Numbered from the stretch's first letter, positions 1 to 64,000 are shown. The stretch: DNA of 64,000 bases from Polyangiaceae bacterium (GCA_023150915.1 JAKLKA010000021.1:1-64000), one strand, 5' to 3'. Translations and numbers: made by a program. Notes: generated by a model not told the origin, from the letters alone.

Positions 1-130
1 ACATCGAGGGCTTCTACAACCGCACGCGCCTGCACTCCTCCCTCGGCTACAAGACCCCCGCCGAGAGGGAGCTGGAAGCGCTTCTCACCGAGACCGCTGC
101 GTAACAAATGTGTCCAAGAAATCGGGGGAA
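1..130 (+). mobile_element. 3' end of an IS3-family insertion sequence
   Basis: The first bases encode the C-terminus of an IS3-type transposase. They are followed within about 10 bases by a G-rich stretch starting TGTCCAAGAAATCGGGGGAA (about 111-130) that looks like an IS3-family terminal repeat. The left part of the element lies outside the window, so the exact end is estimated. The element abuts a broken ATPase gene. Confidence 0.6.
3..104 (+). CDS. IS3-family transposase (OrfB), C-terminal fragment
   Basis: Only the last 33 codons are present, ending in TAA at 102-104. The peptide contains YNRTRLHSSLGYKTPAERE, which matches the conserved C-terminal end of the rve integrase domain of IS3-family OrfB (pattern Y-N-x-x-R-x-H-S-x-L-G-Y-x-x-P). 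In the full protein this follows the DDE catalytic core. The gene is cut by the window edge and there is no sign that it is itself degenerate. It marks the left edge of the defence island. Confidence 0.75.
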   Translation: MEGFYNRTRLHSSLGYKTPAERELEALLTETAA

Positions 131-144
131 TCCCAGAGGAGCAT

Positions 145-1533
145 TTGCAGCGCCAAGCCGTTAATGAGCGCGATCGTGCTGGCCTCGAACGCGACGCCGC
201 GGGTGCGCGCGAGCGACGCACAATTGCCGACCGCGGCGTTCAAGAAGTTCGCCAGGCCCTCGCGGCATGGCGCGAAGGCTGGGCCCGAGCGGTCGCCGCA
301 CTAGACCTGGACGGCGATATCACTCCCGAAGAGGCGAGTGCAGTGCTCGAAGCCAGGCGCGGCCTTGCCGACAAGTGGCGTAGCGCAGAAGGCCACCGCC
401 GACGCATCGCCGGCATCGAGCGCGACATCCGCGAACTCACCGACGAGGTCAGCGCGCTTGCAGCCCGATTTGCGCCACAATTCCATGACCGACCCCTTGC
501 CGAGGCAGGCGCAGAACTGCTGCGCCGCCACAGAGATGCCTCCGGATCAAGAGACCGCCGGGAAGAACTCCAACGGCAGATCGACGGCGCGCGCCGGCGG
601 CACGGCGAAATGAGTGAGCGGAAACAGCATGCCGAATTTGAGCTTGGCGCGCTGCTCTCGCGCGCCCGGGTGACGCGCCGCGAGGATTTGCCCTTGGTGG
701 AGCGTAGGGTCGCAGACGCGGCTCGACTCACCGAGCATCTCGTAGGAATCGAGCGCGACCTGGACGACATCCGCGGCGAACTGTCCCTCGACGCGCTATC
801 CGAAGAAGCCCGCGGCGTCGACCTGAGCGCTGCGCGCGTGCGCTTGGCCGAAATTGAGCGCGACCAAGACGAGCTTGCGAGCGAACGCGACGGCGTGATC
901 CGAGACATTGCGGGAATCAGTGCGCAACTCGAACGCTTCGCGGGATCGACTGCGGCTGCCGAGGCCGAGGCCGAGGCCATGGCGCACGCTGCGCGCATTC
1001 GCGAAGACGTCGAGCGCTACCTGCGCGTGAAGCTCGCAGCGTTCGTGCTTGCCCGTGAAGTCGAGCGGTACCGCGACAAGAACCAGGGTCCGCTTCTGGC
1101 GCGTGCCGGCGTGATCTTCTCGGCGCTAACCCAAGACTACTATCGCGGGCTGGCGGCGGCGATTGATGAGAATGATGAAGCGGTCTTGGTCTGCCGGCGT
1201 GCCGATTCTCGTCAGGTCTCGGTCGGAGGCCTCTCGGAGGGCGCGCGTGACCAGCTCTACCTGGCCCTGCGCCTGGCGAGCTTCGAACGCTTCTGTGCGG
1301 CCAACGAACCGCTGCCGTTGGTCCTCGACGACGTGCTCGTTCAGTTTGACGAACAGCGCTCACGCGCCGCGCTCAAAGCGCTCGGCGACATCGCGGCTCA
1401 GTACCAGATCCTGTTGTTCTCCCATCACGCCCACGTGGTGGACCTGGCCCGAGAAGTCGTGCCCAAGAGCCGTCTCATGGTCCACCCGCTCGCTCGCCCG
1501 AAAGGCACTCCACCCGAAGTCGCTCAATCGTGA
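145..1533 (+). pseudogene. YhaN-like AAA/SMC-type ATPase, 5'-truncated
   Basis: This is about 462 residues of a YhaN/SbcC-like ATPase: a long Arg/Glu-rich coiled coil (residues about 1-330), then the C-terminal ATPase half. That half shows an ABC-type signature (LSEGARDQLYLALRLA), Walker B and D-loop (LVLDDVLVQFDEQR) and a switch histidine (LLFSHH). The N-terminal lobe with Walker A is missing, whereas intact YhaN-type proteins are roughly 900-1200 residues. The frame is open back through the IS3 end with no convincing start (TTG at 145 is the first plausible one). The gene was therefore probably truncated by the insertion and cannot bind ATP alone. YhaN homologues usually pair with a YhaO-like nuclease, and none is seen here. 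Confidence 0.75.
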
Positions 1534-1653
1534 GTCGTTTGACGCAAGAGGTACTCGTGCGCAAACGCGCAATCGGCAAGCGTCAGCACCTGAAATCGAG
1601 ACCGTTGGTTTGCTCTTTTCCTCTCGAACTCGTTCGTCTATGCAGGTCCAGGA

Positions 1654-2472
1654 ATGCCCGATAGCGAGACCGCCCGCGATGACCGCTACTTCAAGCTCTT
1701 CGTCGGCCCGATCCGGCTGTGCGCGCAGTACAAGCCGAAGTTCGGCAAGGGCCGGAAGGCGGGGTTGTCCATCGACCAGTTCCGGGCGCTTTACGCCGCC
1801 GACCCTTTTTACTCGTGGCTGGGGCTCGACTCGCCGTTGATGTACGCCGCCCACAAAGCTGCCGGTGGCATGACGTCGATCTACCGCCAGATCGGAATCG
1901 GCGGCCAGCGCGTCTTCCAGCACGTTCTACGGGACTCCCTGGGACTTTCGGAGACCGAGGTCCAGTGGTCCTACACCGTTGAACCGATCCGCGCGCGGAC
2001 GAAGAAAAAGACGCTGACGCTCGACGGCCGCATCGACATGAACCACGTGCGGGATGCAGCGGCCAAACAGCGCGTCGCCTCCTGGCTCACGGCAGCGAAG
2101 GCGCAAGCGTCGGTACCGAGGGAGACGGCGGATGAGATCAAGGGCGCCGTGTTCGAGGTGCGACAGGGCTACAAGAGCAAGGACTCCAAGCGCCAAAACG
2201 CCGATATCGACAACATCGGGGAGGCGCTTTTGTACCACTACCAGCCCGTGGTCCTGCTGCTTTCGACGCAGATCGACGGAGACGTTGCGGACCGCTACGT
2301 GGACAATCATTGTTTGATGCTGCTCGGGACCGCTAGCGGAACCGCGACAGACAGCACCTACGTCTTTTGCCGCGAGGTCGCCGGGTACGATCTCGCGGGC
2401 TTCTTCGAGCGCAACTCCAAGCGCATCAAGGCCGAACTGGAACAGGTTCTCGCGACCCTGCTCGAGGCGTAG
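1654..2472 (+). CDS. putative PD-(D/E)XK restriction endonuclease
   Basis: This 272-residue protein sits 4 nt upstream of a DNA methyltransferase gene, the usual layout of a type II restriction-modification pair. A candidate nuclease core is visible: D124-G-R-I-D128 followed by FEVRQGYKSKDSKRQNAD (residues 167-184), where E168, R170 and K174/K176 could form an (D/E)-x-(K/R) site. The stretch rich in K, R, Q, N and D after a beta strand resembles type II enzymes. The specificity is unknown. ATG 1654 is used, though the AGGA just before it is too close to be a good ribosome site. Because the nuclease call rests partly on context, an accessory subunit cannot be excluded. Confidence 0.6.
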   Translation: MPDSETARDDRYFKLFVGPIRLCAQYKPKFGKGRKAGLSIDQFRALYAADPFYSWLGLDSPLMYAAHKAAGGMTSIYRQIGIGGQRVFQHVLRDSLGLSETEVQWSYTVEPIRARTKKKTLTLDGRIDMNHVRDAAAKQRVASWLTAAKAQASVPRETADEIKGAVFEVRQGYKSKDSKRQNADIDNIGEALLYHYQPVVLLLSTQIDGDVADRYVDNHCLMLLGTASGTATDSTYVFCREVAGYDLAGFFERNSKRIKAELEQVLATLLEA

Positions 2473-2476
2473 ATCG

Positions 2477-3739
2477 ATGCAATCAGCCGAAAACGAACAA
2501 ACGTCGCTCCGCCGCCTCGATCACCTCACATTCAAGGGGAACTTGAAGCACACCCGATACGGGTGGTTGCGCCTTACTCCGGCATACTCCGTTCACCTCG
2601 TGGCCGATCTTCTTGAGAAGAAGTGGCGTGAAGGGGACGTGGTTCTGGACCCATTCTGCGGGACGGGGACTACTGCGCTCGTCTGCGCAGAACGCGGCAT
2701 CCCGTGCGACACGACGGACATCAATCACTTCCTCTTGTGGCTCGCGCGTGCCAAGACCGCTCAGTACTCCGCGGTCCACATCGCGGAGTTCCGCGACAAG
2801 GCAGGGATCGTCACAAAGGCGATCCGGCGGTCCAATGGCGAAGGCCCTTGGACGCCGCCGCTTCACCAAATCGAGAAATGGTGGTCCGGGGATACGCTCG
2901 CTGCCCTCGGACGAGCGATGGGCGCTATCCGGCGAATCGAAAAGGCCGTGCCGACCGCCGTTTCAGATCTCATGAAGGTCGCGTTCTGCAGGACGATGAT
3001 CGACCACGCCAACGTGAGCTTCGGCCACCAGTCAATGTCGTTCAAGAAGCAGGACGACAGGGCATTGACGCTTCCCCTTGGCACGGCTGACCACGACGAA
3101 GTCGCGCTCACGTGGGCCAGGGTCGCGCTCCAACTCGCAGACTCCGCCGGGTCGGAGATTCGCGCTGTCCCGACTCCGATCCTCTGCGACGCGCGCGACT
3201 TGCGCCAGAGGCTCGACCTTGATCGGTACGGTTGCGTGATCACCTCACCGCCCTACCCCAACCGCATGAGCTATATCCGCGAGCTCCGGCCGTACATGTA
3301 CTGGCTGGGCTACTTGAACGACGGTCGCGAGGCCGGTGAGCTCGACTGGAAGGCGATCGGCGGCACATGGGGCTGCGCGACAAGCAACGTGGCGAAGTGG
3401 ACACCAGAAACTCCCCTCGAAGTGCCGTTCGGAGGGTTTGAAAAGATCACGGAAAACATTTCGGATCGGAGCGGCGTGCTTGGCCGCTATGTATCCAAGT
3501 ATTTCCACGACATGATGGGCCACTGCGAGTCACTATTCGCCGTCGTCGCACCGGGCGGCACGGTCCACTACATCGTTGGGAACTCGAAGTTCTACGACGT
3601 GATGCTCCCCGTCGAGCGAATCTTCGCCGCGATGTTCGAAGCCGTCGGCTTCCACGGCGTGACGGTCGAGACGATACGGAAGCGCACATCGAAGAAGGAG
3701 TTGTTCGAGTTCGTCGTCAGCGCGCAGAAGCCCGGTTGA
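2477..3739 (+). CDS. site-specific DNA methyltransferase (N4-cytosine/N6-adenine type)
   Basis: This 420-residue amino-methyltransferase has the AdoMet-binding motif I VLDPFCGTGTTALVC (D58-P-F-C-G-T-G-T65) and the catalytic motif IV TSPPY at 256-260. Motif I comes before motif IV with about 190 residues between them, which fits an alpha-like arrangement with the target-recognition region in the middle, or a divergent class. TSPPY favours N4-cytosine or N6-adenine methylation. It starts 4 nt after the putative endonuclease gene and would protect host DNA from it. Target sequence and methylated base cannot be read from sequence alone. Confidence 0.88.
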   Translation: MQSAENEQTSLRRLDHLTFKGNLKHTRYGWLRLTPAYSVHLVADLLEKKWREGDVVLDPFCGTGTTALVCAERGIPCDTTDINHFLLWLARAKTAQYSAVHIAEFRDKAGIVTKAIRRSNGEGPWTPPLHQIEKWWSGDTLAALGRAMGAIRRIEKAVPTAVSDLMKVAFCRTMIDHANVSFGHQSMSFKKQDDRALTLPLGTADHDEVALTWARVALQLADSAGSEIRAVPTPILCDARDLRQRLDLDRYGCVITSPPYPNRMSYIRELRPYMYWLGYLNDGREAGELDWKAIGGTWGCATSNVAKWTPETPLEVPFGGFEKITENISDRSGVLGRYVSKYFHDMMGHCESLFAVVAPGGTVHYIVGNSKFYDVMLPVERIFAAMFEAVGFHGVTVETIRKRTSKKELFEFVVSAQKPG

Positions 3740-3756
3740 CCCGGAGCATCAATCAC

Positions 3757-4797
3757 CTACGCCCGCGTCACCAAAGCCAGCACCCGGCCTGGCCCCGCCT
3801 GCATGGCCTCCACCAGCACGGAGCGACCGGGAAGCCGTTCACCCTGTGACTCCCACCATGAGAGGTTCTCTCGGGTGGGAACGTGCTCGCACGCGATTTC
3901 CCCGCCGTAAACACGGCGGATCACCGACCGCTCCGGCACGCGCATCCAGCGATGTATGTAGAACTTCCGGCGTACGGCCTCAGGGTTGTGGGCCGTCGTA
4001 GTTGCCCGAAGCGTGGGCGTTGGCGCTGCATCGGCGAACAGCAAACCCTGGTTCTGCGCCCGCTGCTCGGAGCTCTTGAGAGTGACCTTCGCCTCTACGA
4101 GCACGGTCGGCACCGCGGAGTGGCGCAGCGTGGCGATGAGTGCGGCATGAAGACTCGAGAAGTCCAGGGCGGATTTTTGGAACGCGACAAGGGCGCGGAG
4201 GTTTGGCTGCTCAAGGTCGAGCCCGTGCGCCTGGACAGCGGGGAGCAGCAGCTCCGGATAGAATGCAAGGCCCGCCGCCAACTGGTCCATTAGGCGTTCC
4301 ACAGGGTCCCGCCTCGTCGCCAACGTGCGCCTGAACGCGAACTTTGTCTGTGGCTCAGCGATCAGGTGCGCGAGCTCGTGCCACTTGCTGAACCACTCCT
4401 TCGACGCTTTCGCTCCCCGCGCGTCAATCACCGCGACGTACTGCTTGTCGCTCCAGCTCGGCGCCTTTTGGAGCCGCACGACCACCGCATCCGCCGAGCC
4501 GTCGAGCTCCGACCGGAGGTCGACAAACCCTGTCTCGCCGGAACGGAGGTACTGATGCATGACAGCCGCGAGGTCGTCTTCGCCACGAATCACTTCGAAG
4601 TGGACCTTGAGCTTTGCGGCAACGATGTTGATCAGGTCGGCAAACGTGTCCGCAGGGCCCAGGGCGTCAATCCAGCCCTTCACCCTCCGGACGCAGGCGT
4701 CGACAATCCTGCTTGTCGGGTCACCGCCTCCCGCCAGCGACACGCCAGACTGTCGAGCGATCTCGCGAATCTTCGGTGAGATGATCCCGCTCGCCAT
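3757..4797 (-). CDS. capP: CapP-like ImmA/IrrE zinc metallopeptidase of the CBASS locus
   Basis: This 346-residue protein has the zinc-peptidase motif WHELAHLI (H140-E141-x-x-H144), with a downstream glutamate (VERLMDQLAA, E167) placed to be the third ligand, as in the ImmA/IrrE family (COG2856). Its ATG follows the stop of the XRE gene directly (TAGATG), so the two are co-transcribed, and the pair is divergent from a CBASS operon. That arrangement matches known CapH/CapP control modules, where CapP, stimulated by single-stranded DNA, cleaves the CapH repressor and switches CBASS on after DNA damage. The C-terminal third (about 230-346) is unassigned. The family call is strong; the CapP role is inferred from context. 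Confidence 0.8.
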   Translation of the reverse strand: MASGIISPKIREIARQSGVSLAGGGDPTSRIVDACVRRVKGWIDALGPADTFADLINIVAAKLKVHFEVIRGEDDLAAVMHQYLRSGETGFVDLRSELDGSADAVVVRLQKAPSWSDKQYVAVIDARGAKASKEWFSKWHELAHLIAEPQTKFAFRRTLATRRDPVERLMDQLAAGLAFYPELLLPAVQAHGLDLEQPNLRALVAFQKSALDFSSLHAALIATLRHSAVPTVLVEAKVTLKSSEQRAQNQGLLFADAAPTPTLRATTTAHNPEAVRRKFYIHRWMRVPERSVIRRVYGGEIACEHVPTRENLSWWESQGERLPGRSVLVEAMQAGPGRVLALVTRA

Positions 4798-5229
4798 CTA
4801 CTCGTCCCCTGGTTCGAGGTACGGGTCCAGTCGCTCTGCAAACTCCAGCCACTGAGTTGTCGTGAACGGCCGTGGCGTCCGCTCGCTTCGCCTTGCGATG
4901 ATGGCCTGTTGCGCCTCGAGCACGGCTCGCACCTTACGGAAGCTCCAGCCCTTCTGCTCCGCAAGAGCAGCGAGCTCGTCCGGAATCGCCAGAGGAGCAG
5001 GCCGAGCCGGCGGTGCCGAGGCGTCCCCTTGCACAAGGTAGTCGACCGAAGCGCCGAGGGCCTTCGCGAGCCCGAGCAGCACCCTTCCGCTTGGCTGGCT
5101 GTCACCTTTCTCGACAGTGCTGAGGAATCCCTTGGAGACCTTCGCCTCCTGAGCAAGCTGGTCCAAAGTCCAGCCTTTTCCTAGTCTTAGGGCGCGAACG
5201 CGAGCCCCCAGCGTCTGGGTGTTGGGCAT
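4798..5229 (-). CDS. capH: CapH-like XRE-family repressor
   Basis: This 143-residue regulator has an N-terminal helix-turn-helix of the Cro/C1 (XRE) type: residues about 7-68, with TLDQLAQEAKVSKGFLSTVE as the DNA-binding helices. A Pro/Ala-rich linker (about 70-82) and a helical C-terminal part follow. The gene precedes the ImmA/IrrE peptidase gene without a gap and is divergent from the CBASS operon. By analogy with CapH it would repress the CBASS promoter and be removed by CapP cleavage in its linker or C-terminal region. An inverted repeat in the 118-nt divergent region (5253-5275) is the obvious candidate operator. Confidence 0.85.
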   Translation of the reverse strand: MPNTQTLGARVRALRLGKGWTLDQLAQEAKVSKGFLSTVEKGDSQPSGRVLLGLAKALGASVDYLVQGDASAPPARPAPLAIPDELAALAEQKGWSFRKVRAVLEAQQAIIARRSERTPRPFTTTQWLEFAERLDPYLEPGDE

Positions 5230-5252
5230 GGGTGGCGAAATGAGTTGATCTG

Positions 5253-5275
5253 TCGAACCAGCAATAGTAGTTCGA
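5253..5275. promoter_or_regulatory. inverted repeat, candidate CapH operator
   Basis: TCGAAC (5253-5258) and GTTCGA (5270-5275) form a perfect 6-bp inverted repeat with an 11-nt spacer, about 22 nt upstream of the XRE gene and 73 nt upstream of the LRAT gene. Centre-to-centre spacing of the arms is 17 bp, suitable for an HTH dimer. A weak promoter-like pair for the plus-strand operon (TTGATC 5245-5250, TAGTTC 5268-5273, 17-nt spacer) would overlap it, so binding could block transcription. The promoter call is tentative. Confidence 0.5.
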
Positions 5276-5347
5276 TGTTGTTTGGTATGCAGAACAGGAT
5301 CTGAATACCTTCGAAAACCGAACCGAGCGTATCAGGAGACCTCCGCG

Positions 5348-6208
5348 ATGGCTACCCCGTTCACGCCCCTCACTCCCCTCCTTCTTGGAGACCACATCAA
5401 GGTCCGTTTAGGTGCCTACGAGCACCATGGAATCCACCTCGGCGGCGGGGTCGTCGTCCACTTCAGCGGCGCGAAGCCGGCGAAGTCGGCAGCCTCTGTA
5501 CGGCTTGGGTCGCTCGAACAGTTTGCTGGTCGCGCTGGCGTCGCAGCGATCGAGGTCGTCGCGTACAGCGCGTGCCTGGAGCCGGACGTGGTGGTGGCGC
5601 GGGCGCGGTCGCTCCTCGGGCGAGTCGACTATCACGTCCTTCGCAACAACTGCGAACAGTGTGCCCGCTGGTGCAAAACCGGCGAGTTCGTGAGCAGCCA
5701 GGTCGAAAGAGCGAAGGCCGCGGGCGGCGGCGTCGCAGCTGCCACGGGTGCCACGGTTGCTGCCGTGGGCCTCGTGTCTGCCACGGGAGTCGTCGCTGGC
5801 ACGAGTGGAGCCGGACTGATGTCAGGCCTCGCTTCTACTGGCGCAGTCGTTGGCGGCGGCGCCGCCGTCGGAGTTGCAGTGCTTGCTGCTGCACCAGCGG
5901 CGGTGGCAGCCGTTGCAACCCATCAGGTGTTCCGAGACGATGCGGCACTGGACGAACGAGAGCGCCTCGCACGACGGTCCGCGCGCATCGCCGGCAAAGT
6001 GGGCGCCGCTGCTGGGACGCTCGGCACCGTCGCTGCCGTGTCCGCGGCGGGCGTGCCCGGTTTGAGCGCCGTCGGGATTAGCTCTGGCCTCGCAGCCTTA
6101 GGCGGCAGCATGGTGGGCGGCTTGGTCGTTGCGTTCGCCGCCCCAGCGGCGTTGGCCGCCGGGGTCGCGTACGCAGCGTATCGGCTCACGAAGAGCAGGG
6201 GGCCGTGA
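5348..6208 (+). CDS. LRAT-domain (NlpC/P60-like) protein with membrane segments, first gene of the CBASS operon
   Basis: The start is ATG 5348, preceded by AGGAGA at 5334-5339; an upstream in-frame start at 5282 lacks such a site. The 286-residue protein has an N-terminal LRAT/H-rev107-type thiol acyltransferase fold. It shows HHGIHLGGGVVVHF (H27 and H38) and NNCEQC with nucleophile candidate C102, matching the family's H...H...NCEH order with the last His replaced by Gln. Residues about 120-205 and 220-280 are Ala/Gly/Val-rich hydrophobic blocks likely to cross or insert in the membrane. LRAT-family enzymes act on phospholipids or other acyl substrates. Its stop (TGA) directly precedes the Cap5 ATG, so it is translationally linked to the CBASS genes and may be an extra membrane effector or an immunity-related accessory. 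The substrate is unknown. Confidence 0.75.
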   Translation: MATPFTPLTPLLLGDHIKVRLGAYEHHGIHLGGGVVVHFSGAKPAKSAASVRLGSLEQFAGRAGVAAIEVVAYSACLEPDVVVARARSLLGRVDYHVLRNNCEQCARWCKTGEFVSSQVERAKAAGGGVAAATGATVAAVGLVSATGVVAGTSGAGLMSGLASTGAVVGGGAAVGVAVLAAAPAAVAAVATHQVFRDDAALDERERLARRSARIAGKVGAAAGTLGTVAAVSAAGVPGLSAVGISSGLAALGGSMVGGLVVAFAAPAALAAGVAYAAYRLTKSRGP

Positions 6209-7369
6209 ATGACCTCAGAGAGCAAGCCATTGGTCGACGTTTCGAGGCACATCCCCGACAAGACGCGCGTCATGCTTGCCATTGAGGCGGGTGGCCGGTG
6301 CGAGTTCGCCGGGTGCAACGACTTCCTCTTCGAGCACCACGTCACCCTGCGTGGAGGCGTCTTCGGCCAGGACGCTCACATCATCGCATACTCGGAGATC
6401 GGTCCGCGCGCCGCGGACGAGAGCGGCACCGTCGAGGTCCACAACATCAGCAACCTCCTGCTCCTGTGCCCGGGGTGCCACAAGCAGATCGACGACGAAC
6501 CCGAGCGGTTCCCGGTCGATGTCCTCCGCCAGTACAAACTGGCACACGAGACACGAATCCGGCTCGTGACTGGGTTGGGACCGGACATGCGCACCGAGGT
6601 CGTGCAGCTCAAGGCGAACATCGCTGGCCAGCCCGTCGGCATCCCGGCCCCCCACGTCTACGAGGCAGTTGCGCCGCGCTACCCCGCCGACACGCAGGGC
6701 TTCGTCATTGACCTGACGAACCTTCACTGCGAGGACGGCACGTTCTACGCGTCCGCGGAGAAGGTGATCCGCAGGAAGGTCGATCAACTCTTCGCTGCCG
6801 GCATTGACGTGAAAGGCGCGCGTCATCTCTCGGTGTTCGCGCTCGCGCCCATCCCAATGCTCGTGCTCTTCGGCGCTGCCCTTGGCAACAAGGTCGCGGC
6901 CGACGTGTACCAACGCCACCGCGACACGGAGGACTGGCGGTGGAAGACCGGCGGCGAGCCGGTCGGGTACGGCTTCAAGAAGGTTAAGAATGGTTCCGCT
7001 AGCGGAGTCGCCTTCATCCTGTCGTTGAGCGGCAAGGTTGCGGTCGACCAAGTCGAGGGGGCGATGAGTTCGTCCCCGACCGTCTACGAGCTCACCCTCA
7101 AAGATCAAGAGCCACGCCCGACGTACCTCCGCCTTCGTGAGGATCTTGCGCGGTTCGGCGTCGTCTACCGCCAGGCCCTTGCCGTTATCCGTGCCGCACA
7201 CCCGGCGCTGAGGGAACTCGCCGTGTTTCCGGCCGTGCCCGCGCCTGTCGCCGTGGTGATTGGGCGCGAACTCCTGCCCAAGGTCGATCCCGTCCTCCTC
7301 GTCCACGACTTCGACAAGGTGAACGGTTTCCAGCAACGAGTGAAGGTGAACGCCTATGACCCCGAATGA
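6209..7369 (+). CDS. cap5: Cap5-like HNH-SAVED endonuclease (CBASS effector)
   Basis: This 386-residue protein has an N-terminal HNH nuclease module with zinc cysteines (GGRCEFAGC about 30-38, LLCPGCHKQ about 89-97) and the catalytic DAHIIAYSE. A C-terminal SAVED-like domain follows (about 150-380, with FVIDLTN and ending in LLVHDFDKVNG). In known Cap5 proteins SAVED binds a cyclic oligonucleotide made by the CD-NTase and triggers double-stranded DNA degradation, killing the infected cell. The gene starts right after the LRAT stop and overlaps the CD-NTase gene by 14 nt, so all are in one operon. Confidence 0.9.
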   Translation: MTSESKPLVDVSRHIPDKTRVMLAIEAGGRCEFAGCNDFLFEHHVTLRGGVFGQDAHIIAYSEIGPRAADESGTVEVHNISNLLLLCPGCHKQIDDEPERFPVDVLRQYKLAHETRIRLVTGLGPDMRTEVVQLKANIAGQPVGIPAPHVYEAVAPRYPADTQGFVIDLTNLHCEDGTFYASAEKVIRRKVDQLFAAGIDVKGARHLSVFALAPIPMLVLFGAALGNKVAADVYQRHRDTEDWRWKTGGEPVGYGFKKVKNGSASGVAFILSLSGKVAVDQVEGAMSSSPTVYELTLKDQEPRPTYLRLREDLARFGVVYRQALAVIRAAHPALRELAVFPAVPAPVAVVIGRELLPKVDPVLLVHDFDKVNGFQQRVKVNAYDPE

Positions 7370-8237
7370 ATACCTTTCGAAGATCCTGGACGAGCAAACG
7401 CTCGCCGAAGATAGCGACGAGCTGAAGCAGCTCCGTGAGCGGAGGCAGGACGTGGAAGACCTTCTCCGCGCGGATTTTGGCTCGAGCCCGACCATCCGCT
7501 ACGGCGGCTCCAAGTCCAAGGGCACGATGATCAAGGAGGCCTACGACCTCGACGTCATCTGCTACTTCCCGCGCGACGACGACGATGCAGGCGGCACCCT
7601 CGAGTCCATCTTCGAGAACGTGAAGAAGTCGCTCGCCAAGAAGTACATCGTGGTGCCGAAGACGTCGGCCATCCGATTGCAGGGCCAGAACTACCAGGAT
7701 TTCCACGTCGACGTGGTGCCCGGCCGCTTCGTCGACGACAACAAGGAGGATGCCTTCCTCCATCGTACGACTGGCGAAAAGAAGCGCCTGAAGACGAACC
7801 TCGACTTGCACATCGAGCACGTGAAGGACAGCGGAGTCGTTTCGTCGATCCGACTGGTGAAGCTGTGGCGCATTCGCCGCGGGCTCTCTATCAAGCACTT
7901 CGCGCTCGAGCTGCTAACCATCGAGGTGCTGAAAGGCAAGAAATCGAAGAGTGTGGACGCACAGCTCGAGTACCTCTGGCAAAAGCTCCGCGACGAAGTG
8001 GAATCCATCAAGATCGAGGATCCCGCGAATCCGAGCGGCAACGATCTGGCGGAGCTGTTGAATGACGCAGTCCGCCAGGAGCTCTCCACGGCGGCGTCAA
8101 GCACGCTCGCAGCCATCGACCGTGATGGATGGGAGGGGGTCTTCGGCAAGCTCGCCACGACGAGCGAGAAGAAGGCCGCCGTTATCGAGGCCGCCAGGGC
8201 TGTGAGCGCTCCGTCGCGCCCGTGGTGCCACTGTTGA
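7356..8237 (+). CDS. cdn: CD-NTase (cGAS/DncV-like nucleotidyltransferase) of CBASS
   Basis: This 293-residue nucleotidyltransferase has the Pol-beta-type site GGS (50-52), D64-L-D66 and a third acidic residue D119 (DFHVDVVPG). It would make a cyclic di- or trinucleotide second messenger on phage infection and activate the SAVED-linked nuclease encoded upstream. The gene overlaps the Cap5 stop by 14 nt, and its own stop is immediately followed by the E2-like ATG. In type II CBASS the CD-NTase C-terminus is conjugated to a target by Cap2 or E2. Here it ends in W-C-H-C, which is unusual and should be checked for a late frameshift. The clade is not assignable by eye. Confidence 0.92.
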   Translation: MTPNEYLSKILDEQTLAEDSDELKQLRERRQDVEDLLRADFGSSPTIRYGGSKSKGTMIKEAYDLDVICYFPRDDDDAGGTLESIFENVKKSLAKKYIVVPKTSAIRLQGQNYQDFHVDVVPGRFVDDNKEDAFLHRTTGEKKRLKTNLDLHIEHVKDSGVVSSIRLVKLWRIRRGLSIKHFALELLTIEVLKGKKSKSVDAQLEYLWQKLRDEVESIKIEDPANPSGNDLAELLNDAVRQELSTAASSTLAAIDRDGWEGVFGKLATTSEKKAAVIEAARAVSAPSRPWCHC

Positions 8238-8921
8238 ATGCCGAACCTGTGGCGTGGCGAGACTGACGACGAGATTCGGGCCGCGCTCGAGGTTCGTTAC
8301 CCGAGTCTGCGGCTGGCGCGGCCCGAAAACCGGCGAGTGATAATGGGAGCCTTCAACGTCCAGCACACCGGGCACTTCCTCGGCGGTTTCCAAGTCGAAG
8401 TCCTCCTCGATGTCCCCGATGAGCTAGGCCTGCCTACCGTCAGGGAAGTTGGTGGGCGCATCCCGCGGATGCCCGAAAGGCACATCAACGACAAGTTCGG
8501 CACCGCGTGCCTCTACTTGCCCGAAGATCTGGCGGTCCGCGTCAGGGAGCCGCTCGGCATCATCGAGTTTCTCGACGGGCCAGTCCGGAATTTCTTCCTC
8601 GGGCAGATCGGCGCCGAGATGGGCACGCCGTTCCCGCTCGGTGAGTGGGGGCACGGCGCCGATGGCGTCAAGGAGATGCTCACACAGCTCCTCGGTTCCG
8701 ACGACGTTGGGACTTGCGTCGCGTTTCTGGAGCTCTTGTCCCGGAAGGTGATTAAGGCCCACTGGCCTTGCCCATGCGGCAGCGGTCGAAGCCTCCGTGA
8801 CTGCCACGACGGCGTTGTGCGCCGAGTGCGCCAACGGCTTCCGTTGACGACGCGGCGTTTTCTTTTGGAGCGCGCGCGCAAGCATTTCCCCGAAGGCCAG
8901 ACGACGCGAAATCGGCCTTGA
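8238..8921 (+). CDS. E2-like conjugating protein with C-terminal SEC-C zinc motif (E1-less type II CBASS)
   Basis: This 227-residue protein starts directly after the CD-NTase stop. Residues about 10-150 resemble prokaryotic E2-like domains, with ERHINDKFGTACLYLPED giving H82 and the candidate catalytic cysteine C91. The C-terminus has a perfect SEC-C metal motif C-x-C-x8-C-H (C178, C180, C189, H190). No E1 (ThiF) or JAB protease is encoded nearby, so this looks like the short, E1-less type II CBASS in which the E2 alone modifies the CD-NTase. The SEC-C extension may bind a partner. The E2 fold is inferred from motif and context. Confidence 0.75.
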   Translation: MPNLWRGETDDEIRAALEVRYPSLRLARPENRRVIMGAFNVQHTGHFLGGFQVEVLLDVPDELGLPTVREVGGRIPRMPERHINDKFGTACLYLPEDLAVRVREPLGIIEFLDGPVRNFFLGQIGAEMGTPFPLGEWGHGADGVKEMLTQLLGSDDVGTCVAFLELLSRKVIKAHWPCPCGSGRSLRDCHDGVVRRVRQRLPLTTRRFLLERARKHFPEGQTTRNRP

Positions 8922-8970
8922 CCCGCGGTCGAGGCAGCTCAGTGCCCGGAATCAACGAAGCGCTCGCGCG

Positions 8971-9126
8971 CCCGTAGCTATGCCGCGGGTGCCTGCGGCC
9001 GCGCCGCCCTGGGCAAGCACCACTGCTCGCCGCTGAACCGCCGAACCCCACTGCCCCACTGCTTGCCCACACCCCCTGGACAAGCCTTTGGCTTGCCCAC
9101 ATGCCCATAGGCCCGACCACGACGAT
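8971..9126 (+). repeat. dispersed repeat A, copy 1
   Basis: About 155 bp that recur with good identity at 15681-15832. Both begin CCCGT..C.ATGCCGCGGGTGCC and end GCCCGAC.ACGACGAT. They carry inverted segments such as GGGCAAGCA facing TGCTTGCCC and a short stem CAAGCC facing GGCTTG, so the RNA or single strand could fold. The copy fills most of the gap between the CBASS operon and the McrBC module. A 38-bp piece recurs at 19357-19394. Confidence 0.8.
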
Positions 9127-9138
9127 TAGTTAGAGGGC

Positions 9139-9336
9139 GTGACGAGCTATGCGACGCCCGCTACGCTGCCCAAGAAGCCGGTGCCGCTGTTACCCGAGAT
9201 ATCCCTCGCTCGCCGTGATCGAGAATCCGCGGTTTGGGATGATCGTCTCCACGTACGTGACGTGGAAGTACTGATGGCGTTGGTCGAGTCCGAACGGCGA
9301 CGACGAGCTGCCACCTCAGACGCTCCCGTGGTGTGA
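9139..9336 (+). CDS. small hypothetical protein
   Basis: This is a 65-codon frame with a GTG start, rich in Arg and Glu in its second half. It lies between repeat A and the McrB gene on the same strand, 18 nt before the TTG start of McrB. No motif is recognised and no clear ribosome site precedes it. It could be a real leader gene of the McrBC operon or a chance frame in GC-rich DNA. Confidence 0.3.
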   Translation: MTSYATPATLPKKPVPLLPEISLARRDRESAVWDDRLHVRDVEVLMALVESERRRRAATSDAPVV

Positions 9337-9354
9337 ACAATCTCGGAGGGGAAG

Positions 9355-12339
9355 TTGGACCAAGCTACAGCACAGGCTCTGAAAGAAGCGCTGGCCGGCG
9401 CCGACGTCGCTGATCTCGAACGGCTGGACCCAGCGGTCCTGCAGACGTTTCACCCTTGGGCTCGCGGAAAGCCCGTGGTCGGCGTGTTCCGCTACCGTCA
9501 CGGCGAGGACGCGCTCCACCTCCTCGTGATCGACTGGAATGCGCGGAAGCCAGGCAACCACTACCTCGTCGTGTTTGGCGATCCCGGCGGCGTGCCCCTG
9601 ATGGAGTCGCACAAGGTAGCGGACGGCAAGCTGCTCTGGCGCTACGCGCCGAAGTCACGGGACGGGCGCAACGAGGAGCGACAAGAACAATTCGCCGGCG
9701 TCATGGGCAGCGTGGACGTCGAGCTGCCGTTGCCGACGGGACCAACCGACGTAAGCGCCTTGCTCGACGCGGTGGTGAAGCTCGTGGAGGCCCGCAAAGC
9801 CGCGCGGGATGTAGGCGCGGACGATCAGGGAGAAGCGCCGGTCGCGGCAGTCGCGTGGATTTTCCAGGCGAACCCGCGGTACTTCGACCTCGCAGCAGCG
9901 CTCGGAACGCTCAACGAGCTGCAATGGCGCGTGAACCAGCACCTCGACAGGATCAAGCCCGGGCACCGGGTCTTCCTGTGGCAGTCGGGGAAGAACGGGG
10001 GCGTGCTCGCGCTCGGCACCATCCTCACGGCGCCTGCAACACTTGCGCCGATGCAGCAGGAGCAACCGTTTGTACTCGACGCCGAAGCGCTGCCACCGAC
10101 CCCGATGCTCGGGGTTCGCGTTCGCATCGACGAAGTCCTCGACGAGCCGCTGGACCGAGAAACGCTACGCGAGGATCCCCGCCTCGCGAGCCTCGGCTTT
10201 CTGCGTGCCTCGCAGGGCACGAACTTTCCGGTCACCGATGCCGAACTGGGTGCGCTCCTCGACCTCGCAAGCGGAAGTCGACCGCCCCGGACCGTCAAGA
10301 TCGCGCCCGGCGAGGAGGGCCGCTATTGGGATGACTGCCTGAGCGGCGGCTACATCTGCGTGGGATGGGACGAGGTGGGTGACCTGCATCAGTACCGCGA
10401 CAAGCACGCCTTCCGCGACGTCTTCCGGAAGCACTTCCGGTATGGAGGCAACGAGCCGACGGTCGCCAAGAAGTCCAACGAACTCTGGACACTGCGAGAG
10501 CTCCGGCCAGGTGATTTGATCGTCGCGAACCGCGGCATGAGCGAAGTGCTCGGCGTAGGTCGCGTCTTAGAACCTGGTTACGCATGGAACGCCAAGCGGC
10601 CCGAGTACAAGCACACGGTCCGGGTCGAGTGGGATACTTCGTCCGCCCGGAGGATACCGAAGCAGCCGTACTGGGGCGTCGTGACGGTCTGCGACGTGCC
10701 GGTCGAACTCTTCAGCGCGATCATCTCGAAGCCGAAGGCCGAAGAGCCCGGGCCAGCGGCGAGCACGACGTTCGCGAAGCTATGCGCTTCCCTCCAGGAA
10801 GCCGGCCTCTCTTACTCCGAGGAGGTGGTCAGCGCCTACTTGCTTGCGCTCCAAGCCAAGCGGTTCGTCATTGTGACCGGCATCTCGGGCACTGGGAAGA
10901 CGCAGCTCGCGATAACTGTCGCCGAGCAGCTCGGAAGCGGCGCCCGGCGCAAAACCATCGCCGAGATCCCGAAGACGGCGACCCGGTTCATCGTGCAGCC
11001 CTACAGCCTCAAGTACAACCGGCTTGTGCTACCCCGTGCCCTCGCCGCCGAGCTCGGGCTCACGGAGGCCGGAGCACAGTGGAGCCCAAGCGAGATCGAG
11101 GTGGTGTGGCCGGGGGGGAAAGAGCAGCTCTCGGCGGGGACGTACAAGAACGCGAGCACGTTGCTGTTCAAAGGGCCCTTCCGCCGTTGGTTTCAAACCA
11201 CATTCTCGATAGGTGACCCGTTCTACGTGGATCTCGAGGAAGTGTCAGAAGGAGGCGGGCAACGTCTGCGATTCGGCGTGCCCAAGAAGGTCGAGCGCGA
11301 GGTGGAAGAGCCGCCTCGCGTTGCCGTTGTCGCGGTGCGTCCCGACTGGACCGACAACCGCGGTTTGCTCGGGTACTACAACCCGATTCTGCAGCAATAC
11401 GTGACGACGGAGTTCTTGCGCCTGTTGTTGCGTGCGCGCGATGAAGCGCAGGCTGCGAAGCGGGAGAACAGGACTCCCGAGCCGTACTTCGTCATCTTGG
11501 ACGAAATGAATCTGGCGCGAGTCGAGCACTACTTCTCCGACTTCCTCTCGGCGATGGAGTCAGGGAAGGAGATGGATCTGCACGACGACGACGACGTGGA
11601 AAGCGGGGAGAAGAGCGACGCCGACCCGATACCGAAACGGCTGGGCGTGCCCCCGAACTTGTTCTTCACCGGAACCGTGAACGTGGACGAGACGACGTAC
11701 ATGTTCAGCCCGAAGGTTCTGGACCGCGCGTACGTGCTGGAGCTGAACCTCGTCGACCTCGCGGGGTTCAGCGCGACGGGCGTTGCTGGTGAGGGCGAGG
11801 GGCAAGCGCGCTTCGCGTGCACCGACATGCCCCAGCCGCTCCGCGCCGAGCGGCCTCCGAGGAGCGAGGACTGGGAGGAGCTGGGCACGCTGCTCGAGGG
11901 GCAGCTGCGCCGCGTCGTCATCGACCTCCACCGGTTGCTCGAGGCCCACAGCCGGCACTTCGGCTACCGGGTCGCCAACGAGATCGGTCGCTTCGTGGCG
12001 CTCGCGTCGGAGCAGTCCACCGGGGGCGCCGACACCGCCGAGATCTTGTGGGCCGCCCTCGACCTGGCCGTGCTGTTCAAGGTGCTGCCGAAGCTCCACG
12101 GAACGCAGCAAGAGCTCGAGGAGTTGCTGGCCTCTCTCTTTACGTTCGCCGCGACCATCGACTTCGACGCCTCGGTGAAACCGGAGAGCGCGTACGCCGG
12201 GTGGAGCGTCGACCGGGACCGCTTGGTCGCTGATCCGGAATCCGGGCACACCCGGCCGTGGCTGCCGCGGACCGCCGCGAAGCTCTTGCGCATGGCTCGG
12301 CGCCTCGAGCGACAGGGGTTCACTTCCTTCATCGAGTAG
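9355..12339 (+). CDS. mcrB: McrB-like AAA+ GTPase with two PUA/EVE-type sensor regions (type IV restriction)
   Basis: The 994-residue protein starts at TTG 9355, supported by GGAGGG at 9345-9350. After an unassigned N-terminal part (about 1-155) comes an EVE-like module (about 160-240; WIFQANPRYFDLAAAL, GHRVFLWQSGKNGGVLALG). A second PUA/EVE-like region follows (about 310-435; YWDDCLSGGYICVGWDEVGD, ELRPGDLIVANRGMSEVLGVG). The motor has Walker A GISGTGKT (509-516), Walker B VILDEMNLAR (713-722) and the McrB-type signature GTVNVDE (773-779) with a downstream DRA arginine. EVE domains bind modified bases, so this should sense modified phage DNA and drive the McrC nuclease. The McrC gene begins 2 nt downstream. 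Confidence 0.88.
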   Translation: MDQATAQALKEALAGADVADLERLDPAVLQTFHPWARGKPVVGVFRYRHGEDALHLLVIDWNARKPGNHYLVVFGDPGGVPLMESHKVADGKLLWRYAPKSRDGRNEERQEQFAGVMGSVDVELPLPTGPTDVSALLDAVVKLVEARKAARDVGADDQGEAPVAAVAWIFQANPRYFDLAAALGTLNELQWRVNQHLDRIKPGHRVFLWQSGKNGGVLALGTILTAPATLAPMQQEQPFVLDAEALPPTPMLGVRVRIDEVLDEPLDRETLREDPRLASLGFLRASQGTNFPVTDAELGALLDLASGSRPPRTVKIAPGEEGRYWDDCLSGGYICVGWDEVGDLHQYRDKHAFRDVFRKHFRYGGNEPTVAKKSNELWTLRELRPGDLIVANRGMSEVLGVGRVLEPGYAWNAKRPEYKHTVRVEWDTSSARRIPKQPYWGVVTVCDVPVELFSAIISKPKAEEPGPAASTTFAKLCASLQEAGLSYSEEVVSAYLLALQAKRFVIVTGISGTGKTQLAITVAEQLGSGARRKTIAEIPKTATRFIVQPYSLKYNRLVLPRALAAELGLTEAGAQWSPSEIEVVWPGGKEQLSAGTYKNASTLLFKGPFRRWFQTTFSIGDPFYVDLEEVSEGGGQRLRFGVPKKVEREVEEPPRVAVVAVRPDWTDNRGLLGYYNPILQQYVTTEFLRLLLRARDEAQAAKRENRTPEPYFVILDEMNLARVEHYFSDFLSAMESGKEMDLHDDDDVESGEKSDADPIPKRLGVPPNLFFTGTVNVDETTYMFSPKVLDRAYVLELNLVDLAGFSATGVAGEGEGQARFACTDMPQPLRAERPPRSEDWEELGTLLEGQLRRVVIDLHRLLEAHSRHFGYRVANEIGRFVALASEQSTGGADTAEILWAALDLAVLFKVLPKLHGTQQELEELLASLFTFAATIDFDASVKPESAYAGWSVDRDRLVADPESGHTRPWLPRTAAKLLRMARRLERQGFTSFIE

Positions 12340-12341
12340 GC

Positions 12342-13895
12342 ATGGCCGAACTCTCGATCAGGTCTCGACAGACCAAGACGGCTCCACCGCAGATTAACGG
12401 GCGGTGGGTGCTGGCGACCGAGCAAGAATGGCTGATCGAGGGTCTCCCCGTCGCTCTCGATGCCATCGAGCACGAACTCGCGGGGGTGTGCGAGCGCGTG
12501 GGTGGCGTGCTCCTTCTCAACTTCCGGAATGTGGTCGGGCGCTTCAACCTCCCGTACCTGGGCCCGCTTGAGGTCGCGTCGGGCAAGTGGACGGATGCGG
12601 ACTTCGATCATCTGCTCGCGGACGTGACAGAGATTGCGGCGGCGCTTCCCTTCTCGTCCCGCGTGGGCGGCGGGCTGCCGTACGAGCGGACTGCACTGCC
12701 AGAGCAGCAGGTGCCCTACCACGCTTTCGTCTACCTCCGTTACATCCTGTCCGATGCCGCGCCACTCCACGAACAGCTGGGTCCATCTCTTCGCCGCGTC
12801 GTCGCCCAGCCCCACCGGAAACTCGTGCCGCGCGGGCGAGTTGTCCCGCTCGAACGCGCACGTCTCGTCGGCACGCGGGGTCTGGTCCGCATCCTGGAAC
12901 AACCTGGCGACTGGATCGGCGTTGAGCGTGGCTATGGCGGTCCGCTCGCGCTGGCGTTGCGAAACCATCTTCCTGAGCAGATCGAAGAAGACCACCGCAC
13001 CGCGACGCTGGACACCCCCGAGAACCGGTTCGTCTTGATGTTCCTCGAGCTCTGCAGGAGCATCGTGGAGAGGACGCGGAATACCGCGTCAGCGTGGTCG
13101 GGCTTCTCACGCAGTCGACTCCTCGACGACTGCGACCGCATTCAGCGAGTTCTCGCGCCGATCCGCTCGCACGCCATGTGGCGCGATGTCGGTCAGCTCG
13201 CTCACGTCCCGGCCGGGTCCAGCGTGCTGCAGCGACAGTACGGCTATCGAGACGTCCTCCGGCACTACGTGAGACTCCGCCTGGTCAGCCGCATCCCGCT
13301 CGACGACGACGCCGTCGAGGACCTGCTCGGCCTTAAGGACGTCGCGACGTTGTACGAACTGTGGTGCTTCTTCGCGGTCGTGGACGCGGCCCGCGCGTGC
13401 CTGGGGCGCCCGGTCGAGGCGTCTACTCCGCGGGTAGAACCCGGGCAGCTCACGGTCCCATGGGGTTTCCGGGTCGCATGGTCGGACGGGAGCGAGCTCT
13501 TCTACAACGCCAGCTTCACGCCGAAGTCCAAGGATCCGGCTTTTCGCTCGACATCCGTCGTGCTCCGACCGGACGTCACGCTACGCATTCCCGACGGCCC
13601 CGCGCGAGGGGTCCACCTGTTCGATGCCAAGTTCAGGCTGCAGGCGCTCCCGACAGATGACGCTGACGACGTCGATGCGACGTTCAAGCGCGCCGACTTG
13701 TACAAGATGCACACCTACCGGGACGCGATCCCCAGCGCGCGAAGTGCGTGGATCATCTACCCGGGCACGGAGGAGAGGTTCTTCGCCACTTCGGGCGGTG
13801 CCGGATGTGACGGCGTCGGCGGAGTCCCTGGCCTTCCGGGCGACTTGGAGGCGATCCGAAGTCGAGTGCGCCGTGTGTTGCAGAGTGCGGTGTAG
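12342..13895 (+). CDS. mcrC: McrC-like DUF2357 nuclease subunit
   Basis: This 517-residue protein starts 2 nt after the McrB stop. The N-terminal 350 residues resemble DUF2357/McrC connector regions. The C-terminal part has a PD-(D/E)XK site: LRPDVTLRI with D411, then LFDAKFRL with D428-A-K430, followed by YKMHTYRDAI, typical of this nuclease family. It would cut DNA when engaged by the McrB hexamer. An upstream in-frame start at 12258 lies inside McrB and is not used. No frameshift is seen. Confidence 0.87.
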   Translation: MAELSIRSRQTKTAPPQINGRWVLATEQEWLIEGLPVALDAIEHELAGVCERVGGVLLLNFRNVVGRFNLPYLGPLEVASGKWTDADFDHLLADVTEIAAALPFSSRVGGGLPYERTALPEQQVPYHAFVYLRYILSDAAPLHEQLGPSLRRVVAQPHRKLVPRGRVVPLERARLVGTRGLVRILEQPGDWIGVERGYGGPLALALRNHLPEQIEEDHRTATLDTPENRFVLMFLELCRSIVERTRNTASAWSGFSRSRLLDDCDRIQRVLAPIRSHAMWRDVGQLAHVPAGSSVLQRQYGYRDVLRHYVRLRLVSRIPLDDDAVEDLLGLKDVATLYELWCFFAVVDAARACLGRPVEASTPRVEPGQLTVPWGFRVAWSDGSELFYNASFTPKSKDPAFRSTSVVLRPDVTLRIPDGPARGVHLFDAKFRLQALPTDDADDVDATFKRADLYKMHTYRDAIPSARSAWIIYPGTEERFFATSGGAGCDGVGGVPGLPGDLEAIRSRVRRVLQSAV

Positions 13896-13978
13896 GGGGG
13901 GACGAATAGGCGACCGCCGCTAGCGGTCCATGAGCGTGAAGCGTGGCTGGGTGGAATGAACATGTGAAGGGACGAACG

Positions 13979-14674
13979 ATGCGGAAAGATCCGGACCTCT
14001 TCAGCTACTGCATTCCGTACGACGACGGGGCTGCTCCGAACCCCTACTGGGGCGTGTGCACGCTGGTGATCTGCAAGCCCGCGATTAGGCGGTCTGCGAA
14101 GGTCGGGGATTGGGTCCTCGGCACAGGCTCGATGCACGCGCGCCTTGGCAACGGCGACACGCAAGACATGAGCGGCCGCGTTGTCTACGCGATGCGAGTG
14201 ACCCGCAAATTGACGATGAAGGAGTACGACGCTTTCACGCGAAGCGAGCTCAAGCAGAAGATCCCGGCATGGGGAAGTCGCGACCCTCGTCGCCGCGTCG
14301 GGGACTCGATCTACGACTTCTCGAAGGGAGAACCACCGAGACAGCGCAGGGGTGTGCACGTCGCAGCCAACGTCCAGACAGACCTCGGCGGAAAGCACGC
14401 CCTCTTGTCGGACGACTTCTTCTACTTCGGGGACGCAGCCCCTGAGATACCGAAGAGCCTGCGTGCGATCGCCCAGAACCAGCAGGGGCACCGACGGAAG
14501 CTGAACCGACCCTACGTGCATCGGTTCGAATCTTGGATCCGCTCGTTGGGCTACCAGTCAGGCACGGTGCTCGGCAAGCCGAGCCTCGACCTGTTCGCAG
14601 ATGAGCGGTGCAGGAACTGGTGCGCGGCAGGAAGAGCGGAAAGTGACGTGGCTGACGTTGAGGTGAACTGCTAG
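13979..14674 (+). CDS. Nmad2-like (nucleotide modification-associated) protein
   Basis: This 231-residue protein starts at ATG 13979, preceded by AAGGGA at 13967-13972, 83 nt after McrC on the same strand. Its N-terminus (LFSYCIPYDDGAAPNPYWG, then VGDWVLGTGS) matches my memory of the Nmad2 family, predicted in base-modification and restriction contexts. Next to an EVE-type McrBC it may be a third reader or a modification accessory. No catalytic site is recognised. The family call is by recollection of sequence pattern, so moderate. Confidence 0.65.
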   Translation: MRKDPDLFSYCIPYDDGAAPNPYWGVCTLVICKPAIRRSAKVGDWVLGTGSMHARLGNGDTQDMSGRVVYAMRVTRKLTMKEYDAFTRSELKQKIPAWGSRDPRRRVGDSIYDFSKGEPPRQRRGVHVAANVQTDLGGKHALLSDDFFYFGDAAPEIPKSLRAIAQNQQGHRRKLNRPYVHRFESWIRSLGYQSGTVLGKPSLDLFADERCRNWCAAGRAESDVADVEVNC

Positions 14675-14987
14675 CACCCACGGCAGGTCGCGATGCCCGC
14701 GGCATGGGCTTTGCCCTCGTGCTCTGGATCGAGATCACGGAGAGGCGCAGACCGGCACCGACGGCGGAGTGGCTGATCGTTCGGATCGAACGGGGAGGTT
14801 CCCAGTCGAACAAATCGTCGTGGTCTTCGTCGCTTCGTCGAGCCTGTGGACATGTGACCACGCGCCAAGCCGACGCTCTCGCGGGCAGTGCTTCTGTTGT
14901 TACTACCGATGAGGCCACAGGGGGAGAAAGACGCGGCCTGGACGCCTGGACGGTCCGTCAGGGGATCCAGACCGCGTCGTTCCATGG
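14675..14987. other. gene-free stretch between Nmad2-like gene and Zn-ribbon gene
   Basis: I see no convincing gene, repeat or RNA here. Short overlapping frames on both strands have the Arg/Ser-rich composition of chance frames in GC-rich DNA. Confidence 0.5.
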
Positions 14988-15449
14988 TCAGTACTCGTCG
15001 ACACCGACCCATTCATTGCCACCTTCCGCCCACAGGCGGTTGGTCGCTTCGTCCCTCACCTCGTCAGACTCGTCGTCGAAATGCTCCAGGAGGACGTCGT
15101 CTGGATCGTAGGGGCCGCCGTTGGTGAACTGATAGCCGTCCTCACGGCCGGCGTAGGGCACGCCGTCGGCAGGGTCCTTGTATCGCTCCAGGAACCACTC
15201 GACGAGTGCCTCGACAGCAGTACAGAACGGACACCGTTCGCTACCCTGCAAGAGACCGAAGAACTCACGGCCACAAGGGCACGCAAGAGGGCGTGCCTGT
15301 GTTCCCTTGGTCTTCGCTTCTTCCAAAGCATCGAGGTATTGACTCTGGCGCTTGGGTTTGATCTCGAACTGCCTCAAGTGGTCCAACGCTTGCTGATACG
15401 AAATGGAAACTAGCCCCTGGAGCCGACGGGCTCGTGATGTAGATGACAT
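14988..15449 (-). CDS. hypothetical protein with Cys4 zinc-ribbon
   Basis: This 153-residue protein (ATG 15449) has two knuckles, ACPCGREFFGLLQ and RCPFCTAVE, that together could bind one zinc. Ahead of them is a basic helical segment (SQYLDALEEAKTKG), and behind them an acidic C-terminus rich in Asp, Glu and Tyr. The frame runs open back to 15620, but the added 57 residues look non-coding (Pro/Arg-rich). It lies in the defence island between the McrBC/Nmad2 block and repeat A copy 2, on the opposite strand. No family is recognised. Confidence 0.5.
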   Translation of the reverse strand: MSSTSRARRLQGLVSISYQQALDHLRQFEIKPKRQSQYLDALEEAKTKGTQARPLACPCGREFFGLLQGSERCPFCTAVEALVEWFLERYKDPADGVPYAGREDGYQFTNGGPYDPDDVLLEHFDDESDEVRDEATNRLWAEGGNEWVGVDEY

Positions 15450-15680
15450 CTCAATCGACCTTCCGCTCTGCCGATCCCGGACCTCGACCGAGCTGTTCGG
15501 TTGAGGGTCAAATGCCTGTGCGATCTCTCGTCTTGCGGGCTCCCGCTTCTCCGCTCCACCCGGTCCGGGCGGGAATCGGAGCAATTTGAAGGGGCGACGA
15601 GACGGGCCCCTGAAATACACTTATAGGCCTCGAACCCGGCTGCGGCAACGTGCTTGCCTCGGAAGTCGTCCTCGAGAGTG
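15450..15680. other. non-coding stretch upstream of Zn-ribbon gene
   Basis: This is the presumed promoter region of the minus-strand Zn-ribbon gene. I see no gene or structured element of note, only an in-frame 5' extension that looks non-coding. Repeat A copy 2 follows directly. Confidence 0.4.
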
Positions 15681-15832
15681 CCCGTGGCCATGCCGCGGGT
15701 GCCGGCGGCTTCGCCGCCTTGGGCAAGCACCGCGGTCCGTCGCTGAACCCCATTGCCCCCACTGCTTGCCCACACCCGCTTGGACAAGCCTTCGGCTTGC
15801 CCACATGCCCACAGGCCCGACTACGACGATCG
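15681..15832 (+). repeat. dispersed repeat A, copy 2
   Basis: Second near-full copy of the element at 8971-9126, in the same orientation, with the same GGGCAAGCA/TGCTTGCCC inverted arms and CAAGCC/GGCTTG hairpin. It is immediately followed after about 110 bp by repeat B copy 1. Short minus-strand frames encoded here are shared with copy 1 and are not considered genes. Confidence 0.8.
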
Positions 15833-15940
15833 AATGATCTCCTCGAGCAGAGCTCGCGCGCGGCCAACGTCCCCATCATCGAGCAGCCGCATCACCGCCT
15901 CGATCTTGCTGCGCACCCATGCTGCACATGCAGCATCCGC

Positions 15941-16114
15941 CGTCGCCGCCAAACCGTTGCTCGCCTCGCCCACCCGAGTGACATCCGCGGCCACCACCGG
16001 ACACCCGGTGTTCTCCGCGTCTTCTTCCACTGGCACGGCATGTCGCTCTTTGGCCCCCTCGTGTCCCGATCCCTCCACCCTTTCGTAAACCGTAGGTCGC
16101 GAGCTCGAGTCTCG
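15941..16114 (+). repeat. repeat B, copy 1, ending in a tRNA-Thr(CGT) 3'-half-like segment
   Basis: About 174 bp repeated at 18153-18323 and, in its last 53 bp, at 19401-19453. The last 34 bp (16081-16114) begin TTTCGTAAACCGTAGGTCGC and continue with CTCGAGT. This reads as a tRNA anticodon loop with CGT (Thr), the 3' anticodon-stem strand, a variable loop and a T-loop-like CTCGAGT. The matching 5' stem is absent, so it is not a functional tRNA but looks like an attachment-site core. A minus-strand frame of 85 codons (15821-16078) overlaps it and shares its sequence with a frame in copy 2. Confidence 0.7.
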
Positions 16115-16210
16115 AAGCTGGCTCCAGGAGATCGCAGCGGCATCTGGCCCGCGCGCTCGGCTCCGGCGCGGGCACGAGCCATCGACCTGGCGTGCTAAGC
16201 TCGACGGGCC

Positions 16211-16660
16211 ATGATCGGGGGCGCTGTTCGCTACTTTCTGATGGCGCTGCTGGCCACTTCAGGTGGGCTCGGGTGTTGGAAGTACTGCACCGACGCCGGC
16301 TGCAGTTCGGGCCTCGAGATCACGGTCCTGTCGTCGGCGACCACGTTCGCGCCCGGCGCCTACGCGGTTGAGCTCGAGATCGATTCTGATCTGACCGTGC
16401 TCACATGCCAGATCCCCGAAGCTCCGGAGCCGTTTCCGTGCAACTGCCAAGGCGGAGCGCCAAGCAACCATGTTTGCCTGATGCACGACGCGTTGTCGGT
16501 GTGGGTGAACGGTTTCCCCAAGTCGGCGTCGGTCAGGCTGGCCCGCGCTGGGGTTGAACTCGGCCAGAAGCAGTTCTCCCCCCAGTACGAGACTGTTCAG
16601 CCGAACGGTCCGGGCTGCAAGCCGACGTGCACGGCGGCGAAGGAGGTCGCGCAGTTTTGA
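16211..16660 (+). CDS. small Cys-rich secreted lipoprotein
   Basis: This 149-residue protein has an N-terminal signal-like segment (YFLMALLATSGGLGC) ending in a lipobox-like GLGC, then eleven further cysteines in the mature part, including CQIPEAPEPFPCNC. This composition suggests an exported disulfide-rich surface protein, common in myxobacteria. It sits between repeat B copy 1 and the YhcG-like nuclease gene and is convergent with the latter. It may be a passenger of the island. No family is recognised. Confidence 0.6.
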   Translation: MIGGAVRYFLMALLATSGGLGCWKYCTDAGCSSGLEITVLSSATTFAPGAYAVELEIDSDLTVLTCQIPEAPEPFPCNCQGGAPSNHVCLMHDALSVWVNGFPKSASVRLARAGVELGQKQFSPQYETVQPNGPGCKPTCTAAKEVAQF

Positions 16661-16700
16661 AGGTCATGCTTCTCGCCCGGCCGGCTCGCAGCAGTGCTGA

Positions 16701-17933
16701 TCACTTCCGCCCTCGATTGCCGCGAGGCTTAGCGGCTGATGAAGGCGTCGCGCCGGCGGCATCCAGGCCAGCGCTCAGCGCCAGCCGGTTGCGCGCGGCT
16801 TCGATGGCATCGTGCAGGCGTTTTTCGAGGACCTTGCGCGGAGGCAGGTCGGTCAGATACCCGGCGACGTGGATCCCCCGGGCATCGAGATCGAGGTACT
16901 CGACTGTTTCGCGCTTCTTGCCTGCGCAAAGGATGATACCGAGCGGGGCCTCCTCAGACGGTTGGCGTTCGTGACGATCGAGCCAGCGCAAGTAGATTTC
17001 CATCTGCCCCGAGTCAGCGGGCTTGAAGTCACCGATCTTGAGCTCGATTACGACGAGGCGGCGCATGCGCCGATGGAAAAACAAGAGGTCGAGGTAGTAG
17101 TCGTCTCCGTCGAGCGTGATGCGCTTCTGGCGCGCGACGAAGGCGAAGCTGCCGCCAAGCTCCAACAGGAACCGCTCGATCTCGCGCAGGATGGCTGACT
17201 CGAGGTCCTTCTCGCTGTAGCTGTCGGCGAGCTGGAGGAAGTCGAGCATGTACGGGTCTTGGAAGACCAGGGCTGGCGTGACCTCGCCCTTCTCGTGCAA
17301 CGCCGCGAGCTCCTCGCGAACCAGCTCTGCCGGCTTCTTCGACAGAGCCGTGCGTTCGTAGAGCATCCCGTCGATCTTCTGGCGAAGCTCACGGGTGCTC
17401 CATCGCTCGATGCGGCACATCTCGGCGTAGAAGTCGCGCTTGAGGGGCTCTTTGAGCGGGATCAGCAGGGTGAAGTGCGTCCACCCCAATTGTCGCAGCA
17501 GCGCTGCGACAATCGCCGAATCAGGAAACACCTCCGCGAACTGCACCATCCTGCGCAGGTTCTTCTCCCCGAACCCTCGCCCGTAGCGGGCCTCCAATTG
17601 TCGCCCCACTGCTGCGACAATTTGCGCGCCGTACTCGGCGCGCTGTCCCTCGAGAACTTCCGTGCGCACGCGATGCCCGATGTGCCAGTAGAGTGTGGTG
17701 AGTGCAGCGTTCGCTGCGACCGCGAGCTGCTTGCGCGCCGCATCGATCATCCGCCCGAGATCCTGCACGAGCGTCGCGACCTGGCCGTGGTTCGGGGCCG
17801 ATGCCGCCGCGAGCCCCCTCGGCGATACTGGGAGCGCTTTCCCGGCCTTCCCGGTCGCCGAACCTCGTTTCACCGCCGGTGAGACTCTCTTCGTCCCCAC
17901 CTTGGCGGGCTTCCTGCGTGGCGGCTTCTTCAT
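16701..17933 (-). CDS. yhcG: DUF1016/YhcG-family PD-(D/E)XK nuclease
   Basis: The 410-residue protein starts at ATG 17933 (MKKPPRRKPAKVG); the further in-frame extension upstream is unlikely. A basic Lys/Arg-rich tail (1-40) is followed by the DUF1016 N-terminal helical domain (about 45-190; TLYWHIGHRV, YGRGFGEKNLRRMVQFA, LGWTHFTLLIPLK). A C-terminal PD-(D/E)XK nuclease follows (about 215-370) with D282, E297 and K299 (YYLDLLFFHRR, VVIELK). YhcG-type proteins are found in defence islands and as orphan nucleases. This one lies alone between repeat B copies 1 and 2. Confidence 0.9.
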   Translation of the reverse strand: MKKPPRRKPAKVGTKRVSPAVKRGSATGKAGKALPVSPRGLAAASAPNHGQVATLVQDLGRMIDAARKQLAVAANAALTTLYWHIGHRVRTEVLEGQRAEYGAQIVAAVGRQLEARYGRGFGEKNLRRMVQFAEVFPDSAIVAALLRQLGWTHFTLLIPLKEPLKRDFYAEMCRIERWSTRELRQKIDGMLYERTALSKKPAELVREELAALHEKGEVTPALVFQDPYMLDFLQLADSYSEKDLESAILREIERFLLELGGSFAFVARQKRITLDGDDYYLDLLFFHRRMRRLVVIELKIGDFKPADSGQMEIYLRWLDRHERQPSEEAPLGIILCAGKKRETVEYLDLDARGIHVAGYLTDLPPRKVLEKRLHDAIEAARNRLALSAGLDAAGATPSSAAKPRGNRGRK

Positions 17934-18152
17934 CGCGAGGCATTGCTCCCGGCGGAGGGGCGGGTGGCGGGCAGCGTGGTAACGAACTCCAGGGAGCGCA
18001 GCCTTTCGATCACGCATACGAACTCGCGACCGGAGGAGCGGCTACCGGCTTCGTGGCTCAGCACAGCCGGGGATTGTAGTCGCGAGCGCCAGTCCCGGAA
18101 AGCCGACACCCGTTCGGTCCCGCGCGTAACTACGTTCCAGCGTCACGAGGGA

Positions 18153-18323
18153 CGTCGCCGCCAAACCGTTGCCCGCCGCGTCCTCAGCGATGACATCCGG
18201 GGCCACCACCGGACACCCGCTGTTCTCGCTGTCTTCTTCCGGTGGCACGACCTGTCGCTGCTTGGCCCCTTCGTGTCCCGAAACCTCCACCCTTTCGTAA
18301 ACCGTAGGTCTCGCGCTCGAGTC
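18153..18323 (+). repeat. repeat B, copy 2
   Basis: Second copy of repeat B, aligned to 15941-16114 along its length. Shared stretches include GCCACCACCGGACACCCG and GTCTTCTTCC. It ends in the tRNA-Thr-like core at 18293-18323. It separates the YhcG-like nuclease from the TumE-like pair. A minus-strand 97-codon frame (18042-18335) spans it and is probably not a gene. Confidence 0.75.
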
Positions 18324-18383
18324 CGGAACCATCAACCGCCGCCGCGCAGGCAGCGCATTAGCAGGCGCCGAAGCGCCGGCTGG

Positions 18384-18908
18384 CTAGTCGGCTTCAGGCG
18401 GGCGTTGCCGGAGGCCGATTTCGGGCTCGCCGTCGGGCTCCGGCAAGTCGTCTCGGTTGTCCCAATACCAGCGCTCGACGTACTCGAGAAAGGTGCCGAG
18501 GGTTGGCCACCCGCGTTCACCGATCCAGGACACCGCTTCCTCTCCCGTGCGCCAGTCCACATCGTGGCGGTGGTGGCTGTCGGCGTGGCCGGGATACGGG
18601 TGGGTGTTGTCGTAGCGCAGAAATGTGTCGTGCCCGCGCACCGACGCGTTGTAGGCGTACATGGCGGTCTGCACGAGCGGATCAGCTTCGTCGGAGCGCA
18701 GCTCCAGCTTCTTCTCCACCGCGACGACGATTCCGCCGCGACAGGCGATCTCACCGCGGAGCCAGAGCACGCCGCCCGGCGCCGCTTCCCATTCGAGAGT
18801 GTCGCGAAGAACGATGCCGCCGGAGCGGAGCTGCGCCATGCGGTTGTCGTGGACGCGCTGGTACGTCGAGAGGCGCGCCGGGTCGTGTGGCGTTTTGGCG
18901 CGGATCAT
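18384..18908 (-). CDS. TumE/DUF6516-family toxin-like protein
   Basis: This 174-residue protein has the pattern I associate with DUF6516 (TumE family of toxin-antitoxin toxins): LRGEIACRGGIVVAVEKKLEL (about 51-71), YAYNASVRG, then FLRYDNTHPYPGHADSHHRHDVD. Its ATG is 3 nt downstream of the stop of the small gene at 18912-19190, the usual tight toxin-antitoxin spacing with the putative antitoxin first. It lies between repeat B copies 2 and 3, so the pair may be a stabilising cassette. The last 20 residues are Pro/Asp/Glu-rich. Toxicity is inferred only. Confidence 0.7.
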   Translation of the reverse strand: MIRAKTPHDPARLSTYQRVHDNRMAQLRSGGIVLRDTLEWEAAPGGVLWLRGEIACRGGIVVAVEKKLELRSDEADPLVQTAMYAYNASVRGHDTFLRYDNTHPYPGHADSHHRHDVDWRTGEEAVSWIGERGWPTLGTFLEYVERWYWDNRDDLPEPDGEPEIGLRQRPPEAD

Positions 18909-18911
18909 CCG

Positions 18912-19190
18912 TCAGCGCGGAGCCAGGGCTCGGAGTCGCTCCAACTCGTCCAGGACCATCAACCAGCGGCAGACTTCCCACGTCTCCTGGCGCTTGCCAG
19001 CGTTCACTTCGCGGCGCAGCGTTTCGGAATCGATCCCGTGCCTCACTTCGTACGCACGGATCTCGGCTTCGAGCGATGCCAATTCCCCGTTCGGAAGGCG
19101 ACGCGTAGCCGCGCTGAGTTCCCGGAGCTTTGCCTGCCGTTCCGGCGCCGGCAGCGCGGCCAGGTCCGCCAGTCTGACGCCAGCTTTCAT
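18912..19190 (-). CDS. putative antitoxin of the TumE-like pair
   Basis: This 92-residue, mostly helical, charged protein starts at ATG 19190. The frame extends upstream to 19367, but that part lies in repeat-derived sequence. It has no obvious HTH, but EIRAYEVRHGIDSETLRREV followed by TWEVCRWLMVLDELERL suggests a small helical bundle, as in many antitoxins. It ends 3 nt before the DUF6516-like gene. The assignment is by position rather than motif. Confidence 0.6.
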   Translation of the reverse strand: MKAGVRLADLAALPAPERQAKLRELSAATRRLPNGELASLEAEIRAYEVRHGIDSETLRREVNAGKRQETWEVCRWLMVLDELERLRALAPR

Positions 19191-19356
19191 CGATCGGTCC
19201 TCCCGCACAAGATAGCCCCCCACGATCCCTGTGGCCACACCCGGTCCCAAAATTTCGAGCGACCTGGGACTGACAAGTTCCGACCCCCTGCGAAGGCCCT
19301 GCGCCTGCTCCTGGTTGCCACTCGACTGCAGGGCTGCCGGGGCCTTGGTCGGGGCG

Positions 19357-19394
19357 CCCGTTGCCATGCCGCGGGTGCCGCCGCCTTCGCCGCC
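19357..19394 (+). repeat. dispersed repeat A, fragment
   Basis: A 38-bp piece matching the start of repeat A (CCGTTGCCATGCCGCGGGTG and a few more bases). It is joined a few bases later to the end of repeat B copy 3, so the two repeat families are fused here. This looks like a recombination junction. Confidence 0.65.
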
Positions 19395-19400
19395 CCCTCC

Positions 19401-19453
19401 TGTCCCGATCCCCCGACCCTTTCGTAAACCGTAGGTCTCGCGCTCGAGTCTCG
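19401..19453 (+). repeat. repeat B, copy 3 (partial)
   Basis: Only the last 53 bp of repeat B are present: TGTCCCGATC through the tRNA-Thr-like core (19420-19453). It ends 7 bp from the stop codon of the helicase gene, consistent with an attachment-type boundary. Confidence 0.7.
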
Positions 19454-19460
19454 TCGAACT

Positions 19461-22400
19461 TCACGCCTGCTCGAGCGTCGCGTACCGCTGGTACAGGCCG
19501 GCGGCCAGGGCGTGCTCGAGGCGCCATGTGATCGCGATGGGTCGGTCGCCTTCGTGTGACTGATACACGGCCGGGCCGCAGAAGGCGTAGGGCGCGTCGG
19601 GGTCGGTGCGGACGAACAGGAAGAAGCGCCAGCCGTTCGCCGGGCTCTGGATGTAGCGCCGTCCGCTCTCGCCGTGGACGCTGGCGACGGACTGGGTCTC
19701 CCAGTGAAAAAGCTGCGGCGAGATGGCGTAGTCCCGATACCGAGTCGTGGGGGAGAAGCTCTTGCCAGACTTGTCCAGCGTGATGAAGAGTAGCTCGCGC
19801 TGACCCTGCACCTTGAGGATGCCCGCTTGCGGGACGCCGGCCTTGTCGCCGGCCTGCTTGTAGCCCACCGCGGCCGCGATCTCGAAGCGCGTGTAGTGGC
19901 GATGGAGCGCCAGAGGCCACTCGGCCACCGGAAAGACATCTTCCGGGAGCGGGACGCGGCTCGAGAGCACCTGGCACAGCTCCGAGAGCTCTTGCTTGAT
20001 GTTGCCTGAAGCCAGGCGGCGGATGGTCGCTTCCGGCGTGGGCACGATGCCCCTTGGCTCGAGCTGGATGCTCAGCATCGTGAGTCGCGCGTTTTCGACG
20101 TCCGCCACGGTCAGGACAGGGGTATCGGTGGCACGAAGCCAGCTCGAAAGCCGCGTCGGCTCATCGACATGCAGCAGACGCCCGAGGCGCTCGCTCGTCG
20201 CGTCCTCGGTTTCGTTTTCGCGCTCGGAGAGCAGACCGGCTGCACGGCGCACGGTGGTCCAGCCCCCGGCACCGTATACGTCCTCGAGCTCGCGGCCGGT
20301 GGCATCGAGGAAGCGGGCCAGGCTCAAGGGTGTGGCGGCCTCGGCACCGATCTCCCTGGCCTCTTCGACGATCCGCTGGCGGCGGGCAAGGTGCGATCGA
20401 AGCGAGCCGAGGATCTGATCGCGTGCGACGGCATCGAGCTGAAACGCGCAGCCGCTGGGCAACAGTGGCAGCCCCTGCTCGAGAGCCTTGAGCAGGCGCG
20501 CACGCGGCACCCCAGTGAGCGCAGACAGCGTGCCGTCGAAGCGAAACTCTGCGCGGTGCTGCCCGATGAAGTCCAGAACCAAGCAGCTCGACTTGTTCTT
20601 GTCGAGCCGCAGACCGCGCCCGAGCTGCTGAAGGAAGAGCGTGGCGCTCTGGGTCGGACGGAGCAGGATCAGCGTGTCGACGTAAGGCAGGTCGACGCCT
20701 TCGTTGTACAGGTCGCAGGTGCAAAGAACGTTCACCTCTCGCCGCTGCAGCAGGCCCGGCGCCTCGGCGCGCTTGCTCGACGGCGTTTCGCCGTGAACGG
20801 CGACTGCCGGCACGCCGCGGGCCGTGAATGCCGCGGCCATGAATTCAGCGTGCTCGACCGACACACAGAAAGCCAGCGCGCGAACACCACGCAAGTTCGC
20901 GACTCGGCGCTGGAGTTGCTTGACGACCAGGTCGGCGCGGGCGTCGTTGCCGGTGTAGACGTTCGAAAGCGCTGCTTGGTCATAGCCGTTCCGCGTCCAG
21001 TGAACCCGCTTCAGATCGGTGTTGTCAGAGACGCCGTAGTACTCGAACGGCACGAGGAGCTGCCGATCGAGCGCATGCCAGATCCGTAGCTCGGCGGCGA
21101 TGGTGCCTTCGAAGTCGGGGAGCAGCGACTTTCCGTCGCTACGTTCGGGAGTGGCCGTGAGCCCCAAGAGGATCCGAGGCAAGAGCCGTGGGACGATCGC
21201 GCGGTACGAATCGGCGGGCGCGTGGTGGCACTCGTCGACGACCACGTACTCGAAGTGGTCCGGACCGAAGCGCCCCAAGATGTCGCGGCTGGCTGCGCTC
21301 TGGATGGTGGCAAAGACGTGGTCCCAACGCGCAGGCTCGTCGCCACCCGCCAAGAGCTCACCGAATGCACCATCGTGCAGGGCCTGCCGGAATGTCGCGA
21401 GCGCCTGGTCGAGGATTTCCTTCCGGTGCGCTAGAAACAGCAGACGCGGCGGGATCTGTGAGGCCCCGATCTGCCGTGCGTAGTCGAAGGCAGCAACGAC
21501 GGTCTTGCCCGTGCCTGTCGCCGCGACGACCAGATTTCGGTGGCGGCCGTGAACGTGCCGCTCGGTCGCGAGACGGTCCAGAATCTCCTCTTGAAAAGGG
21601 AAAGGGCGGAGCGAGAAGAAGACCTGGGGCGACGTCGGGTCCGCGGGAGAAAGAGCGGCCCGCAGCCGGCTGCGCGACTGCTCGTCGTGCGGGTCGAAGC
21701 GCTCGAACTCGGAGTCCTGCCACAAGCCCTCGAACGTGCCCTTGAACTTGTCGATGACGTGCGGCAGGTCAGCGGCGCATGCCTTGACCATCCACTCTTG
21801 CCCGCTGCCCAGAGCGGTCGCAGTGAAGTTGGCGGACCCGACGTAGGCTGTGTGAAGCCCCGTGTCGCGGTAGAACAACCAGGCCTTCGCGTGCAGGCGC
21901 GTCCGACGGGTATCGTAGGATACTTTGACCTCGGCGCCCGGGAGCGACGCGAGCAGATCGACCGCTTCGAGCTCGGTGGTTTGCGTGAACACGGTCGTGA
22001 GAACGCGCAGCCGCACCTCGGTGGTCGAACGCCGCGCGAATGCCTCGAGGGCGTCGCGCAGCAGCCGGACACCACCGACCGTGATGAACGCGACCAAGAC
22101 GTCGATGCGGTCGGCGGAGGCAACTTCCCGCTCGAGCTCTCCGCCCAGGCTGGGTTCCGCGCGGCTGCGCGTCAAAAGGGTGCTCGACGCCAGGGGCGTC
22201 CGCGGGCGCTCGTAAGGGCTCGTCTCGTAGACCGCCAGCAGCTCTCGGCCAGGCGGCTCGACCTTGCGACCCGCGGCCCCGACGGAAGCCCCGTCCGAGT
22301 GGCCGGCGATCCGGTGAAGCTCGTCCAGCAAGCCGTTGACGATGGCGAGCTGAGCAGGCACGCGTTCGGCGTGGGGCACTGCCGCCAGCGCCCGCTCCAC

Positions 22401-22556
22401 CTCGAGCGCGACGTGACGTGCCAGGACCGAGTGCGAATCGGCCGTGTCCAGCGGCTCGACCTGCGACTTGCGCTCCCGGTCGAGCGAAGCCAGATCGACC
22501 GCGAGCGCCCCCGTGACTACCTGTTCGTACAGTCCGTCCGCGAGCCGCCCAGGCAT
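19461..22556 (-). CDS. PLD-nuclease / DEAD-like helicase / DUF3427 protein
   Basis: This 1031-residue protein has three parts. A phospholipase-D-like domain (about 145-260) has the HKD-type motif RLHAKAWLF..GSANFT (H222, K224, N243). An SF2 helicase core (about 320-700) has Walker A AATGTGKT (345-352), DECH (441-444), GLTATPERSD and QQLGRGLRL. A C-terminal DUF3427-type domain (about 850-1031) contains ATRYRDYAIS-like and RFFLFVR segments. Such proteins occur in defence islands and probably couple DNA translocation to cleavage. It follows a 70-codon gene by 21 nt on the same strand, and repeat B copy 3 lies just beyond its 3' end. Confidence 0.88.
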   Translation of the reverse strand: MPGRLADGLYEQVVTGALAVDLASLDRERKSQVEPLDTADSHSVLARHVALEVERALAAVPHAERVPAQLAIVNGLLDELHRIAGHSDGASVGAAGRKVEPPGRELLAVYETSPYERPRTPLASSTLLTRSRAEPSLGGELEREVASADRIDVLVAFITVGGVRLLRDALEAFARRSTTEVRLRVLTTVFTQTTELEAVDLLASLPGAEVKVSYDTRRTRLHAKAWLFYRDTGLHTAYVGSANFTATALGSGQEWMVKACAADLPHVIDKFKGTFEGLWQDSEFERFDPHDEQSRSRLRAALSPADPTSPQVFFSLRPFPFQEEILDRLATERHVHGRHRNLVVAATGTGKTVVAAFDYARQIGASQIPPRLLFLAHRKEILDQALATFRQALHDGAFGELLAGGDEPARWDHVFATIQSAASRDILGRFGPDHFEYVVVDECHHAPADSYRAIVPRLLPRILLGLTATPERSDGKSLLPDFEGTIAAELRIWHALDRQLLVPFEYYGVSDNTDLKRVHWTRNGYDQAALSNVYTGNDARADLVVKQLQRRVANLRGVRALAFCVSVEHAEFMAAAFTARGVPAVAVHGETPSSKRAEAPGLLQRREVNVLCTCDLYNEGVDLPYVDTLILLRPTQSATLFLQQLGRGLRLDKNKSSCLVLDFIGQHRAEFRFDGTLSALTGVPRARLLKALEQGLPLLPSGCAFQLDAVARDQILGSLRSHLARRQRIVEEAREIGAEAATPLSLARFLDATGRELEDVYGAGGWTTVRRAAGLLSERENETEDATSERLGRLLHVDEPTRLSSWLRATDTPVLTVADVENARLTMLSIQLEPRGIVPTPEATIRRLASGNIKQELSELCQVLSSRVPLPEDVFPVAEWPLALHRHYTRFEIAAAVGYKQAGDKAGVPQAGILKVQGQRELLFITLDKSGKSFSPTTRYRDYAISPQLFHWETQSVASVHGESGRRYIQSPANGWRFFLFVRTDPDAPYAFCGPAVYQSHEGDRPIAITWRLEHALAAGLYQRYATLEQA

Positions 22557-22577
22557 GAGGGCGTTGTCCGGTCGCAG

Positions 22578-22790
22578 CTAGAGCGCGTCAAGCTCATCCA
22601 GCAACTCGAGGGCCGTGAGCCCCAACGCGATCCCCGCCCCCTCGATGATGCCCGCCGCGTGTGCGGCGCCTGGACTCATGTCAGCCGGCGCGAGCACGCG
22701 CTCACCGAACAGGGCATCTGCGTCGTAGCTCGTTTCAGTGCGCAGCGTTTCGAGTGCCTCGAGGACAACGATGCGAAGCTCGTTCATCAA
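22578..22790 (-). CDS. small acidic helical protein upstream of the helicase
   Basis: This 70-residue acidic protein (two adjacent Met codons at the start) has the look of a small helical bundle (LRIVVLEALETLRTE, AAGIIEGAGIALGLTALELL). It ends 21 nt before the helicase start, so it is probably its operon partner. No family is recognised. Confidence 0.55.
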   Translation of the reverse strand: MMNELRIVVLEALETLRTETSYDADALFGERVLAPADMSPGAAHAAGIIEGAGIALGLTALELLDELDAL

Positions 22791-22872
22791 GCAGCGCGTA
22801 GCCCGGGCTCCGGCGGAATGGAGCTCCGGATGAAGGGAGGAAGACCGGCCGCGCCGCGTACTCCGTCCTGAG

Positions 22873-23793
22873 ATGCCGAAGCGGTCAGCTTTGATCCTCT
22901 TTGCGCTCGGCGCGGTTCTGGCCCAGGCGTGCTCGAGCAGCTCCGACGGCTCCTCCGGGACCGGCTACGTACCCAACCCCGCGCTCTGCCAAGCGAGCTG
23001 TTCGGCCGCCACACAGTCGGGCTGCAACACGGGCGGTCCGAGCCAGTGCGAGGCCGACTGCGAGGCGACGCGTCAGAAGTACTCGGAGTGCCTGGCCGAG
23101 GTGGACGCGATGTTGAGCTGCGCCAGCCAGAACGGCTACGTCTGCGGTTCGGGGAGCGTGACGCTGAACGGCTGCGATGCCGAGACGAAGAACTTCTCGA
23201 TCTGCGGCGCGTGCATCCCCACGGGCAGCAGCGGGCTCTGCACCATCTGCGCCAAGAAGAGCTGCTGCGCCGAGTACAGGGCTTTCGGTCAGGCGCCAGA
23301 CCTCGGGAGCTACAGCGCCTGCGTCCAGAACTGCTCCTCTCTCGACTGCCTGACCGCGTGCGAGCAAGCCAATCCGCTCGCCGGCAAGGCGTTCAAGGAA
23401 GTGGACGGGTGCCGCAAGAGCGCGTGCCCGTCGGCGTGTGATGGGCAGCCAAGCAACGTCGCGTCCGATCCCGTGGGGCGAATGTGCGCCGCTGCCAAGA
23501 ACGCCGGCTGTCCAATCACCGACTGTGAGTCCACCTTCGCAGGTCAGGACTCGGAGCCGTTCGGGTGCGGCCTACAGAAGTACGCGGCAATGGAGTGCGC
23601 AGCGAGCAAGCCCGTGACCTGTCAGAACGGCGAGGCGGTGTTCGACGAGAGCTGTCTCACCGCTTACTCAGATTGCTTGGGGGTCGGCGGCTCCGGCGGG
23701 CAGAGTGGGGGAGGTGGAAGCGGGGGAGCGGTAGTCGTGGGCGGAGCCGGCGGCGCGATCGTCGGCGGCAGCGGTGGGTCCGACGGCGGCTGA
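22873..23793 (+). CDS. Cys-rich lipoprotein
   Basis: This 306-residue protein has a signal peptide ending LAQACSSSS (lipobox-like) and over 30 cysteines in the mature part, many as CxxxC pairs (CQASCSAATQSGC, CTICAKKSCC, CLTACEQ). It ends in a Gly/Ser/Val-rich tail. Likely outer-membrane or cell-surface, stabilised by disulfides. It is the first gene of the core-like region right of the defence island. No enzymatic motif was seen. Confidence 0.75.
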   Translation: MPKRSALILFALGAVLAQACSSSSDGSSGTGYVPNPALCQASCSAATQSGCNTGGPSQCEADCEATRQKYSECLAEVDAMLSCASQNGYVCGSGSVTLNGCDAETKNFSICGACIPTGSSGLCTICAKKSCCAEYRAFGQAPDLGSYSACVQNCSSLDCLTACEQANPLAGKAFKEVDGCRKSACPSACDGQPSNVASDPVGRMCAAAKNAGCPITDCESTFAGQDSEPFGCGLQKYAAMECAASKPVTCQNGEAVFDESCLTAYSDCLGVGGSGGQSGGGGSGGAVVVGGAGGAIVGGSGGSDGG

Positions 23794-23992
23794 GCGGCGC
23801 GCGGCCCGTCACAGGCAGTTGGAGTACCTCCTGGGGCAGGAACCCGGCACGCTTGGCGCAGCGCCTCGTGCGTGCGCCCTTGAGCCGGCGCGTGCTGCTC
23901 GACCAGCTCGCCCGTCTCGAGCCCGTCTCCCCTGATGCCGCTCGCGGTGGAGCCGCGCGAGTGATACGGCTTCGCGAGCTGAGCGCCGCGGT

Positions 23993-26227
23993 GTGCCGAT
24001 GTTTCGACTCGAGCCTCTTCCTACACGCCGCCGTGATTGGATCGTGGTCCTGGGCGCGCTGGTGGCGACGCTCGTCAGCCTGGTCGGCCTGCTCCGGGTC
24101 CGCCCCAGTGAAACGCCGACCGTGGAGCAGGTGCTGCCGCCCGAGGTCTTGTCCGAAGCTCGGCGGGCGGATCGCGCGTTCGGCGATGCCGGAGATTTCG
24201 TGGTGGTCGTGCTTCGGCACCGCGACGCCGAACAGGCCGAGGCCGGGCTGAGGCGCACCGAGGCGGCGGTCGCGCAGTTGGAGGGCGTGAGCCGCACCTG
24301 GTCCATCCAGACTCGGCCGCGCCTAGGGCTGGAAGACTCTGCGCTGCACTTGCGACAGGGTGGCGACGGTTCGAGCCAGCTCGACCGCTTCTTGCGTCCG
24401 ACCCCCACGACGCACCTGGTGCTCGCCGCGCTCACCCCCGCCACCACCACGCTGACTGGCGCTCGGCGTTTCAGCAGCGCGCTTGGAGAGGTGCTGGCTC
24501 ATGAACGCCTGAACGGGGCAAGCGCCCACGCCACGGGCTCGCCGCTCTTGCGGGTTGCGACCTGGGACGCAGCGCGCGGCGATGCCGTCCGCATCGTGCC
24601 CGTGCTGGTCACGGTGTCCCTGGCGGTCCCGTGGCTCTTCTTCCGCACGCTGGCTGCCGCGCTGTTGCCGCTGGTCCTGGGCGCGCTGTCGACGGCCCTC
24701 ACCTTCGCTCTGCATCGCGCCTTCGTGGGCGCGATGAGTCCCTGGCTCCTGGTGCTGCTGCCCATCGTCTGGTCGGTGGCCACGATGGACGCGATGCACC
24801 TCTTCGAGCGCGCTCGCGCCCATGTCGGCAGGGGCGCCGCGCCAAGCCCCTCCGAGGTGGGGGCAGCGCTGGCCAGCTCCCGCCGCGAGCTGCTCTTGCC
24901 CTGCGGGCTGACGGCGCTCACCACCGCCGCGAGCCTGGCCGCCATCGCAGCGCCTGGAGGGCCTGCCCTGTTCCGCAGCGTGGGCGTGTGGGGCGCCGTC
25001 GGCGCACTGATCGCGTACGCGCTCACGTTCACGCTGGGTGGGTCGCTTCTGCGCCTGCTCGGCGTGGGCTCTGCCGGCCCACCCGCGTTCACGGGCGGCG
25101 CACGCTTCTTGGCGAGCGTCTCGGCCCGGCACCCGCGCCGTACGTTGGGCATCTGGGGGCTCCTTGCGCTGGGCGCTCTGCTCGCGGCTTTCCAGCTCCG
25201 CATCCAGTCGCTGTATCCCCACGTCTTCTCCAGCAGTGACACCACTGGCTCGCGTGAAGAGCTCGCGGCCATCACCGAGGCCACCGGCTCGGATCTGGTC
25301 CCGCTCGACATCCAGCTCGAGGCAACGACCGAGCGGGGGCGCTCACCGACTCGACTGTTGATGGCCACCGTGAGCCTGCACCAGTACCTGCACAGCCTGC
25401 CCGAGACACGCCTGGTGCTCTCGGCGGGAACGCTGGTCGCCGAATGGTTGGCCACCGACCCCGACGCCTCGCGGCGACTGGCGCAGAGCTCCGTCACGTC
25501 CAGCGAGCTGATGGGCAAGGCAGAGGTTCTGTCCGACCCACGCGTGGCCGCGTGGCTGCGCCCCGATCTGGGCGCGGCGCGCACGCTGGTGCTGATGTCG
25601 CCGATGTCGCATCAGCGACGCAGCGAGGTCTTCGCGTGGGTCGAGCACTTCGGGCAGACCATGCTCGAGCAGCATCGCCTGCGCCTGGGGGGGCCCGCAT
25701 TCCTCTATCACGCCGCCGAGCGCGAAGGCGTGCGCGGCGTCGAGCAGAGCATCGCGCTGGAGCTGGTGCTCTTGACGCTGACCTTTGCGCTCACGCTCAG
25801 AAGCGCGCGCATGGTGGGCATCGCCGTGGTGGTGAACCTGACGCCGGTGGCGGTCTTGATCGGGGCCATGGCAGCCCTGAAGATCCCGTGGTCGCTGGGG
25901 CTCTTGGGGGTGCCCGTGATCGTGCTGGGGTTGGCCATCGACGACACGGTGCACCTCACCTGGCAGCTTCGCGGTGGCGCGGTGTCGGCGCGCGGCGCCG
26001 GGGTGCTGCAGGCGCTGCGCCGCCACGCCGGCGCGGTGCTCTCCACGGCCGCATTGCTCGCCGGCTCGCTGGGCTCGCTGGCGCTCTCGGGGTTCCGGGT
26101 GAATCAGCAGCTGGGGTTGCTCTTGCCCCTCGGGCTGGCGCTGGCAGTCGCCGCCGAGCTGACGCTTCTGCCCGCTCTGGCAGAGCTCAGGATTCGGAAG
26201 CGCAGATCAGCTCGACCTTCGCCATGA
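23993..26227 (+). CDS. MMPL/RND-superfamily exporter-like membrane protein
   Basis: The 744-residue protein uses GTG 23993; ATG 23999 is equally possible. It has the two-fold RND/MMPL plan. A TM helix (about 15-36) and a periplasmic domain (about 40-190) lead to a TM cluster (about 195-360) with MDAMHLFERARAH. After a second periplasmic domain (about 390-575) comes a second TM cluster (about 580-735) with GLAIDDTVHLTWQL. The acidic pair in the latter is at the position used for proton coupling. A single-gene exporter of this kind often moves lipids or hopanoids. Its 3' end overlaps the convergent lipoprotein gene by 41 nt. Confidence 0.8.
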   Translation: MPMFRLEPLPTRRRDWIVVLGALVATLVSLVGLLRVRPSETPTVEQVLPPEVLSEARRADRAFGDAGDFVVVVLRHRDAEQAEAGLRRTEAAVAQLEGVSRTWSIQTRPRLGLEDSALHLRQGGDGSSQLDRFLRPTPTTHLVLAALTPATTTLTGARRFSSALGEVLAHERLNGASAHATGSPLLRVATWDAARGDAVRIVPVLVTVSLAVPWLFFRTLAAALLPLVLGALSTALTFALHRAFVGAMSPWLLVLLPIVWSVATMDAMHLFERARAHVGRGAAPSPSEVGAALASSRRELLLPCGLTALTTAASLAAIAAPGGPALFRSVGVWGAVGALIAYALTFTLGGSLLRLLGVGSAGPPAFTGGARFLASVSARHPRRTLGIWGLLALGALLAAFQLRIQSLYPHVFSSSDTTGSREELAAITEATGSDLVPLDIQLEATTERGRSPTRLLMATVSLHQYLHSLPETRLVLSAGTLVAEWLATDPDASRRLAQSSVTSSELMGKAEVLSDPRVAAWLRPDLGAARTLVLMSPMSHQRRSEVFAWVEHFGQTMLEQHRLRLGGPAFLYHAAEREGVRGVEQSIALELVLLTLTFALTLRSARMVGIAVVVNLTPVAVLIGAMAALKIPWSLGLLGVPVIVLGLAIDDTVHLTWQLRGGAVSARGAGVLQALRRHAGAVLSTAALLAGSLGSLALSGFRVNQQLGLLLPLGLALAVAAELTLLPALAELRIRKRRSARPSP

Positions 26228-27056
26228 AGACACTGGCGCCGGCTTGAGCGACATCGAGCGTGGCCGCGGGCGCGGGGGCGGCCATGGCGTCGAGCAGGGC
26301 GGGCCACACGTCATCGTGTGCCGTGGTGGTGCCGTTGATCTGGTAGGTCAGCGCCGTCTTGACGGACGACGTGGTGAGCCCAAGGTCCTTGAACTTCTTG
26401 CCCGCAGCCGAGCCGCTCGCCGAAATGCGTGCTCGAACGTGATAGGTCTTGCCGCCGCTCGCGGCCTTCAGCTCTTTGCGGTACGTGCCAACCACGGGGA
26501 AGCCGTCGTCTTGACCGAACGACTGGAACCCCTGAGAGCAGATCCCACCGTTGCCCGTGATCAGGACGTTGGCGATGGTCGGCGTGCCGGTGACCGGAAT
26601 GCTGTCCACGTTGTCGGTGGGGTTCCAGTAGCTGTCGAGCCCGCACTTCTTCTTCAGAATGTCAGCGTCGGACGCGTTGTAGGGGACGTCCAGGTACGAC
26701 AGCGTGCCGGTCTTGAGCGCGGTGCGAAGCGTGCCCCAAGCGGTCGCGTCGGTCAGCAGGGCTTGACCCGGGCACGGCCCCACTGCGGGTTTGTCCGCCG
26801 CAGCGAGGGTGATCCCGGTGCCAGCGCCGCTGCCACCGCCACTGGGTGCGCCCCCGCCACCCGCGGTGCCCCCGCCGCCCGCGGTGCCGCCACCGCCCGC
26901 GGTACCGCCGCCCGAGGTCCCACCTCCGCTGCCGCCCGAGCTCGAGCCACCGCCGCCGGACGAGCCGCCGCCGCCGCCCCCATCATCGCTGCAGGCCACC
27001 AGCACCCCCAGACCGAGACCCATCGCCGCTGCGGCCCACATCAGCTTCGTCGTCAT
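26187..27056 (-). CDS. Gly-rich-linker lipoprotein
   Basis: The 289-residue protein starts at ATG 27056 (MTTKLMWAAAAMGLGLGVLVAC), with a canonical lipobox LVAC. A Gly/Ser-rich linker (about 25-80) is followed by a compact domain with six cysteines (GPCPGQALLTDATAWGTLR, KKKCGLDSYWNP). The frame continues upstream to 27296, but that part is non-coding in composition. It is convergent with the MMPL-like gene, overlapping its last 41 nt. No family is recognised. Confidence 0.75.
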   Translation of the reverse strand: MTTKLMWAAAAMGLGLGVLVACSDDGGGGGGSSGGGGSSSGGSGGGTSGGGTAGGGGTAGGGGTAGGGGAPSGGGSGAGTGITLAAADKPAVGPCPGQALLTDATAWGTLRTALKTGTLSYLDVPYNASDADILKKKCGLDSYWNPTDNVDSIPVTGTPTIANVLITGNGGICSQGFQSFGQDDGFPVVGTYRKELKAASGGKTYHVRARISASGSAAGKKFKDLGLTTSSVKTALTYQINGTTTAHDDVWPALLDAMAAPAPAATLDVAQAGASVFMAKVELICASES

Positions 27057-27238
27057 ACCGCGCAGCCTAGAACAGCGGGCGTGGGGGCGGCCAACGCGAT
27101 GAGAGCCAGTCCCCAAGAAACCACGGGTAATCCGAGCTGCATCCCCCGAAAATCCCCGATCCGCAAACGCCGAGCGCAGCCCCCATCCGACTAGGCTGCA
27201 CTGGCTGCGAAGCACCGCAGCGTCAGGAGCGCTGTTCG

Positions 27239-27925
27239 ATGTCGAAGTCCCTCGTTCCCATCTCGATCGGTCTCGCGCTCGCGAGCCTGGCACCAAACGC
27301 TTCTGCCGAGCTGCGTGCAGCGAAGCTTCAGGCGTTCGCAGTCTGGGAGCAGCCCGAGCAATGCGCCGTCAGTCTGGAAGTGAGCGACAGCGTCGGGGGG
27401 ATGACGGATGGCACCGAGAAGCTGTCGCTCGGCGCGAGCTACAGCTACACCCTGGGCTCGACGTTCAGCTCGAAGACGCTCGACGCCGGGAAGTACGTGC
27501 TGTTCGCCAGCCCGTCCTTCGCCAGCGCTACCAAGGCCACGCCGGACGTCACCATCCCCGACGCCGACTGCAGTGACTTCGCCAAGAGCGGCGGCAAGAT
27601 CAGCTTCGACGGCAGCATGGGCAAGCACCCGGGCTTGTTCGAGCTGACGGTACCCGCCAATTTCGGACCCAAGCTCGCGCTGACTGGCGGCGGGACCGTG
27701 ATCGATCTCGGGTTGAGCAGCGTCATGCTCTATGGATTCACCGGCAGCTGGCTGCTTGGACTTCCCGGCAGCTCGGGATCCAGCGGGGGTGGGTCCGACG
27801 ACGGCGGCGGGGGTTGCGCGGTGAGAGCCGCGCCCCGCGACGGCCTTGGGGCTGGGCCGCTGGCGGTGGTTCTGGCCGGTGCGGGCGTGCTGGTGATGCG
27901 GCGTCGCAAGCAGCGCGCTGGGTGA
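27239..27925 (+). CDS. secreted protein with MYXO-CTERM-like sorting tail
   Basis: This 228-residue protein has an N-terminal signal peptide (to about 24, APNASAEL). The mature domain is beta-rich (about 25-165) with two cysteines, followed by a Ser/Gly-rich linker. Its end has the MYXO-CTERM plan: a Cys after a Gly-rich stretch (GGGGCAVRA), a hydrophobic helix (PLAVVLAGAGVLVM) and a basic end (RRRKQR). Such tails direct processing and surface display in myxobacteria. The last codons and stop are the first copy of a 44-bp tandem repeat. Confidence 0.75.
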   Translation: MSKSLVPISIGLALASLAPNASAELRAAKLQAFAVWEQPEQCAVSLEVSDSVGGMTDGTEKLSLGASYSYTLGSTFSSKTLDAGKYVLFASPSFASATKATPDVTIPDADCSDFAKSGGKISFDGSMGKHPGLFELTVPANFGPKLALTGGGTVIDLGLSSVMLYGFTGSWLLGLPGSSGSSGGGSDDGGGGCAVRAAPRDGLGAGPLAVVLAGAGVLVMRRRKQRAG

Positions 27926-28002
27926 GAGCCACGCCGGCGGCTGGCGGTGGGGCTGGCCGCGCTGGGTGAGAGCCGCGCCGGCGGTTGGCTGTGGGGCTGG
28001 CC
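27915..28002 (+). repeat. 44-bp tandem repeat, two copies
   Basis: Two head-to-tail copies (27915-27958, 27959-28002) begin GCGCTGGGTGAGAGCC and differ at only a few bases. The TGA stop of the MYXO-CTERM-like gene is inside the first copy. A diverged third copy seems to lie within the gene near 27820. The rest of the gap to 28180 shows no gene. Confidence 0.8.
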
Positions 28003-28179
28003 GCCCCTGGCTCAGGGCGACCGGCCGGTCGCCAGCAGGTGGCGCTTCGAAACCGCGCTGACCGCCGCGGTGGACGCGTTTCGACTGTACCGGTTCGTGA
28101 CACCGCCCGCACCTGGCCGATCTGCCAGGTGCAACGCTGAGTTTCGCGCGTTACCCTCACGTTCACACGGGAGGGCCCC

Positions 28180-29568
28180 ATGGGTCAGGGAATCGCTTTC
28201 ACTTCGATGCGCGCGATCATCGGCGCCGCCTTCGTCACGTCCGCAACCTTCACGCTCGTCCCGGCTTGCTCCGGTGGCGACGACTTCACCGCCAAGAACA
28301 CCGGCGGGTCGAGCAGCACCGGCGGCAGCGCCGGCGACTCGGGCACCACCGGCGGCAAGGGCGGAACCGGCGGCAACACCGGCGGCAGCGCTGGCGCGGC
28401 CGGCACGGGCGGCTCGGCGGGCAGCGCCGGCAGCGCGGGCTCGGGGGGCTCGGCCGGCTCGGCGGGCACGGACGGCGGAGGCGGAACGGGCGGCAACCCC
28501 GGGGGTAAGCCCGATGGTCAGCCCTGCGCCAACAAGACCGAGTGCAAGAGCGGTTACTGCGTCGACGACGTGTGCTGCGAGAGCGACTGCAAGGGCGAGT
28601 GCCGAACCTGCAAGGCCAGCGGCAAAGAGGGGTTGTGCACCCCGTACGCGCTCGACACCGACCCCGAGGGCGAGTGCAAGGGCGCCGGAGCGGCCACCGA
28701 TCCGTGCGCGGGGAAGTGCGACGGGAAGAGCGCGTGCAAGTACCCCGATGCGACGAAGACGTGCTCAGCGCAGGTCTGCTCGAGCTCGGTGCAAAGCAAC
28801 TTTGCTTGCAACAGCGCCGGAGCCTGCGTCAAGGCCGACAAGTCTTGCGGCAACTACGTTTGCTCGGGGGCCACCTGCCTGGCCACGTGCACGGTCGACA
28901 CGCAGTGCATCGCCACGGCTTATTGCAAGGGGCCGGGCTGCGATCCAAAGCTGGATCTGGGTAACGGCTGCTCCAAACCCAGCGCGTGCAAGAGCGGGAT
29001 CTGCTTCAATGGAACGTGTTGCAACGCTTCGTGCGGAACCAACTTCGAGTGCTCGAGCGGAACCTGCAAGTGCAACGGCCAGACCTGTGACGCCGGTCAG
29101 GCGTGCGTGCCGTGGTACCAAGACTCCGATGGCGACGGCTTCGGCAACGCCGCCTCGTCGATCCTGGGTTGCGCGAACAAGAAGCCGACCGGGTATGTGG
29201 CGGACAAGACCGATTGCTACGACGGCAACCCGAGCGCCAAGCCCGGGCAGACGCAGTGGTTCGCGACCCACCGCGGGGACAACAGCTTCGACTACAACTG
29301 CGACAACTCCGCAGAGAAGCAGTACCCGGTTGTCAGCAGCTCGTCCTGCTTGTCGTGCCTCCAGACCTGCTCCGGAAGCTGCGGCTACGCGGGGTTCAGC
29401 TGCAGCGGGGCGACGGGGTGCCCGCTGACAAAGGCCGGCTATTTCTCCGACGTAACGTGCGGCGGGTGGGCCGTGCTGCAGAACTGCGTGCAGAACTTCG
29501 ACATCAGCGGGTGCATCGCCGGCGCGCACGTCCAGGCTGGGAGCAATACGCAGCAGGGTTGCCGCTGA
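28180..29568 (+). CDS. large Cys-rich lipoprotein with Gly/Ser/Thr-rich linker
   Basis: This 462-residue protein starts at ATG 28180 behind GGGAGG; an internal Met (MRAIIGAAF) may be the true start of the signal peptide. A lipobox-like LVPAC is followed by a long Gly/Ser/Thr/Ala linker (about 35-110), then over 40 cysteines in repeated modules (CKSGYCVDDVCCESDC, CKSGICFNGTCCNASC). An acidic DSDGDGFGN segment near 317 resembles a thrombospondin-type-3 calcium loop. It is probably surface-exposed. The module architecture is typical of Polyangia exported proteins. Confidence 0.75.
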   Translation: MGQGIAFTSMRAIIGAAFVTSATFTLVPACSGGDDFTAKNTGGSSSTGGSAGDSGTTGGKGGTGGNTGGSAGAAGTGGSAGSAGSAGSGGSAGSAGTDGGGGTGGNPGGKPDGQPCANKTECKSGYCVDDVCCESDCKGECRTCKASGKEGLCTPYALDTDPEGECKGAGAATDPCAGKCDGKSACKYPDATKTCSAQVCSSSVQSNFACNSAGACVKADKSCGNYVCSGATCLATCTVDTQCIATAYCKGPGCDPKLDLGNGCSKPSACKSGICFNGTCCNASCGTNFECSSGTCKCNGQTCDAGQACVPWYQDSDGDGFGNAASSILGCANKKPTGYVADKTDCYDGNPSAKPGQTQWFATHRGDNSFDYNCDNSAEKQYPVVSSSSCLSCLQTCSGSCGYAGFSCSGATGCPLTKAGYFSDVTCGGWAVLQNCVQNFDISGCIAGAHVQAGSNTQQGCR

Positions 29569-29604
29569 CGCTGGGCTCTCGTCGGTCCGGCTCACCAGAC
29601 TCGA

Positions 29605-31242
29605 ATGAAGCAGGCGCTCGAACGCGTCCGGGCCGCGTGCTCCGACACCACGCTCTGGCGTGATCTGGCGCCGCTCATCATCGCGCTGACCTGCGCGCCG
29701 TGGATCTTCCTGGGCTGGGCGAACTACAGCCAGGCGCCGCTCTTCCGCGACCCGGCGATGTACGTCTACGCCGCGTGGTGCTTGGCGAAGGGCGAGCGCA
29801 TCTACGACACCATCGCCACGCCGGACGGCCCGCTCATCTACCTGATCAGCTACGTGCTCTTGGTCTTCGGCATGGCGGAACAAGCCATCCGGCGGGCAGA
29901 CCTCTGGTTTCACCTCATTGGCGGCCTGGTCACGGGCGCCTTGCTTGCACCCATCGACCGCGCGCTGGCGCGCTGGCGCCGGGTCGTCACCGCGTCGGTC
30001 TGGTCCGTCACCTACGCGTCGGTCTGGCTGGTGTTCATCCTGCACTTCGAGATCGGCAACAGCGTCCAGCGCGAACAGTACTATTCCCTGCTGGGCATGG
30101 GTGCGGTCGTGCTCGCCTACCGCAGCGTGTCGGCGACCAGCGCCCGCGCCGAGGCGACCATGCTGATCGGCGCCGGGCTTCTGTCCGCGCTGCAGCTGTT
30201 CGGCAAGCACACCGGGCTGATCTACGTGCTCTTGGTGGGGCTGGTCGTGGTCCTGGCGCCCCGCGGGTCGCGCGCGCTCCGCTGGCGCGCACGCCAGGTC
30301 GCGCTGGGTGCCGCCATTGCAATCGGCCTGATGCTGGCCTTCATCGCCGCCTTCGGCAGCCTTCGCGGCTTCGTCTTCTGGTACTTCCGCTACGCGTTCA
30401 CCGTCTATCGTCACTGGTTCCCGGTCGAGCTCTGGGGACTGGTCAGCAGGCGCTCGCACGTCGAGTACCCCAGCCTGGCAGCGCTCACGCTGGCAGCCGG
30501 GGGCACCGCGCTGGCCGTCCGCCTTCTTCCGCGCCACGCGCTACCGTTCGTGCTGGCGCCGACCGCCCACTATCTGCTCGCTCTGCTGCAGAGGAAGGGC
30601 TGGCAGTACCACTTCATCCCGACCATCGCGTCGACGTTCCTGCTGTACATGGTCGCGCTCCGCGAGGTGTGGAAGAGCACATCCGAGGCGCGAGACTGGA
30701 CCCCGGTGCGCGCGTTCGGCGCCGTGCTCTTGATGGCGTACGTCGAGTCTCGGATTTTCTGGTTCGCTCAGAACGGGCCGTGGCTCGAGGCCACCGAGCA
30801 CTTCAAGCACCCGGAAGTGGAAGACACCCGGCACGCCGCCGACCTCTTGCGGACCTCGACCAAGCCCACTGACCGCGTGTTCTTCTACGGGCGCGACGCG
30901 ATCATGCTGTACCTGGCCAGGCGCCTTCCGGCCGCCCCGCACGAGGTGGCGTGGATGTTGAACTTCGAGCCCGCGCTGCGCTCGCCCACCACACCCGAGC
31001 AGCGGAAACGGATCGAAGCCTTTGGCAAGCGGGTTCACGGCGACCTGTGCGTGCGCCTTCGGCAGCGGCCACCCGAGGCGCTGTTGATCCAGGACGGTAC
31101 CGACGAGACGGGCCCGGACGGCCTCGCCAAGCTCACCGAGTTCTGCCCCGAATTCGGCGGCACCGTGCCGGCCCGCTATCACCAGCTTCACACCCTTGGC
31201 GGCATCCGGATCTTCACCGCCAAGGGGGCCGAGGCCCGTTGA
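29605..31242 (+). CDS. GT-C-like (glycosyltransferase family 39-type) membrane protein
   Basis: This 545-residue polytopic protein has about ten hydrophobic helices. The first luminal loop carries LFRDPAMYVYAAWCLAKGE, resembling the acidic first-loop motif of GT-C enzymes such as ArnT/PMT, which use polyprenyl-linked sugars. The C-terminal part (about 420-545) is soluble and periplasmic. It probably transfers sugar to a lipid or protein. It sits between two lipoprotein genes. The specific reaction cannot be named. Confidence 0.6.
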   Translation: MKQALERVRAACSDTTLWRDLAPLIIALTCAPWIFLGWANYSQAPLFRDPAMYVYAAWCLAKGERIYDTIATPDGPLIYLISYVLLVFGMAEQAIRRADLWFHLIGGLVTGALLAPIDRALARWRRVVTASVWSVTYASVWLVFILHFEIGNSVQREQYYSLLGMGAVVLAYRSVSATSARAEATMLIGAGLLSALQLFGKHTGLIYVLLVGLVVVLAPRGSRALRWRARQVALGAAIAIGLMLAFIAAFGSLRGFVFWYFRYAFTVYRHWFPVELWGLVSRRSHVEYPSLAALTLAAGGTALAVRLLPRHALPFVLAPTAHYLLALLQRKGWQYHFIPTIASTFLLYMVALREVWKSTSEARDWTPVRAFGAVLLMAYVESRIFWFAQNGPWLEATEHFKHPEVEDTRHAADLLRTSTKPTDRVFFYGRDAIMLYLARRLPAAPHEVAWMLNFEPALRSPTTPEQRKRIEAFGKRVHGDLCVRLRQRPPEALLIQDGTDETGPDGLAKLTEFCPEFGGTVPARYHQLHTLGGIRIFTAKGAEAR

Positions 31243-31254
31243 GGCGTCGCCGGC

Positions 31255-32880
31255 TCACATCCAGATCCGACTCAGGTAGAGCTTGTCGCTGGCGATCCCG
31301 ACGACCACCAGGCGGCCATCGGCTTGAAAGACCACCGCCTGCGGTGTCACGTCCTTCCCGGGGTCGGCGAAGCCGCCGTTGCCGAAGGTGGTGTCGGGCT
31401 TGCCGTCGATGCCGAAGCGGCCAACGCGTAGCAGCTGCGCCAGGCGGCCGGCGGCAACCAGGCGGCCGCCTGCGTCCAGGGTCATGGCGTCGATGCGCAG
31501 CTCGTTACCGGTGACCAGGCCCTTGGTGCCGAAGCTTGCGTCGAGCGCGCCCTGCTCGTCGAGCTGGAGCACGAAGTACCCGTTGCCATTGGCGCCGCCG
31601 CCGATCAGCGCTCGCTTGTCCGGCCGGACTGCCAGACCGGAAATTGCGGCCCCGGTGACCGGATCGAGCCAGGCGATGCCGGCGGTTCCGTACGCGTCCA
31701 GCGCGCCGCTTGGGGTCATGCGCGCGGCCAAGAGCGGGCCGCCCGGCTTGTTGCTGGTGCCCGCGATCACGATGCGATTCGAGGCGTCGATGGCGGTGAC
31801 GAGCGCGGTGGTAGAGTACACGCCCGTGTTGACCTTGACGAGACCGGCGACCCCGAACGCAGTGTCGGACTTGCCGTCGGCGTCCAGGCGCGCCACCGCC
31901 GCATAGCCCGGGCCGTCGTCGGTCTGGCCAACGAACACCGCCTTGGTGGCCTGCTGAGCCAGCGCGTACGCCACGAACCCGTTGCCGACCACCTCGCCCC
32001 CGGTCCCGAAGGTCGCGTCCAGGGCGCCCGAGGTGTCTAAGCGCCCAATGAAAGACTGTTTCGCGCCGATGACGCCAGCCACCACGCTGCGGCCCTGCGG
32101 GTCGACGAACAAACCGCGAGCGACGTGCGCCCCGGTCCCCGCGGTCTCGTAGCGGACCACCACGCCCGCTTGCCCGAAGCTGGTGTCGAGCTCGCCCGCG
32201 CTGGTCAGGCGAGCCACGAAGTAAGCGTGGGTGTTCGCAGCGGTGGAACCCGCCTCGCCCGCTACATAGATCTTCTGATCGGGGCCCAAGGCCAGCGCCC
32301 GGGGCCGAGACCACTGGCCCCACACCACGGCGATGGTTTCACCCGCGGTGCCAAACCCGTTGTCTTTTGCCCCCGGTGCGCCCCGCACCGCGAGGTCCAC
32401 GGGCGCGGTCTTCTCGGCGGCGCCGGCCTTGCCACGCAGGGTGATCGCCGTCGTGGCGTGCTTCACGCTGGCATCGGCGAAAATCACCAGCTTCACCGAG
32501 GTGTCGCTGGCCGCTGCAACCACCGGGCTCGCGGTCACACCCGCCGGCAGCCCGAGCACGTCGACGGTGACCGGATCGCTCATGTCGTTCCGCGCAACGT
32601 TCACCACCAGCTCGACCTGCGACGACTCGATCAGCGTGATCGACTTCGACGCCGCGCTGATGCCGAAGCTTCCCACCGGCGGCTGACCCGCCGTTCCGCC
32701 GCCGCCGCTGGCCCCGGTGCCCGACCAGCCGCCCGTGCCGCCCCCGTCGGCGCCACCGGTGCCGGAGCTCGCGCAGGTGCGCGTCTCTTCACACGAGGTC
32801 TCGGCGCACCCCGACCCGCCGAGCCCAACAGCCCCCAGCACGGCGCAGGCCGCGCCCACGCGAAGCATCGTCCGTCCCAT
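31255..32880 (-). CDS. lipoprotein with delta-60 repeat (DUF5122) beta-propeller
   Basis: The 541-residue protein starts at ATG 32880 (MGRTMLRVGAACAVLG), with a signal ending GSGC. After a Gly/Ser/Thr linker and an Ig-like region (about 75-170), at least six delta-60 repeats follow, each with a G-x-L-D-x-x-F-G-x-x-G core (GELDTSFGQAG, GALDATFGTGG, GKPDTTFGNGG). These form a propeller-like fold of unknown ligand. It is convergent with the GT-C-like gene. The longer frame to 32931 is not needed. Confidence 0.82.
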   Translation of the reverse strand: MGRTMLRVGAACAVLGAVGLGGSGCAETSCEETRTCASSGTGGADGGGTGGWSGTGASGGGGTAGQPPVGSFGISAASKSITLIESSQVELVVNVARNDMSDPVTVDVLGLPAGVTASPVVAAASDTSVKLVIFADASVKHATTAITLRGKAGAAEKTAPVDLAVRGAPGAKDNGFGTAGETIAVVWGQWSRPRALALGPDQKIYVAGEAGSTAANTHAYFVARLTSAGELDTSFGQAGVVVRYETAGTGAHVARGLFVDPQGRSVVAGVIGAKQSFIGRLDTSGALDATFGTGGEVVGNGFVAYALAQQATKAVFVGQTDDGPGYAAVARLDADGKSDTAFGVAGLVKVNTGVYSTTALVTAIDASNRIVIAGTSNKPGGPLLAARMTPSGALDAYGTAGIAWLDPVTGAAISGLAVRPDKRALIGGGANGNGYFVLQLDEQGALDASFGTKGLVTGNELRIDAMTLDAGGRLVAAGRLAQLLRVGRFGIDGKPDTTFGNGGFADPGKDVTPQAVVFQADGRLVVVGIASDKLYLSRIWM

Positions 32881-32933
32881 CGACTGAGGCGATACTAGCA
32901 GACGCTCGGGGGCAGGCGGCCGGTCCCCCATGC

Positions 32934-32963
32934 AAAAAGGCGGACCCCTTTCGGGATCCGCCT
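32934..32963 (-). terminator. intrinsic terminator of groES-groEL
   Basis: On the minus strand a stem GGCGGA/TCCGCC (arms 32939-32944 and 32957-32962, with inner G-C pairs) is followed by five T (32934-32938). It lies about 80 nt beyond the groEL stop. Confidence 0.85.
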
Positions 32964-33002
32964 CTTCGCGACTCAGATTCGTCGCTGGCCTCGATCAAGG
33001 CC

Positions 33003-33028
33003 GTGATTGGGGCCGGAGCCCCAATCAC
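33003..33028. other. perfect 11-bp hairpin in the groEL 3' region
   Basis: GTGATTGGGGC (33003-33013) and GCCCCAATCAC (33018-33028) flank CGGA. It sits between the groEL stop (33041) and the intrinsic terminator. There is no T-run, so it may stabilise mRNA 3' ends rather than terminate. Confidence 0.75.
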
Positions 33029-33040
33029 CAACGTGACGAA

Positions 33041-34696
<1,656 letters not shown>

Positions 34697-34701
34697 TCAA
34701 A

Positions 34702-34992
34702 TCACTTCTCGATCACGCCGAGGATGTCGTCCTCGCGCAGGATGAGGTGCTCCTCACCCTCGATCTTCACCTCGGTGCCGCTGTACTTGCCGAACAGCAC
34801 GCGGTCGCCGGCCTTGACGTCGAGCTTCCGGACGGTGCCGTCTTCGAGCACCTTGCCGTTGCCCACCGCGATGACCTCGCCCTCGATGGGCTTCTCTTTC
34901 GCGGTGTCCGGGATGATGATCCCGCCTTTGGTCTTCTCTTCTTCCTTCACGCGCTTCACGATCACGCGGTCTTGCAGGGGTCGGATCTTCAT
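34702..34992 (-). CDS. groES: co-chaperonin GroES
   Basis: This 96-residue co-chaperonin caps the GroEL cage. It shows [12 protein letters not shown] at the start, the mobile-loop region [19 protein letters not shown], and [12 protein letters not shown]. It is the first gene of the operon, with a 156-nt leader carrying a perfect CIRCE operator. Confidence 0.98.
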
Positions 34993-35148
34993 GGTTCTGT
35001 TCCTCTCCTCGATCGGTGGGTGCCGGGATCTCTCCGGGGCGGTCGCGGCGTGAGTCGCCGCGGGCCCGAGCCCCGGTAGTACCCGGGTTTTTGGGGGTCT
35101 GGGACGCGGGCGCGCCGTTCAAACCCCTGAAATCCTTAGGCTAATCCG

Positions 35149-35175
35149 TTAGCACTCACTGAGCGAGAGTGCTAA
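35149..35175 (-). promoter_or_regulatory. CIRCE operator (HrcA site) of groESL
   Basis: TTAGCACTC (35149-35157), a 9-nt spacer and GAGTGCTAA (35167-35175) match the CIRCE consensus exactly. HrcA bound here represses groESL until heat or folding stress. No hrcA gene is in the window. Confidence 0.97.
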
Positions 35176-35185
35176 CAGGACCCGG

Positions 35186-35213
35186 AATCTAATCGCGGCG
35201 CCCATGGAGTCAA
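35186..35213 (-). promoter_or_regulatory. sigma70-type promoter of groESL
   Basis: On the minus strand TTGACT (35208-35213) and TAGATT (35186-35191) are 16 nt apart. They lie just upstream of the CIRCE element, so HrcA would cover the transcription start. The rest of the gap to 35464 shows nothing further. Confidence 0.75.
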
Positions 35214-35464
35214 GGGGGGCATAAGGTGGTTGTGCGTTAGCAGCCTCGCCGGGCGAGTGCTGAAGAACGTTGCTCCAGCATCACTTCAACTTGGCCACGG
35301 CCGCGCCGTTCGCGCATATTGAAAGAAGCTGGTTGAAGAGCGCGCAAAGGTCCCTGAAACCACGACGCATTGTCGGGCCCGACCCGGAATCGCCCCGGGC
35401 AGACGGCGCCGCCTTCTCCACAGCCCCCCGCCGGCCGCCCTGGCCGGGACAGGAGTGATCCGCC

Positions 35465-36091
35465 ATGCCTGACCACCCGGACCCCAAAGCCCCCACCATC
35501 GACCTGGCCTCGGACGTGAGTGCGTTCTTCGGGCCCGTGGTGGCCGAGGCCATCCGAACCCACGGCTACGAGACCACCAACGCCGCGGAGGCCTACGTGG
35601 TCGGCCTGCTTGCCGACTACACCAAGCCGGGGCAGCTGGGAGAAGAGACCCTCTCGCGCCCGCTCACGTTGATGCTGGACGAGGCGATGCAGACCTCGGG
35701 CCCCGAGCGCTTCGAGCGCCTGCGCGTGATCGGCGACGGGGTGCTCTATGTCTCGGGCTTCTTCGGCGAGCACCTCGAGACCCGAGGCGTCCAGCCGGCG
35801 TACATGACCACCCTGGGCGCGTGTGCCTACGAAAACGCCTCGGCCATGCTGCGCGGGCGCGCGGCTCACGTGAACGCGCCCGACCTGTTCACCGAGCTGG
35901 CCGAGAAGTTCCGCATGTTCGTCCGGCTTCTGGCCGACGTGGCCGAGTCGCTGCGCGCGCGCTCCGCGCGCACCGACGGCGCGGTCGTGAAGCTGTACGA
36001 GCGCTGGCTCAAGACCGGCTCGGCGACCCTGGGTGACGCGCTGGTGGCGCGCGGCATGGTGCCAGTGCGCGGAACGGGGCTGGTGCATTGA
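35465..36091 (+). CDS. conserved hypothetical protein
   Basis: This 208-residue soluble protein starts at ATG 35465 behind AGGAGTG (35451-35457). It has a helical, cytoplasmic composition without signal or TM segment. It includes VVAEAIRTHGYETTNAAEAYVVGLLADY and a central FERLRVIGDGVLYVSGFFGEHLE. The next gene starts at a TTG that overlaps its stop, so the two are translationally coupled and probably act together. No catalytic motif is recognised. Confidence 0.8.
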   Translation: MPDHPDPKAPTIDLASDVSAFFGPVVAEAIRTHGYETTNAAEAYVVGLLADYTKPGQLGEETLSRPLTLMLDEAMQTSGPERFERLRVIGDGVLYVSGFFGEHLETRGVQPAYMTTLGACAYENASAMLRGRAAHVNAPDLFTELAEKFRMFVRLLADVAESLRARSARTDGAVVKLYERWLKTGSATLGDALVARGMVPVRGTGLVH

Positions 36092-36690
36092 ACGACCCGC
36101 ACCAGCGGACGCTCCGCAGCGTGCAGCTCCAGATCGAGCAGGTGTACGGCCTCGAGCGCACCGCCGACGTGGTGGACTTCGTGCGCATGGGCGCCGAGAG
36201 CTCGCGCGAGACCCTGGTGCTGCGCCAGCGCGACGACGAGCTCGAGATCGCGCTGGTGCTGCCACCGGTCAGCGATCCCCTGGAGCTGACGGCCCCGCAC
36301 TATGGCCCGTCGGACGCTTGGCTGCAGCTGGTCGAGGGCGTCAGCCACTTCGTCTACGTGGCCGAGCGCGCCCGCACCGAGCTGCCGGCGACCATGCTCG
36401 AGCTGGAGCTGCAGGCCGAGGTCGACAAGTTCGTGCTGTTGGCCTTTGCCGGGGCGCCCCTCGAGGCTCACCAGAGCTCGGCGCTGCACGGCCACCTCTA
36501 CGAGCGGGTGCGCTACCTGCACGGGCCCGACACCGAAGACGGCGTGCGCTATCGCCTGGCCAACGATCTGGCCGCGCGCTTCGTGGCGCGGTTGGTCAAG
36601 GGCGAAGACCCGCCGGCGGCGCTGCGCACGCTGCGCAAGTTCTATCGCGCGGGCCAGGCAGAGAAGATCCGGCTCGCGCAGGCGGCGTGA
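36088..36690 (+). CDS. conserved hypothetical protein, coupled to the upstream gene
   Basis: This 200-residue soluble protein begins at TTG 36088, overlapping the preceding TGA by 4 nt. It includes LVLRQRDDELEIALVLPP, YGPSDAWLQLVEGVSHFVYVAERAR and a basic C-terminus (TLRKFYRAGQAEKIRLAQ). The composition suggests an alpha/beta cytoplasmic protein. No family is recognised. It is convergent with the lipoprotein gene at 36704. Confidence 0.78.
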   Translation: MNDPHQRTLRSVQLQIEQVYGLERTADVVDFVRMGAESSRETLVLRQRDDELEIALVLPPVSDPLELTAPHYGPSDAWLQLVEGVSHFVYVAERARTELPATMLELELQAEVDKFVLLAFAGAPLEAHQSSALHGHLYERVRYLHGPDTEDGVRYRLANDLAARFVARLVKGEDPPAALRTLRKFYRAGQAEKIRLAQAA

Positions 36691-36703
36691 GCGCAGGTCG
36701 CCT

Positions 36704-37180
36704 TCACTTGCAGTTGCCGTCGGCGCCGCAAGTGAGGGGCGCACAGCAATGCTCCCCGAGACCCACGGCGCTGCACTTGTCGCCCGGCTTCGCCTTGCAG
36801 GCGACCCCGTAGCACAACGGGCTGAGCGCCTTGTCGCTCGCGATGCACTCGATGACGGGAGCTGCGATCAGCGGGATGTCGGCGGGCACGACGCCCTTGC
36901 AGAGCTGATCCACGATGTTCTGGGCCTTGGCCTGGCAATCGCCGGCCGCCTTGCAGTTGGCCCACTTCCCGGCGCAAGCCGGCGACTTGTCCACCGCGGG
37001 CCAGCAGCTCGCCGGCGAGCAGGTCCCACCGCCGCCGGACCCGCCGGACGACGCCCCGCTCGCACCGCCGGTCGATGCTCCGCCGCTCGAGGCACCGCCG
37101 CCGCCGCCGTTCTCGTTGGTGGTCGACGACGAGCAACCCAGCACCGACAAGACCAGCACCCACAGGACCCGGTGACCCAT
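36704..37180 (-). CDS. small Cys-rich lipoprotein
   Basis: This 158-residue protein has a signal MGHRVLWVLVLSVLGC with lipobox VLGC, a Gly/Ser-rich linker (about 20-55) and a mature part with thirteen or so cysteines (CSPASCWPAV, CCAPLTCGADGNC). The last segment resembles small disulfide knots in exported myxobacterial proteins. No function is assigned. Confidence 0.75.
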   Translation of the reverse strand: MGHRVLWVLVLSVLGCSSSTTNENGGGGGASSGGASTGGASGASSGGSGGGGTCSPASCWPAVDKSPACAGKWANCKAAGDCQAKAQNIVDQLCKGVVPADIPLIAAPVIECIASDKALSPLCYGVACKAKPGDKCSAVGLGEHCCAPLTCGADGNCK

Positions 37181-37465
37181 GGTTGCCCAAGGTATCGCGA
37201 GGCGAGCGGGTCGGCCAGCCCCCCGCGTCGACCCGCACGCTGCGCGACCTCAGGGCACTTTTCCGTAGAGACGCTGCTGGCGCGCCCCCGACGGAAGGCG
37301 CGCGCAGGATTGCGGTCAGTGGTCTGTGGCAGCGGCAGCGTCATGGGCTCGCCGGCTCGCGAGGCGGCGCGATCGAAAACGCGTCCCTTTTCGCAACCGT
37401 CCGGCGCGACTTCCGGGCGGGGATGCGTTGACCCGGCCTTCCGCGAAGCCCATGCTCGCCCCGCC

Positions 37466-37789
37466 GTGCACGTCGTTTACGTGGCTCGAGACCTGTGGGA
37501 GGCGCAGCTTTTGCTCGATCAGCTGATCGAGCTGTGGATCAAGGCCCGGATCGACAACGCGCTCTGCCTCAGCGCCTATGGCGAGCTGCCCTATCTGGCC
37601 TCGCGCCCGCGGGTGGTGGTCGAGCGCGACAGTGACGTCGAGCGCGCGCGGGTGGCGGTGCGCGAGTTCGAGGCGCGGCAGAAGGCCGATGTGCAGGGCG
37701 TGAAGCGCTGTACCCGTTGCGGCGACGAGAGCCCCGAGAACTTCGAGCTGTGCTGGAAGTGCGGCGAAGAGCTGGGTGCGGGTCGCTGA
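37466..37789 (+). CDS. DUF2007-like protein with C-terminal zinc ribbon
   Basis: This 107-residue protein starts at GTG 37466; the frame is open far upstream, but that part lies over other genes. The N-terminal 75 residues (VVYVARDLWEAQLLLDQL, then SRPRVVVERDSDVERAR) fit the DUF2007 putative signal-transducing domain. A CTRCGDESPENFELCWKCG zinc ribbon follows. The start is uncertain since there is no clear ribosome site. Confidence 0.65.
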   Translation: MHVVYVARDLWEAQLLLDQLIELWIKARIDNALCLSAYGELPYLASRPRVVVERDSDVERARVAVREFEARQKADVQGVKRCTRCGDESPENFELCWKCGEELGAGR

Positions 37790-37795
37790 CGGGGC

Positions 37796-38965
37796 TCAGA
37801 GCCCCATCAACTTCGCCAGGTAGTAGGTCATCGTCTCGCTGGTGCCACCGCCGATCTTGAGCAGGCGCGCGTCCCGCCAGGCCCGGGCGATGGGGTACTC
37901 TTCGATGTAGCCCCAGCCGCCGTGGAACTGCAGGCAGGTGTCCATCACCTCGGCCACCAGCTCACCGGCGACGATCTTCGCCATGCTGATCAGCTTCACC
38001 GTCTCCATCGAGACGTTGCCGCGGTTCTCGTACTTGTCGGTGTTGTAGGCGTCGACGCACTTGTCGACGAAGGCCTGAGCCATCTCGACCTTGGTGTACA
38101 TGTTCACGAACTTGTGCTGCCACACCTCGCGCTTGATCAGCGGCTTGCCAAACACCACGCGCTGCTCGCCATAGGCCCGCGAGAACTCGATGGCGAAGCG
38201 CGCGCCGGCGATGCCCGACACCGCGCCGATCAGCCGCTCGGCCTGGAAGTTCTGCATCAGATACATGAAGCCCATGTTCTCTTCGCCCAGCCGATAGCGC
38301 TCGGGAATGCGCACGTCTTCCAGCCAGAGCTCGGCGGTGTCCGAGGCGTGGTTGCCGATCTTTTCCAGCTTCTTGCCGACCTTGAAGCCCTTGGTGTCGG
38401 TGGGCAGCAAGAAGAAGGTGCACCCGTGGGCGCCGGACTCGGGGTTGGTCTTGGCCAGCAGGGTGACGAAGCTGGCCCGCGCGCCGTTGGTGATGAAGGT
38501 CTTCTGACCATTGAGCACGTAGTCGCCGCCGTCTTTCTTGGCGACCGTGCGGATGCCGGCCACGTCGCTACCGGCGCCGGGCTCGCTGACCCCGATCGCT
38601 GCGATGCGATCGCCGCTCAACGCCGGCTTCAAGAACTCGTCGATCTGGGCGGGCGTTCCCAGGTCGGCGATCACCGGGGTCGCCATGTCGGTCTGAACGA
38701 GCAGCGCCATGGTCACGCCGGCGCAGCGCCCGCGCGGCAGCTCTTGGGCCTTGGCCACGCTGAACCAATAGTCGCCGCCCGAGCCGCCGCACGCCTCGGA
38801 ATAGTGCGCACCCAAGATGCCGAGCTGACCGGCCTTCTTGAATAGCTCGCTGGGGAAGTCTTTGGCCTTCTCCCATTCGTCCGAGAACGGGGCGATCTCC
38901 TTCTCGGCGAACTGACGGACGGTCTTGCGGAAGTGCTCGTGCTCTTCGGTGTACGGATTCCACAT
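37796..38965 (-). CDS. acyl-CoA dehydrogenase
   Basis: This 389-residue FAD enzyme catalyses the first, alpha-beta dehydrogenation step of acyl-CoA oxidation. It starts at ATG 38965 (MWNPYTEEHEHFRK). The family motifs are AIGVSEPGAGSDVAGIRT (substrate/FAD binding) and, near the C-terminus, QFHGGWGYIEEYPIARAWRDARLLKIGGGTSE, where the glutamate pair covers the usual catalytic base region. The length is typical. The frame open to 39346 is non-coding in its extra part. Substrate chain length or branching is not deducible. Confidence 0.95.
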   Translation of the reverse strand: MWNPYTEEHEHFRKTVRQFAEKEIAPFSDEWEKAKDFPSELFKKAGQLGILGAHYSEACGGSGGDYWFSVAKAQELPRGRCAGVTMALLVQTDMATPVIADLGTPAQIDEFLKPALSGDRIAAIGVSEPGAGSDVAGIRTVAKKDGGDYVLNGQKTFITNGARASFVTLLAKTNPESGAHGCTFFLLPTDTKGFKVGKKLEKIGNHASDTAELWLEDVRIPERYRLGEENMGFMYLMQNFQAERLIGAVSGIAGARFAIEFSRAYGEQRVVFGKPLIKREVWQHKFVNMYTKVEMAQAFVDKCVDAYNTDKYENRGNVSMETVKLISMAKIVAGELVAEVMDTCLQFHGGWGYIEEYPIARAWRDARLLKIGGGTSETMTYYLAKLMGL

Positions 38966-39085
38966 GGCGATTCCCTCGGGCAGGCCGGGCGGCCCCGGCG
39001 CGGAATGATTCGTACACGAAATATCTCGGGCCGCAACCCGCCAGACCTTGGACATCCGCCCGCCCGCCTCGTACGGTGAACCCCG

Positions 39086-39538
39086 ATGATTTCCGCCCGC
39101 GTTGCGCTGCTCGCCCTGGCTCTGCCGCTCACGGGGTGCCCCTCGAAAGAGGCCGAAGATCCGAAGAGCATCCTGGGCGACTGGACGGAGCACCAGGGGG
39201 TCGAGGGCACCACCGGCGCCGGGACCAAGCACGAGCCCCACACCGCGGCCGGGCAAGGCGCGCCGGCCGAGCGCCTGGCCACCAAGCTCGAGTGCGAGGC
39301 GGCGGTACGCCGCATCGAAGAGCTGGGGATGGACCTCGCCATCCAAGAGGCCGACGACCCGGAAGAGCGGAAGGCGCTCGAGCTTCGCAAGAAGAAGCTG
39401 CTCCAGAGCCCCGAGCTCGCGGCGCGCGTCAAAGACGGCACCGAAGAGTGCCTGTCGCGCGACACGCCTCGGAGCGAGGCCCTGTGCATCGCTCGGGCCA
39501 AGAGCGAGCTCGACGTCGACCGCTGCAGCAGGCAGTGA
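39086..39538 (+). CDS. small lipoprotein
   Basis: This 150-residue protein has a signal MISARVALLALALPLTGC with canonical lipobox LTGC, then a charged helical mature part with three cysteines (KLECEAAVRRIEELG, GTEECLSRD, LCIARAKSEL). It lies 37 nt before the OPT transporter start on the same strand and may be co-transcribed. No family is recognised. Confidence 0.7.
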   Translation: MISARVALLALALPLTGCPSKEAEDPKSILGDWTEHQGVEGTTGAGTKHEPHTAAGQGAPAERLATKLECEAAVRRIEELGMDLAIQEADDPEERKALELRKKKLLQSPELAARVKDGTEECLSRDTPRSEALCIARAKSELDVDRCSRQ

Positions 39539-39575
39539 CTCACGCCGGGTTCTCGGCTACGGCCTCGGGCCCACG

Positions 39576-41402
39576 ATGACGACCCCGGCGGAGCCGACAC
39601 CGATCCACCCTCCCAGCCTGCCCGAGCTGACACTGCGCGCCGTGCTCACCGGCATGGTGCTCGGAGGCGTGCTCTCGATCTGCAACATCTACGCCGGTCT
39701 GAAGATCGGCTGGGGGATGAACATGAGCGTCACCGCGGCGCTGCTCGGCTTCGCGGTGTGGAAGGCGTTCCAGGTCGGCGGGGCGCGCGAGTTCTCGATC
39801 CTCGAGAACAACCTCAACCAGACCGCCGCGTCGTCCGCCGCCGCTGTCTCGTCGGCAGGCTTGGTCGCGCCCATCCCCGCGCTCACCATCATGACGGGCT
39901 TCCAGTACACCTGGCAGATACTGGCGTTGTGGACCGGCAGCGTGATGCTGGTGGGGATCGTGGCTGGCATCGGGCTGCGCCGGCAGCTGTTGATCGTCGA
40001 CAAGCTGCCGTTCCCGGGCGGCATGGCCTCGGCCGAGACGCTGAAGCAGATGTACGCCAAGGGCCAAGAGGCCATGTCTCGCGTGCGCATGCTGGGCATC
40101 GGCGCGGTGATCGCCAGCGTTGTCGCGCTGGTGGTCGAGTACGCCAAGGTTCCCAAGTGGGCGCCGCCCTTCTCGTGGGCAGCGGGGGCACCCGTCGCGG
40201 CGAAGGGGATCTCCAAGATCTCGCTCACCAACCTGGGCTTCGCGCTCGACCCCTCGCCGCTGATGGCGGCGGTGGGCGTGCTGGTCGGCTTCCGCGCCGC
40301 CGCGTCGTTGTTCCTGGGGTCCATCGTCGCTTACGCCGTGCTCGGGCCCTACGTGCTCGAGCAGGGCTGGGCCTTGCCCACGGCGAAGATCGCCGACAAG
40401 CCCTGGTACACGCCGCTGCTCAGCTGGCTGCTCTGGCCCGGTGTGGCGATGATGGTCACCTCGTCGCTCACCTCGCTTGCGTTCTCGTGGCGCTCGATGG
40501 TCCGCGCGTTCTTGCCCGGGTCGAAGGGCGGCGATGACCAAACCGACCCGCTGCCCGAGGGCTCGCGCCTGCGGGACGTGGTGCCGATGAAGTGGTTCTT
40601 GGGCGGCATCGTGCTGGTGACGATCATCGCCACCATCACCCAGGTCAGTTACTTCTCCATCGCCTGGTGGACGGCCATCTTGGCCGTGCTGCTCACCTTC
40701 GTGCTGGCCGTGGTCACCGGGCGCGTCACCGGCGAAACCAACGTCACACCGGTCGGCGCCATGGGCAAGGTCACGCAGCTGATGTTCGGCATCATCCAGC
40801 CCGGCAACGTGGCGGCGAACTTGATGAGCGCCAACGTCACCGGCGGCGCTGCCTCGCAGACCGGTGACCTGCTGCACGACCTGAAGGCGGGTCTGATCCT
40901 GGGCGCTTCGCCCCGCCGGCAGGTGATCGCGCAGTGCTTCGGCACGCTCAGCGGCGCGCTGGTGGGCTCGGCCGCCTACCTGGTGCTGGTGCGCGACGCG
41001 AAGGCCATGCTGCTCACTGACGAGTGGCCCGCGCCCGCGGTGGCGTCGTGGAAGGCCGTGGCCGAGCTGTTCGCCAAGGGCCTTTCGGCCATGCCGCCGG
41101 GTGCGCTCACCGCGATGTACGTCGGCGGGGCGGCGGGCATCGTGCTGGCAATCGCCGAGAAGAAGCTACCGGGGCGCCTGGCCAAGTGGGTTCCCAGCCC
41201 CTCCAGCTTGGGCCTGGGCTTCGTGATCCCGGCCTATCAGGGGCTGTCGATGCTGCTGGGCGCCACGCTGGCGCTGCTGGTGCAGAAGAAGAACAAGGAG
41301 TGGGGCGACCGCTTCTTGATCGTGCTGGCCAGCGGGTTCATCGCCGGCGAGAGCCTGACCGGCGTGGGCATCGCGCTGCACAAGATGTTCTTCGCGAAGT
41401 GA
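39576..41402 (+). CDS. OPT-family oligopeptide/metal-chelate transporter
   Basis: The 608-residue polytopic protein starts at ATG 39576. The OPT signature is visible: LSICNIYAGLKIGWGMNMSV (first helices), NLNQTAASSAAAVSSAG, and DKLPFPGGMASAETLKQMY. Later comes QPGNVAANLMSANVTGGAASQTGDLLHDLKAG. About 14-16 hydrophobic helices are expected. OPT members import oligopeptides or metal-siderophore complexes by proton symport. Convergent with the Ser/Thr kinase gene. Confidence 0.92.
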   Translation: MTTPAEPTPIHPPSLPELTLRAVLTGMVLGGVLSICNIYAGLKIGWGMNMSVTAALLGFAVWKAFQVGGAREFSILENNLNQTAASSAAAVSSAGLVAPIPALTIMTGFQYTWQILALWTGSVMLVGIVAGIGLRRQLLIVDKLPFPGGMASAETLKQMYAKGQEAMSRVRMLGIGAVIASVVALVVEYAKVPKWAPPFSWAAGAPVAAKGISKISLTNLGFALDPSPLMAAVGVLVGFRAAASLFLGSIVAYAVLGPYVLEQGWALPTAKIADKPWYTPLLSWLLWPGVAMMVTSSLTSLAFSWRSMVRAFLPGSKGGDDQTDPLPEGSRLRDVVPMKWFLGGIVLVTIIATITQVSYFSIAWWTAILAVLLTFVLAVVTGRVTGETNVTPVGAMGKVTQLMFGIIQPGNVAANLMSANVTGGAASQTGDLLHDLKAGLILGASPRRQVIAQCFGTLSGALVGSAAYLVLVRDAKAMLLTDEWPAPAVASWKAVAELFAKGLSAMPPGALTAMYVGGAAGIVLAIAEKKLPGRLAKWVPSPSSLGLGFVIPAYQGLSMLLGATLALLVQKKNKEWGDRFLIVLASGFIAGESLTGVGIALHKMFFAK

Positions 41403-41528
41403 GCGTGCGGCCGATGGGCTGGGCCTCGACGGGCCGATGCGCGGGTGGGGCGGCGCACTTCGGTCCGTGACCCACGCGGTTTGGCCTCGTACCGGTCAAC
41501 CGCCGCGGCTCAGCGCGGTGACCCACGC

Positions 41529-43133
41529 TCACTCGGCCGCGCGCTGCGTGAGATCGATGCTGACCACCGTGGTGGTGGCCATCTCCAGCGGCGTCTTCTT
41601 CTGGATGGGGTGCGCCGCATAGAAGGCCTCTGCGTCGGCCACGGTCCATGGCGTGAGCGGCACCGTCTCGAGCTCGGCGGCCAGTGCCCGCGCCGAGGCC
41701 GGGCGCGCGTCGGGCTTCTTGGCCAAGCACGCCAGCACGATGCGCTCGAGCTCGGCCGGCACGCCGCGACCAAGCTTCACCGACGGCGGCACCGGGGCCT
41801 GGTGAACGTGCTGGCTGCACACCTCGACCACGCTCTGGCCCTCGAACGGCGGCACACCGGTCAACAAGAAGTACGCGACCGCGCCCAGCGCGTAGAGATC
41901 GGCGCTGGGCCCCACGGCCTCGGGCGCGGTGACCGCCTCGGGCGCCATGTAGAGCGGCGTGCCGATGATGGTCGCCGCCGTGCTCTGGCTGACGTCGGTG
42001 CTGGTGATGTCTTTCACCAGACCGAAGTCGAACACCTTCACCGTGTCGCGGACGCCGCCCCGCTCGCACAGCACGATGTTGGCGGGCTTCACGTCGCGGT
42101 GAACCAGACCCAGGGAATGCGCCTCGGACAGCGCGCCCGCCACCTGCTTCAAGACATGCACCACGCGACGCGGGTCCTGGGGTCCGGTCTGGTCGACCAA
42201 GTCCTGCAGGTCGACGCCGTCCAGGTACTCCATGGCGTAGTAGAAGACGCCATCGGGCGTGCGCCCATAGTCGTAGATCGAGACGGTGTTGGGGTGGGTC
42301 AGGCTGCTGGTGTGCTGCACCTCGCGCTCGAAGCGCGCGATGGCCTGGGCCCCGACCTTCTCCATGGGCAAGAGCTTGATGGCGGTGGGGCGCCGCAAGA
42401 GCGCGTGCCGCGCCCGATAGACGGTGCCCATGCCGCCTTCGCCGATCTTCTCGCCCAGCAAATATTGCCCCAGCCGCCGAGCTTCAGCCGCGTTGCGGCG
42501 CAGGCCATAGATGATGCGCGAGGTCAGAGTGGACACCACGATGATGGTCAGCGACCAGAGCATCGAGTTGATCTGGGCCGTGAAGATCCAGACCCGCTCG
42601 ATCGCGCTTCCGACCACCGCACCCACGATCAGCGCCGGGGCGACCCCGATGGCGCTGACGACCAGGGTCTGCAGCGGGGTGCTCGGGATGAGCACCGCCC
42701 GCAGGGTCAAGACCACCATGGTGATCAGCAGCATGGTCATGTCGACCCGACCCGGCCGGCGGGAGAAGTCCGTGAGGACCATGCCGCCGTAGGCGGCGAG
42801 GATCGACAGGGTCAGGGCGAGGTCGGCCCCCACCAGCGTCAAGAGCCGCGGGCGACCCCGGCGAAGCAGCGCCCAGAACAGGAGGCCGACCGCCACGGCG
42901 CCGGCGTGAAGCCGGTTGCCGGCGCTGCGCAGGAACTCGGCCAGCGTGTATTCGGGGATGAACGTCAGGCCCACGCCGTTGCCCACCACGAAGAAGCCCA
43001 GGCCCACCAGCGCCCCGACCAACGCGAACAGCGCCACCCGCTCTTGAAGGAACGAGTGCTCGTCCGTCGAGTCGCCCGAGTCGCTGCCGAAGCGCAGCGC
43101 GCCGAGCAATGTGGGTCGAGGGGTGGCAGGCAT
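41529..43133 (-). CDS. membrane-anchored Ser/Thr protein kinase (PknB/Hanks type)
   Basis: The 534-residue kinase starts at ATG 43133. The N-terminal part (about 30-215) has about six TM helices. The kinase domain (about 230-490) has IGEGGMGTVYRARH (glycine loop), AIKLL (invariant Lys), LVHRDVKPANIVL (catalytic loop), FDFGLVKD (DFG) and GTPLYMAPEA (APE). It starts 5 nt after the histidine kinase stop and closes the MFP-RND-histidine kinase operon, so it likely tunes efflux or its regulator. A membrane-topped sensor region preceding the kinase is unusual next to an RND pump. Confidence 0.9.
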   Translation of the reverse strand: MPATPRPTLLGALRFGSDSGDSTDEHSFLQERVALFALVGALVGLGFFVVGNGVGLTFIPEYTLAEFLRSAGNRLHAGAVAVGLLFWALLRRGRPRLLTLVGADLALTLSILAAYGGMVLTDFSRRPGRVDMTMLLITMVVLTLRAVLIPSTPLQTLVVSAIGVAPALIVGAVVGSAIERVWIFTAQINSMLWSLTIIVVSTLTSRIIYGLRRNAAEARRLGQYLLGEKIGEGGMGTVYRARHALLRRPTAIKLLPMEKVGAQAIARFEREVQHTSSLTHPNTVSIYDYGRTPDGVFYYAMEYLDGVDLQDLVDQTGPQDPRRVVHVLKQVAGALSEAHSLGLVHRDVKPANIVLCERGGVRDTVKVFDFGLVKDITSTDVSQSTAATIIGTPLYMAPEAVTAPEAVGPSADLYALGAVAYFLLTGVPPFEGQSVVEVCSQHVHQAPVPPSVKLGRGVPAELERIVLACLAKKPDARPASARALAAELETVPLTPWTVADAEAFYAAHPIQKKTPLEMATTTVVSIDLTQRAAE

Positions 43134-43138
43134 GGGAT

Positions 43139-44299
43139 TCACGTGCGCGACAGCGTGAGCCGCGTGCGAGACCGGAGCACCATCGTGTCGAGCGGCTTCT
43201 CGCCCGGCAAGACCACGGTGACCACCGCGCCGCCCCCGTCCCGATTGGCCAGGCACAGGCTACCACCGTGGGCGTCGACGATCTCGCGACAGATGGTCAG
43301 GCCGATGCCCGACCCCTTTTCCTTGGTGGTGTAGAGCGGCAAGAGCGCGCTCTCGAGCGCCTCGCGCGAGAGCCCCCGGCCGCGGTCGGCAACCTCGAAG
43401 CGCGTGCTGCCGTCGGCGTCGACCCGAGCCGAGACGGTCACGTCGGCAGGCGCGCTGCCCGCTTCGATGGCGTTCTTGATCAGGTTGATCAGCACCTGCT
43501 CGATCTGCGCCGAGTCGAAGTGGCCCTCGAGCGCAGACGCCTCGGGCAAGACCACGCCCGGAAAGAGCGTGCCCAGGTGCGCGATCAGCGGCTCGAGGCT
43601 GACGTCGGTCTGGCGCGGCAGAGGCAAGCGGGCGAGCCCCGCGTACCCGCTCAAGAACGCCTGCAGGTGGCGCGCGCGCTCTTCGATGGTGTCCAGCGCC
43701 TGCCCGAGCTTCGGCAGGTGCTCGGGCTTGTCCAGCATCAGCCGCGCCGTGCCCACCAGCGAGGTGATGGGCGCCAGCGAGTTGTTCACCTCGTGGCTGA
43801 CCACCCGCACGACCGTCTTCAGCGTGTCGACCTCGCGTCGCGACACCTCTTTCGTGAGCAGCTTCACGATCAGCATGGTGTACAGCTCGCCCTGCATCGC
43901 GACCGTACAGCGACAGACGTGATAGGTCTCGCGGCGCCCCTCGATCTCCACCGTGAACAGGCGCTCGGTCTCGCCCGAAAGCGCCTCGCGCAGCGCCTCG
44001 GGGGCGGCAGCCAGCATGCGCAAGAAGTTCTTGCCCTCGGGCGCGGTGCCCTCGAAGAACAGGTCCCGCGCCGCCGGGTTGGCATACAGAATGTCGCCGG
44101 TCTCGCCGAACAGCACGATGGCGTCGGGGTTGTTGTCGGCCGCCATCCGCGCAATGGCCTCGTGCTCTTTGGCGCCGCTGCGCAGCCGCTCCAGCTCTCG
44201 TGCACAGGCCCGACTCCGAAGCGCCTCGCGGTAGAGCACCAGCGCGAGCGCGCTCACGGTCACAGACAGCGCGATCACCAGCAGGGCAGAGGCGCTCAT
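43139..44299 (-). CDS. NtrB-like PAS histidine kinase
   Basis: The 386-residue kinase has one N-terminal TM helix (about 2-22), a PAS domain (about 45-160; PDAIVLFGETGDILYANPAARDLF), an H-box VVRVVSHEVNNSLAPI with the phospho-acceptor His, and the ATPase boxes LINLIKNAIEAG, DRGRGLS and GSGIGLTICREIVDAHGG. Its ATG overlaps the RND pump stop (ATGA). The likely partner is the NtrC-like regulator at 50138, encoded divergently with TolC. The signal is unknown. Confidence 0.9.
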   Translation of the reverse strand: MSASALLVIALSVTVSALALVLYREALRSRACARELERLRSGAKEHEAIARMAADNNPDAIVLFGETGDILYANPAARDLFFEGTAPEGKNFLRMLAAAPEALREALSGETERLFTVEIEGRRETYHVCRCTVAMQGELYTMLIVKLLTKEVSRREVDTLKTVVRVVSHEVNNSLAPITSLVGTARLMLDKPEHLPKLGQALDTIEERARHLQAFLSGYAGLARLPLPRQTDVSLEPLIAHLGTLFPGVVLPEASALEGHFDSAQIEQVLINLIKNAIEAGSAPADVTVSARVDADGSTRFEVADRGRGLSREALESALLPLYTTKEKGSGIGLTICREIVDAHGGSLCLANRDGGGAVVTVVLPGEKPLDTMVLRSRTRLTLSRT

Positions 44300-47200
44300 G
44301 CCGACCGCGAGGATAGGCTGGGTGCGCCCGAGGCTTCCACTTCCAGGGCCTGAAGCTCGCGCTCGCGCGCCAGATCCGCGGCAGACCGGGCGAAGCGCCG
44401 GCGCAACCAGGCCGAGAGGTCGTCCAGCAGCGAATACGCCACGGGGGTGGCGAGCAGGGTGAGCAACAGCGAGAGCACCTGCCCGCCCACGATCACCCCG
44501 GCCGTTGCCCGGTTCATCCCGGCGCCGATACCGGTCGAGAAGGCCAGCGGCAGCATGCCCGCCACGAACGCCAGGGTGGTCATCAAGATCGGGCGCAGGC
44601 GGTCGCGGTTGGCGACCAAGATGGCCTCGAGCCGCTCTTTGCCCGCCCGCCGCAGCTGGTTGGTGTGGTCGATCTGCAAGATCGAGTTCTTCTTCACCAC
44701 GCCGAACAGCACCAGAAGGCCCAGCATCGAGTAGATGTCGAGCGCCTGCTCGAAGAGCAGCAACGACACCAGCGCGAAGGGCAGCGTCAGCGGCAGCGCC
44801 AAGAGAATGGTGAGCGGGTGCAGCCAGGACTCGAACTGTGCCGCCAGCACCAGGTACATGAAGACGAACGAGAGCAGGAACGCCAGGGCGAAGCCCTGCC
44901 CGGTGCGGCGCATCTCGCGGGACTGACCCGCCGCCGAGGCCTTGTACTCGGGCGGCAGCTTCAGTGCGGCGATCTCTTTCTCGACCGCGGCCATCACCTC
45001 GCTCTGGGCGGCGCCCGGCGCCAGGTTGGCCAGGAACATGATCTGTCGCTTGCGCCCCAGGCGCGTGATGCTGGCGGGGCCCGCGCCGTCGCTGGCCTGG
45101 ACCACGTCGAGCACGGGCACGCTGCCCAGCTTGGCCGAGGGCACGCTGAGCTGCGACAGCCCTTCCAGGTCCGCGCGCTGGCCGGCAGCGCCGCGCAAGA
45201 ACACCGCGTACGTCTGGCCGTCCTCTTCGTAGCTCGAGACCTCGAGGCCCCCGACGAACAGCCGCAACGTGGCGGCCACGTCGGCCACGTTCACGCCCAG
45301 ATCGGCGGCCTTGCCGCGGTCGATGCCGAAGGCCAGCTCGGGCTTGCCAGAGACGTGCGTGCTCGACACGTCCACCGCTCCGGGGATCTGCTTCACCCGT
45401 TCCACCAGCTGGTTCGAGTACCGCTCGAGCTCGTTCAGGTCGGGCCCGCTGATCTCGTATTGGATGGCCGCCCAGGCTCCGCCGCCGGCGAACATCGGCA
45501 CCTCGGACACGTCGATCCGCAGCTCTTTCGGCTGGCGGGGGACGATCTCGCGCCGCGCCAGGGCCATCAGCTCGTCTTGGCTGGGCTTCCGGGACTCGGG
45601 GCTGGTGAGCTTCACGAACACCTTGGCCAGGTTCGGTGTGCGGTCGTTCGAATCGCCGATGGTCACCACCGTGCCGGTCACGTGGGGCAGCGCGCGAACG
45701 TCCCGGGCGATGCGCTCGGCGATCAGCGCCGTGGCCTCGAGGCTCTGACCTTCGGGGGCTCGCACGTTGATCTCGAACTGGGCGTCGTCGCTGCGAGGCA
45801 AGAAGCCCTTGGGCACCTTGGCGATCAGCGGAACGGTGGATGCCAGGGTGAGCACCGAGGCCACCACCACCACCCAGCGCCGACGCATCACCCAGGCCAA
45901 GAGGGCGACGTAGGCGCGCTCGATGGGGGCGTAGACGGCGTCGACCAGACGCTCGAGGGCGGGCCTGCCGTCGCCGCCCTCGGCGTGGGGCCGCGCCGCG
46001 CGCAGCCAGCGGGACGAGAGCATGGGGGTGAGGGTGAAGCTGACCAGCATGCTCACCAAGATCGAGAACGCCATGGTCATGCCGAAGCTCTTCAAGAAGC
46101 GCCCGACGATGCCGCTCATGAATGCCACGGGCAAGAACACGGCCACCAGCGAGAGCGTGGTGGCGAGCACCGCCAGCGCGATCTCTTTGGTGGCCACCAC
46201 CGCTGCCTGGACCGGCGAGAGCTGCTTCTCTTCGATGTGGCGGTGGATGTTCTCGAGCACCACGATGGCGTCGTCGATCACGATGCCCACCGCCAGCGCC
46301 AGCGCCAAGAGCGTGATGGTATCGAGAGAGAAGCCCTGCCACTGCATCAGCGCAAAGGTGCCCACGATCGACACCGGGATGGCCAGGGCCGCGATCACCG
46401 TGCTGCGCACGCTGCCCAAGAAGATCAGCACCACCGCGCCCGCGAACAGCGCACCCAAGACCAGGTGCTCTTTGACCGCGCCCACGCTGGCGCGGATGGT
46501 CGCGGTGTTGTCGCGAATCACCTCCAGCCGGTACCCAGCCGGCAGCGCCGGCTGGATCTCGGCCAGGCGCGCGTTCAGCTCGTCGACCATGGCCACGCTG
46601 TTCTCGCCCGACTGCTTGCGAATCGAGAGCACCACGGCGGGCGTGCCGTCACGCAGTGCCACGGTCTCGGCGCGCTCCGCGCCGTCTTCGACCTGGGCCA
46701 CGTCGCCCACCGTGACCCGCTGCCCGTTCTGATCGCGTAGCACCAGGTCGGCGATCTCGGCCGGGCTCTTCACCCGGCCGCGCACCCTGAGCACCTTCTG
46801 GTCCGGACCGGACTCGAGGCGACCGCCGGGCACGGTCAGGTTCGAGCCGCTGATCGCCCGCTGCACGTCGACGGCCGTGAGGCCATGGGCTCGCAGGCGC
46901 TCGGCGTCGAGCGCCACGTTGACCTGACGCTTGGTGCCGCCCAGCACGCTGACCTGCCCCACGCCCGTCACGCTCTCGATGCGCCGGCGCACGACCTTGT
47001 CTGCCACCTCGGTGATCTCTCCCAGCGGGGCGGCGGCGTTGACGGCGATGAACAGCACCGGCGTGGACTCGGCGTCGAACTTCATCACGGCTGGCGGCTC
47101 GACCCCGGCCGGCAAGGCCCCCATCGCAGCGTTGACCTTCTCTCGGACCTCTTGCGCGCCGACGTTCACGTCCTTCTCCAGCGCGAACTGCACCACCACC

Positions 47201-47472
47201 TGCGACACGCCCTCGCTCGAGACCGAGCGCAGCTCGTCGATGCCGCTGATGGTGTTCACCGCCTCTTCGATCTTGTCGCTGACCTCGGTCTCGATCTCCG
47301 TCGGCGAGGCACCGGGCAAGCGCGTGACCACCACCACCGTGGGGAAGTCGACCTTGGGGAAGCGGTCCACGCCCAGCTGGGCGTAGCCGGCAATGCCCAG
47401 CACCGTGATCACCAGCACGATCACCGTGGCGAACACCGGTCGCCGCACGCTGACGTTCGATAGCCACTGCAT
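44296..47472 (-). CDS. HAE-1 RND efflux pump permease
   Basis: This 1058-residue AcrB-type inner-membrane pump has twelve TM helices and two large periplasmic loops. The start is FATVIVLVITVLGIAGYAQL. TM4 has GIVIDDAIVVLENIHRH with the proton-relay Asp pair, and the second half ends in a matching TM cluster (VFMYLVLAAQFESW, GVVKKNSILQIDHTN). Length is normal for the family. It follows the fusion-protein gene by 10 nt and overlaps the histidine-kinase gene. The substrate is unknown but hydrophobic compounds are usual. Confidence 0.95.
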   Translation of the reverse strand: MQWLSNVSVRRPVFATVIVLVITVLGIAGYAQLGVDRFPKVDFPTVVVVTRLPGASPTEIETEVSDKIEEAVNTISGIDELRSVSSEGVSQVVVQFALEKDVNVGAQEVREKVNAAMGALPAGVEPPAVMKFDAESTPVLFIAVNAAAPLGEITEVADKVVRRRIESVTGVGQVSVLGGTKRQVNVALDAERLRAHGLTAVDVQRAISGSNLTVPGGRLESGPDQKVLRVRGRVKSPAEIADLVLRDQNGQRVTVGDVAQVEDGAERAETVALRDGTPAVVLSIRKQSGENSVAMVDELNARLAEIQPALPAGYRLEVIRDNTATIRASVGAVKEHLVLGALFAGAVVLIFLGSVRSTVIAALAIPVSIVGTFALMQWQGFSLDTITLLALALAVGIVIDDAIVVLENIHRHIEEKQLSPVQAAVVATKEIALAVLATTLSLVAVFLPVAFMSGIVGRFLKSFGMTMAFSILVSMLVSFTLTPMLSSRWLRAARPHAEGGDGRPALERLVDAVYAPIERAYVALLAWVMRRRWVVVVASVLTLASTVPLIAKVPKGFLPRSDDAQFEINVRAPEGQSLEATALIAERIARDVRALPHVTGTVVTIGDSNDRTPNLAKVFVKLTSPESRKPSQDELMALARREIVPRQPKELRIDVSEVPMFAGGGAWAAIQYEISGPDLNELERYSNQLVERVKQIPGAVDVSSTHVSGKPELAFGIDRGKAADLGVNVADVAATLRLFVGGLEVSSYEEDGQTYAVFLRGAAGQRADLEGLSQLSVPSAKLGSVPVLDVVQASDGAGPASITRLGRKRQIMFLANLAPGAAQSEVMAAVEKEIAALKLPPEYKASAAGQSREMRRTGQGFALAFLLSFVFMYLVLAAQFESWLHPLTILLALPLTLPFALVSLLLFEQALDIYSMLGLLVLFGVVKKNSILQIDHTNQLRRAGKERLEAILVANRDRLRPILMTTLAFVAGMLPLAFSTGIGAGMNRATAGVIVGGQVLSLLLTLLATPVAYSLLDDLSAWLRRRFARSAADLARERELQALEVEASGAPSLSSRSA

Positions 47473-47482
47473 CGCTGCCTCC

Positions 47483-48547
47483 TCACTTCACCCGGGTGCC
47501 GTCGGCCAGCGCGCCCGTGGGCTGCGCCACCACGCGCTCACCCGGCTCGAGGCCCTTGATCACGGCCACCCGGTCGGCGCTCTCTTCGCCCAGCTGGACC
47601 ACGCGCTCGTGCACCACACCGTCGACCACCAGAAAGACGCGCGGGCTTTCGCTCTTGCCCGTGACCGCCGACCTGGGTATGGCCGCGGCGCGCACCTCGC
47701 CCACCGGCAAGCGCGCGGTGGCAAACATGCCCGGCAAGAGCCGCGGGTCGTCGCTCTCGACCAGCGCCTCGATGGTCAGGTTGCGGCTTCGAGGGTCCAG
47801 CACCGGGCCCACGTATCGAATCCGGGCGCGGAAGCGCTGCCCCGGAAGTGGGGCCACGCTGAACGCGATCTCTCGATCACGCGCCACCTTGGCCACCGCT
47901 GCTTCGGGCACCGAGAGCTCGACCCTCAGCGGGTCGCGCTCTACCAGCACCACCACCGGCCTGCCCGGCGCCACGAAGTCGCCCTTCGAGACGGATCGCT
48001 CTACCACCACCCCGCTGAAGGGCGCGACGATTCGGCCGTCGCTGACCTGCTTGCCGGCGCGTGCCGCTCGCGCCGCCGCCGCCCGCGTCGACGCCACGCT
48101 GGCGTCGCACGCCGCCTGCTGGCGATCGTGCTCCGAGCGGCTGATCACCCTCTGGGCCAAGAGCTTCTCCGAGCGCTGGCACTCGAGCCGTGCGTGCTGT
48201 TCTTGCGTTCGCGCCGCGGCCAGCGCGGCGCTTGCTTCGGCGGCACCCAGGGCGCTGTCGCGCGTATCGAGCCGCACCAAGAGCTCGCCCTTCTTCACCA
48301 CCTGCCCGCGCTCGACGCGGGCCTCGAGCACCTTGCCGGCAGTGTCCGCGGCGACCTCGGCACGCTGGTGCGCGACCACCGATCCGCTGAGCAGGGTGGT
48401 CTTCGGGAAGAGTTGCTCGGTGACCTCGACGGTGGTGACGGCCACGGGCTCGGCGCTGGGGGCGGGCGACGGGGCAGCCTCGGCCCGGGCGCAGGCCACG
48501 GCGCCGGCGAGCGCCACGATCGAAACCAGGTGTCCGGGGGTCTGCAT
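47483..48547 (-). CDS. RND efflux membrane-fusion protein (periplasmic adaptor)
   Basis: The 354-residue protein starts at ATG 48547 with a lipoprotein-type signal (LAGAVAC). It shows the adaptor plan: lipoyl half (VVAHQRAEVAADTAGKVLEA), a helical hairpin rich in Ala/Arg/Glu (about 100-165), second lipoyl half (GRIVAPFSGVVVERSVSKGD), then a beta-barrel and membrane-proximal domain. It bridges the pump and TolC. It is the first gene of the minus-strand operon, in divergent arrangement to the TolC gene. Confidence 0.92.
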   Translation of the reverse strand: MQTPGHLVSIVALAGAVACARAEAAPSPAPSAEPVAVTTVEVTEQLFPKTTLLSGSVVAHQRAEVAADTAGKVLEARVERGQVVKKGELLVRLDTRDSALGAAEASAALAAARTQEQHARLECQRSEKLLAQRVISRSEHDRQQAACDASVASTRAAAARAARAGKQVSDGRIVAPFSGVVVERSVSKGDFVAPGRPVVVLVERDPLRVELSVPEAAVAKVARDREIAFSVAPLPGQRFRARIRYVGPVLDPRSRNLTIEALVESDDPRLLPGMFATARLPVGEVRAAAIPRSAVTGKSESPRVFLVVDGVVHERVVQLGEESADRVAVIKGLEPGERVVAQPTGALADGTRVK

Positions 48548-48601
48548 GCCGTGGCCCACTGCATGCCCCGCGCCAGGGCGTTCGCGCGGAATTCTGCGGG
48601 C

Positions 48602-48659
48602 TGTCCGCCCGCGTGGCAGGACGGGTGTCCGGCGGCCGGACAGGTGTCCGGGTTGTCCG
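48602..48659. promoter_or_regulatory. cluster of TGTCCG half-sites in the divergent efflux promoter
   Basis: TGTCCG occurs at 48602, 48626, 48645 and 48654, with its inverse CGGACA at 48637. Positions 48626-48642 form a perfect 7-bp palindrome TGTCCGG-CGG-CCGGACA. Another TGTCCG lies at 48531 in the adaptor gene start. Such a cluster between two operons suggests binding sites for a regulator, possibly the NtrC-like protein encoded at 50138. Confidence 0.55.
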
Positions 48660-48722
48660 CGGATCCAGGGCGCGCACTCCGAGGAAATCGCCTGGCACGG
48701 CGCGTGAAGGGGTCCGCCAGCG

Positions 48723-50141
48723 ATGAAGCCCAATTGCCTCCTTCTCGTCGGGCTCGTGGCTCTGCCCTCGGTCGCGCAGGCCGAGTCGAGCTTCGAACAC
48801 GACCTGGCCCGCGAGGTCGCCGTGCCCGGCGGGCTCACCGCGCGCCAGGTCACGAGTCGCGCCTCCAGCGCCAGCCACACCGTGAGCGCGCGTCGCGCCG
48901 AGGTCGAGGCCGCCGCGGCCGGCGTCGATCGCGCGCTGAGCGCGTACCTGCCGCGCGTCACCCTATCGGGACGGTACGCGCGGCTCTCGGATCCTGGAAC
49001 CTCGGAGGCCAGCAACATCGTGGTCGCCCCGGGCTCGCCGGCGGGGCCGTTGCCACCCGGCGCGCCGCTGGTGAACGCGCCGCTGAGCTTCCCGGTGCTC
49101 AGGAATCAGTGGTCGTTCCAGGCCAGCCTGGGCGTTCCGCTCTCGGACTACGTCACACGCTTCGGCGACCTCCACACGGGTGCGCGCCTGGGTCGAGAGG
49201 CCAGCGAGCACGGCCTTGCCGCCAGCGAGCGGGCCGCGCGCGCCGAGGCCGCCATCGCGTACTTCACCTGGGTGCGCGCCAGGCTCTCGGTTCTGGTCGC
49301 TGGCCGGGCCCTGGATCAGGCGCGGGCGCACCTGGCCGACGCGAAGGTCGCCGAAGAGGTCGGCTCGGTCTCTCACGCGGACGTGTGGCGCGTGAAGTCG
49401 CAGGTGGCCCGAGCCGAGCTGCTGGTTGCCAGCACCAAGAGCCTGAGCCGGGTGGCCGAAGAGCAGCTCCGGCTTCTGTTGGGGGATCCCCCCGACACCC
49501 GCTATCGCATCGGCGACGACCCCCGCGCGCTCCCCGTACCCATCGCGAGCGCCAGCAAGGCAGCGCTCTTTGGCCGCGCCCTGGCACGCCGGCCCGAGCT
49601 CGCGGGGCTCCGAGCCGCGGCCACCGCCAAGCGCAGCGCGGCCCGGGCTGAACGGGCGGCGTACTTGCCGCGGATCGACGGCTTCGCGAATTACTACTAC
49701 CAGAACCCGAGCAGCCGAGCCTTCCCCCAGCGCGATCGCTTCCAGTCGAGCTGGGACGCAGGGCTCGTGGCCACCTGGGTGGTGAGCGACATCCCCGGTG
49801 CGCGCGCCGCAGCGCAGGGCGAAGAGGCGAGCGCGCGGGCCCTGGACGCCGAGCGCGCCGCGCTCGAAGACCGCGTGCGCCTCGAGGTGACCCGGGCCCG
49901 GCAAGACGCGCTCGCGGCCGACGCTGCCCTCGCCACCACGGCCGAAGGGCTGGCCGCGGCCGAAGAGGCCCACCGCGCTCGCCGCGCCGCGTTCCAGAGC
50001 GGTAAGGCCACCAGCACCGAGCTTCTCGACGCATATACGGATCTGACTCGAGCCCGCTTCGAGTCACTGGGCGCGCGCATCGACGCCCGCATCGCCCGTG
50101 TCCGGCTGGCCTTCGCGCTGGGCGACGATCTGGACCGGTGA
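48723..50141 (+). CDS. TolC-family outer-membrane efflux protein
   Basis: This 472-residue protein has a signal peptide (LLLVGLVALPSVAQAESS) and the two-fold helical-barrel pattern of TolC-like proteins: long Ala/Arg/Glu coiled segments (about 45-75, 150-240, 290-330, 360-470) and two short beta-barrel insertions (about 80-140 and 310-360, FANYYYQNPSS). It provides the outer channel for the divergent MFP-RND pair. The response-regulator gene overlaps its stop (GTGA). Confidence 0.9.
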   Translation: MKPNCLLLVGLVALPSVAQAESSFEHDLAREVAVPGGLTARQVTSRASSASHTVSARRAEVEAAAAGVDRALSAYLPRVTLSGRYARLSDPGTSEASNIVVAPGSPAGPLPPGAPLVNAPLSFPVLRNQWSFQASLGVPLSDYVTRFGDLHTGARLGREASEHGLAASERAARAEAAIAYFTWVRARLSVLVAGRALDQARAHLADAKVAEEVGSVSHADVWRVKSQVARAELLVASTKSLSRVAEEQLRLLLGDPPDTRYRIGDDPRALPVPIASASKAALFGRALARRPELAGLRAAATAKRSAARAERAAYLPRIDGFANYYYQNPSSRAFPQRDRFQSSWDAGLVATWVVSDIPGARAAAQGEEASARALDAERAALEDRVRLEVTRARQDALAADAALATTAEGLAAAEEAHRARRAAFQSGKATSTELLDAYTDLTRARFESLGARIDARIARVRLAFALGDDLDR

Positions 50142-51556
50142 GCGTCATGGTAGAAGCGCAGGGGATGAAGGTTCTCGTCGTCGACGACCAAGAGCCGGTC
50201 CGCCTGGCGCTGTCGATGCTGTTCGAGCTCCACGGCCTGGGCGTGATCACCGCAGCCACCACCGCAGACGCCCTCTGCGCCGTGCGCGAAGCCGACGTGG
50301 GCGTGGTGGTCCAGGACATGAACTTCTCGCACAACACCACCAGCGGCGACGAAGGCATCGCGCTGTTCCGTGAGATCCACGCCCTCGACCCGGATCTACC
50401 GGTGGTGCTCATGACGGCGTGGTCGTCCCTCGAGACTGCGGTGGCGCTGGTGCGCGAGGGCGCCGCCGACTATGTGGCCAAGCCCTGGGACGACACCAAG
50501 CTGCTGGTGACCGTGCAGAACCTCTTGGGCTTGCGCGCCGCGCGGGACGAAAACGCCCGCCTGCGCCGTCAGGCCGCTCGCCAGCGCAGCGAGCTTTCGG
50601 CGCGCTTCGATCTGTGCGGCCTGGTGTATGCCAGCGCCGCGATGCACGCCGTGGTCTCGCTGGCCACGCAGGTCGCCCGCGCCGACGTGCCGGTGTTGAT
50701 CACCGGGCCGAATGGCTGCGGCAAAGAGAAGCTGGCCGAGATCGTCCACGCCAACTCGGGGCGCAAGGGCAAGCCCCTGATCAAGGTCAACGCCGGGGCC
50801 ATTGCCGAGAACCTGATCGAGGCCGAGCTGTTCGGCGCCGAGGCGGGCGCCTTCACCGGTGCCACCCGGGCGCGCGCCGGCTTCTTCGAGGCGGCCCACG
50901 GCGGCACCTTGTTCTTGGACGAGATCGCCACCCTGGCGCCCCACAGCCAGACCAAGCTCTTGCGCGTGCTGCAGAACGGCGAGATCCAGCGAGTGGGCAG
51001 CAGCTCGCCGCGAACGGTGGACGTGCGCGTGGTGAGCGCCACCAACGCCAACATTGCCCAGGCCATCGCGGCGGGCGCGTTCCGCGAAGACCTCTACTTC
51101 CGACTGAACGTGGTCGAGCTTCGAGTGCCGCCGCTCAGCGAGCGCAGCGAAGACCTTCTCCCTTTGGCCGAGCACTTCGTGCGCCTGCATCACGGCTCGG
51201 CCTTGCCGCTCTCGGGGGACGCCGTGGGCGCCATGGAGGCCCACGACTTCCCCGGGAACGTGCGCGAGTTGGAGAACCGCGTGAAGCGCGCGCTCTTGGT
51301 CGGCAATGGCTCGGCAATCACCGCCGCGGATCTCGATCTTGCGTCGCGCCCGGGCGACCCGCGCCCGGCCCCCGCGGGCCCCGGGGCTCCGCCCGATCCG
51401 CTCGCCGACGCCGAGCGCCGGGTGATCGAGAGCGCGCTCTCGGAGGCCAAGGGGGTGGTGAGCAAGGCAGCCGCCGAGCTGGGCCTGAGCCGGCAGGCGC
51501 TCTATCGCCGCATGGAACGGCTGGGCATCGAGCTCGAGCGGAGGATGAAGGGGTAG
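50138..51556 (+). CDS. NtrC-family sigma54-dependent response regulator
   Basis: The 472-residue regulator begins at GTG 50138 overlapping the TolC stop; ATG 50147 or 50165 is also possible. It has a receiver domain (about 10-130; [14 protein letters not shown], phospho-Asp in [15 protein letters not shown], Lys in VAKPWDD). The AAA+ domain (about 165-400) has [10 protein letters not shown] as Walker A, GAFTGA for sigma54 contact and [10 protein letters not shown] as Walker B. A Fis-type HTH ends the protein ([16 protein letters not shown]). It is the likely partner of the histidine kinase encoded at 43139. Confidence 0.93.
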
Positions 51557-52708
51557 CTAACCCTTGCGCAGTCGATCCACCGCCGCGACGAATCGCACGA
51601 TCTCTTCATCCGTGTTGTAGAAGTGCGGGCTGGCCCGGATGCCGCAACGCGGGCGGTAGTCGTGCAGCAGGTCCTGGGCGAGCAGCGCCTTGCTGACCGC
51701 GTCGGCACGGTCGAAGTCGAAGCAGATGGTGCCGCCGCGCTCGTCGTCTTTCTCGGGCGTGTTCACCTTGAAGCCGCGCTCGCGCACCAGGTCGCGTAGC
51801 AGCGCGGTCTGCCGCAGCGACTTCCGGCGAATGCTCTCGACGCCGGCCTCGTTCACCAGCTCCCAGCCCGCTTTGGCGCTGTACAGCGCGGGGATGGCCG
51901 GCGTGCCGCCGAGCAGCCGCCAGCGGCTGTCGGCGTAAGCGATGGGTCCCGGCTCGAAGGCGAAGGGGCGAGCGTGGCCGAACCAGCCGGTGCTGGCGGG
52001 CCGCAGCGTCTCGCGCAGCCTGGGGCTCACGTACCAGTAAGCGCAGCCGGGGCCGCCGCAGGCCCATTTCACGCTGCCGCCACACGCCATGTCCACGTCC
52101 CAGTCGTGCAGCGCCAGGGGGATGGTGCCGGCGCTCTGATAGGTGTCGAGCACCACCAGCGCGCCGACCGCGTGCGCCTTCTTCACGATCGCGCGGACGT
52201 CTTTCACGCCGCTCGACCGGAACATCACGTGGCTGACCGGCACCAGCAGCGTGCGCTCGTCGATGGCCGCGAGAAGCTCGTCCATGGGGGCGTGAATGCC
52301 GTCGCTCTTCACCACCACCACGTCGGCGCCCCGGCGGCGCTGTTCTTGCCAGACATAGTCCACGGTAGAGAAGTTCATGTCCGTGTAGACGACCTTGTTG
52401 CGCGGCGCGGTGAAGTCGAAGCACGACGCGATCATCGCCTGCACGGTCGACACGTTCTGGTTGATGGCCACGCTGCCGGCAGGCACCCCCAAGACCTTCG
52501 CGATCAGGTCGCCCACCGCCTCGACCATCGGCAGCCAATGCCTGCTCCAGGCCTCGATCGAGTCGTCTTCCCACTGATCCAAGAACGCGCCCACGTGCTC
52601 GCGCGCGCGGCGGGGCATCGCGCCCAGCGAGTGACTGATCAGGTGCGTCTTCTTGGCGAGGGTCGGAAACTCGCTGCGGTACGAGAGCAGGCGCGCTTCA
52701 TCGGACAT
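51557..52708 (-). CDS. class V aminotransferase / kynureninase-like PLP enzyme
   Basis: This 383-residue fold-type I PLP enzyme has ISHSLGAMPRRAREH at the start, VVLDTYQSAGTIPLALHDWDVDM (the Asp pairs with the PLP ring) and GGSVKWACGGPGCAYWYV with the PLP lysine, as in kynureninase-type enzymes. The gene for a GCS2-type glutamate-cysteine ligase lies 21 nt upstream on the same strand, which recalls EgtA/EgtE gene sets of ergothioneine synthesis. Other ergothioneine genes are not in the window, so a simple kynureninase-like or beta-lyase role is also possible. Confidence 0.8.
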   Translation of the reverse strand: MSDEARLLSYRSEFPTLAKKTHLISHSLGAMPRRAREHVGAFLDQWEDDSIEAWSRHWLPMVEAVGDLIAKVLGVPAGSVAINQNVSTVQAMIASCFDFTAPRNKVVYTDMNFSTVDYVWQEQRRRGADVVVVKSDGIHAPMDELLAAIDERTLLVPVSHVMFRSSGVKDVRAIVKKAHAVGALVVLDTYQSAGTIPLALHDWDVDMACGGSVKWACGGPGCAYWYVSPRLRETLRPASTGWFGHARPFAFEPGPIAYADSRWRLLGGTPAIPALYSAKAGWELVNEAGVESIRRKSLRQTALLRDLVRERGFKVNTPEKDDERGGTICFDFDRADAVSKALLAQDLLHDYRPRCGIRASPHFYNTDEEIVRFVAAVDRLRKG

Positions 52709-52729
52709 GGCGGGCGCGAGTGTAACGCC

Positions 52730-54097
52730 TCACGCCCGGCAACGCGCCAGGATCTCGGCCACCGCCGGCGTGCCCGACAGGCCGTCGACCCGCGCGTCGG
52801 CGGGGCAGCGCCCGGCTTCGACCAGGCGCCCCAGCTTCTCCAGGTGCACGCTCTCGTCTTTGCCCTTCGCGCTGAGCCGCGCTCGCGCCACCAGCCCTGA
52901 ACGGGCAATGTCCAAGAGCTCGACCGCCAGATCGCGCGCCCGCCGCCCGCCGATGCTCGCCTCGAGGCCGGCGCGCACCAGCTCGGGGCGCGCCGCGTCG
53001 ACAGAGGCAAAGTCGAAAGTGTCGGCGAAGGCGCCGGTGCGAGCCAGCGCGGCGTCGTCGTAGAGCAGGCCGGTGTAGAGGGCGGGCACCGAACAGGCCA
53101 GCTCGGTGGGCAGCGAGTCGCAGGGCCGCACCTCGAAGGTGCTCTTGATGCGCGCCTCGGGGAAGAGCGTGTTCACGTGCAGCTTCCAGTCGGCGAAGGT
53201 GGCGTGGTGGCCCTCGAACCCGTTCTGCATGAAGTCGCGGAAGGTCTGACCGGTGTTGGCCACGACCTGGCCGCTGCGCTTGAACAGGAACATGCCGGCG
53301 TCCAGCGCCCACTCGACGTAGTCGCGATAGCGCAGGTCGCGCTTCTTCCACAGCGCCGGGATCAGCCCCGAACGGCTGGGGTCCATGTTCAGCCACACCT
53401 GGCCGCGCACGCTCTTCGTGCCGGCCGGCCGCCCCTCTTTGAACGGCGAGTTGGCGGTCATGGCGTTGATCAGCGGTGCCAGCACCAGGCACACGCGCAG
53501 CTTCTCCATGGCGTCCGCCTCGCTGCAGAAGTCGAGGTTGGCCTGCACGGTGGCGGTGCGGCGCATCATGTCGTGCGCGCCAGAGCCCTTCGTGGGTAGA
53601 TAGCGCTGCATGATGGCGTAGCGCTGCTTCGGCACCCACTGCAGATCTGCTTGGCGCGCCAGCGGGTGGAAGCCCACGCCCAGCCAGATCAGACCCATCT
53701 CGGCGCTGATGCTCTCGAGCTCGGCCATGTGACCGTAGAGCTCGCTGCAGATCTGGTGGATGTCTTCGCTGGGCGCGCCGGACAGCTCGAGCTGCGCGCC
53801 GGGTTCGAGCGTGATCGACCCGAGACCGCGCACCAGCGAGATCACCGGGCCGCCCTCGGTCTCGCTCTGGGGGGCCCAACCGTGGCGATCGGCCAGCGCC
53901 TGCAGCACCCGCAGCACGCCGTGCTCCCCGTCGTAGCCCAGCGGTGCGCCGTCCGTGGCGCGGACGCCGAACTTCTCGACCTCGATACCGATGCGATAGG
54001 CCGCCTTGGGCTTCTCGACCGAGCGGAAGACCTCTTCGAGCTGGTCGAGATCGCGGATCGGCTGCGCGGCGCTGGTGTCGTGGTCGCTCTGCCCCAT
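52730..54097 (-). CDS. gshA: glutamate-cysteine ligase (GCS2 type)
   Basis: This 455-residue enzyme makes gamma-glutamylcysteine from Glu, Cys and ATP, the first step of glutathione synthesis (or of ergothioneine synthesis when called EgtA). It shows RIGIEVEKFGV near the start, ITLEPGAQLELSGAP (metal/substrate acids), and TATVQANLDF. It ends with FEVRPCDSLPT. This is the plant/alphaproteobacterial type rather than the enterobacterial GshA fold group. The PLP enzyme gene follows by 21 nt. Confidence 0.93.
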   Translation of the reverse strand: MGQSDHDTSAAQPIRDLDQLEEVFRSVEKPKAAYRIGIEVEKFGVRATDGAPLGYDGEHGVLRVLQALADRHGWAPQSETEGGPVISLVRGLGSITLEPGAQLELSGAPSEDIHQICSELYGHMAELESISAEMGLIWLGVGFHPLARQADLQWVPKQRYAIMQRYLPTKGSGAHDMMRRTATVQANLDFCSEADAMEKLRVCLVLAPLINAMTANSPFKEGRPAGTKSVRGQVWLNMDPSRSGLIPALWKKRDLRYRDYVEWALDAGMFLFKRSGQVVANTGQTFRDFMQNGFEGHHATFADWKLHVNTLFPEARIKSTFEVRPCDSLPTELACSVPALYTGLLYDDAALARTGAFADTFDFASVDAARPELVRAGLEASIGGRRARDLAVELLDIARSGLVARARLSAKGKDESVHLEKLGRLVEAGRCPADARVDGLSGTPAVAEILARCRA

Positions 54098-54196
54098 GGC
54101 TGGTTTACGGCCTTATCGCACGGCGAGTATCACACCGGCCCCGCGCCGGCGAGACGGGCATGTAAGACGGACCCGCGGCAAAAGCCAGGGCCCCAC

Positions 54197-54865
54197 TCAG
54201 TGATTGAGCACGGTCAGCATCAGGCCGAGCGAAAAGGTGGAGGCGGTGATGTCGCCCGAGTCGGCGCTCTTGGTGGTGATGGCACCCCCGGCCCGGACCA
54301 GGCAGCCAATCGCCCATTCGTCTGCCACCCATGCGTCGTACCCCGCCCACGCGGCACCCCCGAAGCCGGTGAGGGTGTCGGTCTCGTCTTCGACCTTCAG
54401 GTCTTGCACGGCCAGGGCAGCAAGGCCGACGGCCCCGCCCATGTGGAAGCCGCCCTTGGGGTCGAAGAAACCGTCGACGAACGGCCCGAGCAGCGTGAGG
54501 CGCACGTTGGTGTCCGACAGGGAGCGGCCGCCCTGCTCGACGTTGTGCGACACACCGGCCTCGTTGAGCAGCGCACCGCCGATGGCCAGGCCCTTCGCGG
54601 GCGTGCCGCCAATCAAGAGGTCGAGCCCCAGCGTGCCGCCGTGGGATTCGGCCGACTGCTCCCCCAGGTCGTAGTCCGAGCCGAGCGCGCCGACGCCCAG
54701 GTTCACCCGCAGGTAGAAGCCCTCGTGCACGTGGTACTTGCGCGACACGGGCGGCGCCTGCTCGGGCACGCTCAGATCGATCTTGGGCGCAGGTTCTGCG
54801 GCGTGGCCAAGGCCCGGCGCGAGCGACAGAAGAACGCAAACGAAAACCCCGGCCGCGAGCTTCAT
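54197..54865 (-). CDS. putative outer-membrane beta-barrel protein
   Basis: The 222-residue protein starts at ATG 54865 with a signal peptide (VFVCVLLSLAPGLGHAAEP). The mature part alternates Gly, aromatic and aliphatic residues in short strands (YLRVNLGVGALGSDY, LGLDLLIGG, GGFHMGGAVGLAALAV, ASTFSLGLMLTVLNH), a pattern of small eight-stranded outer-membrane barrels. No specific family is recognised. It is divergent from the LpoB gene. Confidence 0.65.
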   Translation of the reverse strand: MKLAAGVFVCVLLSLAPGLGHAAEPAPKIDLSVPEQAPPVSRKYHVHEGFYLRVNLGVGALGSDYDLGEQSAESHGGTLGLDLLIGGTPAKGLAIGGALLNEAGVSHNVEQGGRSLSDTNVRLTLLGPFVDGFFDPKGGFHMGGAVGLAALAVQDLKVEDETDTLTGFGGAAWAGYDAWVADEWAIGCLVRAGGAITTKSADSGDITASTFSLGLMLTVLNH

Positions 54866-54929
54866 GGCGCCTGGTCTAGCAGACGCCAAAGGGCTTTGCA
54901 CCTTGCCCGGTAGGTATCAGACTCGTGGC

Positions 54930-55529
54930 ATGAGACTCGCGCGCTTGGCACTGGTTCTGGCTTCGGTTTCGGCGTTCTGCGTGGGCGGCTGCGGCGGGCC
55001 GCAGGCGGTGCGCGGTGAACAGGTCGAGGGCCTCGACGACGAGGCGATGAGCACCGGCTTGGACAAGCGTGATCTGCAGAAGATGCTGCAAGAGAACATG
55101 AAGGCCATGCAGGCCTCGGCGGTGGTGGCCCGCTGGCAGAAAGAGAATCGCCCCACGCTGGCGGTGATGCCGCTCAAGAACGAGACCAGCGAGCACGTCG
55201 ACGCGGCCCTCGACTCGTTGCTCAGCGACATCGAGACCACGCTGGTCAACGCCGGCCACGTGCAGGTGGTGAGCCTCGAGCGTCAGCCGCAGATCATCGA
55301 AGAGGTGCGCAAGCAATACTCCGACGCGTTCGACCCGGCAGCGGTCGCCCGCTGGGGCAAGCAGATCGGCGCCAAGTACTTCGTCACCGGCAAGGTGTTC
55401 AGCGCCGACGAGCGGCAAGACGGAGAGCGGCGCGTGCAGTATTTCCTGTTCTTGCAGGTGCTCGACGCCGAGACCGGCGCCATCCAGTTCCAGCACAAGA
55501 GCAGCCTGACCAAAGCCATCGTGAAGTGA
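54930..55529 (+). CDS. lpoB: LpoB-like penicillin-binding protein activator lipoprotein
   Basis: The 199-residue lipoprotein starts at ATG 54930 (MRLARLALVLASVSAFCVGG, lipobox VGGC). After a short linker (about 25-65) comes the LpoB fold: PTLAVMPLKNETSEHVD, LLSDIETTLVNAGHVQVVSLERQ, ARWGKQIGAKYFVTGKVFSA and YFLFLQVLDAETG. LpoB spans the periplasm and activates peptidoglycan synthase PBP1b. It ends 7 nt before a COG3014-type gene, a pairing also found in gammaproteobacteria. Confidence 0.85.
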   Translation: MRLARLALVLASVSAFCVGGCGGPQAVRGEQVEGLDDEAMSTGLDKRDLQKMLQENMKAMQASAVVARWQKENRPTLAVMPLKNETSEHVDAALDSLLSDIETTLVNAGHVQVVSLERQPQIIEEVRKQYSDAFDPAAVARWGKQIGAKYFVTGKVFSADERQDGERRVQYFLFLQVLDAETGAIQFQHKSSLTKAIVK

Positions 55530-55536
55530 CCCGGTC

Positions 55537-57012
55537 ATGACCCTGCGCGGGCGCCCCGCCACGCTGATCGCCACCGCCCTTTTTGCACTCGGGGGCTGCG
55601 CCAGTCATTCCGATCGGACCAAAGAGGCCCGCAGCGCCCTGGACGCCGGCCAGCCAAAGCGCGCCCTCGAGCTCTACAACGAGGCGCTCGAGGTGGACCG
55701 CGCCGAGCAGCTTCCGGACGATCTGAGCGGCGACAAGATCCTGTTCGCGCTCGACCGGGCCATCGTGCTGCAGCAGCTCGATCGCTACGATCTCTCGAGC
55801 CGCGACCTCGAGGCCGCTGACAAGAAGATCGAGATCCTGGATCTGTCGCGGGGCGCGGGTGCCGATCTGGGGCGCTACTTGTTCTCGGACGACGCCGGCC
55901 CCTACCGCGCGCCGGCCTACGAGAAGCTGATGATCAACACCATGAACATGGTGAACTACCTGGTGCGGGGCGATCTGAACGGCGGCCGCATCGAGGCGCG
56001 ACGCCTGGCGGTGATGCAGAAGTACCTGGCCGACCGACAGGATCCGAGCGTGTCGCTGGTCGGCGCCGGCAGCTATCTGTCGGGCTTCGTCTTCGAGAAG
56101 AGCCAGCGCGCGCAAGAGGCGCTGCGCTACTACGACGAGGCGCTGCAATATGGGCGCTATCGCTCGCTGGACGAGCCCGTGAAGCGCCTGGCTCGGACTG
56201 CCAGCTATCGCTCGCCGCGGATCCGCGCGATCTTGGGAGGCGCCGATCCCAAGCTTGCACCGCCCGTGCCGAAGCCCGCCCCCGCACCCGCGCCCGGTCC
56301 GGAGGGCGCGCCCACACCGGAAGCCGCGCCTGCGCCGGCTCCCGCGCCTGCGCCGGCTCCCGCGCCTGCGCCGGCTCCCGCGCCCGCCGAGCCCGACACC
56401 AGCCAGCTGGCAGAGCTCTTGGTGATCGTCAACTTCGGTCGTGTACCGGCCAAGGTCGCGAAGCGCGTGCCGATCGGCCTGGCGCTGACCTGGGTGGCGG
56501 GCGACCTGTCGCCCCACGATCACCAGCGCGCCAGCGCGCTGGCGGCACAGGGCCTGGTCACCTGGGTGAACTACCCCGAGCTCGGCAAGGCCCGCGGGCG
56601 CTTCGACATTCCCCAGTTCGCGGTCGACGACCGCTGGCAACGCCTCGAGGGCATCGTGGCGGTCGATCGCGAGGCCGAGCGCGCGTGGGAGAGCGCGAAG
56701 GGCGCGGTGGTGGGCAGCGCCATCACCCGCCTGATCGCCCGGGTGGCCGCGGGCGAGGCAGTGCGCCGCGGGTCGGGCGGCGGCGCGCTGGGCATGCTGC
56801 TCAGCCTGGGTACGCAGGCTTCGCTGGTTGCCGCCGACACGCCCGACACCCGCAGCTGGTCCACGCTGCCCGCGCGCATGGCCATTGGGCGCGTGTGGCT
56901 GAAGCCCGGCACGCACACCGTCTGGCTGGGCGCCCGCGGCGTCGGCAAGTCACAGAAGATCACGCTACGGAAGGGCGGCTGGGGCGCGGTGAACTTGACG
57001 GTGCTGCACTGA
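55537..57012 (+). CDS. COG3014-like lipoprotein with Pro/Ala linker
   Basis: The 491-residue lipoprotein has lipobox LGGC. It has a TPR-like helical N-terminal half (about 25-235; ALDAGQPKRALELYNEALEVDR, APAYEKLMINTMNMVNYL), then a long Pro/Ala linker (about 245-288) and a C-terminal half (about 290-491) with EAERAWESAKGAVVGSAITRL and LPARMAIGRVWL. The pattern matches COG3014 proteins found with LpoB. It is probably periplasmic and connected with envelope growth. The linker is encoded by three perfect 18-bp repeats. Confidence 0.78.
   Translation: MTLRGRPATLIATALFALGGCASHSDRTKEARSALDAGQPKRALELYNEALEVDRAEQLPDDLSGDKILFALDRAIVLQQLDRYDLSSRDLEAADKKIEILDLSRGAGADLGRYLFSDDAGPYRAPAYEKLMINTMNMVNYLVRGDLNGGRIEARRLAVMQKYLADRQDPSVSLVGAGSYLSGFVFEKSQRAQEALRYYDEALQYGRYRSLDEPVKRLARTASYRSPRIRAILGGADPKLAPPVPKPAPAPAPGPEGAPTPEAAPAPAPAPAPAPAPAPAPAPAEPDTSQLAELLVIVNFGRVPAKVAKRVPIGLALTWVAGDLSPHDHQRASALAAQGLVTWVNYPELGKARGRFDIPQFAVDDRWQRLEGIVAVDREAERAWESAKGAVVGSAITRLIARVAAGEAVRRGSGGGALGMLLSLGTQASLVAADTPDTRSWSTLPARMAIGRVWLKPGTHTVWLGARGVGKSQKITLRKGGWGAVNLTVLH
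56326..56379 (+). repeat. 18-bp tandem repeat, three perfect copies
   Basis: GCGCCTGCGCCGGCTCCC three times in frame inside the COG3014-like gene, encoding Ala-Pro-Ala-Pro-Ala-Pro each. A likely site of length variation between strains. Confidence 0.9.
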
Positions 57013-57073
57013 GGGTGCGGCGCTCTAGCCGTCGCTATTTCTCGAGAGGCCGGCAGAAGCGCACCAGGGCGAC

Positions 57074-57673
57074 TCACGCCGACTCCTCACACCAGTCGTA
57101 CAGCGCCTGTTCGATGGCGCGCACATCGCTTCGGTGGCGGGTGTGGAGCCCGTCGAGGAGGGCGCTGGGCACGTCGAACCCACCCGGCGCGGCGCCGGCC
57201 CACGCCACGCGACGGGCGACGTAGCTGCGCAAGCCGTCTTGCGTCAGACCGCGGATCGTGGCGCGTAGCACTCTTCGGCCCGCGCTCGCGAGCTGGACTG
57301 CGTGGCTGCAATGCGCCGCTACGACGAGGGTTCGGACGCAGCTTCGTGCGATGGCTTGGCGCTCCGCCCACGACGCGCGCTGAAGCTCATCGATCAGCAC
57401 CGTCTGAGAGTCCGGCAGCGCGGGAGATGCGCCCCGCGCCGGGATCCGGACCAGGGGCGCGGCGAGCCTTCCCGCCAGCCAGGCGAGGTGCGTCGACTTG
57501 CCGACGCCCGGTGGCCCGACGAGCTCGAGCACGCTGCGCTCGCCGTCGAGACGGGGGAGAAGCGCGGCCACCTCGGCGCACGGCACCGCCAGCGCAGCGC
57601 GATCGAATGCAAAGAGCTCGCCGAACGGGTTGTGGGCGAGGCTCGCAGTCTGCCAGCGGGGAATCGGCCTCAC
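57074..57673 (-). CDS. small P-loop ATPase
   Basis: The 199-residue protein starts at GTG 57673, overlapping the upstream stop (GTGA). It has Walker A VGPPGVGKSTHLAW (about 53-66), Walker B-like TVLIDELQRASW (about 90-101), a sensor-like LVVAAHCSH and a C-terminal helical part (RSYVARRVAWAG, VRAIEQALYDWCEES). It is smaller than usual AAA+ or NACHT ATPases. Its coupling with the membrane arrestin-like gene suggests that the two form one system. No family name is given with confidence. Confidence 0.75.
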   Translation of the reverse strand: MRPIPRWQTASLAHNPFGELFAFDRAALAVPCAEVAALLPRLDGERSVLELVGPPGVGKSTHLAWLAGRLAAPLVRIPARGASPALPDSQTVLIDELQRASWAERQAIARSCVRTLVVAAHCSHAVQLASAGRRVLRATIRGLTQDGLRSYVARRVAWAGAAPGGFDVPSALLDGLHTRHRSDVRAIEQALYDWCEESA

Positions 57674-58791
57674 GCGAGCTCCCACACTTTGACGGTCGCA
57701 GTCTCGCGCGTGACCCCAACGCGCGCGGCATCGAGCACCAGAGTGCGCTCCCAATCCGGCCAGACCGGCAGCGCGAAGCCGAGCCCGAGCTGCCACTCGA
57801 TCTCGGCCTTCTTCATGTCGAAGCTCAGCGAGACTTCGGGGTCGGGCGGCATCGACAGGGCCGCGCCGTACTCGCCGGGTCCGAGGGGGTGGAGCGGCGC
57901 CGAGCTTGCGAAGACGACACTCTCGTCCACCAGCGTGGTCGAGCCTGCGTCCCGCGTCACTCGCTCGATCACGCGGAGATGCGCCATGCCGCGCAGCTGG
58001 GCCGCTCTGCTCGCGAGGGCTACGCGGACGTCGAGCACCTCGGCTCCGGCGTGGGTTCGGCACTCCGTCGCGACGCGCGGAACCCCGATCTTCGCGCTCG
58101 CGGCCCAGCGACGCGCGTTCAGTTGCAGCGCCCAGAGCCCCGCGAGCCCGAGCACCGCCGCGAACATCGCCGGCACTAGCGCGATCCACGGGTTGGGTCC
58201 CAGCCACCCGCCCCCAACCGCCACGGTCAAACCGCCGGCCACCACACCCAACGCGAGGACGACGAGGGCAACGACCACCCCGGTCCGCGCCTCGGAGGCA
58301 TCGAGGGGCGGGCCGGGTTTGAGCGTGACCCGCCGCGCCCCGCCGGGCTCGACCCTGCGCAGCGCGACCGCCGCGGCGGGACTCGCCCGGGCGTGGAGCT
58401 CGGCCGGCGTGGTGGCACGCAGCCACTGCTGAACGACCTGCACACCGGCCCCGCGGGGCTCGCTGCCTGGCGTCCGGACGACCGCCGCCAGCCGCGGCTC
58501 GATCGTGAAGAGCCTCCCGCGGTGGCTCGGGATCTGCAAGGGCGGACGGATCGAGAAAGGAAACGTCCTCGTCTCGCCCGCGCTCAGGGGGCCCTGGTAC
58601 AGCGCCTCTTCGGCGTAAACGAAGAGCGAGCGGGCTTTGCCGTGGATCAATGACTGGACCTCGACCGACACCGTGTGTGACTCGCTCCGCTCTGCCCTAA
58701 CGTGCAGGCGGCCGCTGAGAGGCTCACCCCGAATCACGCCGTCTTGGTCGAGCTCGATCGAGGCAGAGGCCACTCGTGAGAGCGGTACCAC
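57670..58791 (-). CDS. membrane protein with arrestin-like N-terminal domain
   Basis: In this 373-residue protein the N-terminus (about 5-130) reads IELDQDGVIRGEPLSGRLHV, with alternating strands and TRTFPFSIRPPLQIPSHRGRLFTIEPRLAAVVRT, much like Spo0M/Vps26-type arrestin folds. Two TM helices (about 172-195 and 203-228) follow, then a second beta-rich domain (about 240-373). Its stop overlaps the GTG of the ATPase gene. The arrestin call is by eye. Confidence 0.6.
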   Translation of the reverse strand: MVPLSRVASASIELDQDGVIRGEPLSGRLHVRAERSESHTVSVEVQSLIHGKARSLFVYAEEALYQGPLSAGETRTFPFSIRPPLQIPSHRGRLFTIEPRLAAVVRTPGSEPRGAGVQVVQQWLRATTPAELHARASPAAAVALRRVEPGGARRVTLKPGPPLDASEARTGVVVALVVLALGVVAGGLTVAVGGGWLGPNPWIALVPAMFAAVLGLAGLWALQLNARRWAASAKIGVPRVATECRTHAGAEVLDVRVALASRAAQLRGMAHLRVIERVTRDAGSTTLVDESVVFASSAPLHPLGPGEYGAALSMPPDPEVSLSFDMKKAEIEWQLGLGFALPVWPDWERTLVLDAARVGVTRETATVKVWELA

Positions 58792-59219
58792 CGTGGGGGA
58801 GACCGCTCAATCCGAGAGGGCTCAGCGCAGCGTCAGCCGCCCCTCACGCCAGCGGCTTCGCCGAGCTGGGCTACCCCACCGCCGACGCGGTCATTCCGGA
58901 GAACCCGCGCGCACCGCAGTCGATCTGCTGCGAGCACCGGGCGCGCCAGGCGCAGGAGCGCTTCCTGATTGAGGGCAGATTGAGCCGTGCGTTGCTGAGG
59001 CGCAGCTGACGCTCCGCTGCGGGTCCACGCGGTACGCTCCTTTCGAGCGCGTGGCCTGGCTCGAGCCGCAGCGACCTCACGCTGCCCGCCAAGCACGGCA
59101 TGAGGTGGACGCGGCGTTCGCGGTCGAACACTCGTGGGTCGACAGCGGCCCCGGCACCCACGCCGGCTCCGGCGCCACTTCCCCCGACGCCCACCCAGAG
59201 CGTGAAGCGCCGGTCCCGA
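58792..59219. other. 428-nt stretch without a confident gene
   Basis: Short frames on both strands (up to about 107 codons) have no motif, ribosome site or consistent codon use that I can support. It may hold the promoter of the minus-strand arrestin-like/ATPase pair near 58792-58900. Nothing else is seen. Confidence 0.5.
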
Positions 59220-60935
59220 TCACTCGTAGGGCACGTGGGCGATCGTGCCGCTCGTGGGCAGGCGCCCTTCCGCGCCGCAAGGCAAGAGCATGCGTCCCGA
59301 CGCCACGATCGCGCCGGTACACTCGAATTCGATGCTGGGACCGTCGACGCGAACGTCGCAGTCGGTGGCGACGCCCTCGCAGTGCAGCTTCCGCGCGCGG
59401 TCGGTTCCGTCGGAGCGACAGCGCGCCACGGTCTGACTGCGGAACAGCGGGACCTGCTGCACTCGCGTCCTGTCGGCGTTCGGTACCAGGATGCTGAACT
59501 TGCCGCCGCTGGCGGCGTCGTACTGGTACAAGAACGGCGCGTCGAACGGGCGGCTGGGCGCGCCCTGTGGGCACTGGGCGCCCGGCAGGTCGCGCGAGCT
59601 CTTCTCGGAGCGCTGGATGACGACGTCGACGCCCGAGGGAACTTGCACTCGCTTCGGGGCTCCGCCCGCCCGCGCGAGCTCGAGGGCGCCGTCCTGTTTC
59701 ACGATGGCGAGCTCGACCTTGCGTGCGTCGGGCGTGCACGTGACACTGCCCCCGCGTTCGGTCGGCGCCAGGCGACACACGAACGGGCTCGGCACCTCGG
59801 CCACCCGCTCGTCGATGCCCAGCGCCTTGGCGACCACGAAAGCCGTCGGGCGCTGGGTCGGCCCGTCGGCTCGAACCTCGAGCTCGAGCTGGGTCGGGCG
59901 CGCTGTCGGGGCGGCAGGGGTGCTCGAAGCCGCCGAAGGCGCCGCCGGCGCCGCCGGCGGGACGGCGGATACCGGCCCACCCGCGGGGGCGCTCGAGGGG
60001 GCCGGCACCGTGCTGCCCCCAATCTGCCGGTAGGCGATCAGGCCCAGCACCCCGAGGACGACCAGCACGCCAACGATGGCGCCGACCGATGAGCCCTTCT
60101 GCTTCGGTGGTGGCCGCTGCGACTCGAGTCGCTGCGCCTTCGCCTCGGCCCGCCGGCGCGCGCGCTCTTCCTCGGCGCGCTCCGCTTCCTCTTCGGCCTT
60201 GCGTGTGGCCTCGCGGGCAGCCTCGCGTTCTTCCGCAAGGCGCTCGCGCTCGGCCTCCAGCGCGCGCCGTTCCTCTTCGAGTCGGTTGCGCTCTGCCTGA
60301 AGCGCACGTCGCTCGTCTTCCTCGCGTTGACTCTGCTCCGCCGGTGGCTCTGGTTCCGCGGGCGGCGGCTCTGGTTCCGCGGGCGGCGGCTCCGACTTCA
60401 CAGGCTGCGCTTCCTCCGCGCGCTGCGCTTCCTCGGCGCGCTGCGCTTCCTCGGCGCGCTGCGCCTCTTCGGCACGCTGCGCTTCCTCGGCGCGCTGCGC
60501 TTCCTCGGCGCGCTGCGCCTCCTCGGCACGCTGCGCTTCCTCGGCACGCCGCGCTTCTTCGGCACGCCGCGCTTCTTCGGCACGCCGCGCTTCTTCGGCA
60601 CGCTGCGCTTCTTCGGCACGCCGCGCCTCTTCTGCAAGCCGAGCGGCTTCCGCGCGCAGCCGCTCTCCGGCCGCACGCCCCGCCCGCTCCGCTTCTGCAC
60701 GCCGGCCGGCGTCTTCCCACTCCGCCTCTTCCGCCCGCGCAGCCTCGTCTGCGCGCCGCGCCTCTTCCGCTCGGTCGACGAGAGAAGCCGCGCTGGCAAT
60801 CGGTTCGAGGGTCGCCGGCGCAAGCAGCGGGGCAACGCTGCCGCGAGCGGGGCGCGGCTCGGCCGCCCGCGCGCTGACGCGCGCCAAGAGCGCCTGAAGT
60901 TTCTTCACCTGTTCTTCGTTCGGCACCGCGACCAC
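59220..60935 (-). CDS. single-pass membrane protein with long Glu/Arg/Ala coiled coil
   Basis: The 571-residue protein starts at GTG 60935. Residues about 50-275 are charged coiled coil, including about ten near-identical heptads R-A-E-E-A-Q-(R) and R-R-A-E-E-A, a Pro/Glu spacer and ERNRLEEERRALEAERERLAEE. One TM helix follows (about 285-305, SVGAIVGVLVVLGVLGLIAY), then a Pro/Ala linker and an external domain (about 345-571) with cysteines (FVCRLAPTERGG, CRSDG, LHCEGVATDCDV). The topology is cytoplasmic coil to periplasmic domain, TolA-like in plan only. Function unknown. Confidence 0.7.
   Translation of the reverse strand: MVAVPNEEQVKKLQALLARVSARAAEPRPARGSVAPLLAPATLEPIASAASLVDRAEEARRADEAARAEEAEWEDAGRRAEAERAGRAAGERLRAEAARLAEEARRAEEAQRAEEARRAEEARRAEEARRAEEAQRAEEAQRAEEAQRAEEAQRAEEAQRAEEAQRAEEAQRAEEAQPVKSEPPPAEPEPPPAEPEPPAEQSQREEDERRALQAERNRLEEERRALEAERERLAEEREAAREATRKAEEEAERAEEERARRRAEAKAQRLESQRPPPKQKGSSVGAIVGVLVVLGVLGLIAYRQIGGSTVPAPSSAPAGGPVSAVPPAAPAAPSAASSTPAAPTARPTQLELEVRADGPTQRPTAFVVAKALGIDERVAEVPSPFVCRLAPTERGGSVTCTPDARKVELAIVKQDGALELARAGGAPKRVQVPSGVDVVIQRSEKSSRDLPGAQCPQGAPSRPFDAPFLYQYDAASGGKFSILVPNADRTRVQQVPLFRSQTVARCRSDGTDRARKLHCEGVATDCDVRVDGPSIEFECTGAIVASGRMLLPCGAEGRLPTSGTIAHVPYE
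60404..60640 (-). repeat. 21-bp tandem repeats encoding the coiled coil
   Basis: About eleven tandem 21-bp units with core GCGCTGCGCTTCCTCGGC on the plus strand, most differing at one or two positions. They encode heptads of the coiled-coil protein at 59220-60935 and probably arose by unequal crossing-over. Confidence 0.85.
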
Positions 60936-61017
60936 AGCCTACAGCGGGCCGCGGAGGTCGGACAGTTTTGCGCCAGCGCGTGGGACCACGCGCCCGGGCA
61001 GGCTCACCGGCTGACCG

Positions 61018-61914
61018 TCAGCGCGACGCCGGGATCGACGGGTGCAGCGCGGTCAGCTCTTCCATCAATGCCCGGGTATAGTCCTCGGTGCTGCCGGCGC
61101 CGCCGCCGATGATGCGCGCCCCACCGCTGTCCAGCTCGAGGGCCCGGGCGGCCCAGCGCACCGGGTCGGCCTCGGCGCTGGGGAAGCCGCGCACGCTGTC
61201 GGGCCCAGCCGAGAGCAGCACCCCGGGCGCGAGGGCCGAGCCCACGTCGCGGCACTGCTGCAAGAGCAAGAGGGCATCGTCGATGCTCGAGACCTCGAAC
61301 AAGAGGGCGCTGGCGCCGGCCTCGATCAGATCCGCGCACAGCTCGCTCAGCCGCCCACCGTGGGCGAGCACCCCACCGGGCAGGCACTCGACGCTGGCCC
61401 AGGTCGGAAGCTCGGTCTCGGCGGCGGCCGCCACGGCGGCCATCAGCTCGAGCCGCGAACCCTGCCCGCGGGCCAAGATCAGCTCGACCCCGGCGGCAGC
61501 GATGCGCTGCGCGTGCTCCGACAGCTCTTCACTCATCCGCTTCGGTTGAAGGGCAGCCACCATCTCGCTGCCCAGCACACCCGCCACCGCCACGGGCCTG
61601 TCGGCCGCGTGTGCCGCTTCCAACGCCAGCTCGACCGCGATGCCGGTGAGCAGGGCCGAGCGGTGTTCCATGCCGACCTCGGCCAGGGCGCGCGGGGTGG
61701 TGTCGGCGGTGAGCGCGGTCAAGATGGTGACGCGACTCCGGACCTCGGCGCGATAGTGTTCGAGCACCGCGTCGGGCCGGCTGCGCAAGAGCTGGCCCAC
61801 GGCGCCGGGCGAGTCGATGGCCGCACCGCGCGCGCGGAAGCACGCCGGGGTGTCGGCGTCGGTCACCAGCGGCCGACCCGAGGTCAGCCGCGAGCGCACC
61901 CGATCGAAGCTCAC
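61018..61914 (-). CDS. homocysteine S-methyltransferase-fold protein lacking the zinc Cys pair
   Basis: The 298-residue protein starts at GTG 61914, one nucleotide after the M2 peptidase stop. It has the TIM-barrel pattern of the pfam homocysteine S-methyltransferase family: LVTDADTPACFRARG near the start, VAGVLGSEMVA, and ARIIGGGAGSTEDYTRAL near the end. At 270-275 the usual zinc-binding GGCCGT is GGGAGS, so both cysteines are lost, and the first NC-type Cys also is not evident. The protein cannot bind Zn in the normal way and may have another role. Confidence 0.75.
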   Translation of the reverse strand: MSFDRVRSRLTSGRPLVTDADTPACFRARGAAIDSPGAVGQLLRSRPDAVLEHYRAEVRSRVTILTALTADTTPRALAEVGMEHRSALLTGIAVELALEAAHAADRPVAVAGVLGSEMVAALQPKRMSEELSEHAQRIAAAGVELILARGQGSRLELMAAVAAAAETELPTWASVECLPGGVLAHGGRLSELCADLIEAGASALLFEVSSIDDALLLLQQCRDVGSALAPGVLLSAGPDSVRGFPSAEADPVRWAARALELDSGGARIIGGGAGSTEDYTRALMEELTALHPSIPASR

Positions 61915-61915
61915 G

Positions 61916-63790
61916 TCAGTCCCAGCCGCACTTCTGCCCCTTGTTCTGCTCGTCCAGCCAGGTGGCCAGCGGCGCGTAATAGTCGATGATGGCGGTGGCA
62001 TCCATGCGCTTTTCGCCCGAGAGGGTCTCCAGCGCCACCGGCCACTCTTTGCTGGCGCCGAGCCGCAGCATGTCGATCATCTTCTTGCCTGCAGCGGCGT
62101 TGCCGTAAATCGAGCACTTGTAGAGCGGGCCGGTGTGGCCGGCCGCCTTGCACAGCGCGCGGTGGAATTGGTACTGCAAGATGCGCGCGATGAAGTAGCG
62201 CGTGTAGGGCACGTTGGCGGGGATGTGGTACTTCGCCCCCGCGTCGAAGTCCTTCTCGCCGCGCTCCCCCGCCGGGGCGATGCCCTGGTACTTCCGGCGC
62301 AGCTCCCACCAGCTCTTGTTGTACTCGCTGGGCGGCGTGCGACCGTCGAACACTCGCCAGCGCCACTCGTCGATCAGCTTGCCGAACGGCAAGAAGGCCA
62401 CGCCCTCGAGCGCGCGCGTCATCAGCACGTTCAGGTCCGCCTTGGGGTCGTCATTGACCTTGTCGAGCAGACCGATCTTCTTCAGGTAGTCCGGCGTCAC
62501 GCTCAGCACCAAGGTGTCGCCGATGCCCTCGTGGAAGCCGTCGTTGGCGCCAGCCTGGAAGAGAGGCGGCAGGTGGCCGTACTGCTGGTAATAGTAGTTG
62601 TGACCCAGCTCGTGGTGGATGGTCACCAGGTCGTCGAAGTCGGTCTGAATGCACATCTTGATGCGCAGGTCGCCCGACAGCCCCACGTCCCACGCGCTGG
62701 CGTGACAGACCACGTTGCGGTCCTTCGGCTTGAGGAACAGGCTGCGCTCCCAGAAGGTCTTGGGCAGCGGCTGCATGCCCAGCGAGGTGAAGAACGCCTC
62801 GCCGGTCTTGACCATCTTCTCGTGGTTCCACTTCTTTTGCACCATCTGCTTGGTGACGTCGATGCTGCCCTTGCCCTTGTGCGGCTCGACCAGCGGATAG
62901 AGCGCTTGCCACTCTTGGGCCCACATGTTGCCCAGCAGATGGGCGGGAATGGGCGCGCCGGGCTTCACCTTGTCGGCGCCGTACTGCTTCTCGAGCTTGG
63001 CGCGCACGAAGCAGTGCAGCTTGTCGTACAGCGGCTTCACCTCGGTCCAGAGCCGGTTCATCTCGGCCTCGAACTCCGCCGACGACATGTCGTAGCCGCC
63101 CTTCCAGATGTCGGCCATGTTGCCGAAGCCAAGCTCGGCAGCGCCTTCGTTGCCGAGCGCGACGAACTCTTCGTACATGGGCCGCATGGGCGGCGAGATG
63201 GCGTGCCAGCCCTTCCACACTTCGAGCAAGAGGTCGTAGTCCTTCTCTTTGGACAGCACCTTGCCGAGCTCGCCCAGCTCCAGGCACTCGCTCTTCTTGT
63301 CGTCGCCCTTGCCCTTGAGGCGCGGTGAGCAGTACTTGCCCTTGCCGTAGATGCTCTCGAGCTGGGTGCTGAGCTCGGCCAGCCGGGCGCGCTTCTTGGC
63401 GTCGCTGGGTGCGGGCAACCCGGCCGAGAACTTCAGCAGGTAGAGCGACCGGGCCGTCTCGGGCGGGAGCGTGAGCCCCTCGAAGCGACGTGCTTCTTTC
63501 ACCTTACGGGTGATGAATTCCATCACGCGCTCCCGCTCTTTGCTCTCCAGGTGCTCGGTGTCGGGCGTGATGTAGGTCGACTTGACCCAGGCCGCGCGGT
63601 CGGCGTCTTGGGCCAGCGCGCGCAGGGTCTCGTTCACCTCTTTGACGAAGGCCTGGGCCTCGTCGGCGGTGGGCGCCGTGGATTCTTTCTCGACCAATGG
63701 CGTCACGACCGGAGTGACGGGCGCCGGCGCATACGGCGCGGCACCACTGCAACCAGCGACCAAGAGCAGAGCGGCGAGTGAGCGGTTCAT
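61916..63790 (-). CDS. M2-family metallopeptidase (ACE-like peptidyl-dipeptidase), lipoprotein
   Basis: The 624-residue enzyme starts at ATG 63790 with a lipoprotein signal (MNRSLAALLLVAGC). The zinc site is TIHHELGHNYYY (HExxH) with the third ligand in FHEGIGDT. The family context (HYHMGHI-type region KMCIQTDF, TPYTRYFIARILQYQFH) is typical of M2 peptidyl-dipeptidases. It would remove C-terminal dipeptides from extracellular or periplasmic peptides. The start is about as long as bacterial ACE homologues. The gene at 61018 is downstream by 1 nt, so they share a transcript. Confidence 0.92.
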   Translation of the reverse strand: MNRSLAALLLVAGCSGAAPYAPAPVTPVVTPLVEKESTAPTADEAQAFVKEVNETLRALAQDADRAAWVKSTYITPDTEHLESKERERVMEFITRKVKEARRFEGLTLPPETARSLYLLKFSAGLPAPSDAKKRARLAELSTQLESIYGKGKYCSPRLKGKGDDKKSECLELGELGKVLSKEKDYDLLLEVWKGWHAISPPMRPMYEEFVALGNEGAAELGFGNMADIWKGGYDMSSAEFEAEMNRLWTEVKPLYDKLHCFVRAKLEKQYGADKVKPGAPIPAHLLGNMWAQEWQALYPLVEPHKGKGSIDVTKQMVQKKWNHEKMVKTGEAFFTSLGMQPLPKTFWERSLFLKPKDRNVVCHASAWDVGLSGDLRIKMCIQTDFDDLVTIHHELGHNYYYQQYGHLPPLFQAGANDGFHEGIGDTLVLSVTPDYLKKIGLLDKVNDDPKADLNVLMTRALEGVAFLPFGKLIDEWRWRVFDGRTPPSEYNKSWWELRRKYQGIAPAGERGEKDFDAGAKYHIPANVPYTRYFIARILQYQFHRALCKAAGHTGPLYKCSIYGNAAAGKKMIDMLRLGASKEWPVALETLSGEKRMDATAIIDYYAPLATWLDEQNKGQKCGWD

Positions 63791-63836
63791 GGCAGCCCCG
63801 GGAGTACCCGGATCCGCGGCGGAAGGGAACCGCCCT

Positions 63837-64000
63837 TCAGTAGTAGCGGATCGCCAGCAGGGCGGTGAGCAGCCCACCGATCGCCACCACCACCCAGCGC
63901 ACGTGGCGCGCGCTCACCCGCCGGGCCACTGCGGCGCCACCGTAGCCACCCGCGATGGCACCGGCCGCCATGACCAGCGCAGGCGCCAGCTCGACCCGAC
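63837..64000 (-). CDS. TauE/SafE (TSUP) family permease, C-terminal fragment
   Basis: Only the last 54 codons are in the window; the gene continues past 64000. The peptide contains AGAIAGGYGGAAVARRVSAR and ends RWVVVAIGGLLTALLAIRYY. This resembles the last two helices of TauE/SafE sulfite/anion exporters (G-G-Y-x-G-A-x-x-A-R-R pattern). It is the gene upstream of the M2 peptidase on the same strand. Confidence 0.7.
   Translation of the reverse strand, partial: RVELAPALVMAAGAIAGGYGGAAVARRVSARHVRWVVVAIGGLLTALLAIRYY

Follow-up and report, generated by a model that had tools for sequence, protein, structure and literature searches.

An NxD-branch McrBC locus whose McrB combines an EVE domain with a second, predicted EVE/YTH-like domain, followed by an Nmad2 gene

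The locus described here belongs to a known kind of system, McrBC, in an elaborate form: its motor protein has two reader-type domains. It lies in a stretch of 64 000 nucleotides from a Polyangiaceae bacterium (GCA_023150915.1, JAKLKA010000021.1, positions 1–64 000), which was analysed as a whole and is referred to as the window. In our preferred reading, to which we assign a probability of about 0.6, it encodes a modification-dependent, GTP-driven type IV-like restriction complex of the NxD branch, with a mosaic reader in McrB. McrB would read DNA via an N-terminus composed of an unnamed module, an EVE domain and a second EVE/YTH-like domain. One or both of the EVE-like domains may take up a flipped-out modified base, in the way known for the EVE domain of VcaM4I and the YTH domain of Thermococcus McrB. 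With stimulation from the DUF2357 stalk of McrC, the AAA+ ring would hydrolyse GTP and translocate the DNA, which the PD-(D/E)XK domain of McrC would cut. Nmad2 is probably co-transcribed and would probably be another PUA-like binding protein, added locally. Base reading, GTPase-driven translocation, cleavage and a role in phage defence are ascribed to the complex from knowledge of the family. The reading is supported by the Pfam and PDB profile matches of the EVE domain, by the predicted structure and fold search of the second domain, by intact motor and nuclease motifs in closely spaced genes, by relatives that bear other N-terminal modules on the same motor and insert, and by the presence of CBASS, YhcG and a type IV enzyme match on the same island.

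The domains, motifs and gene order are observed in the window, and their coordinates are given in Table 1. Analysis of open reading frames and starts agreed with the span of 9355–14674 given in an earlier note made from the DNA alone. The McrB stop and the McrC ATG are separated by 2 bp, Nmad2 starts 83 bp past the McrC stop and all three genes are on the plus strand. A consensus scan of 8900–15000 detected no promoter-like site and just two terminator-like sites, of which the plus-strand one falls within McrB; shuffled sequence gave more. Co-transcription of McrB, McrC and Nmad2 is therefore likely.

Table 1. Features of the McrBC–Nmad2 locus, in coordinates of the window.
Feature	Position	Strand	Residues	Remarks
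McrB open reading frame	9355–12339	+	994 residues	TTG start behind GGAGGGG, a strong ribosome-binding site
Unnamed N-terminal module	9355–9819	+	1–155	Homologous to a free-standing 172-aa protein of Paenibacillus plasmids
EVE domain	9856–10260	+	168–302	Pfam PF01878, E 4.5e-12
Second EVE/YTH-like (PUA-superfamily) domain	10285–10734	+	311–460	Predicted structure; recurrence in relatives
McrB-type AAA+ GTPase motor	10735–12336	+	461–994	Motifs; alignments to many McrBs
GTPase insert	10993–11289	+	547–645 (about 100 residues)	Between Walker A and Walker B
McrC gene	12342–13895	+		ATG start at 12342; DUF2357 and PD-(D/E)XK nuclease
Nmad2 gene (PF18753)	13979–14674	+		ATG 13979 the likeliest start; predicted YTH/ASCH-like fold

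Several other genes of the window were noted. A CBASS-like operon lies directly upstream at 5282–8921 and encodes an LRAT-domain protein, an HNH-SAVED effector, a SMODS nucleotidyltransferase and an E2-like protein with SEC-C. Further upstream, a methyltransferase-like protein at 2477–3739 contains the motifs DPFCGTGT and TSPPY, its Pfam N6_N4_Mtase match being partial only. Behind Nmad2, on the opposite strand, 14988–15620 (−) gave a weak match to a HEPN/RES N-terminal domain, below the Pfam cut-off. A YhcG nuclease gene and a helicase are located at 16701–18017 and 19461–22556; the helicase carries PLD and DUF3427 and matches the PADLOC type IV methyl-directed enzyme (E 1.3e-231), and in another locus, L135, a similarly composed helicase (HIT, PLD, ResIII) adjoins McrBC.

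McrC was matched by Pfam to DUF2357 (E 1.7e-34) and PDDEXK_7 (E 6.2e-16), as expected from the earlier proposal of a DUF2357 nuclease behind McrB, and the active-site residues RPD...FDAK of the nuclease are intact. Together with a McrB-type GTPase bearing Walker A, Walker B and Nx(x)D motifs, these are the features by which a type IV McrBC system is recognized. In the motor, which matches PADLOC PDC-M26A (E 2.4e-44), Walker A is GISGTGKT at residue 509, the Walker B region is FVILDEMN at 712 and the GTPase signature is NVDE at 775. The signature stretch, TVNVDETTYMFSPKVLDRA, has NxD instead of NxxD, followed by E. The NxD branch is defined by this replacement, usually with E or D as the next residue (PMC11090510), and by its signature McrB is therefore placed in that branch. 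The insert between the Walker motifs is common to six relatives (G198, G213, G154, G231, G994 and G1020). By eye only, it resembles a B3-type DNA-binding domain; it gave no Pfam or PDB profile match. Like the NxD signature and the N-terminal module treated below, the insert goes beyond what the earlier note described.

A comparison with 377 genomes of the phylum gave three nearest McrC proteins, with 48, 47 and 42% identity to that of the window. The McrB proteins beside them retain the motor and insert but begin differently: G198 has a stretch that looks helical, together with the second EVE-like domain, and in G994 and G213 the N-terminus is short and of another kind. Such an exchange on a constant motor fits swappable specificity parts. 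The N-terminal module of the window's McrB (residues 1–155) is, on sequence comparison, likewise a mobile module. It has no Pfam match, was aligned by tblastn to NZ_CP145893 with 33% identity (E 3e-17) and matched the free-standing Paenibacillus protein in pairwise BLASTP (E 2e-28). AlphaFold2 modelled it poorly. Its assignment as a further EVE domain was rejected, as neither EVE profile reported a match. The free-standing homologue, at L152:4896–5414 on a Paenibacillus plasmid, is encoded near AbrB-like, MazG-like and HNH genes.

That one McrB chain carries two domains of the EVE/YTH superfamily, as the earlier note had suggested, is supported by sequence matches for the first and by a predicted structure for the second. 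In addition to its Pfam match, the first domain, as a six-member profile, matched the solved EVE structures 2gbs, 2eve and 2ar1 with E values of 4e-6 to 4e-5; it was modelled poorly, with few homologues in the structure prediction. For residues 311–460, Pfam gave no match even at E 1, a PDB profile search gave none, and hhalign against the first EVE domain reached 71% over 49 columns only. Assignment from sequence alone was abandoned and structure was used instead. An AlphaFold2 model of 470 residues of McrB, for which nine relatives on genome contigs served as input, gave residues 311–460 a pLDDT of about 95. Foldseek on the 470-residue model returned no E value below 0.001. VIA-align of residues 311–460 returned EVE, YTH, THYN1 and ASCH structures with Z scores of 10.7 to 6.1, the best being the EVE proteins PH1033 and MJECL36 (2hd9/2p5d; Z 10.7), with VcaM4I (6yex) at Z 10.3 and YTHDF2 at Z 8.7. 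The expected PUA-like barrel in the 310–435 region thus holds in the predicted structure.

Twenty further McrB-like proteins, drawn from several phyla, contain the second EVE-like module, and the motors that carry it are of both the NxD and the NxxD type. The module follows MrcB_N (DUF3578) in Salinibacter and MrcB_N plus EVE in Microvirga, and in a Bacteroidetes metagenome-assembled genome an EVE domain is found further on in the same protein. Given this variety of accompanying modules, multi-reader McrBs are a recurrent pattern and not unique to the window. Viral contigs scanned with the N-terminal third of McrB, the second reader and the EVE alignment gave no matches. In the family of 20 sequences, glycines and tryptophans are invariant, and aromatic (Trp, Tyr) and polar residues are conserved. 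The pocket of the VcaM4I EVE domain is formed by P24, W82 and Y130, and EVE/YTH relatives bind modified bases (PMC7897488). Both EVE-like domains may bind modified bases and, as the earlier note proposed, they might act in series on two sites or on two modifications. A variant within the preferred reading, in which one domain alone reads a modified base and the other serves as a structural spacer or binds DNA or RNA in general, has a substantial minority chance of being right. The second domain immediately precedes the motor and stays in place while many different modules occur upstream of it, in the manner of a linker-like adaptor; the conserved aromatic and polar residues and the habits of EVE/YTH relatives speak against the variant.

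The Nmad2 gene expected behind McrC was matched to PF18753 with E 2.7e-57 (194 bits, against a gathering cut-off of 26.1). The E values of EVE, McrC and Nmad2 are all well outside the range of chance matches. A single Nmad2 sequence as query gave no matches in viral contigs; an Nmad2 alignment scan of these contigs gave ten loci, which were used for the model, and the model itself (pLDDT 82.8) drew on nine viral-contig relatives. In VIA-align, all 50 of the 50 rows listed were YTH or EVE structures, the best with Z 7.8 over 131 residues. Z scores below 8 can arise by chance; a PUA-like (YTH/ASCH-like) fold is nevertheless favoured because all of the rows listed come from one superfamily, and we regard it as probable, with moderate support from the model. 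This fold is also in line with several viral models that have ASCH domains. Foldseek listed ASCH, YTH, EVE and the N-terminal domain of T. gammatolerans McrB among unrelated rows, with no E value below 0.001. In the literature collection searched, none of the papers treated Nmad2 by name.

The genomic context of Nmad2 is different elsewhere. It is absent beside all three of the nearest McrBC relatives among the 377 genomes of the phylum, which is the outcome that the earlier note had named as refuting its proposal. A further 39 Nmad2 loci were compared, for which all counts are rough (some contigs are short, a few Nmad2 matches, as in L103 and L104, are weak, and at least one pair, L071 and L112, is the same element): none of the 39 contains intact McrBC, 22 have a TIR protein directly upstream of Nmad2 (ThsB-like by Pfam where scanned), 16 a MazG_C protein, 11 a uracil-DNA glycosylase and five Nmad3. 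One of the 39, L108, contains a McrC-like piece, a PD-(D/E)XK fragment of 155 residues (HMM E 7e-4) that is convergent with Nmad2 and near a contig end; it was left out of the intact systems. Elsewhere, then, Nmad2 is paired with TIR or Nmad3, or stands alone. The nearest intact cellular relative found (L093, 50% identity) lies among housekeeping and Uma2 genes without McrBC, and a closer one (L098, 61%) is a 93-residue remnant, also without McrBC. A conserved partnership of Nmad2 with McrBC was rejected on the context of the three nearest McrBC relatives and the 39 loci, and from these comparisons Nmad2 is here probably a local addition and not a core McrBC subunit. The suggestion that it adds a third modified-base reader as a functional subunit therefore stands only in part: the predicted fold is compatible with it and the gene is on the same strand close behind McrC, but the partnership is not conserved, the closest intact cellular relative lacks McrBC and the one McrC-like fragment is marginal. 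We judge it distinctly unlikely.

In the loci outside the window, small ThsB-like TIR genes precede Nmad2 in L063–L074, L076, L090–L092, L101, L109 and L111–L114, and these loci often also carry MazG_C plus uracil-DNA glycosylase, or a nucleotide kinase. The modelled YTH/ASCH-like fold and the pairing with TIR give the cassette the look of a modified-base or modified-nucleotide sensor with a TIR effector. No paper on the combination of TIR, MazG and uracil-DNA glycosylase was found in a literature search. An Nmad3 gene accompanies Nmad2 in L094, L095, L096, L097 and L103, and is adjacent in L094 and L095. At L105:3897–4529 and L106:3959–4669, on viral contigs, Nmad2 (43–44% identity) stands alone among phage-like genes. 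These TIR–Nmad2 cassettes of plasmids and viral contigs share with the locus an Nmad2 of the same Pfam family, which here follows McrC instead of a ThsB-like TIR gene.

Several known systems resemble the locus in part. The McrB of Thermococcus gammatolerans has a YTH reader of 6mA (6p0f/6p0g), and VcaM4I is an EVE–HNH enzyme for 5mC/5hmC. The former shares an N-terminal YTH/EVE-fold reader on a McrB motor, but a single one, whereas here two are in series with further modules; the latter has the EVE structure matched by the second domain here, but carries an HNH nuclease and no motor. Among defence proteins that contain an EVE domain, fusions to McrB are the most frequent, and in the EVE-McrB/McrC type IV systems an EVE domain likewise precedes the McrB GTPase and McrC has DUF2357 and PD-(D/E)XK (PMC7641849). 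The locus differs from these in its two EVE/YTH-superfamily domains, extra N-terminal module, GTPase insert and NxD in place of NxxD. With the NxD branch, which comprises CoCoNuTs and methyltransferase-associated systems (PMC11090510), it shares NxD followed by E and a DUF2357 McrC, but it has small EVE-like specificity domains, no coiled coils that could be found and no adjacent methyltransferase.

This branch supplies two points against our preferred reading: no NxD-branch McrB had been characterized as of PMC11090510, and NxD kin can adjoin a DNA methyltransferase, as on a Sinorhizobium plasmid where an NxD McrB with an identical signature stretch is directly behind a methyltransferase gene. 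The poor model of the EVE domain itself also weighs against it. The Sinorhizobium arrangement would fit restriction of unmodified sites in the manner of LlaJI, a two-subunit enzyme with McrB- and McrC-like subunits that restricts unmethylated DNA (PMC1459862) and whose homologue binds DNA via a B3 domain (PMC7680126). Binding would then be sequence-specific, perhaps through the B3-like insert, and blocked by a host methyltransferase, with the EVE-like domains as accessories or sensors of methyl marks. Such a mode of action is unlikely here. LlaJI has two co-located methyltransferases, whereas none is adjacent at this locus; the methyltransferase-like gene that might serve is 5.6 kb upstream with the CBASS operon between, and its product has no significant match among the loci compared. 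The B3 likeness of the insert, seen by eye, found no echo in profile searches.

An RNA-directed system akin to CoCoNuTs is the most improbable of the explanations considered. The NxD signature is common to both, and the McrB proteins of CoCoNuT types I-B and I-C carry YTH-like domains (PMC11090510). CoCoNuTs, however, are marked by long coiled coils, tandem or replaced nucleases and RNA-binding domains, and in McrB and McrC of the window Pfam detected no coiled coil, cold-shock, Hsp70 or HEPN domain, while the nuclease motif of McrC is intact. It is very unlikely, too, that the EVE domain, the second EVE/YTH-like domain and Nmad2 read different modifications and that the NxD McrBC fires only where two or more marks coincide. 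Were this so, densely hypermodified phage DNA would be cut and sparsely methylated host DNA spared.

McrBs with several readers raise the question of whether a single reader or several in combination determine type IV specificity. With compact DNA-type readers in place of coiled coils, the locus would offer a tractable member of the NxD branch for purification. For Nmad2, a Pfam family whose name reflects no more than a link to nucleotide modification, a role is suggested by the predicted YTH/ASCH-like fold together with the regular pairing with TIR elsewhere.
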